Positions 1 through 38,246 of a stretch of 38,246 bases of DNA are shown here, piece by piece; the stretch's first letter is position 1; each line of letters starts with the position of its first letter. The stretch is from a virus. The notes beneath the pieces are model-generated. The model was not told the DNA's origin. It searched no databases and was given only the letters and a program-made list of their open reading frames with translations. The position numbers and the translations under genes were made by a program. Where the stretch lies: the IMG/VR virus record IMGVR_UViG_3300002835_000476, positions 1 through 38,246 of that record, one strand, 5' to 3'.

Positions 1-1984
1 GATATGCAGCAACGGATGCTGTTGTAGTCTGAGATACTGCTGAACTTTGCAGAGGATTAAATTCTCTTAATATTTGAACGGGCGTTACAGCCATGGCATT
101 GAATTGCACAACTGCGCTGGTGCTTGTACTAGCTGCTGTTGTAGATGCAGTCTGTTCGTTATCCATGCTTGTAGATTGAATATTGCGTTGCTGAATGGCC
201 TGAGTCACTACGCTGACAGAACCCTGAGTGGGTCCTAAAGTTACAGAGGCATCTGATCTAGCAGCAGTCAAGTTATTTTCCGTGTGTGTTTCTGTTTGAA
301 TTTGTTGATTCTGACTTCTTGTAACCGCATCAAGAGCTAGACTTTCTGCTTGACGCATGCTAGCTGTTGCAATAGAAGCAGCATTTTGAATTGCACCTTG
401 ACTGGCCTGATTGGCCGTGGCCGCTTCTCGCTGCTGGTTGTTTCTTATGAGGCTAAGTGCTGCATTGGTTGAGTCCTGTGAGTCTAAACGAAGACCCGGT
501 CTTGACGCTCCCGAAGTTGGGCTCATGGCATCACCAACCAAAGCAGTTGATGTTGCAGCAGTAGAGGTTTTGGTGTTAGTAACTGGCAAAGTACTGTTAG
601 GAGTTTCTGTGGTCACAGTGACCGTTGGATTGGTTGTCGTGGCATCTATTATGGTTGTAGTGACAGTGCTTGTAGGCGTTGTACTTATGCTGGCTACTGT
701 TATCGCCAGCTGCGCATCCTGTAGAGCTTTTTGTTCGGCTGCCAATCTTTTGATTTCTGCATTAAAGTTGCTGCAATTAGGACTATACAATGGTTGGCTG
801 AAACATGGGTCAGGTGTCCAAATAGGTCTAGTCCAACCAACCCAACCAAAATGATTCCAAACATCACTAGTCCACCACTGTATTGAACCCATGTCTAGAC
901 TGTTGATGTTTTCAGTGAACAAGTGTCTATTACTATAACTACCACCCGAATTGTTACCAGCAACATACCATTGATTTTGAAACAAGGTGGTATTGTTTTT
1001 ATCGCTAATTCTAAAGTTAATATTGCCACCACCATTAGATCGCCAATCGGTACACCAGAACATGAATGTATTATAACAGGCTCCATAGTTCCACCAATTG
1101 AAGCCATAATCATAGCCATGGAGGATAACACCTCCACCTATGTGAGGCAGAGACTGTGCTATATTATAACTATAATAAAACGCAGGACTTTTAGATCCTT
1201 GTAGTATGTTTTGAAATCCCGGGCAGCTAGGATTGAATGCTGGATTGAGTATACAAGGGTCAACACTATAGTTTAATCTCATATAAGCATCTTTTATCTG
1301 AGGACCATAGCAGTCTGGATTGCAGCCCCAAAATCCAGCATCCATACCTGTTATACTTAGTTTAGCTGAACCCAGTAAATTTATACCTCTAGGACTAGAG
1401 AAAGTATATGTTTCAGCTAATTGTTGCCATGTTGGATTATACGCTGGATTACCATCATTTATATTTTTTAACCCTAATTGGTAAGTAGCTGTATAATCCA
1501 CAGTATTATCAGACTTATATGCAGTAAATGTTGCATGTAGAGTATCTTGAGGACCATTCAGATCACTACAGTCGTTGCCAGCTTCAACTAAATTTTTTAC
1601 ACCGCCTATTTGATTAGCACACTGAAATCTATACTTGAACCCATACATGATGCTAGTAGCAAATACAGCACTTGTATTTTGATAACCAAAGTTTATAGCA
1701 TTTAAGTTTATATTTTGCTCTGTAGTACTAGATGTATAACTAAAAATATAACCATCTGGTGTATAAGAACCAGTCATCCCTGAAGTAGTCCAACCAGTTC
1801 CTGATGTCATTGTAGGATTTTGTATAAGATTCCCGGTTGTGCTATCAATACTATAGCCACTTGGTGTATTAGGTGAAGTCTGAGCATATACTGCACCTAC
1901 TAGCAGGACCAAGGCCAAGAGTATGGCTATGCCAAAACCCTTGGTCCAACGATACTCATAATGCTTATGGTTAAAGTCGTCCAT
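1..1984 (-). CDS. Large exported protein, 3' end outside window (partial)
   Basis: An uninterrupted minus-strand frame of 661 codons starts at 1984 and is still open at the left edge. Its ATG overlaps the stop of the upstream gene (TAATG), so translation is probably coupled. Residues 18-36 form a hydrophobic segment ending VGAVYAQ, which looks like a Sec signal peptide cut after Ala-Tyr-Ala. The next 200 residues are rich in Ser, Thr, Asn and aromatics and look like a beta-sandwich. A motif DPC-x3-P-x3-P-x-C occurs near residue 242 and again near 391, flanking a Trp/Cys-rich region. After about residue 405 there is a charged helical stretch, then Thr/Ser/Gln-rich low complexity. No enzyme motif is visible. 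I infer a surface or fibre-associated protein, possibly sugar-binding. The family is not recognised. Confidence 0.8.
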   Translation of the reverse strand, partial: MDDFNHKHYEYRWTKGFGIAILLALVLLVGAVYAQTSPNTPSGYSIDSTTGNLIQNPTMTSGTGWTTSGMTGSYTPDGYIFSYTSSTTEQNINLNAINFGYQNTSAVFATSIMYGFKYRFQCANQIGGVKNLVEAGNDCSDLNGPQDTLHATFTAYKSDNTVDYTATYQLGLKNINDGNPAYNPTWQQLAETYTFSSPRGINLLGSAKLSITGMDAGFWGCNPDCYGPQIKDAYMRLNYSVDPCILNPAFNPSCPGFQNILQGSKSPAFYYSYNIAQSLPHIGGGVILHGYDYGFNWWNYGACYNTFMFWCTDWRSNGGGNINFRISDKNNTTLFQNQWYVAGNNSGGSYSNRHLFTENINSLDMGSIQWWTSDVWNHFGWVGWTRPIWTPDPCFSQPLYSPNCSNFNAEIKRLAAEQKALQDAQLAITVASISTTPTSTVTTTIIDATTTNPTVTVTTETPNSTLPVTNTKTSTAATSTALVGDAMSPTSGASRPGLRLDSQDSTNAALSLIRNNQQREAATANQASQGAIQNAASIATASMRQAESLALDAVTRSQNQQIQTETHTENNLTAARSDASVTLGPTQGSVSVVTQAIQQRNIQSTSMDNEQTASTTAASTSTSAVVQFNAMAVTPVQILREFNPLQSSAVSQTTTASVAAY

Positions 1985-3435
1985 TATCTAAAAGCGCTGG
2001 CTGAATATTTTACTGGATCCATCTTGGGAACTTCACTTTCGGTTTTATAATCGTATTTGGGAATCTTATGTGGATTGGCTGCCCAAAGTTCGCGAGCACG
2101 TTCGCCAATTTGACCTTCATAGGGGCAAGGTGTACCAGCTGCCATCATGGCTTCAAACACTCTGCGATCCTGGCACATGGTGGCAACAGCAGCAACCTTC
2201 ATGCCCATGTCATATAGGGTTTTGCTCAACTTTAACCGTTCGCAGTTTAAATCACGACCAGTACCACCCAAGGCCATGCCAAACATTTGTGTTTGTATGG
2301 CACCAGATTGACCTGTAGTACACAGATCCTGGCCGCCACCGCTCATCATGGCTGGCGCTATGGCCGTAGGTGGAGGCTGAATGACTCTTTGAGTAATTGT
2401 AGTTTCATTGATATTTCTATTGGTCATGTCACCGGTCTGAATGTTCTGATTAACAGCGGTGCTGGAGTTGATGTTGGTATTTTGATTGTTGGATGCTGAT
2501 ATAGATGTTGAATTGTTGATGTTGCGATTGGTCATGTCACCGGTCTGAATGTTGTTATTTGTATTGGTTGTATTTGCAGTTGTCTGATTGATGTTACGGT
2601 TGGTCATGTCCCCGGTCTGAATGTTGTTATTTGTATTGACAGCCGTACTATTGCTTTGGTTTACATTGTTGTTATTGTAGTTCATGGTACCAGTATTGAT
2701 GTTCTCATTTTTATTCAGACTAGTACTGGTATTGATGTTGTTGTTAGTACTGGTGCTGGTACTGGTATTGATGTTGCGGTTGGTCATGTCACCAGTCTGA
2801 ATGTTGTTGTTGGTGTTTACACTGGTGCTGGTGTTGACGTTATTGTTGTTGTAGGTAACCGAACCACTCATGATGTTGCGATTGGTATTGTCGCTTGTAC
2901 TGGTATTTTGATTGATGTTGGTTATGCTGCCACTTTGAATGTTTTGGTTAACATTGGTGTTGGTATTGTTGCTGGTACTTGTGCTGGCATTGACATTGTT
3001 GTTGTTAAATGTCTGAGTACCGGAATTTATGTTGTTGTTGGTATATGTAACCGAACCACTCATGTTGTTGTTATTGTTGTTGGTTACTGTACCGCTCTGA
3101 ACATTGTTGTTGGTGTTGACATTGGTACTAGTGCTGGTACTAGTATTCACATTGTTATTGTTGTTGGTGCTGGTACTGTTCACCGTTGAGAGATTGGTGT
3201 TGGTACTAGTGCTGGTACTGACATTGTTGGTAGTAACCGAGCTGGTGCTGTTGCTTGTGGAATTAGTATCAACCAGACTTTTGGAATCGTAGGTTCCTTG
3301 GTTGATGAGTGTGGTGTTGTTGGTAGTTGTGCCGTTGGTTGTACTTGTGGTACTAGAATTGGTCGTTTGCGCGTTGGCACCCAAGGTTGTGAACATAACA
3401 AGACATGCGCAGATTGCAGCGATAACTGCACGCAT
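1984..3435 (-). CDS. Exported Asn/Thr-rich repeat protein with conserved C-terminal domain
   Basis: The 483-residue protein begins with a clear signal peptide (hydrophobic core, then LGANAQ), preceded by an AAGGA ribosome-binding site. Residues 25-375 consist almost entirely of Asn, Thr, Ser and Gly, with about ten copies of N-(I/V/M)-x-(S/T)-G-x-x-T and Asn-rich spacers. The alternating polar pattern recalls curli-type amyloid or beta-solenoid proteins. The last 100 residues are a distinct non-repetitive domain with four cysteines (LCTTG, DLNCERLKL, MCQDRRVF, TPCPYEG); I believe related domains occur in other aquatic phages and bacteria, but I know of no function. The gene lies behind a late-type promoter and is coupled to the exported protein downstream. 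A fibre or cell-surface role is inference. Confidence 0.85.
   Translation of the reverse strand: MRAVIAAICACLVMFTTLGANAQTTNSSTTSTTNGTTTNNTTLINQGTYDSKSLVDTNSTSNSTSSVTTNNVSTSTSTNTNLSTVNSTSTNNNNNVNTSTSTSTNVNTNNNVQSGTVTNNNNNNMSGSVTYTNNNINSGTQTFNNNNVNASTSTSNNTNTNVNQNIQSGSITNINQNTSTSDNTNRNIMSGSVTYNNNNVNTSTSVNTNNNIQTGDMTNRNINTSTSTSTNNNINTSTSLNKNENINTGTMNYNNNNVNQSNSTAVNTNNNIQTGDMTNRNINQTTANTTNTNNNIQTGDMTNRNINNSTSISASNNQNTNINSSTAVNQNIQTGDMTNRNINETTITQRVIQPPPTAIAPAMMSGGGQDLCTTGQSGAIQTQMFGMALGGTGRDLNCERLKLSKTLYDMGMKVAAVATMCQDRRVFEAMMAAGTPCPYEGQIGERARELWAANPHKIPKYDYKTESEVPKMDPVKYSASAFR
2395..3250 (-). repeat. Degenerate tandem repeats inside the Asn-rich gene
   Basis: The repeat region encodes about ten G-centred units. 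Four are nearly identical at DNA level over 23 bp (2420-2442, 2528-2550, 2600-2622, 2780-2802) and encode IQTGDMTNRNIN. Successive Gly-to-Gly distances, N- to C-terminal, are 12, 12, 30, 22, 24, 34, 26, 24 and 36 residues, all even, as expected if an in/out beta-strand alternation is kept. Near-identity of some copies suggests recent duplication or conversion. Confidence 0.85.
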
Positions 3436-3510
3436 TCTGTTTTCCTTTTTGATGGTGATTTTCAGGGCCCATAACCATAAATACTCTTAGATTAGATGAA
3501 AAATAAGCTA

Positions 3511-3539
3511 TTGACAAATCCACCATGGTTATTTATAAT
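3511..3539 (+). promoter_or_regulatory. Consensus sigma70 promoter for gene 43
   Basis: TTGACA (3511-3516) and TATAAT (3534-3539) are perfect consensus hexamers with the ideal 17-bp spacer. They lie 24 bp upstream of the gene 43 start codon. The leader carries a strong AGGAGA ribosome-binding site at 3550-3555. This indicates early transcription by the unmodified host polymerase. Confidence 0.92.
3530..3537 (-). promoter_or_regulatory. T4-type late promoter (TATAAATA) for the exported cassette
   Basis: On the minus strand this site reads exactly TATAAATA, the T4 late promoter consensus recognised by the gp55-type sigma factor. It lies about 95 bp upstream of the signal-peptide gene starting at 3435. 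It shares bases 3534-3537 with the -10 element of the opposing gene 43 promoter. Confidence 0.6.
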
Positions 3540-3562
3540 GTAGGGATTCAGGAGAACCCTTT

Positions 3563-6055
3563 ATGCGATTTTACACAAGCGTCGTCCAGTACGGCAACCG
3601 GTTGTTGGTTCGTGGCGTAAACAAAGGACGAAGCGTTCAAGAACGGCTAGAATTCAAGCCCACTCTCTGGTTACCCAGCAAGAACAAACAAAGCAAACAT
3701 CGAAGTCTCATGGGAGTACCCCTAGAGAGCATACGATTCGACAGCATCAACGAAGCCAAAGACTACATGAAACGCTATGGCGATGTGGATAATTTTGCCA
3801 TCTATGGCAATACCAACTTTGCCTATCAGTACATCACCGAACTGTTTCCTGGTGAAATTGACTTTGATATTCGAGAAATTCGCACCCTGAGCCTGGACAT
3901 CGAGACTACGGCTGAGTATGGTTTTCCAGATGTTCGCAACCCCGCAGAAAGCATTCTGTTGATTACGGTGCAGGACTATGCCACCAAGCAGATTGTGACC
4001 TTTGGCTCCAGACATGCCGAACCCATTAAAAGCAATCATAGCTACATCCTTTGCAAGGATGAATATGATCTCCTGAAACGATTCTTAGACTATTGGTCTG
4101 CCAACTATCCGCACATCATTACAGGCTGGAACATTGAGTTCTTTGACATGCCCTACTTGTTGAATCGCATCAAGCGAGTGTTGGGTGAAGATGCAGCCAA
4201 GCAGTTGAGCCCCTGGGGCATAGCCAATGAGCGTGAAGTAGAAAAGTATGGCAAGAGTCAGCTAGCCGTAGACATCCTGGGCATTACAGCTCTGGACTAC
4301 ATAGACCTCTATAGAAAATTTACTTATACTGCACAGGAAAGCTATAAACTAGACTACATTGCCAAGGTAGAGTTAGGCAAAGAAAAACTAAGCTATGATG
4401 AATACGACAGCTTCCGAGACTTTTATAAAAATGACTGGCAGAAATTCGTAGAGTACAACGTGGTAGATACCGAGCTTGTAGATCAGCTCGAAGAAAAAAT
4501 GAAGCTCATTGAGCTCATCCTAACCATGGCCTATGATGCCAAGTGTAACTTTACCGACATTTTCAGTGCAGTTCGAACCTGGGATTGCATTTTATACAAT
4601 CATCTCTGGAACAAGAACATCATTGTACATCAGCGTGACACCAGCAAACGTGCTCGCCAGATCATTGGAGCCTATGTCAAGGAACCACGTCCTGGCAAGT
4701 ATGATTGGGTGGTGAGTTTTGATGCCACCAGTCTGTATCCCAGCATCATCATGCAGTACAATCTAAGTCCCGAAACCATGGTGCCAGGCTTCTTGCAGAC
4801 CACCATAGAAGAACTACTGGATCAGAAGCACAATCTGCATAGCCTAAAAGAAGATGGATTGTGTTTAACGGCCAATGGTTATAACTTTAAAACTGATACT
4901 CAGGGCGTGTTTCCAGAGATAGTTCAAAAGTTGTTCGATGATCGACAGAAATACAAGAAGCAGATGATTGAAGCTCAAAAGCAGTATGAGCTGACCAAGC
5001 AGCCGTTCCATCAGAATCAGATTGCCAAATTTAATAACTTTCAGATGGCTCGAAAGATTCAGCTCAATAGTTTGTTTGGTGCCTGGGGCAATGAGTTCTT
5101 CAGATACTATGACGATCGCATCGCCGAAGGCATCACACTGACCGGACAATACATCATTCAGACTGTTGGCCTGGAGTTGAATCGTTGGCTGAACCAGATC
5201 TGTGGTACCACCAATGTAGATTATAGTTTTTATTCGGACACTGATTCATGCTATGTTACTCTGGATCCTTTGGTGCAAAAATTCTATAAGGATCTACCCA
5301 AGGACAAGATTGTCGAAATACTAGACAAGATTTGTGCGGAAAAGATTGAATCTGTACTAAACAAGGCCTGCGACAAGCTAGCCGACTATACCAATGCCTT
5401 TGACAAGAAGATAAAGTTTAAGCGTGAAGCCATTGCTGATAGAGGCATTTGGGTTGCCAAGAAAAGGTATGCCTTAAATGTTTATAATAACGAAGGTGTT
5501 AGCTATGCTGAGCCTAAACTTAAAGTCATGGGCCTGGAGATTGTTCGTTCAAGCACTCCTGAATATGCTCGTAAGGCTCTTAAGAAAGCAGTTGGTCTTG
5601 CGCTTACAAAGAATGAAGCAACGCTTCAGAAATTTATTCAGGAAACCGAAAGCGAATACCGACAGCTCAGACCCGAAGCCATAGCCTTTCCGCGTGGTGT
5701 GAATGGATTAACTGAATATGGTGATGCAGCCAAGATCTATCGCAAGGGAACGCCCATGCATGTTCGTGCCAGTCTGTTGTACAATCATCAGCTCAAGGTT
5801 CGAAGTCTGGAAAAGAAATATGAACGCATTCGCGAAGGTGACAAGATCAAGTTCATCTATCTAAAAGTTCCCAATAACATTGGTGAAAATTGCATTGCCT
5901 TCATAGGCAGCATACCCGCAGAGTTCGATCTGCAGAAGTTCATTGATTATGATACCATGTTCCAGAAGTCCTTTCTGGAACCATTAAATACTATTCTAGA
6001 AGGCATGGGTTGGTCAGCCAAACCACAGGCCACTCTAGAGAGTCTTTTTGCCTAA
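3563..6055 (+). CDS. 43: DNA polymerase, B family (T4 gp43-like)
   Basis: This is the replicative phage DNA polymerase with 3'-5' proofreading, 830 residues against 898 in T4. Exonuclease motifs are intact: LDIETT near residue 113, GWNIEFFDMPYL near 190, and YNVVDTELVDQL near 300. Polymerase motif A is DATSLYPSI near 389, motif C is YSDTDS near 558, followed by KKRYAL in the thumb-proximal region. Motif B reads KIQLNSLFG, so the usual Tyr of NSLYG is Phe (about residue 505). The start is fixed by AGGAGA seven bases upstream, behind a consensus promoter. UvsX and gp41 follow, as expected for a T4-type replication block. Confidence 0.98.
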   Translation: MRFYTSVVQYGNRLLVRGVNKGRSVQERLEFKPTLWLPSKNKQSKHRSLMGVPLESIRFDSINEAKDYMKRYGDVDNFAIYGNTNFAYQYITELFPGEIDFDIREIRTLSLDIETTAEYGFPDVRNPAESILLITVQDYATKQIVTFGSRHAEPIKSNHSYILCKDEYDLLKRFLDYWSANYPHIITGWNIEFFDMPYLLNRIKRVLGEDAAKQLSPWGIANEREVEKYGKSQLAVDILGITALDYIDLYRKFTYTAQESYKLDYIAKVELGKEKLSYDEYDSFRDFYKNDWQKFVEYNVVDTELVDQLEEKMKLIELILTMAYDAKCNFTDIFSAVRTWDCILYNHLWNKNIIVHQRDTSKRARQIIGAYVKEPRPGKYDWVVSFDATSLYPSIIMQYNLSPETMVPGFLQTTIEELLDQKHNLHSLKEDGLCLTANGYNFKTDTQGVFPEIVQKLFDDRQKYKKQMIEAQKQYELTKQPFHQNQIAKFNNFQMARKIQLNSLFGAWGNEFFRYYDDRIAEGITLTGQYIIQTVGLELNRWLNQICGTTNVDYSFYSDTDSCYVTLDPLVQKFYKDLPKDKIVEILDKICAEKIESVLNKACDKLADYTNAFDKKIKFKREAIADRGIWVAKKRYALNVYNNEGVSYAEPKLKVMGLEIVRSSTPEYARKALKKAVGLALTKNEATLQKFIQETESEYRQLRPEAIAFPRGVNGLTEYGDAAKIYRKGTPMHVRASLLYNHQLKVRSLEKKYERIREGDKIKFIYLKVPNNIGENCIAFIGSIPAEFDLQKFIDYDTMFQKSFLEPLNTILEGMGWSAKPQATLESLFA

Positions 6056-6112
6056 TGGTCATCGATTTTCATACATCAACATACTACAATACTAAAAATA
6101 CAGGAGATATAC

Positions 6113-7174
6113 ATGTCACTCATAGATAGACTCAAAAAGAATTCAACCATCAAAGACACCGAAATACTTAACCGAAGCAAGTTCTTCAATGCCAAGGACA
6201 TGATTCAGACTTCGGTTCCCATGATCAACGTTGCTCTGAGCGGCAGACTAGACGGCGGCCTTACACCAGGGCTCACTGTATTTGCCGGTCCTAGCAAACA
6301 CTTTAAGACAGCCTTTGCGCTCTTGTTGGCCAAGAGCTACATGGAGAAGTACAATGACGCCGTTGTTTTATTTTACGATAGCGAGTTTGGTAGTCCTCAA
6401 TCTTATTTTGACAGCTTTGGTATTGATACCGGCCGAGTCGTCCATACTCCGATTACGGATATTGAACAGCTCAAACACGATAGCATGGCGCAGCTTAATA
6501 GCATTGAACGTGGTGATCATATCATTATTATTGTTGACTCAGTTGGCAACCTAGCCAGCAAGAAAGAAGTCGAAGATGCACTCGAAGGCAAAAGCGTAGC
6601 CGACATGAGTCGAGCCAAGCAGCTCAAGAGTTTGTTCCGCATGGTAACGCCGCATCTGACCATCAAAGACATTCCCATGATTGTGGTCAATCATACCTAT
6701 AAAGAAATGGGACTGTTTCCCAAGGATGTCGTAAGTGGTGGTACTGGTGTTTACTATAGCGCCGACAACATCTACATCATCGGTCGCCAGCAAGAAAAAG
6801 AAGGTCAGGAGCTCATTGGATATAACTTCATCATCAATGTGGAAAAGAGTCGTCATGTTCGTGAAAAGAGCAAGATTCCCATTGAGGTAAGCTTCGAAGG
6901 TGGCATCAGTCAATGGTCCGGTCTCTTGGACATTGCCATGGAAGGTGGTTTTGTGGTCAAACCCAGCAATGGCTGGTATGCACACAAGGGCTCAGAAACC
7001 AAGTATCGACAAAAAGATACCTATAGCAAGGACTTTTGGATGCCCATCATAACCAACAAAGAGTTCAGAGATTACATCAAGGATCAATATCAGGTCAGCA
7101 ATACCAGTTTGGTGCAGACCGATCTCAGCACACAAGAATTAGATGAGGAGTTTGAAAATGCTGGTCAAGTATAG
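6113..7174 (+). CDS. uvsX: RecA-like recombinase UvsX
   Basis: UvsX forms filaments on single-stranded DNA and catalyses strand exchange for recombination-dependent replication and repair. The 353-residue protein has a UvsX-type Walker A, GPSKHFKT (residues 59-66, compare GPSKSFKS in T4), a Walker B-like strand IIIIVDSVGNL near 142, and the conserved IPMIVVNHTYKEMG region. The acidic C-terminus (ELDEEFENAG) is typical of the family. An AGGAGA site precedes the ATG by 7 bases. The 3' end overlaps the next gene by 17 bases. I saw no convincing promoter in the short gap after gene 43, so read-through from 43 is likely. Confidence 0.97.
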   Translation: MSLIDRLKKNSTIKDTEILNRSKFFNAKDMIQTSVPMINVALSGRLDGGLTPGLTVFAGPSKHFKTAFALLLAKSYMEKYNDAVVLFYDSEFGSPQSYFDSFGIDTGRVVHTPITDIEQLKHDSMAQLNSIERGDHIIIIVDSVGNLASKKEVEDALEGKSVADMSRAKQLKSLFRMVTPHLTIKDIPMIVVNHTYKEMGLFPKDVVSGGTGVYYSADNIYIIGRQQEKEGQELIGYNFIINVEKSRHVREKSKIPIEVSFEGGISQWSGLLDIAMEGGFVVKPSNGWYAHKGSETKYRQKDTYSKDFWMPIITNKEFRDYIKDQYQVSNTSLVQTDLSTQELDEEFENAGQV

Positions 7175-7448
7175 TCCCTGGAGACATGGTGAAGAAGTTT
7201 GGGGAGTAAAAATCGAAGAGGGGCAATTCAATGAAACTGTAATCAGCATCAACAGCATTGATCTTTCCGATGAAAGCAACGACGTTGCCATAGATTTTAA
7301 TTTCTTAAGTACTACACCGGGCACAGATCCCGAGCGCAACGACAAAGATGCTTTTGATGGCATCTTGGCACCCATCATCGAAGATATCATTCACAAAGCC
7401 GTACAACACTATCAAGAGCATGAAGCTAGAAACACTGATACTCAGTAG
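7158..7448 (+). CDS. Conserved small protein between uvsX and gene 41
   Basis: This 96-residue acidic protein begins MLVKYSPWRHGEEVWGV. The ATG at 7158 is chosen over the one at 7143 because a GAGGAG ribosome-binding site (7145-7150) sits seven bases before it, inside the end of uvsX. The body alternates short beta-like strands with acidic turns (SINSIDLSDESNDVAIDF) and ends in a helix. It has no catalytic motif that I recognise. Similar small proteins occupy this place in other T4-like phages, as I recall. Its position, overlapping both uvsX and 41, suggests a replication or recombination accessory role, which is inference only. Confidence 0.8.
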   Translation: MLVKYSPWRHGEEVWGVKIEEGQFNETVISINSIDLSDESNDVAIDFNFLSTTPGTDPERNDKDAFDGILAPIIEDIIHKAVQHYQEHEARNTDTQ

Positions 7449-8814
7449 TTTGATTCACAACGTCGATTATGCCCGCAGCATTTTGCCGTTTGTTCGTTCC
7501 GAATATTTCAATGACGAAGCCGAACGACATGTGTTCAACATAATCGACGAATTCTACAAGACCTACAACAAGGCTCCCAACATCGATGTACTGACCATTG
7601 AACTTCAGAACGATCGAAGTCTCAAGGAGAATGAATACAAGACACGAGCAGAAATTGTCATCAATCTCGAACCCAGCACAGCTGAAATGGACTGGCTCAT
7701 GGCCGAGACCGAAAAGTTCTGCAAGGATCGAGCCGTGTACAATGCCATACTAAAGAGCATCGGCATCATTGATGGCAAGGATCGTGAACACAATCAGGAT
7801 GCCATACCCAGCCTATTGCAAGAAGCTCTAAGCGTTGGATTCGACAATCGTGTAGGGCATGACTATCTGGAAGATGCAGCCATTCGCTATGACTTCTATC
7901 ACAAGGTAGAAAATCGCATTCCATTTGATTTGGATCTGTTCAATAAAATTACCAATGGTGGCATGCCCAACAAGACTCTCAATGTAGCCTTGGCAGGGAC
8001 GGGTGTTGGTAAAAGTTTGTTCATGTGTCACGTCGCAGCCAGCACCCTTACACAGGGCAAGAATGTCCTGTACATTACCATGGAGATGGCCGAAGAGCGC
8101 ATCGCAGAACGCATTGATGCCAATTTGATGAATATCACCATGGACCAGCTCAAGGATCTGCCCAGGCCCATCTTTGACAATCGTGTTGCCAAGATCACAG
8201 AAAAGACACAGGGCCGACTCATCATCAAAGAGTATCCAACTGCAGGTGCACATACCGGTCACTTCAAGAGTCTGCTCAAAGAACTACAGCTCAAGCGCAA
8301 CTTTAGACCTGACTTAATTGTCATAGACTACCTAAATATCTGTGCGAGCTCGAGGTTCAAGGCCGGAGCCAACATCAACAGTTATACCCTGATCAAGAGC
8401 ATTGCCGAAGAGCTGCGTGGCATGGCCGTAGAACACGACGTACCCATACTAAGCGCTACTCAGACAACACGCAGTGGCTATGGCAATACCGAAGTTGAAC
8501 TCACAGACACCAGCGAGAGTTTTGGTCTGCCAGCCACAGTAGACTTCATGTTTGCCCTGATCAGCACCGAAGATCTCGAAGCCCTGAACCAGATATTGGT
8601 CAAGCAGTTGAAAAATAGATACAATGATCCCACCATCAACAAGAAGTTTGTTGTTGGCATAGACCGAGCCAAGATGCGACTCTATGATCTAGAAAACAAT
8701 GCCCAGCAAAGCATTAGCAATTCAGGCATAAAACTAGACCCCGAGCAAATTGACAGCCTAACCATGAAGAAAACGTTTAATAAGCTTCGTGACTTCAGTT
8801 CCATAAAAATCTAG
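7420..8814 (+). CDS. 41: Replicative DNA helicase (T4 gp41 / DnaB-like)
   Basis: The gp41-type hexameric helicase unwinds DNA ahead of the fork and partners with the primase. The 464-residue product (T4 gp41 is 475) has an N-terminal helical domain, Walker A GTGVGKS (residues 193-199), a Walker B strand PDLIVIDYLNIC near 300, and SATQTTRSGYGN, the DnaB-family sensor region. The frame extends upstream to 7348, but MKLETLILSSLI matches the usual start of the family, so I place the ATG at 7420, overlapping the preceding gene by 29 bases. The ribosome-binding site there is weak, consistent with coupled translation. Confidence 0.95.
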   Translation: MKLETLILSSLIHNVDYARSILPFVRSEYFNDEAERHVFNIIDEFYKTYNKAPNIDVLTIELQNDRSLKENEYKTRAEIVINLEPSTAEMDWLMAETEKFCKDRAVYNAILKSIGIIDGKDREHNQDAIPSLLQEALSVGFDNRVGHDYLEDAAIRYDFYHKVENRIPFDLDLFNKITNGGMPNKTLNVALAGTGVGKSLFMCHVAASTLTQGKNVLYITMEMAEERIAERIDANLMNITMDQLKDLPRPIFDNRVAKITEKTQGRLIIKEYPTAGAHTGHFKSLLKELQLKRNFRPDLIVIDYLNICASSRFKAGANINSYTLIKSIAEELRGMAVEHDVPILSATQTTRSGYGNTEVELTDTSESFGLPATVDFMFALISTEDLEALNQILVKQLKNRYNDPTINKKFVVGIDRAKMRLYDLENNAQQSISNSGIKLDPEQIDSLTMKKTFNKLRDFSSIKI

Positions 8815-8822
8815 GAGTAATC

Positions 8823-8981
8823 ATGTTATTCGATCCCAAGACACGTCAGGCTCAGGTAGATCAGGCCCTAAGCGAAGCCAAAAAAGTTTTGGCTGAATAC
8901 GAACATCATGATGCCAACGTTCGCCCCCAGGTGAATCTCATTCAAGAATACGGCCAAGAACCCGAAAAGTTTACGGACTAA
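8823..8981 (+). CDS. Small helical protein, 52 residues
   Basis: A short frame begins MLFDPKTRQAQVDQ and ends EPEKFTD. It has a strong AGGAG site (8813-8817) five bases before the ATG, and its stop overlaps the next start as TAATG. These signals make it a real gene although short. The first half is a probable amphipathic helix rich in Ala, Glu and Gln. No family recognised. It sits between the helicase and the SprT-like protease. Confidence 0.75.
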   Translation: MLFDPKTRQAQVDQALSEAKKVLAEYEHHDANVRPQVNLIQEYGQEPEKFTD

Positions 8982-9466
8982 TGAAGGTTTATGTTAGGAA
9001 TGCACGTGATCGAAAGTTCACGTCCATTCTAAAACTTGCCTGCGATACCTATGCCCGGCGTTTGTTCAAACGCCAGATGTTGCCCAATCTGGTTTTTCAT
9101 ATTCACATACATGAAAAGTTGGGCTACAATGGTCTGTGTGGATCGCTTGATCTCTACAAACCTCGTGAATTTGAAATAGACCTGGCCAGACAACGCAACA
9201 AGCTCAACATCATGGCCACTCTAGCTCATGAAATGGTGCATGCCAAGCAGTTTGCCTATGGTGAAATGCGAGACAGATACATCAAACGTCGCATGGTCAC
9301 TCTCTGGAAAGGCGAGGATTACAGTCATCTCAAATACTGGGACCAGCCCTGGGAAATCGAAGCCTATGGCCTAGAACCCGGGCTCCTGGCTCATTTTTTA
9401 AACCAGCATAAACTTTATGCCTACTTCAAGACTCCAGCCTGGCTCTGGAGCGAGGATCACCAATGA
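8981..9466 (+). CDS. SprT-like zinc metalloprotease
   Basis: The 161-residue protein carries HEMVH (residues 83-87), the zinc-binding HExxH signature of SprT/Spartan-type proteases, in the context LAHEMVHAKQFAYGE. A downstream WEIEAYGLE segment could supply the third ligand. The upstream ARRLFKR/LPNLVFHI region resembles the SprT N-terminal part. Cellular SprT-family enzymes such as Spartan act on DNA-bound or crosslinked proteins, so a role in clearing the fork is plausible given the replication neighbours. Both ends overlap neighbours (TAATG and ATGA), indicating coupled translation. Confidence 0.8.
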   Translation: MKVYVRNARDRKFTSILKLACDTYARRLFKRQMLPNLVFHIHIHEKLGYNGLCGSLDLYKPREFEIDLARQRNKLNIMATLAHEMVHAKQFAYGEMRDRYIKRRMVTLWKGEDYSHLKYWDQPWEIEAYGLEPGLLAHFLNQHKLYAYFKTPAWLWSEDHQ

Positions 9467-9639
9467 ACTGGATGGACCTAGTACAAATCGTTCTGCTGTT
9501 GCTTGCCTGTGTAGCCTGTTACTTCAAAGGGTTGGGGCAGGGCGTACAAGATGCCCTGGATTTCTGCGTAAGGGAAAAACTGGTGGATGAGCACTTGCTG
9601 CATACAAAGATGAAACGGATCGCAGAAGATGATGAGTAA
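9463..9639 (+). CDS. Small membrane-anchored protein, 58 residues
   Basis: The ATG overlaps the stop of the SprT-like gene (ATGA). Residues 5-21 form a hydrophobic helix (VQIVLLLLACVACYF), followed by a charged tail ending KRIAEDDE. It is probably anchored in the inner membrane with the tail in the cytoplasm. No family recognised. It is the last gene before the promoter at 9677. Confidence 0.65.
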   Translation: MNWMDLVQIVLLLLACVACYFKGLGQGVQDALDFCVREKLVDEHLLHTKMKRIAEDDE

Positions 9640-9676
9640 TCATGTAAGTCATTGAAGGACAAGCACAAAATACTGC

Positions 9677-9705
9677 TTGACAAAAACGTCAAAATCTGCC
9701 ATAAT
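9677..9705 (+). promoter_or_regulatory. Sigma70-type promoter
   Basis: TTGACA (9677-9682) and CATAAT (9700-9705) are separated by 17 bp. They lie in the only sizeable gap of this area and precede a gene with a good ribosome-binding site. The expected start near 9712 leaves a leader of about 16 bases. Confidence 0.85.
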
Positions 9706-9727
9706 AGCATCATTGCATGAGGAAATT

Positions 9728-10102
9728 ATGGCATATCAAATTGGATCTCAGGTAGAAATTCAGACTCAGCGCCCTAGCATTGTCCTGGGTCGAGATTTTG
9801 ATCGGCACACCTATAGGGGTGTTGTCGTACAAACGCCACACTGGCTTGACAAAAACTATGTAAGCGTCAATACTGGTAATCCAGAACATCCAGTCAGCCA
9901 CATTCACCAAAGCGTTATTGTTGGCTTCGTTCAGCCCGAAGTCGATGTAGGCATTCGAGTATTTCGAGTGACCAGCAAGAGCAAGGGCAAGAGCTATGAA
10001 GTAACTGTGCATGCTGGTCGAGTCAGCTGCGATTGTGTGGGCTTTCAGTTTCATCGTTATTGTCGGCATTCAACTGCTGTGAAAGCAAAACTAGGAATTT
10101 GA
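9728..10102 (+). CDS. SWIM-type zinc-finger protein
   Basis: The 124-residue protein starts at the ATG at 9728, preceded by GAGGAA (9719-9724); a longer TTG-initiated reading would begin inside the promoter and is rejected. The N-terminal 80 residues look like a small beta-barrel (MAYQIGSQVEIQTQRPSIVL, then RGVVVQTPHWL). The C-terminus holds C-D-C-x8-C-x-H (VSCDCVGFQFHRYCRH), the CxCxnCxH pattern of SWIM zinc fingers, which bind DNA or protein. It is the first gene after a consensus-like promoter, so early expression is likely. A host-takeover or DNA-binding role is inference. Confidence 0.75.
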   Translation: MAYQIGSQVEIQTQRPSIVLGRDFDRHTYRGVVVQTPHWLDKNYVSVNTGNPEHPVSHIHQSVIVGFVQPEVDVGIRVFRVTSKSKGKSYEVTVHAGRVSCDCVGFQFHRYCRHSTAVKAKLGI

Positions 10103-10103
10103 C

Positions 10104-10436
10104 ATGCAAATTATATTCAAAAAGGGAAGTTATATCACCCATGCAGTAGGTGGTGGCGGTGGTGGCAGTCTTCCCAAGCAAGAAGAATTGGTTTTAACTT
10201 TGGACCAGTGCAAGTGGCAAAAGAATCTGAATCAGTTAATTTGTCAGCATGACGGTGCATTCCCCCGAGAAGTTCGAGTCACCAATACAAAAACCAATGA
10301 TTACAGAACCTATGTCCATTTGACCGAAAACGATCCTCGTCAGGACCAGGATGGTTGGGACGGTGAACAGATGGTCTACAAGACTCATACCAAAACTAAC
10401 AACGCAGAATATCTGGTACTATATCATGGAAGCTAA
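10104..10436 (+). CDS. Hypothetical early protein with Gly tract
   Basis: This 110-residue protein starts one base after the preceding stop, with AGGAAT about 8 bases upstream. A tract of six glycines at residues 17-22 separates a short beta-like N-terminus from a mixed domain containing two cysteines and several Asn/Thr-rich turns. No motif or family is recognised. Its tight spacing with the genes on either side indicates membership of the early operon begun at 9677. Confidence 0.6.
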   Translation: MQIIFKKGSYITHAVGGGGGGSLPKQEELVLTLDQCKWQKNLNQLICQHDGAFPREVRVTNTKTNDYRTYVHLTENDPRQDQDGWDGEQMVYKTHTKTNNAEYLVLYHGS

Positions 10437-10437
10437 A

Positions 10438-10659
10438 ATGAATTTTAATCGTTTTGATTTTGAACAGCAATTACTAGAATGCTGGAATGTTACCAAAGAC
10501 ATCAAGACTGTATTCGAAGGCGTTTGCGATTCTAGTCCTGCACTGACTGAGGATCAAATTGCCAATGCTTTGCTTGGACTTGAAACTCTGTATGAATTAA
10601 AATTTAATAAGTTGTGGTCGATGTTTGAAAATGGTGTGCGTGACAAGAAAATCATCTAG
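10438..10659 (+). CDS. Conserved small helical protein, 73 residues
   Basis: The ATG at 10438 follows the previous stop by one base and has GGAAG (10428-10432) five bases upstream; an in-frame ATG at 10426 is the alternative. The sequence opens MNFNRFDFEQQLLECWNV and contains LTEDQIANALLGLETLYE, a compact helical protein. The FDFEQQ opening is, in my recollection, shared with small proteins in T4-like cyanophages. Function unknown. Confidence 0.75.
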   Translation: MNFNRFDFEQQLLECWNVTKDIKTVFEGVCDSSPALTEDQIANALLGLETLYELKFNKLWSMFENGVRDKKII

Positions 10660-10668
10660 GAGTATATC

Positions 10669-11103
10669 ATGGGTTTGGACATGTATTTGAAGGGCAAAGT
10701 ATACCTGGACTACAACGGTCCAGAGCGTAAAGATATTGCCAAGATGCTGGACATCGATGACTACGAAGTCCAAGGTGTAACCGTAGAATTAGGATACTGG
10801 CGCAAAGCCAACCACATCCACAAGTGGTTCGTTGACAATGTTCAGAATGGTGTGGATGACTGTGGTGATTATTATGCTACTAAAAAGGATCTAGAAAGCT
10901 TGCTGCTTGTCTGTGAACAGGTGCTTGAAGATAGATCCAAAGCAGCATCATTATTGCCGACTCAACAAGGATTCTTTTTTGGCGGTCAAGAATATGATGA
11001 CTGGTATTATGATGATGTTCAATCAACTGTCGACATAGTTAAGAAGGCATTAGAATTTTATGACGAAAAAACCGTTGACCTTTATTATCATGCGAGCTGG
11101 TAA
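10669..11103 (+). CDS. Conserved phage protein with MGLDMYL N-terminus
   Basis: The 144-residue protein begins MGLDMYLKGKVYLD and includes ELGYWRKANHIHKWFVDNVQ and DDCGDYY. This is a widely spread family in phages and bacterial genomes with no assigned function that I know of. A strong AGGAG (10658-10662) lies six bases upstream. The conserved Tyr, Trp, His and Cys residues could form a binding pocket, which is inference. Its stop overlaps the next start (TAATG). Confidence 0.8.
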   Translation: MGLDMYLKGKVYLDYNGPERKDIAKMLDIDDYEVQGVTVELGYWRKANHIHKWFVDNVQNGVDDCGDYYATKKDLESLLLVCEQVLEDRSKAASLLPTQQGFFFGGQEYDDWYYDDVQSTVDIVKKALEFYDEKTVDLYYHASW

Positions 11104-11372
11104 TGGCACATATCATACGTGACGGCGAAATCGTTCCCATAGCCATACCTTTGGGCAAACGTGTAAAAATTGGTTCGGCCTATGAGCCTCCTCTGGAGAA
11201 CTACGTAGCCAACGATCAACTCTGGATTCAGGATGTCTTTACTTTCAACACCATTCCCTGGTATGCCATCAAGAACCGGTTCGAAAAGTATCTGGTGGGA
11301 TTTGCAATCTGGGGTACCTTGGTCTATGCTCTGGCCATGATAGGTCGTTACTTTCTGGGAGCGCCAGCATGA
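11103..11372 (+). CDS. Small tail-anchored membrane protein
   Basis: The 89-residue protein has a soluble N-terminal part and a single C-terminal hydrophobic helix (about 64-84, YLVGFAIWGTLVYALAMIG). Both ends overlap neighbouring genes (TAATG, ATGA), so expression is coupled. No family recognised. A short inner-membrane effector of early infection is a reasonable guess but unsupported. Confidence 0.65.
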   Translation: MAHIIRDGEIVPIAIPLGKRVKIGSAYEPPLENYVANDQLWIQDVFTFNTIPWYAIKNRFEKYLVGFAIWGTLVYALAMIGRYFLGAPA

Positions 11373-11566
11373 CTGACAAGCATCGAGCCCTGGATCAGTG
11401 TAATGCCATACTAAAGGCGTCATTGGGCACCCAACAAGTAGATACCTGGTGGACCATACCCAATAGAGCCTTTGAAATGCGAGCTCCGAGCGTTGTCTGG
11501 GACAGCCAAGACTGGCAACGAGTACATAAATATCTGCTCGGACAGCTCAATGCAGATTATTCTTAG
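11369..11566 (+). CDS. Small protein resembling the MbcA/ParS-type antitoxin C-terminal domain
   Basis: This 65-residue protein contains W-W-x-I-P-N-x-A-F, then A-P-S-V-V-W and V-x-K-Y-L-L-G, an arrangement resembling the C-terminal (DUF2384-like) domain of MbcA/ParS/Xre antitoxins, where a PN-xxF motif precedes a terminal helix. The N-terminal Xre DNA-binding half is missing. There is no RES-type toxin partner next to it; the upstream gene encodes a membrane protein. It could act as a free-standing antitoxin against host systems, but the match is by pattern only. Confidence 0.45.
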   Translation: MTDKHRALDQCNAILKASLGTQQVDTWWTIPNRAFEMRAPSVVWDSQDWQRVHKYLLGQLNADYS

Positions 11567-11596
11567 TTATCAATGACTTAGCCAAAGCCCCTATGC

Positions 11597-11625
11597 TTGA
11601 CTCGGGTATTCAAAGGTGCTATAAT
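11597..11625 (+). promoter_or_regulatory. Sigma70-type promoter P1 of a tandem pair
   Basis: TTGACT (11597-11602) and a perfect TATAAT (11620-11625) are 17 bp apart. This promoter lies about 100 bp upstream of the next gene and would give a leader of roughly 90 bases. Confidence 0.85.
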
Positions 11626-11665
11626 AGTGGTATGTTGTGAGATGTACCGTTTATGAAAGAAGTGC

Positions 11666-11694
11666 TTGACCCGTCAGGCGAAATTTGCTAGTAT
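11666..11694 (+). promoter_or_regulatory. Sigma70-type promoter P2 of a tandem pair
   Basis: TTGACC (11666-11671) and TAGTAT (11689-11694) are 17 bp apart. The site is weaker than P1, 69 bp downstream of it, and gives a leader of about 24 bases before the gene at 11725. Confidence 0.65.
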
Positions 11695-11724
11695 TATGTT
11701 ACCAATTTGAGAAGGATCTTAATT

Positions 11725-12147
11725 ATGACACATGAAAAATTTCTTGTAGCTGGTGTAGCCCGTAACAACAAAGGTCAGTTGCGAGCTCGTTATTCAACCC
11801 TCACTGTGGCCGAGACCATTGCTCGTCAGGAACGAGCCGGACAGACCGACATCCTGTATGTTGATCTACCCGAGCCCATGAGTCGCGAAGATATTCCTGC
11901 GTACCTGTTGACCTTGGAAGCATTTACCAGTGTGCCTGATTTCAAGGCTTGCCTAGAAGATGCTAATACCAATCATGTACTCAAAAGCAAGGCTCCACGA
12001 GCCAAGACTGTCTGGACTACACCAGCTCCCAAGACCGCCAAGGTCAAGACTCCGAAGCCTGTAAAGGCTCCGAAGGTTCGGCTTCCCAAGCCTGACGCCG
12101 AAGACGATCTCATGATCGAAGAACTCAAGGCCCTGGTTGCGGCCTGA
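11725..12147 (+). CDS. Hypothetical early protein with basic Lys/Pro tail
   Basis: The 140-residue protein starts at an ATG preceded by AGAAGGA (11710-11716). The first 90 residues are mixed alpha/beta (KFLVAGVARNNKGQLRARYS; DILYVDLPEPMSREDIPAYL). Residues 93-128 are a Lys/Pro/Ala-rich linker with repeated K-(T/A)-P-K, then an acidic helix closes the protein. The basic linker suggests nucleic-acid contact or tethering. No family recognised. Two tandem promoters drive it, so strong early expression is likely. Confidence 0.7.
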   Translation: MTHEKFLVAGVARNNKGQLRARYSTLTVAETIARQERAGQTDILYVDLPEPMSREDIPAYLLTLEAFTSVPDFKACLEDANTNHVLKSKAPRAKTVWTTPAPKTAKVKTPKPVKAPKVRLPKPDAEDDLMIEELKALVAA

Positions 12148-12153
12148 TAAATA
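12146..12153 (+). promoter_or_regulatory. Possible late promoter (GATAAATA)
   Basis: GATAAATA matches seven of eight positions of the T4 late consensus and sits at the end of the preceding gene, just before the structured region and the omega gene. Transcripts would begin near 12159. Confidence 0.4.
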
Positions 12154-12156
12154 AAA

Positions 12157-12240
12157 GGCCAACGTCGGGAGACAGTAGGCCGTTTCGTCGGGAGACGGAC
12201 GACCGGGGGAATAGCGGAGACCCGAAGACTACGCTTATTC
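12157..12240 (+). ncRNA. GGA-rich structured noncoding RNA or leader
   Basis: The 140-base gap has no reading frame with a start, and its GC-rich composition differs from the flanks. Three hairpins can be drawn. H1: GGCC/GGCC (12157-12181) enclosing GTC-GGGA-GAC. H2: CGT...CGTC-GGGA-GACG...ACG (12181-12201). H3: GAATAGCG with CGCTTATTC (12209-12240, one bulge). The 11-base word CGTCGGGAGAC occurs twice, 23 bases apart (12163 and 12186), and GGAGAC a third time at 12216. The loops are GNRA-type and display GGA. It could be a leader of the omega mRNA, a CsrA/RsmA-type binding decoy, or a small RNA. No U tract follows, so it is not a standard terminator. Confidence 0.5.
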
Positions 12241-12287
12241 TTAAACGACAGAAAAATTGCGCCCCTTAAGCCAACACAAAGGACATC

Positions 12288-12527
12288 ATGGCACGAATTA
12301 CCAGTCAAAAAGCAGCACTACAGATCGGAAATCAGTTCGATATGGTTCTCATTGCAGCTGCCCGCGCTCGTGAACTTCGTCGTGGCAAGAAAAGCACCCT
12401 CGTAACCGACGACAAGGCATCGGTGCTGGCCCTAAGAGAGATCGAAGAAGGCCTCGTAGGCCGAGAATATCTAAGAAAGCTGAGACCATGGGATCGCTCA
12501 CAAAAATCACGCAACACCAAGGCCTAG
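12288..12527 (+). CDS. rpoZ: RNA polymerase omega subunit homologue
   Basis: The 79-residue protein matches bacterial omega through most of its length: MARIT at the start, IGNQFDMVLIAAARARELRRG, then LALREIEEGLVG. Omega binds the beta' subunit, aids polymerase assembly, and in E. coli its N-terminal Met-Ala-Arg segment forms part of ppGpp site 1; those residues are kept here. The C-terminal tail is short and basic. AAAGGA (12278-12283) precedes the ATG. The gene follows the structured region and overlaps the next gene by 40 bases. A phage copy could replace host omega and modify stringent control or late transcription; that is inference. Confidence 0.9.
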   Translation: MARITSQKAALQIGNQFDMVLIAAARARELRRGKKSTLVTDDKASVLALREIEEGLVGREYLRKLRPWDRSQKSRNTKA

Positions 12528-13111
12528 ACATTACGGGCTATAATAGCGGGTCCTTTGGGCCTGCTATTCTACTGCTTCACGATTGGTGGGGTTGCACGCC
12601 CAGCGTCCGCAATCTTGCGGATCGTTTGGCCAATCACGAACATCAGGTCGTGGCCCTGGATTACTGGCAAGGGTTGCAACCTGCAAACATCAAAGAAGCC
12701 GAACAGAAACTATTTTCCGTGAGTCTAGAAGACCTTACATCGGTTATTTTACCGGATGTCATAACCAGAACTGGTGTTAGCCATCTGGTTGGCATGGGTT
12801 TCGGTGGAACGCTGGCATTGATGGTTCAGGAAAACATGCCTGGCATCAAGAGTGTGACCTGTTGCTATGGACTGCCACCAGCGGGGCGAGTCAAGAGTGT
12901 GCGTGCGCCGCTCATGGTGGTCAGAGCCACTAGAAACCGTTGGGACGATCCGGCCCATATTCAGGCTTACCTGGATCTGGCTCCACGAGCTCAGGTCATG
13001 AATCATGACTGTGACGCAGAATTTTTGAATGAAACTGCTGCTAGTTTTGAATTTCAAAGATTGCGAGTCACAGCCGAAACCATAAGTTCATGGGTCAAGT
13101 CCAATAATTAA
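12488..13111 (+). CDS. Dienelactone-hydrolase-like protein, catalytic residues degenerate
   Basis: The 207-residue alpha/beta-hydrolase-type protein has ILLLHDWWG, matching the HEWWG region of dienelactone hydrolases, and VRNLADRLANHEHQVVALDYWQG. The nucleophile elbow, normally G-x-C-x-G-G, reads G-M-G-F-G-G, so Cys/Ser is Gly at residue 104. The usual late Asp and His motifs are also not recognisable (RATRNRWDD; NHDCDAEFLN). It is therefore probably a non-catalytic member. The start lies inside rpoZ in another frame, so the two are likely co-translated. A binding or regulatory role is inferred from loss of the nucleophile. Confidence 0.75.
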   Translation: MGSLTKITQHQGLDITGYNSGSFGPAILLLHDWWGCTPSVRNLADRLANHEHQVVALDYWQGLQPANIKEAEQKLFSVSLEDLTSVILPDVITRTGVSHLVGMGFGGTLALMVQENMPGIKSVTCCYGLPPAGRVKSVRAPLMVVRATRNRWDDPAHIQAYLDLAPRAQVMNHDCDAEFLNETAASFEFQRLRVTAETISSWVKSNN

Positions 13112-13117
13112 TCGGTA

Positions 13118-13192
13118 TTGACTCTGCCTACGGAGTCATATAGCATCGTAGGCTGGTTTACGCAGCACCATAAGCTGCGGTATTTCATGGAG
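13118..13192 (+). promoter_or_regulatory. Possible pseudoknot leader of the HTH gene
   Basis: TGACTC (13119-13124) pairs with GAGTCA (13133-13138). The loop of that hairpin contains GCCTACG (13126-13132), which pairs perfectly with CGTAGGC (13147-13153). This is H-type pseudoknot geometry: stems of 6 and 7 bp, a 1-base first loop, no junction gap and an 8-base third loop. A further 6-bp hairpin (13161-13166 with 13174-13179) follows, then GGAG (13189-13192) and the ATG at 13198. The segment also contains TTGACT (13118-13123), so a promoter with a palindromic operator is an alternative reading. Confidence 0.5.
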
Positions 13193-13197
13193 TTATT

Positions 13198-13443
13198 ATG
13201 ATTAAAAACGTTGTATTGAAAGCACTCAAGAGCGGTCGTCAATTTACTGCAGGTCAACTCAAGGGGTTGACTCGCAGCACCGAAGCAACCATTCGTGCTC
13301 GCATTCATGACCTGCGCAGCGAAGGTTATGCCATCTACAACAACACCACCAAGAATGGCAAGACTGCCTATCGTCTAGGTACGCCTAGCCGTGCCATGGT
13401 GGCTGCTGCTTTCCGTGAATCAGGTTCACGAGTTTTTGGTTAA
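13198..13443 (+). CDS. Small helix-turn-helix protein
   Basis: The 81-residue basic protein contains TAGQLKGLTRSTEATIRARIHDLRSEG, a winged-helix-like DNA-binding element, followed by a beta wing (YAIYNNT...KTAYRLGTPSR). Many aquatic T4-like phages encode similar small proteins ending YRLGTPSR. GGAG lies five bases before the ATG. Its leader can form a pseudoknot, and a strong terminator directly follows, so the gene closes this transcription unit. A DNA-binding or virion-associated role is likely; targets are unknown. Confidence 0.8.
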   Translation: MIKNVVLKALKSGRQFTAGQLKGLTRSTEATIRARIHDLRSEGYAIYNNTTKNGKTAYRLGTPSRAMVAAAFRESGSRVFG

Positions 13444-13461
13444 GACTTCGAGCGTCTAACC

Positions 13462-13483
13462 AACCCGCTTCGGCGGGTTTTTT
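13462..13483 (+). terminator. Intrinsic terminator after the HTH gene
   Basis: AACCCGC (13462-13468), a TTCG tetraloop, GCGGGTT (13473-13479) and a run of T form a textbook Rho-independent terminator 18 bases after the HTH stop codon. It separates the early-type block from the virion block. Confidence 0.95.
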
Positions 13484-13500
13484 CTTGTTTGTTTTCTAGC

Positions 13501-13508
13501 CATAAATA
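13501..13508 (+). promoter_or_regulatory. Late-type promoter (CATAAATA)
   Basis: CATAAATA matches seven of eight late-consensus bases and lies 18 bases after the terminator T tract and 18 bases before the next start codon. It probably opens the first part of the late block. Confidence 0.55.
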
Positions 13509-13526
13509 TTCCCAAAAGGGAACCAC

Positions 13527-14324
13527 ATGGCACAAGAAGGTTTTATCTACGAACGCAAGGCCTATGAGGCTCTAGCAGCCTATGACATAAGCACTGGCGG
13601 CGTCGCAGGTGCTTCGCATGATAGGCCCGATCTTACCCTTAAAAATGCCGCAGGAAAATCAACAGGCTGTGAACTCAAGAATCAACCCACAGCAGCAGGC
13701 AGCCTGGTCATGAAATACTATGATGGTAGCTGGAGCTTTGGTGATTTTAGTGGTGATCCCGAAAAGGCTTTCATGTACGGCCTAGCCACCAAGGCCAAGC
13801 TCCTGACCGAAATGAACAAGTCAGGCAATGCAGGTCGTAACTGGCGTGGCAAAGTTCCGGCTCTGCAGAACGATGCCCGAGGCAAAAAGATACTGGCTCC
13901 GGGCTTTACCGACAAAAAGAAAGCCTACGAATACGATCTCAAGCAGTTCGGTGGACCCAACGAAGTACATTTAGAAGTTGGTGGCAAAGCCGTAAGCGAT
14001 TACTATAATTCCAAGAAGACCTACTACATCAATGTTGGTAGTCATGGATTTTATTTGCTGAACAACAGCGACCCTCTGGGGCTCAATGCCAAGCTCAGAG
14101 CAGCCAAGCTAGAAGCCATACCACAGTTCAATACATCGGCCAAGTGTAAGATCAGAGTTCGTTGTCAGTACAAGGGCGGAGGCGACTATCAGTTTGTCAT
14201 GACCCTGCAGTTCTATGGTGTCCAGGCATCACCGTACAACATAGCACCCCTGAGACCGGGCAGCAATTCCGATGTTGACACTGCCCGGCTCAAAAAAGAT
14301 CCCATTCTCTTGGCCTTTAGGTAA
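13527..14324 (+). CDS. Putative PD-(D/E)XK-type nuclease
   Basis: The 265-residue protein has an N-terminal helix with a conserved-looking Glu (E9), then R-P-D-L (P34-D35) and C-E-L-K (E49, K51). That D-x13-E-x-K spacing fits the PD-(D/E)XK nuclease core, as does the strand-turn-strand context DLTLKNAAGKSTGCELKN. The remaining two thirds are not recognised and include GSHGFYLLNNSDPLG and a beta-rich C-terminus. The start is the first ATG after the late-type promoter. The GCELKN motif could also belong to a DNA-packaging or head-associated protein of the same fold. Substrate is unknown. Confidence 0.55.
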   Translation: MAQEGFIYERKAYEALAAYDISTGGVAGASHDRPDLTLKNAAGKSTGCELKNQPTAAGSLVMKYYDGSWSFGDFSGDPEKAFMYGLATKAKLLTEMNKSGNAGRNWRGKVPALQNDARGKKILAPGFTDKKKAYEYDLKQFGGPNEVHLEVGGKAVSDYYNSKKTYYINVGSHGFYLLNNSDPLGLNAKLRAAKLEAIPQFNTSAKCKIRVRCQYKGGGDYQFVMTLQFYGVQASPYNIAPLRPGSNSDVDTARLKKDPILLAFR

Positions 14325-14334
14325 TAGGACAAAC

Positions 14335-15672
14335 ATGCGCAGTCTCATAGGTTATATTTCCGAAGCGGCCAACATGGCCGAGACCAACAAAGTTCTCAAG
14401 CACATAGACCATGCCGAAGATTTTCTCAGATTTGGTGACGAAGGTTTCAACCACGTACATCGCAGTCTTAGCCTATTGCATGGGGCTATGCGCGGTCAAA
14501 GGAACGAAGCCAGCTACGGACTCACAACGAAGTACGACGGAAGTCCTAGTGTTACTTTTGGCTATCACCCTGATACCCATCGTTTCTTTGTTAGTACTAA
14601 GTCACTGTTCAACAAAGATGCCAAGGTAAACTATACAGATGCCGACATAGAGCGTAACCATGGTCATGCTCCGGGTCTGGTCAAGAAGCTTAAAACTGCT
14701 CTACAACATCTGCCCAAGATAGCGCCCCATCATAAGATCATGCAGGGCGACATGATGTATTCGCATACCAAGGCCGACAATGACATAGCCAGTGATCGCA
14801 GCCATCATCACTTCAAACCCAACACCATAAACTATAGTGTGGACAGACATTCTGCCGAAGGTCGAAAGGTTGACAAGGCCAAGGTAGGCGTTGCTCTGCA
14901 TACGGCCTATACAGGCAGCATATCAGATCCCAAGGTAGAATACAATACCGATACCGGCGACATTGACCACCACCCAGATGTGCATGTCATAGATCATAGA
15001 CTAGAACTTGCCAAGGTGCATTATCCGCCCGATGCTCAGAAAAAGGTTCGTGAACATCTGCAGGCTGCAGCCAAACTGCACCAGGACCATGATTTTAGTC
15101 ATTTAGACAGTGCCGATGCCGGTCACCTCAGTACCTATACCAACAAGATGTCCGATCAGGGACATCGCATGAGCTATGAGGGTCTTAGAAATCATGTGGA
15201 AGGTAAGCTACAGCAGAAGGTAGACAGCCTAAAGAGTGCCAAGGGTGTAGAAGGAGCTCGTGCCAAGATGGCTCAAAGTCTGGCTCATCTGGAATCACAC
15301 AAGGACAACTGGCAACGATACTTTGACATGCATCATCATTTACAACAGGCCAAGCATGCCATCATGGGCCCACTGAATGCTGCGGACTATGACTTTAAAC
15401 ACACCATAGACGGCAAGCCCACCAATCCCGAAGGACATGTCCTGGTCATCAACAATACGCCGCTCAAACTGGTCGACAGACAGGAATTCGCCCGCAAGAA
15501 TCGTGAGCGTATACGTGAAGACTATGAAAATCCCAACAGATTTGATTGGGGCACTGCGACCGGAACCAACTACATGGTTCGCATGACACCCGGTCAGAAT
15601 GTCGATCCACGCAGTGATTATTTTAAGAATCCACGACAACGTAGTACATTAAAGTCCATAAAATCCTTATGA
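14335..15672 (+). CDS. Conserved T4-like phage protein with ligase-like KxDG motif (DUF6267-like)
   Basis: The 445-residue protein contains TTKYDGSPSVTFG (K66-Y-D-G69), which matches motif I of covalent nucleotidyltransferases (DNA/RNA ligases and capping enzymes). It is followed by FFVSTKSLFNK near 84 and GDMMYS near 138, which resemble motif III/IIIa positions. The C-terminal half is helical and His-rich. From memory it resembles a phage family annotated DUF6267. The ATG at 14335 is preferred to 14272 because the earlier start lies deep in the upstream gene and TAGGAC precedes 14335. Whether it is an active ligase cannot be decided here. Confidence 0.7.
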   Translation: MRSLIGYISEAANMAETNKVLKHIDHAEDFLRFGDEGFNHVHRSLSLLHGAMRGQRNEASYGLTTKYDGSPSVTFGYHPDTHRFFVSTKSLFNKDAKVNYTDADIERNHGHAPGLVKKLKTALQHLPKIAPHHKIMQGDMMYSHTKADNDIASDRSHHHFKPNTINYSVDRHSAEGRKVDKAKVGVALHTAYTGSISDPKVEYNTDTGDIDHHPDVHVIDHRLELAKVHYPPDAQKKVREHLQAAAKLHQDHDFSHLDSADAGHLSTYTNKMSDQGHRMSYEGLRNHVEGKLQQKVDSLKSAKGVEGARAKMAQSLAHLESHKDNWQRYFDMHHHLQQAKHAIMGPLNAADYDFKHTIDGKPTNPEGHVLVINNTPLKLVDRQEFARKNRERIREDYENPNRFDWGTATGTNYMVRMTPGQNVDPRSDYFKNPRQRSTLKSIKSL

Positions 15673-15743
15673 TACTTCATGCCGACAGCATCATTGTAGG
15701 CACGGTGTCTAAACCTGTCGATGACCAAAATGATAAAAAGTGA
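15669..15743 (+). CDS. Possible 24-residue ORF
   Basis: An ATG overlaps the preceding stop (ATGA) and opens a 24-codon frame beginning MILHADSIIVG. It ends after the next gene has started. No ribosome-binding site is needed if translation is coupled. It may be a real leader peptide or only a bridge that carries ribosomes to the gene at 15721. Confidence 0.25.
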   Translation: MILHADSIIVGTVSKPVDDQNDKK

Positions 15744-16557
15744 CATAGAACAAAAGGCCAAGCTCATAGCTCTGGCTCGAGCTCTGGGGCAGGAACCCGA
15801 TGCCCAACTGGTGGCTGAGGTCGAAGGCTATGCAGCATTCCAGGCTGAAATCAAGGAAAATGCTCGCCTGAGTATCATGCAGGATTTACAGCAAGCCATT
15901 GCCGCCACCAAACAACAATTAGTGGAAACTCTAGTGCAAGAACTGCCTGCAGAATTTCCACAGCCACCCAGTCTTGAAGAACTAGAATATTTTCTATCTG
16001 AATCAACAGCGGAGGACGAACATGACCTGGATACGGCGACGCCCCAAGAAATATCCGAACCCACCTCCCCCACCGCCCAACCCGTTGCCGAACAAAGCCT
16101 TACCGATCTCGTAGCCCAGAGTATAACACAAAGCGTCAAGAAAGATAGTTTCCAGCAACCTGATCCGCAGACCGTTCCTGCAGACCTAGTATCCATTACT
16201 CGCAAGTTAAAATATCTGGAACAATGGCTAGGCAAGATTAGCCTGGCAGGGCCAGGCGGCGGTGCAGGCAGTGCTCAAACACTAGATAGAGCAACTAAAC
16301 TTATAACTAACTCATATTATGAAATAACTACTAAAGATTATTACATAGGTGTTAATTATAACAACCCTGTAACCATTGTATTACCAACAGTTGTTAACAA
16401 TGGCACTGAATACATTATTAAAGATGAGTCAGGAAATGCCAAACACAATCCCATTACAGTTATTGGTACTGTTGATAATGACATAGGCGGTTTTATACTA
16501 AGAATAAGTAACGGTGCTGTACAGTTACTTTACAGAAACGGTTGGAGAATTGTATGA
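15721..16557 (+). CDS. Virion structural protein with tail-type C-terminal domain
   Basis: The 278-residue protein has a helical N-terminus, a Pro/Glu/Gln-rich linker (about 95-160), a Gly-rich hinge (AGPGGGAG) and a C-terminal beta domain: YYEITTKDYYIGVNYNN, EYIIKDESGNAKHNPITVIG, LLYRNGWRIV. The closing pattern of IIKDESG and YRNGWR is common in aquatic phage tail and head decoration proteins. DNA turns AT-rich exactly where this domain begins (about 16290), so it may have been exchanged. The ribosome-binding site is weak; ATG 15730 is an alternative. Its stop overlaps the next start (ATGA). Confidence 0.7.
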   Translation: MTKMIKSDIEQKAKLIALARALGQEPDAQLVAEVEGYAAFQAEIKENARLSIMQDLQQAIAATKQQLVETLVQELPAEFPQPPSLEELEYFLSESTAEDEHDLDTATPQEISEPTSPTAQPVAEQSLTDLVAQSITQSVKKDSFQQPDPQTVPADLVSITRKLKYLEQWLGKISLAGPGGGAGSAQTLDRATKLITNSYYEITTKDYYIGVNYNNPVTIVLPTVVNNGTEYIIKDESGNAKHNPITVIGTVDNDIGGFILRISNGAVQLLYRNGWRIV

Positions 16558-17792
16558 CATATTTGTTTAATGAGCCTGTTATAAATCTAGATGCTTTTGG
16601 TAGAGCTAGAGTATCAGAACCCTTTACACTTGGCGACTATAAACATCTTTATGGTCTAGATCCCAATTTTATTGACAACATAGAAAATGGAGGTAACGTA
16701 ACCTTTATAGCTCATGCAGCAGCTGCTAGATTAACCACAAATAACCATGCCAATGCTAGAGTAGTTCATCAGACTAAATTTTATCATCATTACATGCCTG
16801 GTAAGTCGCAGATAGTACTAAGCAGTTTTAATTTTCATGAAGCCACTGCCAATGTGACCAAACGTACTGGGTACTATGACGATGAAAATGGTGTATTTCT
16901 TGAACAGACTGGCGATGGAAATTTATATTTTGTACTTAGAAGTTTTGTAGGTGGTTCAGTATCGGAACGCAGAGTGGTTCAGTCTGATTGGAACGAAGAT
17001 CATTGTGATGGTAATGGATTTAGTAAATTCAATCTAGACATAACAAAAACACAACTAACAAATTTCGATTTTCAATGGTTAGGTGTAGGCAGTGTTAGAT
17101 GTGGTTTTGTGCATGAAAATGAATTTGTTTATGCTCATACTTTTCATAATAGTAATGTTCTAGCCAATGTATATATGAGCACTCCCAATCTGCCAGTTAG
17201 ATGTGAAATAAAAAATACAGGCACTACTGGTGGTGCTTTCATGGATCAGATTTGTTCGACTGTAATGTCCGAAGGAGGTTATGTAGAGGCCGGTCAAGAC
17301 TGGGCAGTACATACAGCCAATCTCATAGCATTAACAGCAAATGCTACCAAACCGCTTATGGCTATACGCCTAAAAAATACTTTTAGAACCTATAAGAATC
17401 GCATGATTGCTCGCATGGGTGCTATCAATGTTTTTAGTGATGGCCAAAATATAACCTGGTATCTAGTTAAGTTGCCTTCAGTGGCCAATCTAACAGCCAA
17501 TGCTCAGGCCTGGACTGCTGTAAACACTAATTCAGGCATAGAATACAACATAGATCTCACTGCATTTACTGATGGTGAAGAAATAGATGGAGGCTTCGTA
17601 GCGGCCGCTACGCAAGGTAGTCAAAAGACCGGGGGAGCACCAGCAGCTAACCAACCCTCATCAGCTAAGAAAAACTATATTGTACAGAATTTTGATAGTT
17701 CAAACTCCGAAGTATTTTGTATAGTTGTTAAGAACTTGACAAGCAGTTCGACCAATGTTGGAGCTGCTATTCAATGGCGTGAAATTTATTAG
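16554..17792 (+). CDS. Virion structural or fibre protein (AFGRARVSEPFTL family)
   Basis: The 412-residue protein begins at the ATG overlapping the previous stop and contains LDAFGRARVSEPFTLGDYK, an N-terminal element seen in many tailed-phage structural proteins. The rest is beta-rich and Asn/Phe-rich without enzymatic motifs, ending IQWREIY. The gene is markedly more AT-rich than those left of it, continuing the shift that begins inside the preceding gene. I infer a virion surface protein, perhaps a fibre or decoration protein. It closes the operon that starts at 13527; a late promoter follows at once. Confidence 0.7.
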   Translation: MTYLFNEPVINLDAFGRARVSEPFTLGDYKHLYGLDPNFIDNIENGGNVTFIAHAAAARLTTNNHANARVVHQTKFYHHYMPGKSQIVLSSFNFHEATANVTKRTGYYDDENGVFLEQTGDGNLYFVLRSFVGGSVSERRVVQSDWNEDHCDGNGFSKFNLDITKTQLTNFDFQWLGVGSVRCGFVHENEFVYAHTFHNSNVLANVYMSTPNLPVRCEIKNTGTTGGAFMDQICSTVMSEGGYVEAGQDWAVHTANLIALTANATKPLMAIRLKNTFRTYKNRMIARMGAINVFSDGQNITWYLVKLPSVANLTANAQAWTAVNTNSGIEYNIDLTAFTDGEEIDGGFVAAATQGSQKTGGAPAANQPSSAKKNYIVQNFDSSNSEVFCIVVKNLTSSSTNVGAAIQWREIY

Positions 17793-17793
17793 A

Positions 17794-17801
17794 TATAAAT
17801 A
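17794..17801 (+). promoter_or_regulatory. T4-type late promoter (TATAAATA)
   Basis: An exact TATAAATA begins one base after the preceding stop codon and 25 bases before the next start. It is the best plus-strand late promoter in the window. Confidence 0.75.
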
Positions 17802-17826
17802 ATCGGTTATATTGAAATGGACCACC

Positions 17827-20025
17827 ATGGAATTTAAGACTTTCATTACCGAAGGCAAGCGCGACACCGTAGTGTTCAGTCATGGTCGCATGAATCCCGT
17901 AACCGTAGGCCATCAGAAAATGGTCGAAGCCGGTCAGAAGCTAGCCCAAAGGCTCAATGCTGACTATGAACTCAGCATCACTCATAGTCACGATCCCAAG
18001 AAAAATCCCCTGAGTGTTGATCAAAAGCTCAAGCATGTCAAACGAGCCTTTCCCAAGGTCAAAGTAACAGCTACCAGCAAAGAAACCCCTAGCTTCTTGC
18101 ATCAGGCCAAGCGTCTGCATCAGCAAGGCTATCAGCATCTGGTCATGGTGGCTGGTTCGGATCGGGTACAGGAATATCACGACACTCTGCACAAGTACAA
18201 TGGACATCCAGACTTTTATAATTTCAAAAGCATCCGTGTGCCCAATGCCAAGGAAATGCACAAGCTGGCTGGAGTAAGTCTAGAGAGAGATCCTGACAGC
18301 GAAGGTGCCGAAGGCATGAGTGCCAGCAAGATGCGAGCTCATGCTGCCAACAATGACTATGCAGAATTCCGCAAAGGCGTACCTGCGCATTTCAGCGATG
18401 CTCAGGCTCGTGAGCTGTACAACGATGTGCGTCAAGGCCAAGTCCGAAAAGAAAGTCGTGATCTCCGTCAGATCTATGTCAACGGAGAAATATATAATCT
18501 AGGCGACCGAGTCAATTGCGGTAAGCAGCTTGCAGAGATAGTATACAGGGGTTCGACCTATGTAACTTTGCAGCTAGAAGACCACACCACGGAGAAATAT
18601 TGGATAGCCGATCTCGAAGAACGATCGGGACAATACTATACCAAAACCGGAAGGTTAAAGCAAAACCCAACAAATCCTAGTGGGCTGTCTAAGAAATATT
18701 CGGGCGAACTATCTCATGCTACGCAGTTAGCTCGTCGCCAACATTTCAAGAAACATGGTGCCAAGGCCAGCTCTGATGCCAGCGCCTATGTACCTGCGCC
18801 TGGCGACACTGAAGCCACCACTAAACTCAGCAAATACACCAAACGCTATCACGAACGATATCGTGTTCGTGAACAACATCTGCCCTGGATACTCATGTCA
18901 GCCGAACAGCGCATGATCATCAAGGAATCCGAACAGCAATTAAGTTTCAATGGCTATACAACGGTCAACCTAGATCTTTGTCCAGGTGCAGTGATCACCC
19001 TCAAACAGGTCATAGACAATCCTGCTCTGAATCCCGAATTTGTCATCAAAGCCATACAGGCTACGGATGCCATGCTGGGTGTAGAACGCGAAGCCATGAA
19101 TCAGGGTTTTGCCACCACAGAACTCATACATGATTTTACCATGTACATGGGCATAGCTCATGATACCCTGCACTTGTTGGGTTTGACCGATGCCGACTTT
19201 GCCACCAAATACGGCAAGAATTGGTTTGAAACGCACATGCGTAAAATGTCAGAGCTGGGCATGCACAACGATGGCATCATGATGCAGCAATATGGAACGC
19301 ATCTGCCCGTAGAGCAAGGAGAGGTTGAAGAAAGCATGAAACCCATAAAAAGCACTCACGCCGTGCAGAGCATTCTTTTGCACCGAACCGATGGCAAAAC
19401 TATCAAACGCCATAACTTAGTCAAGAAACTAGACTTCAAAGACGATACGGAAAACAGCAAAATGGATACAGAAATCAAAGAAGCTGCTGATGCCGCTCTT
19501 AGCAAAAAAGCATCTGAGAGTGGTGTTAGCCTGGGTACCTTGCGTCAGGTCTACAAGCGTGGCGTAGCGGCCTGGCGCACTGGCCACAGACCCGGAACTA
19601 CTCCGCAGCAATGGGGCATGGCCAGAGTCAACAGCTACATCACCAAAGGCAAAACCTATCACACTGCAGACAAAGACCTGCGTGAAGCCGAAGAAGCCCA
19701 GAATTTGCCTGACAATCAAAACATTAAAAAAATGGGTCCCTACAAGCACATGGGCGATCCACAGCGCGATGAACGCGATATTAATTTTAACGATGGCAAA
19801 GACGTTTTTCATGGCATAGACAAAGCCGTGACCGACGAAGTTGGTTTCGATGGCAAGCCCGTAGGATTTGTTAGCTTCAAGAGTTTCATGCACGAGCCTG
19901 AAAACATCAAAACAACTGCTCAACACGATGCTGCACGAGCCAGCATTCATGCAGCTCAGGTTACTGATTTCGCCCAGCACGGTCCAGCCTATAGAGCCCA
20001 AGTCAAAGCACGTAAAATGGAGTAG
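17827..20025 (+). CDS. Cytidylyltransferase-like multidomain virion protein
   Basis: The 732-residue protein opens MEFKTFITEGKRD, then a nucleotidyltransferase fold: VVFSHGRMNPVTVGHQ contains the T-x-G-H nucleotide-binding motif, and EGMSASKMR near 165 matches the (I/M)SxSxxR motif. Around 215-270 is a small beta module (IYVNGEIYNLGDRV ... YVTLQLEDHT). A middle helical part includes LSFNGYTTVNLD. A C-terminal segment RTGHRPGTTPQQWGMARVNS is widespread in T4-like phage structural proteins. The ATG is preferred over a TTG 15 bases upstream. Substrate is unknown (NMN/nicotinate-like or CTP-dependent). The context suggests it is packaged or part of the head core. Confidence 0.8.
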   Translation: MEFKTFITEGKRDTVVFSHGRMNPVTVGHQKMVEAGQKLAQRLNADYELSITHSHDPKKNPLSVDQKLKHVKRAFPKVKVTATSKETPSFLHQAKRLHQQGYQHLVMVAGSDRVQEYHDTLHKYNGHPDFYNFKSIRVPNAKEMHKLAGVSLERDPDSEGAEGMSASKMRAHAANNDYAEFRKGVPAHFSDAQARELYNDVRQGQVRKESRDLRQIYVNGEIYNLGDRVNCGKQLAEIVYRGSTYVTLQLEDHTTEKYWIADLEERSGQYYTKTGRLKQNPTNPSGLSKKYSGELSHATQLARRQHFKKHGAKASSDASAYVPAPGDTEATTKLSKYTKRYHERYRVREQHLPWILMSAEQRMIIKESEQQLSFNGYTTVNLDLCPGAVITLKQVIDNPALNPEFVIKAIQATDAMLGVEREAMNQGFATTELIHDFTMYMGIAHDTLHLLGLTDADFATKYGKNWFETHMRKMSELGMHNDGIMMQQYGTHLPVEQGEVEESMKPIKSTHAVQSILLHRTDGKTIKRHNLVKKLDFKDDTENSKMDTEIKEAADAALSKKASESGVSLGTLRQVYKRGVAAWRTGHRPGTTPQQWGMARVNSYITKGKTYHTADKDLREAEEAQNLPDNQNIKKMGPYKHMGDPQRDERDINFNDGKDVFHGIDKAVTDEVGFDGKPVGFVSFKSFMHEPENIKTTAQHDAARASIHAAQVTDFAQHGPAYRAQVKARKME

Positions 20026-20027
20026 TA

Positions 20028-20462
20028 ATGGAAGAATTAATTCAAGCATTAAGACAAACGTTGGCCAATACCTTTGGCATGTATTTCCAGGCTCATAGCG
20101 GTCACTGGAATGTCGAAGGACCGGACTTTGCTGAGTATCATGATTTCTTGGGCGAGCTCTATGAAGAGTTGCACGGAGCCGTAGATCCCATAGCCGAGTA
20201 CATCAGAATACTAGATGCCTATGCTCCAGGCGACATCAGCGAAATGATGATGTCCACCAGCATTAGTGCCATGGGCGTTAAAAGCAACCCCAGGGACATT
20301 GTTAGCAGCCTAGTGGACAGCAACAACATCTGTCTTTTGACTCTCATGACAGCCTTTAAAGCCAGTGAAGCTGCTGGAGAAGTTGGTTTGTCAGACTTTT
20401 TAACACAACGCATCAATGCACACCAGAAACATGCCTGGCAGATGCGTAGCATGCTAAAATGA
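20028..20462 (+). CDS. dps: Dps-like ferritin
   Basis: The 144-residue protein contains GHWNVEGPDFAEYHDF and AVDPIAEYIR. H26, H38, D53 and E57 have the same spacing (12, 15, 4) as the Dps ferroxidase ligands, so iron oxidation is plausible. Dps proteins form hollow dodecamers that store iron and protect DNA from oxidative damage; the cationic N-terminal tail used by E. coli Dps to bind DNA is absent. The gene sits in the virion operon two bases after the previous stop and overlaps the next gene (ATGA). It may protect DNA in the late-infected cell, or be a virion component. Confidence 0.85.
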   Translation: MEELIQALRQTLANTFGMYFQAHSGHWNVEGPDFAEYHDFLGELYEELHGAVDPIAEYIRILDAYAPGDISEMMMSTSISAMGVKSNPRDIVSSLVDSNNICLLTLMTAFKASEAAGEVGLSDFLTQRINAHQKHAWQMRSMLK

Positions 20463-20947
20463 AAAGCTTCGTAGAAATCATTTGGGAATCAAAATCCCAA
20501 GATGACGTTATTTCGGACACCGATCTCGAACAAATGGCCGAGGCTTTAACCTGGGACGACATTGCGGATCTTTACGATGCCGATGAACTCATCGAAGTCG
20601 ACGAAGCCGAAGAAGACATCAATGAAGCTCTAAGTGCTCAGGCTCGTCTGCGTAAGCGCATGACCTTTGCCAGACACAAGGCCAAGCGGGTGCAATTGCG
20701 TGGCATCAAGCTTCGCAGAGCCAGTGACTTTGCCACTCTCAAGAAACGTGCCACCAATGCTGCACGCAGATCCATAACCAAAAGATTGCTCAGAGGTCGT
20801 GACAAAGCGTCTCTGAGTCCAGCGGAAAAAGATAGAATAGAGCAACAAGTACGTCGCATGAAGAACATACAGAACATTCTGGCTCAGCGAATGATTCCCA
20901 AGATTAAAAAGATTGAGCAGGGTCGTCTGTACAAGAAACGCAAATGA
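20459..20947 (+). CDS. Basic prohead-core-like protein
   Basis: The 162-residue protein starts MKSFVEIIWESKSQ, has an acidic N-terminal third (LIEVDEAEEDINEALS) and a strongly basic helical remainder (ARLRKRMTFARHKAKRV; RARLYKK-type ending). Acidic leader plus basic body, with an I-N-E-A-L site between them, resembles proteins trimmed by the T4-type prohead protease, which cuts after Glu. It is probably a DNA-contacting internal or scaffold protein. It overlaps both neighbours by 4 bases. Confidence 0.65.
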   Translation: MKSFVEIIWESKSQDDVISDTDLEQMAEALTWDDIADLYDADELIEVDEAEEDINEALSAQARLRKRMTFARHKAKRVQLRGIKLRRASDFATLKKRATNAARRSITKRLLRGRDKASLSPAEKDRIEQQVRRMKNIQNILAQRMIPKIKKIEQGRLYKKRK

Positions 20948-21366
20948 AAAAATTCTTTGAACTAAGAAACGAACTCTATGAATCTGCTTGCCCTGTGGCT
21001 ACGCAGCATCTGGACACCAACGTTAAAAATCGCCAGCATGCCATTGATGAATATCTGTACGGCCCAGCCAACCCCAACGAGCCCGGTGATCATTGGAATA
21101 AAATAGCCAAGGTCTGGAGCATCAGTGTAGAAAATGCCAAGACCATGACCTGTGGCAACTGTGCGGCATTTGATATTTCGGACAAGATGCGCAAGTGCAT
21201 AGAAGTGGGCATGCAAGGTAAAGAAAAATCGGCCGATGCTCTGGCCACCGCAGAAAAAGCAGACCTGGGTTACTGCAACATCTTACATTTCAAATGTGCT
21301 GGTACCAGAACCTGTAAGCTATGGTTGACCGACGGTCCCATAGATAATAAAGACCGAACCATGTAA
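20944..21366 (+). CDS. Conserved cysteine-rich phage protein
   Basis: The 140-residue protein starts MKKFFELRNELYESACPVATQ and carries YGPANPNEPGDHWNKIAKVW, TCGNCAAF, KCIEVG and a C-terminal YCNILHFKCAGTRTC. Eight cysteines arranged in pairs suggest metal or iron-sulphur binding. The YGP-NP-EP and CGNCAAF elements recur in many T4-like aquatic phages, in my recollection, without known function. It overlaps the previous gene by four bases and shares one base with the next (TAATG). Confidence 0.75.
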   Translation: MKKFFELRNELYESACPVATQHLDTNVKNRQHAIDEYLYGPANPNEPGDHWNKIAKVWSISVENAKTMTCGNCAAFDISDKMRKCIEVGMQGKEKSADALATAEKADLGYCNILHFKCAGTRTCKLWLTDGPIDNKDRTM

Positions 21367-21974
21367 TGTTCAGCATTGCCAGAATCGATTTTATAACCGA
21401 TCCTGTAATTAACGTAGGCATAGATGATGTTTTTTACAAGGATCCGCAGGCCATGGACTTCTTTGATAAAGATGGCTATGAGCTCACTAGACTCGAACAG
21501 ACCTATTATGCCTGCCAGGGACTAGAAGTAAGTCGTTATACTGCTGGTCATCCCGGAGTATTTCAGCCCTGGATTGCCGTTGATCATGAATATTTGAGCA
21601 TAGATCATAGCTGTGCCATGTATCGCTGCAATTTTGAGGGTATGGCCCTGGCACAGATTCAACGACAGACCAAGAAGTATCCCCGCGTAGGTTGGTTATT
21701 GACCTGCAAGAAGAAATGGGGGCTGGATTTAAACATAGATTATTGTGATGGCAACATAGCACTAGAAGTTATACATCTAGAATGGGATAGTCCTAGTCTA
21801 GAGTACATAGAACAAGAAAGAGTCAAAGCCGAAGAATTAGTTAAGAATACAGATTGGGTGGATGCTGCCAAGCGAGTTTGGTCACTACGAGATGAATGGC
21901 AAAACCTCAAAGGCTGGTATGCGCAGGCTCATTGGAAAGCAACCTATTTTGGATTAGAAAGGCCCTGGTATTAA
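21366..21974 (+). CDS. Conserved hypothetical late protein
   Basis: The 202-residue protein is rich in Trp, Tyr and acidic residues (FYKDPQAMDFFDKDGYELT; GVFQPWIAVDHEYLSIDHSC; LERPWY at the end) and has six cysteines. Composition and lack of motifs suggest a globular soluble protein, but no family is recognised. It abuts the polyprotein-like gene with no gap, so it belongs to the virion operon. Confidence 0.65.
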   Translation: MFSIARIDFITDPVINVGIDDVFYKDPQAMDFFDKDGYELTRLEQTYYACQGLEVSRYTAGHPGVFQPWIAVDHEYLSIDHSCAMYRCNFEGMALAQIQRQTKKYPRVGWLLTCKKKWGLDLNIDYCDGNIALEVIHLEWDSPSLEYIEQERVKAEELVKNTDWVDAAKRVWSLRDEWQNLKGWYAQAHWKATYFGLERPWY

Positions 21975-24134
21975 ATGAAGACATTCAAAGATCTAAGAAC
22001 TGTTCAAGAACAAGCATCACCCATGATCAAACCACCTACGAATGAGTTTGGTAAAAAAGAAGATGCCTTTGCCCATGCCAAGCAACATGGTGGTAAGGTG
22101 TTTAAAAAGACATTTACCCATCCTACTTCTGGTATGAAGAATGTTAGTTATGTTGTTAGAGAAGATGCCGAACAGATTGATGAGCTAAAAAGAACAACAC
22201 TTGCCAATTATGTTAGCAAGGCAGCAGGTAGCTATGGTCGTGACAAACAGAACATAGGCAGAGAAAGCCCAGATGGTACCGTGGCCAAGGCTCGACCAGA
22301 ACTCAAACGCGCAGTAAAGAATCGTCTAACTGGTATCAATCGTGCAGCCGAAAGACTGGCCAAAGAAGAAACCGAAATCGACGAAGCATCCAAGAAACCT
22401 AATGCCACTACTCGTCATCTAAGACAATATCCAGTTAGTGATAAGGACGTGGCTAAACCTGTTAAGCAGTCAGAGTATCAACATCATGTCGTATCAAAGT
22501 TAGATGGTAATGTTTTGGCCTCTTATAAATCACGGGAAGATGCGCATAAAAATGCTCATGGTAATCCAGTTGTTTCCGGTTCTCTAGAAACCATCGGTGA
22601 TCGTAAATATGTTAGAGAGCAAAGTGAGTCTAAACCCGTAACATATTACTCATTAGTACATAAAGCAACTAATAAAGTACTAAGCACACATAAAGATTTA
22701 GAATCTGCTAAAGACGAACATAGGGGCATGGATCAGGGTGAACGAGCACATTACAGAATTGCCACGACAACAAAAGCGCCTAAGTCTTTTAGTATGAAAG
22801 AAGATGCCGAAGGTGTGGCGGAAGACATTTCCTCTACTAAAAAGAAAATATCAAAATACGAAGAACTTGCGTTGGCTGCGAATCGTGCTGGTGATGATGC
22901 AAAAAGCAAACAATATCAACAAAAGATTCAAGTACTTAAACAAAAAATGTCTCAAGGTGTGGCAGAAGAAAATATTCTTGAAGGTGCATACGAAAAATCT
23001 GAAGAAAATAAACGTTCTGCTGATGCTGCTAAGAAGCAAGGTGATATGTTCGCCCATCACCTACACATGGCTGACCATCACGATAATTTAGCTCAATGGC
23101 ATGCTGAGAGAGGTCGTCATAGCGTAGCAGATAGTCATGCAGCCAAGGCTGAAGAACATCAAGAAAAGGCTATGGAACATAAAAAGCAAGGTGTGGCGGA
23201 AGCTGCATTCAAAGATCCTAGTCCTATGATGAAAGACAGCATCAAGCAAGATAGAATTCGCAGTCTAAAAAATCTTATTGCTGTTGCCAAAGTAAAAGGC
23301 GTCCATCATAAAGTCAAAGAATATGAATTAGAATTGAAAAAATTGAAGGAAACGACGGAAGTGACAGAAGCCGGTGCATTTTCCTATGGAGCTAAACCAC
23401 CACGTAAAGGTTCGGTTGCCTACAATGCTCTCATGAAACGCAAAGAGCAGGATAAAAATCGTGTCAAAGAAATCGAAGCCATTGGTACTAAAAATCATCA
23501 TGTAGGTGTAGCCAAAGTCACAAAAGCTGTGGCGGAAGGCTATACCGGTCGTGAAACCAAAGACGGAACCTGGCGTGTGTTCAAGGATGGGCAAGCGGTA
23601 GCAGTGGCGGGACCATTCAAGAGCAGAGATGAAGCACATGCCTGGATTAAAAAACACAAGCAAGGTGTCTCGGAAGCCAAAGATACTGAGATGTACAAGT
23701 ACATAGATCAGTCTGGTGGTCATCAAATAAAAGGAAAATCAGGAACCTATGTAGGTTATACGCATTCTGCCACCAAAGGCAAGGGTGCCAACATTCTAAA
23801 GCATAACACGACAAAAAAGTATTATGCAGCAGGTGGTTCATCCACAGCATTTACTGCAAAAACTACTCTACACGATACACCCCAAGCAGCAGCCAGGGCA
23901 TATCACAAAGGTAACCTAGCCGAACAAGACGAAAAAGAAGCACAAGAGTATGATTACGAAGGCGACATGGCTAGATCCGATCTGCGCAGCATTATATTCA
24001 ATGCACAAGAGGTGCATGACATGCTGGAGCCCAACACCAATTTACCTGAGTGGGTACAGGCCAAGATTACCAAGGCCGAGGACTACATGAGTTCCGTAAG
24101 ATCCTATATGAAGGCCGAAAATGAAGACCTTTAA
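21975..24134 (+). CDS. Modular virion or prohead-core protein with repeated GVAE junctions
   Basis: The 719-residue protein starts MKTFKDLRTVQEQA and is built from short dissimilar modules joined by G-V-A-E or related sites: EGVAEDI near 280, QGVAEEN near 330, QGVAEAA near 408, TEVTEAG near 459, KAVAEGY near 520 and QGVSEAK near 563. These resemble substrate sites of T4-type prohead proteases, which cut after Glu. Modules include a KELKR-type helical stretch, His-rich helices (HHLHMADHHDNLAQWH) and a small beta domain (TWRVFKDGQAVAVAGPF). The C-terminus, DLRSIIFNAQEVHDML...LPEWVQAKITKAEDYM, is conserved in cyanophage-like genomes. Middle modules are AT-rich. Cleavage and head-core function are inferred. 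Confidence 0.7.
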   Translation: MKTFKDLRTVQEQASPMIKPPTNEFGKKEDAFAHAKQHGGKVFKKTFTHPTSGMKNVSYVVREDAEQIDELKRTTLANYVSKAAGSYGRDKQNIGRESPDGTVAKARPELKRAVKNRLTGINRAAERLAKEETEIDEASKKPNATTRHLRQYPVSDKDVAKPVKQSEYQHHVVSKLDGNVLASYKSREDAHKNAHGNPVVSGSLETIGDRKYVREQSESKPVTYYSLVHKATNKVLSTHKDLESAKDEHRGMDQGERAHYRIATTTKAPKSFSMKEDAEGVAEDISSTKKKISKYEELALAANRAGDDAKSKQYQQKIQVLKQKMSQGVAEENILEGAYEKSEENKRSADAAKKQGDMFAHHLHMADHHDNLAQWHAERGRHSVADSHAAKAEEHQEKAMEHKKQGVAEAAFKDPSPMMKDSIKQDRIRSLKNLIAVAKVKGVHHKVKEYELELKKLKETTEVTEAGAFSYGAKPPRKGSVAYNALMKRKEQDKNRVKEIEAIGTKNHHVGVAKVTKAVAEGYTGRETKDGTWRVFKDGQAVAVAGPFKSRDEAHAWIKKHKQGVSEAKDTEMYKYIDQSGGHQIKGKSGTYVGYTHSATKGKGANILKHNTTKKYYAAGGSSTAFTAKTTLHDTPQAAARAYHKGNLAEQDEKEAQEYDYEGDMARSDLRSIIFNAQEVHDMLEPNTNLPEWVQAKITKAEDYMSSVRSYMKAENEDL
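22809..23676 (+). repeat. Dispersed 15-16 bp junction repeats within the modular gene
   Basis: The word CAAGGTGTGGCGGAAG or a near match appears at 22809-22824, 22953-22968, 23187-23202 and 23661-23676, with a shorter form at 23526-23538. Each encodes (Q/E)GV(A/S)E or AVAE at a module boundary. The intervening DNA is unrelated, so the repeats mark junctions rather than a tandem duplication. Confidence 0.85.
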
Positions 24135-24426
24135 AGAACTCAGGGAAGCCACCTACAAGGGCAAGACCGTGCCCTTGAACAAGCCCATGGCTGGTGATAT
24201 TAAAAAACGCAAGGTCTATGTTGATCCAGATGGTGACGGCAAAGCCAAGAAAGTAGAATTTGGTGATACTACGGGGCTGACCATCAAGACATCGGACCCC
24301 AATCGTCGCAGAAATTTCAGAGCGCGTCATAATTGTGACCAGAAGAAGGATAAAACAACAGCAGGATATTGGTCCTGTAAAGCCTGGAGTGCACCTACAG
24401 TCAAACAGGGACTGGGCACTAAATGA
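24121..24426 (+). CDS. Conserved basic late protein
   Basis: The 101-residue protein opens MKTFKELREATYKGKTVPLNKPM and contains KKRKVYVDPDGDGKAKKVEFGD, FRARHNCDQKKD and YWSCKAW. The module VPLNKPM-GD-KK-KVYV ... FRARHNC ... YWSC is, in my recollection, common in aquatic T4-like phages. Its MKTFKELRE leader is shared with neighbouring head-core-like proteins and may be removed by the prohead protease at L-R-E. It overlaps the modular gene by 14 bases and the next by four. Confidence 0.7.
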   Translation: MKTFKELREATYKGKTVPLNKPMAGDIKKRKVYVDPDGDGKAKKVEFGDTTGLTIKTSDPNRRRNFRARHNCDQKKDKTTAGYWSCKAWSAPTVKQGLGTK

Positions 24427-25163
24427 AAACTCTAGCAGAGCTACGGGAAAAATGGTCCAACAAATACAAACGCAGCATAGATTGCAACGACCCTAAGGGC
24501 TTCAGTCAACGTGCGCATTGTCAGGGTAAAAACAAAACCAATGAAGGTGTTAGTACTTCATATAATAAGCCCGATGAGCAAACTGGTGTAATGTCGTACC
24601 ATGATCTAGAAGCTCATATCGGTAAACCAAAGGCTCTTTTGATTGCTAAGCACGAACAATTTCAAAAACATATGTTTCCGCAAATGAGTTTAGGGGCTCA
24701 GGTAGGTTTTAAGTTTGAAAGACGTCATGGTTTTGAACATGTTTATGCTGTTCATGGTCCCAATAAGTACGTTGACAAAGAAAAGCCTGGATACAGAACC
24801 ATGCTTAGATTTCATTTAAGTGGTAGTGGTAAAAAGGTTACTCAGGTTGATCGTTCTGTTAATCACAACAATGAACGACATCATGAAGGTAGTCTAGTTT
24901 GGGATCATCGTGAGACCTGGGAACATCCGGTAAACAAACGTGAGGATAAACAAATAGCTAAGAGAATGGCTGCATCTAAAGCTACTAATGAAAATTTTCA
25001 AGACGGACGTAATCCACAGGATCGGGGTGATAGTGCTAGACACGGCATACCCAAGGGAGCTACCATAGCTCTCCTAAAGAAAATTCGTAGCAGTCCCAAT
25101 TCTAGTCCACGCAAGAAACAGCTTGCGCATTGGCAGATAAATATGCGAAAGGGTCGCACCTAA
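24423..25163 (+). CDS. Modular late protein with inserted AT-rich domain
   Basis: The 246-residue protein begins MKTLAELREKWSNKYKRSID, followed by CNDPKGFSQRAHCQGKNK, and ends DSARHGIPKGATIALLKKI with a basic tail; both ends are typical of T4-like aquatic phages. Between them (about residues 40-195) lies an unrelated domain rich in His and aromatic residues, introduced after T-N-E-G-V. The DNA of that insert uses AT-rich codons unlike the ends. This suggests a swapped-in module comparable to those of the preceding large gene. Function unknown; probably a head-core or internal protein. Confidence 0.65.
   Translation: MKTLAELREKWSNKYKRSIDCNDPKGFSQRAHCQGKNKTNEGVSTSYNKPDEQTGVMSYHDLEAHIGKPKALLIAKHEQFQKHMFPQMSLGAQVGFKFERRHGFEHVYAVHGPNKYVDKEKPGYRTMLRFHLSGSGKKVTQVDRSVNHNNERHHEGSLVWDHRETWEHPVNKREDKQIAKRMAASKATNENFQDGRNPQDRGDSARHGIPKGATIALLKKIRSSPNSSPRKKQLAHWQINMRKGRT
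25136..25143 (+). promoter_or_regulatory. Possible late promoter (GATAAATA)
   Basis: GATAAATA lies in the last codons of the upstream gene, 45 bases before the start at 25189. The position fits a late promoter for the fibre-like genes, but the motif is in coding sequence. Confidence 0.35.
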
Positions 25164-25188
25164 ATTTTAATGACAAACTGAGAAAAGC

Positions 25189-25719
25189 ATGCCTAATCTT
25201 AAATTAAGTCAATTGCCTGTAGCCAACAATGCTGTAGCCGGTGATTATGTTTATCTTGTGCAAGGTGGTGTTAGCAAGAAACTAACTGCTTCGAATCTGT
25301 TAGTTGGTCTGAACATGAACATCATACCCAGCACCAATGATGTCTATAGCATGGGCAACAGCACCAATAGATTCCGAGCCATCTATGTTGCTTCGGATGG
25401 AATCTTCCTGGGCAATACCAACCTCAGAGCCGATGCCAATGGCAGTGTAACTTTTTCCGGCAATCTAGCAGCCAATGCTTTTGTTTCATTGGGATCAGGC
25501 GTACCAACTTTGCGCAGCAATAGCAACATCAATCTTAGAGCAAATTCCAATGGCGGTGGTGGAGCGGTTGTCATCACCAACAGTCCTCTGAGATTTACTG
25601 GTTTCACCACAACACAAAGAAATTCGTTGATTGGCGTAGCCAATGGTGATGTAATCTATAACACTACCACTAATAAACTTCAGGCCTATGTCAATAATAG
25701 CTGGACGGATTTACACTAA
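25189..25719 (+). CDS. Tail-fibre-like structural protein, paralogue A
   Basis: The 176-residue protein begins PNLKLSQLPVANNAVAGDYVYLVQ, then short beta repeats built on Asn, Ser and Gly (SMGNSTNRFRAIYVASDGIFLGN) and a terminal YNTTTNKLQAYVNNSWTDLH. The combination of a D-x-x-YLVQ start, a LG-NRFR-IYV element and a NKLQ-x-W-TDL end is usual for phage fibre and collar proteins. It is followed immediately by a same-length relative with the same last four residues. A surface fibre role is likely. Confidence 0.75.
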   Translation: MPNLKLSQLPVANNAVAGDYVYLVQGGVSKKLTASNLLVGLNMNIIPSTNDVYSMGNSTNRFRAIYVASDGIFLGNTNLRADANGSVTFSGNLAANAFVSLGSGVPTLRSNSNINLRANSNGGGGAVVITNSPLRFTGFTTTQRNSLIGVANGDVIYNTTTNKLQAYVNNSWTDLH

Positions 25720-26249
25720 TGCCTGATAATTTAACCATTGATGCCTCATCAGCATCCGGAGCCGATACTACCTATCTGGTAAAAGTCGATCCTGGATTGA
25801 CCAGCAATCAGATCAGTATTGCCAATCTTCTGAACAGCACGAGTGGTAATGTCGGATTTACTACTAGCAATATCCATACTTTGGGTAATACAAATCGTAA
25901 ATTTCGCGGCATTTATCTGTCTCAGGAAATCAACGCCAACTCTCTGGTGATTAATGAGACTGCTGGAACCATCAACTTCAAGTCCAATGTATCAGCCAAT
26001 GGTTTTGAAATTGTTAACAGCACAGCGGAACCTGCCCTAAAAAGCTTGTTTGATTTGCGCATATATGCCAATGCCAACAGCAGAGGTGGCGCGGTTGTGG
26101 TTACCAATAGCCCTCTGAGGCTTGCAAGTTTTACTACGACCGATCGCGACAATCACATTATTTCACCAGCCAACGGTGATGTAATTTTAAACATAACCAC
26201 CAATAAAATACAGGTGTTTGCTGATAAAGTTTGGACGGATTTACACTAA
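25719..26249 (+). CDS. Tail-fibre-like structural protein, paralogue B
   Basis: Also 176 residues, it mirrors its upstream neighbour: DTTYLVKVDPGLTSNQISIANLL, LGNTNRKFRGIYLS, GGAVVVTNSPLRLASFTTTDR and NKIQVFADKVWTDLH. The copy has diverged most in the first third. Start and stop overlap neighbours as TAATG, so the two fibre genes and the subtilisin are co-translated. The pair probably arose by duplication and may form a heteromeric fibre. Confidence 0.75.
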   Translation: MPDNLTIDASSASGADTTYLVKVDPGLTSNQISIANLLNSTSGNVGFTTSNIHTLGNTNRKFRGIYLSQEINANSLVINETAGTINFKSNVSANGFEIVNSTAEPALKSLFDLRIYANANSRGGAVVVTNSPLRLASFTTTDRDNHIISPANGDVILNITTNKIQVFADKVWTDLH

Positions 26250-28222
26250 TGAGCACAGCCAACGTAATCTATAATTTCCAAGGACACGAAGATCTTTTCA
26301 GATCAGATCTCTTTGCCCAGATTAATAATCTACCCCCTAATCTGTCTTCTGGTCACTTGTATAATCCTACGTCAGCAGATTTGGTGGATGGCAAACGTGA
26401 ATATATTGTTATTGCGCACGATGGATGCCTAGAATCTCTTGAACAGGATCTAGAACTTGATACTACAGCCAACAACGAAGTTGATGGCAACATTGTACCT
26501 GATAGGCCTGTAGAAGTTGCTAATCGCAGAATCACATCAGATATTCAAACACATTACTGGCTAACCGATCAAGAAGCTGCAAATCTTCAGTCTGATCCTA
26601 GAGTCCGATTTATTCATCCCACCATTGAACATGATACTGGTCTAGCTCTAACCCAGTTTGGTTTGGACTATCAGCCGTATTATTCATTTCAAAGCAGATA
26701 CAATGTAATTCGCCAATCGATAAACTTTCCTGGCGGAGCTCGTAATTGGGCCCTGCACCTATGCGGTAATGGCAATGTTGATTATGGTTCTGGTCTTACT
26801 AGTCCGTCTGATGATCGCACCTATCGTTACATATTGGATGGCGATGGTGTGGATGTGGTCATATCTGACGGTGGTCTTGATCCAGCGCACATGGAATGGT
26901 TGGATCCAACAGGTAGGGTTAGTAGATTCCAACGAGTTAACTGGTATACCCTTGCTGGCATCAGTGGAGCACAGGCTACAGCCCTACAGGCCAACATCAA
27001 CAACGGTACATTTTACCAATCCGATGATGGTGGCCATGGCATGCACGTTGCCAGCATAACTGCAGGCAGAGTGTTTGGTTGGGCCAAACGGGCCAACATC
27101 TACAACATGAAATTTTTTGGCTTTGGCGCCATTGGTGTTGATGAAGGCCTAGATCTCATAAGACTCTGGCACAAAAATAAACCCATAGATCCCAAAACCG
27201 GACAAAAAAGACCCACCATAGTCAATGGAAGTTGGGGGGTATCTAGATTTGTTGCCATACCTAAGCAAAAGGGGTTTGAACATCCAAGTTTTTTCCCGGG
27301 TTCCGGTAATAAAGTTTACAGTGGTGTTGCCGCAGCCAACATTACCTACAGAGGTACTAATATTGGTACAGTCAATGTATTCGATGATGTTGCCAATACT
27401 GGCCTTAACGGAACCACAAGATTAGATAATTTTGATGCGGGCTCAAATTCTTCGGGAGTTCCTATAACAATTAGATTTTTTGGCTTCAATGGACAAGTTG
27501 GCTCTTGGGATACTTCAGCTGAATCAATGATCAAAGAGGGCGTAATCTTTGTACACGCCGCAGGTAACGATCATCATAAACTAGATGTTCCAGGTGGTCC
27601 TGACTATAACAATCAAATTTCAGTTTGGTATACCCCAATATCTTTTCTTCCCCCAATTTTTCAACAATCTTATTATTATCATAGACCAAGTAGCCCTGAC
27701 CTTGGTAACGTCATACACGTGGGCAGTGTTAACAGCATATGTTCCCAAAAACCCAATATTTTAGAAAGCTCACCATTCAGTGCCTGGGGACCAGGAGTAA
27801 CTGTCTGGGCGCCTGGCTCGGCAATTGTAGCTGCTTATTCTGCCAAGTACGGTAATCTGCCGGCTAATGATGATTTTGTCTATAAAAATCCCACGACCGG
27901 AGCATCAGTCGCTGGCAACGCAATGGTAGCCTTGTCTGGTACCAGCATGGCTGCTCCACAGGTAACTGGGTTTTTGGCCCTATATCTGCAAGCCAACCCC
28001 GCAGCCAACCAGTTGGCCTGTTTGCAATGGTTACAAAATGTAGGCAGCAACAGCAACTTACTGTATACAGGCAATGTTGATGATTATGCCAATGCCTACA
28101 TAGTTGGTAATTCTGGTAAATTCATGTATACACCTTGGAAAACAGGCGTTGCTACGCAGTCTACGCAAGACAACATAGAGGGTAGTTTGGTTCTAGAGAA
28201 TTTAACCATCAACACCATCTGA
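26249..28222 (+). CDS. Subtilisin-like serine protease (S8) in the virion cluster
   Basis: The 657-residue protein has the complete subtilase triad: Asp in VVISDGGL (D207), His in GGHGMHVASI (H263), and Ser in GTSMAAPQV (S566), with oxyanion Asn in HAAGND (N440). Residues 1-150 could act as a propeptide. No signal peptide is visible, so it is probably cytoplasmic or virion-bound, not Sec-secreted. It is encoded with fibre-like genes in a late operon, suggesting processing of virion proteins or degradation of host surface proteins during entry. The ATG at 26249 overlaps the previous stop; an upstream TTG is rejected. Base composition is AT-richer than its neighbours. Confidence 0.9.
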   Translation: MSTANVIYNFQGHEDLFRSDLFAQINNLPPNLSSGHLYNPTSADLVDGKREYIVIAHDGCLESLEQDLELDTTANNEVDGNIVPDRPVEVANRRITSDIQTHYWLTDQEAANLQSDPRVRFIHPTIEHDTGLALTQFGLDYQPYYSFQSRYNVIRQSINFPGGARNWALHLCGNGNVDYGSGLTSPSDDRTYRYILDGDGVDVVISDGGLDPAHMEWLDPTGRVSRFQRVNWYTLAGISGAQATALQANINNGTFYQSDDGGHGMHVASITAGRVFGWAKRANIYNMKFFGFGAIGVDEGLDLIRLWHKNKPIDPKTGQKRPTIVNGSWGVSRFVAIPKQKGFEHPSFFPGSGNKVYSGVAAANITYRGTNIGTVNVFDDVANTGLNGTTRLDNFDAGSNSSGVPITIRFFGFNGQVGSWDTSAESMIKEGVIFVHAAGNDHHKLDVPGGPDYNNQISVWYTPISFLPPIFQQSYYYHRPSSPDLGNVIHVGSVNSICSQKPNILESSPFSAWGPGVTVWAPGSAIVAAYSAKYGNLPANDDFVYKNPTTGASVAGNAMVALSGTSMAAPQVTGFLALYLQANPAANQLACLQWLQNVGSNSNLLYTGNVDDYANAYIVGNSGKFMYTPWKTGVATQSTQDNIEGSLVLENLTINTI

Positions 28223-28228
28223 CCAAAA

Positions 28229-28246
28229 AATAAATACGGATAAATA
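28229..28246 (+). promoter_or_regulatory. Tandem late-type promoter motifs
   Basis: AATAAATA (28229-28236) and GATAAATA (28239-28246) stand two bases apart in the gap after the subtilisin gene, 33-43 bases before the next start. Each matches seven of eight late-consensus positions. Confidence 0.5.
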
Positions 28247-28278
28247 AACGTATAACTAATTTCTGACGAGGAAATAAC

Positions 28279-29322
28279 ATGTCCAATTTTGTTGCAAAAA
28301 CCAGAGCCCTCATGGAGCAGATGTCTGAGGCTCAGGACAAGCCTGTAGACAAAGCGCATTTTTGTGCTACGCACGTCGAACATCTGCTTTTTGGTCCAGG
28401 GACCTGCATTAGCGAAGCTCATGCCGAGCCCGATGACAATGGACATGTCGCCTGGTACACTGTTCAGTTTACCGATGGTGTGCGTAAAATTGACACCAAG
28501 GATCTAAAGGTTACCGAAGGCAAGAGCCACATGCACAAGAAGCCCATGAAGGAAGCAGAGGTTGCCGAAGCCAACATTAAACATCCCAATCAGCAGAAGC
28601 TCGATGTACATGAGCCCGAAAAGGATGAGCTAACAGCCAAGGACTTCGAAATGTTCCGCAAGGGCAAGAAAGTCGAAAAGACTGTTGACACAGAAAAAGA
28701 AGAACAGAAGATGACCAACGAAGCTCAGACAAGTGCTGCTGCTAGATACACCAAAGCTAAAATGAGTCATCAGGCATCAACCACCATGAAACACATAGCC
28801 AATCCGACAGCAGGCGAAACTAAAGCTGCCAAGGACATCAAGCCTGGCATAGCTGGTTATCGTGACCGTATTGCTATGCTTAAAAGTGCCCAAGCAAGAG
28901 GTGCTTTGAAAGCAGAAGAAGTCGAAACGGAAAATTTCGAATTGATTGATATTACTACAACCTATGAAATGACTGAACATGTTGCTATACCTAAAAATCC
29001 ATCCTTTGAGAATTATTTGGATGCTGTAAGTTTTCTAATTAACAATGACAGCGAAGAAATTCAGAAAGAAATAATTTCATTGGCTCAAGAAGCATTTGCC
29101 AACAAAGAAATTGATGTCCTTATCAAAGCCGAATTGCAGGCCATGAACGAAGCAGGCGCCATCAAGATGCCAACAGCAACAGGCATGCGCGTCATGGGCA
29201 CACGTTACGGAAATAGTGCTGAGGCTGAACGTAATAGTACCAAGAAGTTCATAGACACAATGAAAGGCCCTAGCTCTGCGGCTATGGCTAAATTGGAAAA
29301 ACCAGCCAAAGCCAAGAAATAA
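28279..29322 (+). CDS. Prohead-core-like protein
   Basis: The 347-residue protein begins SNFVAKTRALMEQMSEAQ and contains DKAHFCATHVEHLLFGPGTC, then ISEAHAEPDDNGHVAWYTVQF, a domain I associate with T4-like cyanophage and pelagiphage head-core proteins. The middle is charged and helical, with several Glu sites (KEAEVAEAN) suited to prohead-protease cutting. The C-terminus is Ala/Lys-rich. GAGG precedes the ATG, and two late-type promoters lie upstream, so high late expression is likely. Scaffold or internal-head role is inferred. Confidence 0.7.
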   Translation: MSNFVAKTRALMEQMSEAQDKPVDKAHFCATHVEHLLFGPGTCISEAHAEPDDNGHVAWYTVQFTDGVRKIDTKDLKVTEGKSHMHKKPMKEAEVAEANIKHPNQQKLDVHEPEKDELTAKDFEMFRKGKKVEKTVDTEKEEQKMTNEAQTSAAARYTKAKMSHQASTTMKHIANPTAGETKAAKDIKPGIAGYRDRIAMLKSAQARGALKAEEVETENFELIDITTTYEMTEHVAIPKNPSFENYLDAVSFLINNDSEEIQKEIISLAQEAFANKEIDVLIKAELQAMNEAGAIKMPTATGMRVMGTRYGNSAEAERNSTKKFIDTMKGPSSAAMAKLEKPAKAKK

Positions 29323-29338
29323 TCAAGGGGAAACCAAA

Positions 29339-30205
29339 ATGTCTCTATGGGGAATTTACGACGATAAGACCAGTGCCGGTACAGTCAATGTATGGGCCAA
29401 CGGTCAGGTAGTAGGATCTAGCACATTCTTTGCTGATCCTACAGTTGCCAAGGTAGGCGACTACATTACCATTGATGCAACAGGTCAGAATCTGTTGATC
29501 ACTGAGATTACCAGCAACACCATTGCCACGGTGATAGCCGGTACAGCCGGTGAAAGTGTAGTTAATGTTAATGCTGGTGCTGCTTTTGCTCTCAGCGAAA
29601 AACCCAAGTATGTTAGCTATTATAGCATAGGCAGTACTGTGGGTCAGGGAGCTGCCAATGTATATGGTGTTAGCAACGTCGAAATAGCAGCCAACAGCCA
29701 CAATGCTGGCATTCAGCATGCTGGTTGGGTAAAAAGACTGGAAAGCGCAGGTCCTGGCGGTGTAGGTACACGTGTCCGCTACGAAACACTGGTGGCTACT
29801 CGTCGTATCAATGGCGATGCTCTTGACGACAGCATTCTTCTTGACTTCTATGCTGCCATTACCACACAGCCTAGTGCTACAACAGCCAACCTCATTGCCA
29901 ATGCCAATCTACAGCCAACCTTTACGGTGGTCAACAGTGTAGCTCCAGCGACTGGCAACATTGGTTATTACTGGCAGATTAGTACCGATAATGGTGCTAA
30001 CTGGGCAAACATCAGCAATGCTACAGCATATGCTGGTTTCTCAAGCAGCGGTCTTGGCAACACATCGTCAACACTCACTGTATTACAACCGCTGGGCAAA
30101 GACACTTATGAATATCGTGTCAAGATCTTTGCGGGCGATGGTTATGCATCAACTGGATTCAATGAAATAACCAGTACCAATGTCATTCTGACCATCATCC
30201 AGTAA
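29339..30205 (+). CDS. Virion structural protein with Ig-like C-terminal domain
   Basis: The 288-residue protein opens MSLWGIYDDKTSAGTVNVW, and has AGIQHAGWVKRLESAGPGGVGTRVRYETLVA, a segment seen in many T4-like phage structural proteins. From about residue 190 (TTQPSATTANLIANAN ... YYWQISTDNGANWANI) an Ig-like beta-sandwich follows; such domains often decorate capsids or tails and bind carbohydrate weakly. AGGGG upstream of the ATG is a good ribosome-binding site. I infer a capsid or tail decoration protein. Confidence 0.7.
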   Translation: MSLWGIYDDKTSAGTVNVWANGQVVGSSTFFADPTVAKVGDYITIDATGQNLLITEITSNTIATVIAGTAGESVVNVNAGAAFALSEKPKYVSYYSIGSTVGQGAANVYGVSNVEIAANSHNAGIQHAGWVKRLESAGPGGVGTRVRYETLVATRRINGDALDDSILLDFYAAITTQPSATTANLIANANLQPTFTVVNSVAPATGNIGYYWQISTDNGANWANISNATAYAGFSSSGLGNTSSTLTVLQPLGKDTYEYRVKIFAGDGYASTGFNEITSTNVILTIIQ

Positions 30206-30239
30206 TTGATGTTTAAATTTTCTACGCTAGGAGTATATA

Positions 30240-30947
30240 ATGGCCGATAGTAAGGTAAGTCAGCTAGCACCGGCTACACAGGCCGCAGCAGCTGACCTCA
30301 TGTATTTGGTACAATCCAATACCAGTAAACGACTTACCGTTGGTAATTTGTTTAGCAATGTTGCTGTGGACCTAGTGCCAACTGTGAACAATGCCAACAA
30401 CATAGGTTCGGCTTCGTTCCGTTGGCGCCAGGTTTTTGCAGCCAATCTCAACATATCTACATCGGCCAGCATAGCCAATGCCAATCTTACAGGATTTGCC
30501 ACTACCATTAGCAGCAATGTATTGCCTGCTGCTACTGGTGTATGGAGTTTGGGCAACACTGATTATAGATTTAGATCCATCTGGTTAACGGGCAGCAGTT
30601 CCATCTACCTGGGCAGCAATACAGCCATTAGGTCTGATGATGAAGGTAATGTAACCATCAGCATGGGACAGAATACCCTGTTTGCCAATGCCGATGGTTC
30701 AGTGAAGGTGGGTACATTCAGCATCAAACCTACCAATACAGCCAACGGTAGTCCAGTGCGTCCGTTGGTGTTTACCAATGCCGAACTAGACATTTCCAAT
30801 TTGCCCAACATAGCCAACGTTGACTTTGGTCGAGGGCCCAGCACCGTAGGAATGGGTCCGCTGGTAGGTGACCTAGCCTTCAATTTGACCACCAGTAAGC
30901 TCATGATCTATCTAGGAAACGTACTTGGTTTTGCCAATGTAGCATAA
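30240..30947 (+). CDS. Tail-fibre-like structural protein, paralogue C
   Basis: The 235-residue protein shares the fibre-family features of the genes at 25189 and 25719: ADLMYLVQSNTSKRLTVGNL near the start, LGNTDYRFRSIWLTGSSSIYLG in the middle and FNLTTSKLMIYLGN near the end. It has an extra 60 residues of Asn/Ala-rich repeats. AGGAG lies about six bases before the ATG. Its stop overlaps the next start (TAATG). Confidence 0.7.
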   Translation: MADSKVSQLAPATQAAAADLMYLVQSNTSKRLTVGNLFSNVAVDLVPTVNNANNIGSASFRWRQVFAANLNISTSASIANANLTGFATTISSNVLPAATGVWSLGNTDYRFRSIWLTGSSSIYLGSNTAIRSDDEGNVTISMGQNTLFANADGSVKVGTFSIKPTNTANGSPVRPLVFTNAELDISNLPNIANVDFGRGPSTVGMGPLVGDLAFNLTTSKLMIYLGNVLGFANVA

Positions 30948-31336
30948 TGAATGTCATAGAATTGAATGATGAAACCTTTATCATGTATGCCATTAAAAAT
31001 TATGATAACCCAAACTGTACAGGACTCACAGAATTTCATGATGACGTACAGAGATTTAAATATCTAAAAAGATTGTTTCGCAAGGCCAATCGCGGTGAGC
31101 TCAAAGAAAGACTCATACTAAATCATCTGGTTGTCCTTTATAATTTGTTTGGTGCAGAAGCTGCGACACGCATGCTGTTCTACAAGATAGACAACATTGA
31201 TTGGCCGCAGCTTAAAACCTTCTTGGTGTTTTTGAACTTCATGCCTGAAAATTTAGTTTTGGCTGATGGGTCAAACATGCCCAGTGCAGACATAGCTCTT
31301 GTACCTGCACTCATAGATGTGCTAAGGAAAATTTAA
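30947..31336 (+). CDS. Conserved T4-like late protein, 129 residues
   Basis: The sequence NVIELNDETFIMYAIKNYDNPNC ... DDVQRFKYLKRLFRKANRG ... LKERLILNHLVVLYNLFG is a compact helical protein. The series K-ERLILNH-VVLYN-FG is strongly conserved across T4-like aquatic phages, in my recollection, with no known function. It overlaps both neighbours by single-base TAATG junctions and belongs to the same operon as the fibre-like gene. Confidence 0.8.
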   Translation: MNVIELNDETFIMYAIKNYDNPNCTGLTEFHDDVQRFKYLKRLFRKANRGELKERLILNHLVVLYNLFGAEAATRMLFYKIDNIDWPQLKTFLVFLNFMPENLVLADGSNMPSADIALVPALIDVLRKI

Positions 31337-31857
31337 TGGGACGTTTTGTAGACAACATCATAGCTTTTAGAATACTGCGTCTGCTTACCACGCCCTTTGA
31401 AGAAACCGATGCATTCAAGCAGGGCATCATAGATGCTAAAGGGCGTGAACTTAAACGCATGCGTGATCTGCATACCGATGCCGAGCTCGAAGCCTATACC
31501 CTATTGCATAGACTGGTGTTTAGACTCAAAAAAATCATTGAAAAAGTACCCATTGACAATAAAAAGATCGTTAGTTATGCTGCAGCCATAGCGTTAATTC
31601 GCGAACATCTGGACAACAATGTCGAGCCTGCTGATCTAGAAGCCAGATTTGTTGTCAAAATGCGTTCCGAACTTACCGAAGAAATAAACTGGGTAAACGA
31701 CAATCTAAATAAAGGTAGCTTGTTTACCTTCAAACAGTTCCGAGAAGATGCACCAGCTAACAATTCCATGGCTACTGGTGGCATAGCAAGACCCGAAGGC
31801 AAACCCTTGTTTGGTAAAATGACTCGCAGGAGCAATGTAAATGTTAAAGTGGTTTAA
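31336..31857 (+). CDS. Conserved T4-like late protein, 173 residues
   Basis: The protein starts MGRFVDNIIAFRILRLLTTPFEETDAFKQGII, then a mostly helical body and a tail with ANNSMATGGIARPEGKPL. The FVDNIIA-RIL-LL-TPF-ETDAF opening and the NS-G-GGIA tail occur together in other T4-like genomes as I recall. No enzyme motif is visible. Probably a virion assembly or structural component, paired with the gene directly upstream. Confidence 0.75.
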   Translation: MGRFVDNIIAFRILRLLTTPFEETDAFKQGIIDAKGRELKRMRDLHTDAELEAYTLLHRLVFRLKKIIEKVPIDNKKIVSYAAAIALIREHLDNNVEPADLEARFVVKMRSELTEEINWVNDNLNKGSLFTFKQFREDAPANNSMATGGIARPEGKPLFGKMTRRSNVNVKVV

Positions 31858-32101
31858 GACGTTATTTTTTGGACCCGAACCACGCCCGGTTACGGAGCCC
31901 GTCACACCCATGCCCCCGCCAGTGCCTGCACCTGTCATAGAGGAGCCCATGGTTACTGCTGCACCCGCAGAAACCAAAGCTCAACCCAAACCTGCAACAC
32001 GGACCAAAACCACAGCAGTCAAGGCCAAGGCCAAACCGCAGCCTAAAAAGACTGAAACAAAACACTCTACCACTCGTGGCCGACCCAAGAAAAATGGATG
32101 A
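31841..32101 (+). CDS. Pro/Lys-rich small protein with AT-hook-like end
   Basis: The 86-residue protein is low-complexity: MLKWFKTLFFGPEPR, then Pro/Glu/Val-rich repeats, then Lys/Thr/Pro-rich sequence ending T-R-G-R-P-K-K-N-G. The RGRPKK core matches AT-hook DNA-binding motifs. The aromatic N-terminus may insert in the membrane or a protein groove. It overlaps the previous gene by 17 bases and the next by eight. DNA tethering is inference. Confidence 0.65.
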   Translation: MLKWFKTLFFGPEPRPVTEPVTPMPPPVPAPVIEEPMVTAAPAETKAQPKPATRTKTTAVKAKAKPQPKKTETKHSTTRGRPKKNG

Positions 32102-32420
32102 AGCCTCTAGGATAGCCAAATTGGAAGCTCAAGTAGACGCCATCAAAGAAGACGTAAGTGAGCTTAAATCCGATGTACGTGACCTCCATTCCCGTATTAC
32201 TACGGGCAATAGAGAAATCATGGAAAAGATTGACTCAAAATTCGATACCTTGACCAGCTCTGAAAAATCTGCTCATGTAGAAATGATGCAGAGCGTTGAC
32301 ACTCTAAGTGAACGAGTCAACGTCCTGGAGCGCTGGCGCTGGATGATTGTTGGTGCTTCCATAGTAGCTGGCTATGTAGTTGGTCAAATAGACATCAAAG
32401 CATTATTAAATCTGCACTAG
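32094..32420 (+). CDS. XhlA-like coiled-coil membrane protein
   Basis: The 108-residue protein has a long heptad-patterned helix (ASRIAKLEAQVDAIKEDVSEL ... VNVLERWRW, residues 4-80) followed by a hydrophobic segment MIVGASIVAGYVVGQI. This layout and the E-R-W-R-W-M-I junction resemble haemolysin XhlA-type proteins, which act beside holins. The ATG is preferred over an upstream GTG. It ends the late block. A role in lysis or membrane anchoring is possible but unproven. Confidence 0.6.
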   Translation: MDEASRIAKLEAQVDAIKEDVSELKSDVRDLHSRITTGNREIMEKIDSKFDTLTSSEKSAHVEMMQSVDTLSERVNVLERWRWMIVGASIVAGYVVGQIDIKALLNLH

Positions 32421-32423
32421 GCA

Positions 32424-32452
32424 TTGACCCCTAGCCTCTAAGACTCTATAAT
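32424..32452 (+). promoter_or_regulatory. Sigma70-type promoter for the primase block
   Basis: TTGACC (32424-32429) and a perfect TATAAT (32447-32452) are 17 bp apart. The start near 32459 would leave a 13-base leader holding GGAGG (32461-32465) and then the ATG at 32472. Confidence 0.88.
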
Positions 32453-32465
32453 TAGAGTCTGGAGG
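32435..32465 (+). promoter_or_regulatory. Inverted repeat over the -10 element and ribosome-binding site
   Basis: AGACTCTA (32441-32448) and TAGAGTCT (32453-32460) are perfect reverse complements around TAAT. Beyond them CCTC (32435-32438) can pair with GAGG (32462-32465), the core of the primase ribosome-binding site. Read-through RNA would therefore hide that site, whereas RNA started at the local promoter lacks the left arm. The dyad may also be a protein operator. Confidence 0.7.
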
Positions 32466-32471
32466 ATCATA

Positions 32472-33494
32472 ATGTCGTTATACGTTGATATCAAATACCT
32501 AAGACTCATCAGCCACAGACTTGATAAATTCAAACAAAAGTCTGAGGACAAATTCAACTGCCGTTGTCCTATCTGCGGCGACAGTCAGGTCAAAACCAAC
32601 AAGGCTCGTGGATACTTCTACCCCAGCCCCAACAGAAACGATCTCCAGTACAAGTGCCACAACTGCGGCGTAAGCATGATGTTCGGTACCTTTCTCAAGC
32701 AACTGGACAGCAATCAATACGGCGACTATGTTGTAGAAAATTTTGGCGAACGACCCAAACGCAGCAATGCAACGGTCAAGTTGGAATACAGTCGGCCCAT
32801 GCCCGAAGTTCAAACCACAACCAAAAGAAATCTTCTGGATGAACTGCTGCCCAGACTCAGCGCCCTGCCCACAGACAACGAAGCCGTAGTGTTCTGCAAA
32901 AGCCGCCACATACCCGAACATTGTTTTGACTACTTGTACTTTGTAGACGATGTGCGCAAGATAGAACAGCTGAGCGACAAGTATACCAATAAATTACAGA
33001 CCTCAGAGCCCAGATTGGTGCTGCCTTTCTACGATCATCGACTTCAACTAAGCGGCATAACCTGCAGAGCACTCAGAGGCGAAGCTCTCCGATATCTAAC
33101 CATCAAGATCAAAGACAATGTTCCCTTGATCTTTGGCCTGGATCGCGTAAATGTCCGTAAACCCATTTTGGTGGTCGAAGGTCCCATAGACAGCCTGTTC
33201 TTGGACAACTGCATAGCCGTTGGCGGAACAGCCTTTGGCAAGATTCATGAACTTGGTCTGCCCGATGTCACGGTTATCTTTGACAACCAGCCACGCAACC
33301 GTGAACTCACCAAGCTCATGTCAGCCATCATAGATAGCAATACCAAAGTGGTTGTGTGGCCACAAAAATACGAAGCCCACAAAGACATCAACGACATGGT
33401 GCTGGCCGGCATTGATGTACGTGCCATTGTCAGGCATCATACCTATCAGGGGCTCGAAGCTCGTTTAAAATTTACAGCGTGGAAAAGATGCTAG
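32472..33494 (+). CDS. 61: DNA primase (T4 gp61-like)
   Basis: The primase makes RNA primers for lagging-strand synthesis with the gp41 helicase. The 340-residue protein has an N-terminal zinc finger with C32-P-I-C35 and C62-H-N-C65, then a TOPRIM domain with PILVVEGPIDSLFLDN (acidic Glu/Asp pair) and later VTVIFDNQPRN and HKDINDMV. Length fits T4 gp61 (342). A strong GGAGG is six bases before the ATG. It is separate from the 43-uvsX-41 block and starts its own transcription unit. Confidence 0.95.
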   Translation: MSLYVDIKYLRLISHRLDKFKQKSEDKFNCRCPICGDSQVKTNKARGYFYPSPNRNDLQYKCHNCGVSMMFGTFLKQLDSNQYGDYVVENFGERPKRSNATVKLEYSRPMPEVQTTTKRNLLDELLPRLSALPTDNEAVVFCKSRHIPEHCFDYLYFVDDVRKIEQLSDKYTNKLQTSEPRLVLPFYDHRLQLSGITCRALRGEALRYLTIKIKDNVPLIFGLDRVNVRKPILVVEGPIDSLFLDNCIAVGGTAFGKIHELGLPDVTVIFDNQPRNRELTKLMSAIIDSNTKVVVWPQKYEAHKDINDMVLAGIDVRAIVRHHTYQGLEARLKFTAWKRC

Positions 33495-33769
33495 ACGAAA
33501 AACAACGTGAAACACTACTAATCATGCAAGAAGAATGTGCAGAAGTTATTCAGGCAGTCAGTAAGATTTTTAGATTTGGTCCTGAAAATTTCAAGCCCGG
33601 TAAACCTCTGACCAATACAGAACATCTGGAAACTGAGCTAGGTGATCTTTTATGCATGATAGAAATTTTATATGATCAGGGCATGATCAAAGCCGAAGCC
33701 ATAGAACAGGCCATGCAGAACAAACGCGAAAAACTTAAAATTTACAGCAGGATTTATCATGAAAGTTAA
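33488..33769 (+). CDS. MazG-like nucleotide pyrophosphohydrolase (first of two)
   Basis: The 93-residue all-alpha protein contains MQEECAEVIQAVSKIFRFG and ELGDLLCMIEILYD, the E-E-x-x-E and E-x-x-D metal-binding pattern of the MazG/HisE/dUTPase-like family, which hydrolyse NTPs to NMP and PPi. I chose ATG 33488, overlapping the primase end; GTG 33479 in frame is an alternative, and neither has an ideally spaced ribosome-binding site. The 3' end overlaps thyX by 11 bases. Confidence 0.8.
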   Translation: MLDEKQRETLLIMQEECAEVIQAVSKIFRFGPENFKPGKPLTNTEHLETELGDLLCMIEILYDQGMIKAEAIEQAMQNKREKLKIYSRIYHES

Positions 33770-34469
33770 ACTAATCAGCTATTCACAGGCATCCAAGGAG
33801 ATGCTAGAAACCTATGATAAGCACATTATACCCGATGTACAGGACCTCATTGCCTATTGCGCCCGAGTCTCGAACCCAAACAACCAATCCAACACAGAAA
33901 CCACGGACCGATTACTCAGATACCTCATCCGGAACCAGCACTGGTCACCCTTCGAAATGGTCAGCGCCTGTCTCGAAGTTACCACCACACGAGACATTGC
34001 CCGACAAATGCTCCGACATCGAAGCTTTACCTTCCAGGAGTTCAGCCAGCGATACGCTGACCCTACTAAGGACCTCGATTTTGTTCTTAGAGAAGCAAGG
34101 CTACAGGACACCAGCAACCGACAGAATTCCATCAAACTGGATCTCACAGACCCAGAAAGTCGAGAGCTGAACAATCTCTGGATAGAAAAACAGCAAAAGG
34201 TTCTTCGAGTAGTCCGTGCTGCGTATGAATGGGCTACGTTCAACGGCATTGCCAAAGAGCAGGCCCGTGCAGTTTTGCCAGAGGGCTTGACAGTTAGCAG
34301 GTTATATATACATGGCACCATTAGAAGCTGGATTCATTATTGTGAACTACGTAGCGCTCATGGTACGCAGCTCGAACATCAGGAAATCGCTCGGGCCTGT
34401 GCAGACGTTATATCTAAAGTATTTCCTTTGATGAATCATATCAGGAGTGATGATGAACACAAGGCTTGA
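33759..34469 (+). CDS. thyX: Flavin-dependent thymidylate synthase ThyX
   Basis: ThyX makes dTMP from dUMP using FAD, NADPH and methylene-tetrahydrofolate. The 236-residue protein has RHRSFTFQEFSQRY (R86-Y99), matching the RHRxxSxNxxSxRY signature with Thr and Gln at the first Ser and Asn positions, and NQHWSPFEM upstream, typical for the family. The C-terminal H-Y-C-E-L-R-S-A-H-G-T-Q-L-E-H-Q-E-I segment supports the call. It stands between two MazG-type genes and ends inside the next one by 17 bases. Confidence 0.96.
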   Translation: MKVKLISYSQASKEMLETYDKHIIPDVQDLIAYCARVSNPNNQSNTETTDRLLRYLIRNQHWSPFEMVSACLEVTTTRDIARQMLRHRSFTFQEFSQRYADPTKDLDFVLREARLQDTSNRQNSIKLDLTDPESRELNNLWIEKQQKVLRVVRAAYEWATFNGIAKEQARAVLPEGLTVSRLYIHGTIRSWIHYCELRSAHGTQLEHQEIARACADVISKVFPLMNHIRSDDEHKA

Positions 34470-34833
34470 TGTGGCTACGTTTATGCGAGCCGGTCAACAG
34501 AATGTTGACACCATGAATGCTGGATTTTATCCGGGACGTTTGACTCAGGCCGATCTGTACATGGATCTAGTCACTGAGGAATTCAATGAATTAACTCAAG
34601 CAGTCATTAAAAAAGACATTGTCGAGACTGCCGATGCCTGTGCAGATCTAATCTGGGTAGTTGAAGGACTCATGTACAGCCTGGGCATAGATCCGCAGAC
34701 AGTATGGGACGAAGTAGCCCGTTCCAATCACAGCAAAACCGTCGATGGCATGCTCATCAAGCGTGAAGATGGTAAGGTACTAAAGCCTGCATCATATTCA
34801 CCACCCAACATACAAAGAGTACTGGGACTATAA
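34453..34833 (+). CDS. mazG: MazG-type pyrophosphohydrolase (second)
   Basis: The 126-residue protein starts MNTRLDVATFMRAGQQNV and contains LYMDLVTEEFNELTQAVIKKD and DACADLIWVVEGLMYSLG, the E-E-x-x-E and D-x-x-D metal ligands of the MazG family. Phage MazG enzymes are known to hydrolyse dNTPs; a role on (p)ppGpp has been proposed but is disputed. AGGAG (34443-34447) lies five bases before ATG 34453, so I prefer it over ATG 34450 and GTG 34447. Confidence 0.88.
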   Translation: MNTRLDVATFMRAGQQNVDTMNAGFYPGRLTQADLYMDLVTEEFNELTQAVIKKDIVETADACADLIWVVEGLMYSLGIDPQTVWDEVARSNHSKTVDGMLIKREDGKVLKPASYSPPNIQRVLGL

Positions 34834-34836
34834 TAC

Positions 34837-35340
34837 ATGTGGCAAATCACCTATATGCTAGGGTTCTTACCCGAATGGTTATGGACAGCTTTGTTCTTTG
34901 TTGGTGTTGCTCTGCTGATTGCAGCGCAATTTCTCCGAGCATTGCCCAGCATAGCTGCATATAGATATCCCATTGTTATGGTTGGTGGCTTCAGCCTCAT
35001 GCTAAGCATCTGGCAATTGGGCGCAGCCAGCAATGAAGCCAAGTGGCAGGAACGCATCAAAGAAGTCCAAGCACAGCTAGATGCAGCCAAAGCAGAAAGT
35101 GCTGCCATCAACGATAAACTCAAGGCCGAACAAGCCGAAAAAGCCAAAATTGCCGAACAGAAAAGCCGAACCGTAGTACAGTATGTTGACAAATTCCGTG
35201 ATCGTGAAGTACTCAAGACTGTCGAAGGTCCTGAGCGTGTCAAGATTGAAAAAGTCATAGAGTACGTTGAGAAATGCCCAGTCCCCAAGGAGCTACTAGA
35301 TGCACACAATGCAGCTGCCAAACGTGAGGGCATGAAATGA
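34837..35340 (+). CDS. Inner-membrane spanin-like protein
   Basis: The 167-residue protein has two hydrophobic helices (about 11-33 and 43-62) followed by a long coiled coil (65-125, rich in Ala, Glu, Lys) and a C-terminal EKCPVPKELLDAHNAAA. Coiled coil plus C-V/I-P-x-x-L-x-x-x-H-x-A-A is typical of Rz-like i-spanins, which with an outer-membrane lipoprotein fuse inner and outer membranes at lysis. Two transmembrane helices are unusual, since most i-spanins have one. The next gene overlaps by four bases and encodes a lipoprotein. Confidence 0.7.
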   Translation: MWQITYMLGFLPEWLWTALFFVGVALLIAAQFLRALPSIAAYRYPIVMVGGFSLMLSIWQLGAASNEAKWQERIKEVQAQLDAAKAESAAINDKLKAEQAEKAKIAEQKSRTVVQYVDKFRDREVLKTVEGPERVKIEKVIEYVEKCPVPKELLDAHNAAAKREGMK

Positions 35341-35621
35341 GAGCCATGATCATACTATTTTGCCTGTTATTTTCGGGTTGTAGCCTGTTCCAGAAGCAGC
35401 CTGTTCCCATGGTACCAGATTTTCCACAGCCCTACAGCACCGAAAAGTGCAAGCAGCTCATGACCATCGAAGGCGATCAGGTACCCATGACCGATGTGCT
35501 TAAAGTAATCGTGGAAAACTACAAACTATATTATTATTGTTCAGACATGGTAGATGGCTGGAATGATTGGTACAAACAACAGCGCGATGTCTACGAAAAG
35601 CTCGGTAAGGATAAGAAATGA
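35337..35621 (+). CDS. Outer-membrane lipoprotein, o-spanin-like
   Basis: The 94-residue protein has a lipoprotein signal: MRAMIILFCLLFSGC, with a lipobox L-F-S-G-C. The mature part has Pro-rich sequence (KQPVPMVPDFPQPYS) and two cysteines, features seen in Rz1-like o-spanins. The coupled i-spanin-like gene upstream (ATGA) and the lipoprotein gene downstream (ATGA) place it in a lysis group. Since Rz/Rz1 pairs vary greatly in sequence, the assignment is from architecture and position. Confidence 0.7.
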   Translation: MRAMIILFCLLFSGCSLFQKQPVPMVPDFPQPYSTEKCKQLMTIEGDQVPMTDVLKVIVENYKLYYYCSDMVDGWNDWYKQQRDVYEKLGKDKK

Positions 35622-35875
35622 AAAAGCTCGTAATAGTATTCACAGCACTTATGCTTTCGGCCTGCGTTGTCAACAAAGAGCAGATGTATTATGATACGGC
35701 CAAGAGCATCAGCAAGGACAACACCATGGCTCAGACAGCTTGCTGGAGTGCCATCAGTGAAATAGCCAAAAGTGGCGATAGCGGTGCCAAGGTAGGAGCA
35801 GTTGCCCTGGCAGATAAATGTAAGAACGAACCCATTAAGATTGAAGCGCCCAAGCGTAACTGGCTGGGCTTGTGA
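35618..35875 (+). CDS. Second small lipoprotein
   Basis: The 85-residue protein begins MKKLVIVFTALMLSACVVNKE, a standard lipoprotein signal with lipobox L-S-A-C. The mature part is helical and Ala/Ser-rich with two cysteines and ends KRNWLGL. It is translationally coupled to the o-spanin-like gene. It could be an extra spanin component, a superinfection-exclusion lipoprotein, or a lysis regulator. No family recognised. Confidence 0.7.
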   Translation: MKKLVIVFTALMLSACVVNKEQMYYDTAKSISKDNTMAQTACWSAISEIAKSGDSGAKVGAVALADKCKNEPIKIEAPKRNWLGL

Positions 35876-35902
35876 TCTAGAAAAACAACAACGGAGCAGT
35901 AT

Positions 35903-37702
35903 ATGACCCCAGCTACGGTACATGGGATCAGGATGGATCTTTCTCGCGACGATCTGTTCGATGATCTGGGACGCATGCGTCTCAAAGAAAGCTACATGCG
36001 TGAAGAAGAAAACAGTCCACAGGAAAGATTTGCATATGTCTCAGCAGCGTTTGGAAGTAATCCAGAGCACAGTCAGCGTCTTTATGATTATAGCTCTAAG
36101 CATTGGCTTAGCTATAGCACTCCCATACTATCATTTGGACGTTCAAAGCGTGGTCTCCCTATCAGTTGCTTTTTACCTTATCTGGATGATAGTGCTGAAG
36201 GTCTGGTCGATACTCTATCAGAGGTCAACTGGCTCAGCATGCTCGGCGGAGGCATAGGCATTGGCATCGGTATTCGTAGTGCTGATGATAAGTCTGTTGG
36301 CGTTATGCCTCATCTACGCACATATGATGCTAGCTCGCTTGCCTACAGACAGGGCCGAACACGTCGTGGCTCATATGCTGCTTATCTGGACATATCTCAC
36401 CCTGATATTCATATGTTCCTGGACATGAGAAAGCCTACGGGTGATCCCAACATGCGAGCGCTTAATCTGCATCATGGCATCAACATCACCGACGATTTCA
36501 TGCACATCGTTGAACGATGCATGATGGATCCAACGGCCGATGACAGCTGGCATCTGCGTGATCCCAACAATGGCGAAATACGAGAAACCGTAAGTGCTCG
36601 TCAGCTCTGGCAAACCATTCTAGAACTCAGAATGCACACCGGTGAACCCTATCTGCATTTCATTGATACCAGCAATCGACACATGCCAGAGTTTCAAAAG
36701 AAACTAGGACTGAGCATCAAACAAAGCAATCTATGCAGCGAAATCATCCTGCCAACAGACAAGGATCGCACGGCTGTATGCTGTCTGAGTTCAGTAAACC
36801 TAGAGTACTATGATGAGTGGAAAAACAATAAACAGTTCCTCCGTGATGTTGCTGAGATGCTTGATAATGTTTTACAATATTTCATTGATCACGCACCTAG
36901 TTCCATTTCCCGAGCCGTTTACTCTGCTAGCCGTGAACGTTCTATTGGCATTGGAGCCCTAGGATTTCATGCTTACCTCCAAAAAGTACAAGTCCCGTTC
37001 GAATCAGCCTTGGCTGTAAGTAAAAACAAACAGATGTTCAAACATATTCGTGAAGGATTAGATCATGCAAATATCGAACTGGGAAAAGAAAGAGGCGAGG
37101 CTCCTGATGCTGTTGGTACAGGTAAGCGTTTTAGCCACATGCTTGCCATTGCTCCTAATGCTTCAAGTTCCATTATTATGGGCAACACTAGTCCCTCCAT
37201 TGAACCTTATCGTGCTAATGCTTATAGACAAGACACTCTTTCAGGTGCTTTTCTGAATAAGAATAAGTGGTTAGATTATATTATAAAGGAAAAATGTCAT
37301 GCCGATGCTAAGTTGGACTACAACGAAATCTGGTCAAGTATCATCGCCAACGATGGAAGTGTTCAACATCTGGAGTTCCTTGACGACTGGACCAAAGATG
37401 TTTTCAAGACTTCCATGGAAATTGACCAAAGATGGGTCATACAACATGCCGCTGATCGCCAGACCCATATTGATCAAGCGCAAAGTGTCAATCTCTTTTT
37501 CAGACCCGACTCAAACATCAAATACATACATGCAGTACATTTCATGGCATGGAAGCAAGGACTCAAAACGCTTTACTACTGCCGCTCAGAGAAGATTGGC
37601 AAAGCTGATAAAGTCTCTAAGCGCATCGAAAGACAGGTAATTCAAGAGATAGATATGAAGGCTCTGGCCGAAGGGACTGACTGCCTAGCATGTGAGGGAT
37701 AA
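35903..37702 (+). CDS. nrdA: Ribonucleotide reductase large subunit NrdA
   Basis: NrdA reduces ribonucleotides to deoxyribonucleotides with a radical-bearing NrdB partner. The 599-residue protein carries the active-site N-L-C-S-E (N276, C278, E280), redox cysteines at C89 (PISCFL) and 293/294 (AVCCLSS), the tyrosine pair in TLYYCRS, and a C-terminal C594-L-A-C597 redox tail. It is much shorter than E. coli NrdA and has no N-terminal ATP cone, so allosteric activity control by dATP is probably lost, as in some phage enzymes. GGAG lies ten bases before the ATG. The NrdB gene is not in the window. Confidence 0.96.
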   Translation: MTPATVHGIRMDLSRDDLFDDLGRMRLKESYMREEENSPQERFAYVSAAFGSNPEHSQRLYDYSSKHWLSYSTPILSFGRSKRGLPISCFLPYLDDSAEGLVDTLSEVNWLSMLGGGIGIGIGIRSADDKSVGVMPHLRTYDASSLAYRQGRTRRGSYAAYLDISHPDIHMFLDMRKPTGDPNMRALNLHHGINITDDFMHIVERCMMDPTADDSWHLRDPNNGEIRETVSARQLWQTILELRMHTGEPYLHFIDTSNRHMPEFQKKLGLSIKQSNLCSEIILPTDKDRTAVCCLSSVNLEYYDEWKNNKQFLRDVAEMLDNVLQYFIDHAPSSISRAVYSASRERSIGIGALGFHAYLQKVQVPFESALAVSKNKQMFKHIREGLDHANIELGKERGEAPDAVGTGKRFSHMLAIAPNASSSIIMGNTSPSIEPYRANAYRQDTLSGAFLNKNKWLDYIIKEKCHADAKLDYNEIWSSIIANDGSVQHLEFLDDWTKDVFKTSMEIDQRWVIQHAADRQTHIDQAQSVNLFFRPDSNIKYIHAVHFMAWKQGLKTLYYCRSEKIGKADKVSKRIERQVIQEIDMKALAEGTDCLACEG

Positions 37703-37705
37703 ATC

Positions 37706-37909
37706 ATGAGTAAGATTGTTCTTTTAAAAGATGTCTATGAACTCAAAGAACAAAAAGAAAGAGAGCTGGCTTTTTACAAGGAAAAGCTAGCCGAGCTGCA
37801 GGAGAAAATGTATTGGGTTGAGCGCGAACTGCGTTTAACCAAGGATATTATTAAGATGATCCAAGAAGAAAAACTAACCAACATAGAGGCGCGGGATGAA
37901 ACTACTTAA
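37706..37909 (+). CDS. Small coiled-coil protein
   Basis: The 67-residue protein is almost one long amphipathic helix: KEQKERELAFYKEKLAELQEK and MYWVERELRLTKDI. It lies between nrdA and the thioredoxin gene and overlaps the latter by 14 bases. Such short coiled-coil genes occur beside RNR genes in cyanophage-like genomes, as I recall. Function unknown. Confidence 0.75.
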   Translation: MSKIVLLKDVYELKEQKERELAFYKEKLAELQEKMYWVERELRLTKDIIKMIQEEKLTNIEARDETT

Positions 37910-38150
37910 GTTTTACGGCGAGTGGTGCGGGCCCTGCAAGACGCAGAACAGCATCATAAAGAATTTAGGTTCTAGAGTAACCATACCCATCGAAGAAATA
38001 GACATAGACGAAAAATTTGATCTGGTAAAAAGCTACAAAGTAACCTCAGTACCCACCATGATCATCATCGATGAGAATGGCGAAGTAAAAAGACATACCG
38101 GTGTATTAAAAGAACAACAATTCCTAGAGTTCATCCAAAATGCCTCCTAG
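37896..38150 (+). CDS. Thioredoxin / glutaredoxin-like protein
   Basis: The 84-residue protein has the classic thioredoxin active site W10-C-G-P-C14 and the cis-proline loop S-V-P-T-M. It is short, as phage thioredoxins such as T4 NrdC are. It most likely reduces NrdA, whose gene is just upstream with the C-L-A-C tail. It overlaps the coiled-coil gene and is followed by an 80-base gap with a promoter. Confidence 0.95.
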   Translation: MKLLKFYGEWCGPCKTQNSIIKNLGSRVTIPIEEIDIDEKFDLVKSYKVTSVPTMIIIDENGEVKRHTGVLKEQQFLEFIQNAS

Positions 38151-38179
38151 ATAGTATTGTTTGCATATCGAAGTCATGC

Positions 38180-38208
38180 TTGAGCCAAGGATCATAATAT
38201 TATATATA
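38180..38208 (+). promoter_or_regulatory. Possible sigma70 promoter before the last gene
   Basis: TTGAGC (38180-38185) and TATATA (38203-38208) are 17 bp apart in an AT-rich gap; TATACT (38205-38210) with a 19-bp spacer is an alternative -10. GGAGGA (38220-38225) and an ATG follow. Confidence 0.6.
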
Positions 38209-38228
38209 CTATGTAACCTGGAGGAAAC

Positions 38229-38246
38229 ATGGCCAAGCCCTATATG
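38229..38246 (+). CDS. Start of a further gene (partial)
   Basis: An ATG at 38229 follows a strong GGAGGA ribosome-binding site by three bases and opens a frame reading MAKPYM at the window edge. Too little is present for identification. Given the nrdA neighbour, nrdB is one candidate but there is no sequence support. Confidence 0.6.

Follow-up and report, generated by a model that had tools for sequence, protein, structure and literature searches.

The 38,246-base window analysed here carries a modular gene (21975..24134, + strand; 719 aa) that we interpret, with a probability of about 0.7, as encoding a combinatorial head-cargo polyprotein, i.e. a protein that is targeted to the prohead, cut after x-E motifs, and reassorted by recombination at a shared DNA word. 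The leader of the 719-aa protein, which is like the T4 capsid-targeting sequence, would recruit the protein to the core of the prohead, where a gp21-type prohead protease would cut after [V/I/L/M]-x-E and free the modules as small proteins; these would stay in the head and would probably be delivered into the host with the DNA. Many cut sites in this phage group would be spelled by one near-fixed DNA word, and word-to-word recombination in co-infecting phages would gain, lose and swap modules. Because the modules end in the same word and in the same phase, the reading frame would survive such recombination, and in-frame module swapping thus resembles the shuffling of equal-phase exons. We infer that cleavage takes place in the prohead, that the products reach the host, and by which route modules are exchanged; for the latter, UvsX-type homologous recombination would be simplest and a dedicated enzyme is also conceivable.

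The T4 internal head proteins are an example of anti-restriction and takeover proteins that phages deliver along with their DNA, and how such arsenals of delivered proteins assemble and diversify is little understood. In the present case, the sequence itself reveals the parts list, the joint and, probably, the release mechanism, in the form of a dual-use exchange and cut site, which suggests that aquatic T4-like bacterial viruses mix and match sets of small head-carried proteins. If this is true, a text search for the word would find candidate delivered phage proteins, and the system would be a bacterial-virus counterpart to exon shuffling, without introns. A broader formulation, in which a 16-21 bp word serves across diverse large phages both as in-frame recombination site and as protease site, and in which pooled host-acting peptides are reassorted, can be put forward as tentative; recognition of the word by a dedicated nuclease or recombinase is a possibility.

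Source phage and genome window

The window is a fragment of an uncultured-virus genome and contains genes for a family-B DNA polymerase, UvsX, a DnaB-like helicase, ThyX and ribonucleotide reductase. The DNA polymerase is approximately 50% identical to the polymerases of T4-like Synechococcus phages, and the phage is therefore a T4-like myovirus and a relative of cyanophages. No genes for gp21, gp23 or other head proteins were seen within the 38-kb fragment.

Properties of the modular gene

The gene comprises a leader and about 11 modules that recur in relatives, all features being on the + strand. The leader, MKTFKDLRTVQE (21975..22010; 12 residues, T4-like capsid-targeting type), has a putative cut site after VQE and is followed by modules m1-m4 (22011..22823), whose borders VRE, IDE and VRE do not carry the DNA word; word 1 (GGTGTGGCGGAAG, GVAE; 22810..22825, core 22812-22824) forms the end of m4. 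Module m5 (22824..22967), found with 97-98% nucleotide identity and unrelated flanks in loci L142 and L145, ends in word 2 (GGTGTGGCAGAAG, GVAE; 22954..22969, core 22956-22968), and m6 (22968..23201), which about 16 ORFs contain either by itself or in other combinations, ends in word 3 (GGTGTGGCGGAAG, GVAE; 23188..23203, core 23190-23202). Modules m7 and m8 (23202..23537) are separated by a border EVTE/A without the DNA word, and m8 occurs again in L138, L142 and L143. Word 4 (GCTGTGGCGGAAG, AVAE; 23524..23539, core 23526-23538) leads into m9 (23538..23675; 96-97% nucleotide identity in L142 and L145), which shows a weak, below-cutoff similarity to DUF4170, and word 5 (GGTGTCTCGGAAG, GVSE; 23662..23677, core 23664-23676) leads into m10 (23676..23924), which ends in NLAE and is followed by m1 in L128-L133. 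The last module, m11 (23925..24131), is the commonest module of the gene; its border with m10 is an LAE site without the DNA word.

All five words share one frame. Matches of at least 11 of 13 positions numbered five in the ORF, compared with a mean of 0.05 and a maximum of 2 in 500 codon shuffles, and the modules between the words are mutually unrelated; the initial observation of near-identical words parting unrelated modules is thus confirmed. The gene is also modular, as the preliminary description had it, with more modules than were seen there: about 11, several of them parted by [V/I/L/M]-x-E sites (IDE, VRE, VTE, LAE) without the DNA word. Other GVAE-type junctions were not found in the window, where a few further matches with three mismatches encode different residues. 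Little weight can be given to the suggestion that AT-rich module DNA supports exchange, with a G+C content of 42.2% for the ORF, 44.7% for the window, and 35% to 52% for individual modules. A PHROG search with the whole gene gave no match and the DUF4170 match is below cutoff; a known family for the whole gene was rejected on these grounds.

The junction word

In a scan of IMG/VR, the exact 16-mer CAAGGTGTGGCGGAAG was found in at least 120 viral stretches on contigs of 4 to 525 kb; among the matches listed, all copies are open in the same frame, read QGVAE, and lie, with few exceptions, in long ORFs. The full form of the word is (AG)CAAGGTGTGGCGGAAG(GCT), read as (Q)GVAE. Of the near-copies in word-bearing genes (up to two mismatches, dereplicated), 460 of 464 are in frame 0 (GVAE), and the four off-frame copies all have two mismatches and are about at chance level; the word has no stop codon in any of the six frames. 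The conserved stretch covers approximately 21 bp, AGCAAGGTGTGGCGGAAGGCT, and outside of it there is zero information (281 sites); the residues that follow the word are mostly G, A, E and D. Words are present in 17 of 20 large phage records, mainly clustered on one strand. Bacterial and archaeal genomes totalling 257 Gb contained seven matches to the 19-mer, which is near chance, and the word as a host or bacterial signal was rejected for this reason. The GVAE DNA word was not found in eight cultured cyanophage genomes with related module families.

The word is conserved at the DNA level. Codon usage predicts 0.8 occurrences of GGTGTGGCGGAA at 170 non-seed GVAE sites, of which 108 have this sequence. 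As these loci had been chosen by the word, the test was repeated with 80 word-independent loci picked solely by protein similarity to one module, and GGTGTGGCGGAA was found at 59 of 92 GVAE sites (0.74 expected from codon usage). The first set held six locus pairs with an orthologous junction and both flanks, and its synonymous test was replaced by a word-blind test on alignments of 70-90% identity; here, identity at wobble positions is 88-89% inside the word, compared with 50-59% in codons for G, V and A outside it. Recent spread alone is insufficient to account for the conservation. The reason for fixing the word at the DNA level is the weakest link of the explanation; the word might be needed as shared homology, be homogenised by the exchange itself, or be the target of a nuclease.

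The idea that the word is inserted into structural genes such as the tail sheath was rejected: in L053 there is only a chance match within two mismatches, and the exact word in L100 is apparently fortuitous, its protein being unrelated. RPE-like palindromic repeat elements have a conserved repeat body of at least about 100 bp, and the conservation here extends over approximately 21 bp. No intein/Hint family is among the Pfam families listed for 59 multi-word ORFs.

Junctions as predicted protease sites

The variation of the word follows a protease-like rule. In a set of 175 variant words, 20 of the 27 changes at P1 are silent and keep E, 28 of the 30 amino-acid changes at P3 replace V by M, L or I, and P2 and P4 are free to vary. 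At junctions without the word, placed at the ends of local similarity, [V/I/L/M]-x-E was found in 310 of 705 cases (99.5 expected) and, in a word-blind set, in 704 of 2249 (296.5 expected); no such enrichment was seen at these junctions when E at P1 was replaced by D, K or Q. A depletion of [V/I/L/M]-x-E inside modules was not significant, and cutting would hence need to depend on exposure. The T4 protease gp21 cleaves after L/I-x-E (PMC9026906); the junction motif is close to this motif, but the dominant P3 residue of the word is V, which is outside the stated T4 consensus L/I. A gp21-family protease (PF03420) was found in 12 of 20 related phage records, exactly the 12 that have gp23, and the gp23 propeptide region in related phages ends in LLAE, LLSE or HLAE, the predicted cleavage sites. 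The P1/P3 rule, the x-E junctions, the leaders, the co-occurrence of gp21 in 12 of 20 records, and the homologues in virions (see below) support the proposal of the preliminary description that the words may be prohead-protease sites.

It can be argued that the word is mainly a DNA element, i.e. the target of a phage nuclease or of a site-specific recombinase that moves cassettes, with GVAE being incidental and the protein uncut. The strong synonymous conservation, the sharp 21-bp motif and the lack of the word in cellular genomes beyond chance fit this explanation. We consider it improbable, however, as the substitutions in the word obey protein rules (E at P1 and a hydrophobic residue at P3 are kept, P2 and P4 are free), as word-less junctions retain [V/I/L/M]-x-E, as the frame is invariant despite the lack of stops in six frames, and as no dedicated enzyme was identified.

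A subtilase-family protease (PF00082) is encoded at 26231-28222 of the window, a short distance 3' of the modular genes, and might instead be the enzyme that acts at the x-E sites, although cutting after E is unusual for subtilases.

Leaders, virion proteins and module content

T4-like leaders are found in 35 of 91 word-bearing ORFs (38%), compared with 119 of 946 other ORFs (13%; p 4e-9); since the 'other' ORFs include many genes of the same phages that have a leader but no exact word, this contrast probably understates the difference. In T4, the leader directs proteins to the head, and the first ten residues of IPIII are enough for packaging (PMC9026906). Synechococcus phages S-WAM2 and S-H9-1 encode a 179-aa protein with the leader MKTFKQLREE and a homologue of m11 at its end. 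Furthermore, gp160 of the cultured cyanophage S-CREM2 consists of modules homologous to modules of word-bearing genes, parted by x-E sites. Both gp160 and gp154 were found in S-CREM2 virions by mass spectrometry, which shows presence in virions rather than a position in the head, and the authors consider incomplete separation from virions possible for such proteins (PMC10665884).

The Pfam scan covered 59 multi-word ORFs. Families found in modules comprise GNAT acetyltransferases, dCMP deaminase, nucleotidyltransferase and several DUFs, and one module matched a SutA-type RNA-polymerase-binding domain; most modules are without a known function. In word-bearing ORFs of L002, L099 and L101, several modules start, as judged by eye, in an ADP-ribosyltransferase-like manner (YLYHATSASGL, YLWHGSRQKI and VLYHATYKQRL), recalling T4 Alt.

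A structure model (AlphaFold2) was restricted to residues 523-719, since a whole-ORF MAFFT alignment misplaced module fragments. It shows three separate folds (mean pLDDT 73.8), with m9 as its own domain and with pLDDT below 50 at residues 563-571 (QGVSE, word 5) and 650-660 (after LAE/Q); no match was found when this model was compared with solved structures. The position of words in low-confidence linkers, together with the presence of enzymes such as GNAT acetyltransferases and deaminases among the modules, would fit flexible inter-domain linkers of uncut multidomain enzymes, as in the polyvalent proteins of phages and conjugative elements. The latter are alike in combining many unrelated small domains with a proposed co-delivery with DNA, and cassette recombination is suspected for them (PMC5512222). 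This explanation appears quite unlikely: linkers need neither E at P1, nor V/I/L/M at P3, nor a fixed DNA word, and none of the polyvalent domains (MPTase, ART, ArdC and others) is among the Pfam families listed for the 59 multi-word ORFs. The fixed DNA word at junctions sets the word-bearing genes apart from polyvalent proteins, as does the mode of release, for which a prohead protease is proposed here and an embedded peptidase in polyvalent proteins.

The codons GTG and GCG are rare in word-bearing genes (approximately 19% of Val codons and 7-10% of Ala codons, respectively) and are placed between domains, where they might slow translation for module folding in the course of ordinary domain shuffling. 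Such a role is very improbable as an explanation of the word, for the common codons GGT, CAA and GAA are equally fixed and the conservation extends past the rare codons.

Exchange of modules

The same modules occur next to different partners from phage to phage, and the breaks coincide with the word. For 203 of 978 internal alignment ends, both aligned sequences have a word at a distance of 10 nt or less; for a random position in a single sequence, the rate is 4.7%. In L142 and L145, a single word (word 2) links m5 to m9, both with 96-98% nucleotide identity to the window and with unrelated modules on both outer sides. In L132 and L134, m4 is joined directly to m9 at word 1, and in L128-L133, m10 and m1 meet at an LAE site that lacks the word; m1-m4 are recombined in L128-L134. 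Module order among relatives, the comparison proposed in the preliminary description, is hence not constant (m4-m9, m5-m9 and m10-m1 joins), and the word is conserved. The new neighbours, the breakpoints at the word and the synonymous conservation support its view of the words as exchange sites, for which we infer the route of homologous recombination.

That these joins are metagenome assembly chimeras at short repeats, as might be thought from the fact that every word-bearing sequence found is a metagenomic contig, can practically be dismissed: the identical 719-aa protein was found in three other contigs from other samples and another architecture is repeated in five contigs, which makes misassembly unlikely, cultured cyanophages mix modules likewise at x-E junctions, and the word is, to our knowledge, shorter than the familiar word lengths of assembly.

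In L034, L053, L080 and L099, the ORF stops at most 15 residues after a word, which looks like the loss of a final module. In the word-bearing phages of L217 and L220, inspection by eye points to possible homing endonuclease genes of the GIY-YIG or HNH type beside the capsid gene gp23; these are candidates for driving exchange.

Comparison with known systems

The T4 internal head proteins IPI-IPIII and Alt share with the word-bearing genes a leader MKxx(x)[F/L/I]xxE and a hydrophobic-x-E cut motif (PMC9026906). Both are small variable head proteins (proposed for the word-bearing genes), and relatives of the word-bearing phages encode gp21 and gp23. The T4 internal proteins are single-module genes, whereas the word-bearing genes fuse many modules with a putative cut site between each, and in these, unlike in the T4 internal proteins, the site is a fixed DNA word where modules exchange. 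Module shuffling at a dual-use word is thus the new element with respect to T4-type internal head proteins. In the giant phage SPN3US, the prohead protease gp245 matures ejected proteins that are carried in the head; the abstracts of these publications mention neither a DNA word nor module reassortment for such ejection proteins (PMC5694885, PMC10052503).

Cyanophage proteins of the T4-GC 119 type (S-SM1 SSM1_115, P-SSM2_123) and S-CREM2 gp160 have module families and x-E junctions in common with the word-bearing genes; the T4-GC 119-type proteins are annotated as hypothetical, and eight such genomes are without the GVAE DNA word. Unrelated segments are also swapped at a short shared sequence in integron cassettes and at phage boundary (linker) sequences. 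In contrast to these, the exchange units of the word-bearing genes are inside one reading frame and the site encodes a protease-like motif; further, unlike integron cassettes, the word sites have no attC-like dyad and no stop codons. The open-licence literature yielded no published description of phage internal proteins whose modules are shuffled at a fixed word.

Neighbouring genes

Six genes within 17812 to 25163 begin with similar leaders, i.e. MEFKTFITE, MKSFVEIIWE, MKKFFELRNE, MKTFKDLRTVQE, MKTFKELRE and MKTLAELRE. The last belongs to a second modular gene (24423..25163, + strand), which consists of a WSNKYK...TNE module, an inserted module and an NFQDGRNP module; the outer modules occur separately, and in different partnerships, among relatives. 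For this next-but-one gene, the same kind of insertion had been noted after TNEGV; the three-part modular structure was found, but the insert begins after one TNE, instead of a GVAE word, and extends to a second TNE. The gene with the leader MEFKTFITE (17812..20025, + strand) encodes a nucleotidyltransferase with a DUF5824 domain and is a neighbouring cargo candidate; like S-CREM2 gp154, a cytidylyltransferase and virion protein (PMC10665884), it is leader-bearing. A Ferritin/Dps-like protein (PF00210) is encoded at 20028-20462, inside the cargo gene cluster, and a gene at 28279-29322 with EVAEANIK and several x-E sites is probably modular. Elsewhere in the window, a gene at 1984-3435 (- strand) encodes a 483-aa protein without a Pfam match and with a long N/T/S-repeat region (VNTSTSTNTN...); within this gene, a 36-bp tandem repeat is located at 2509-2626.
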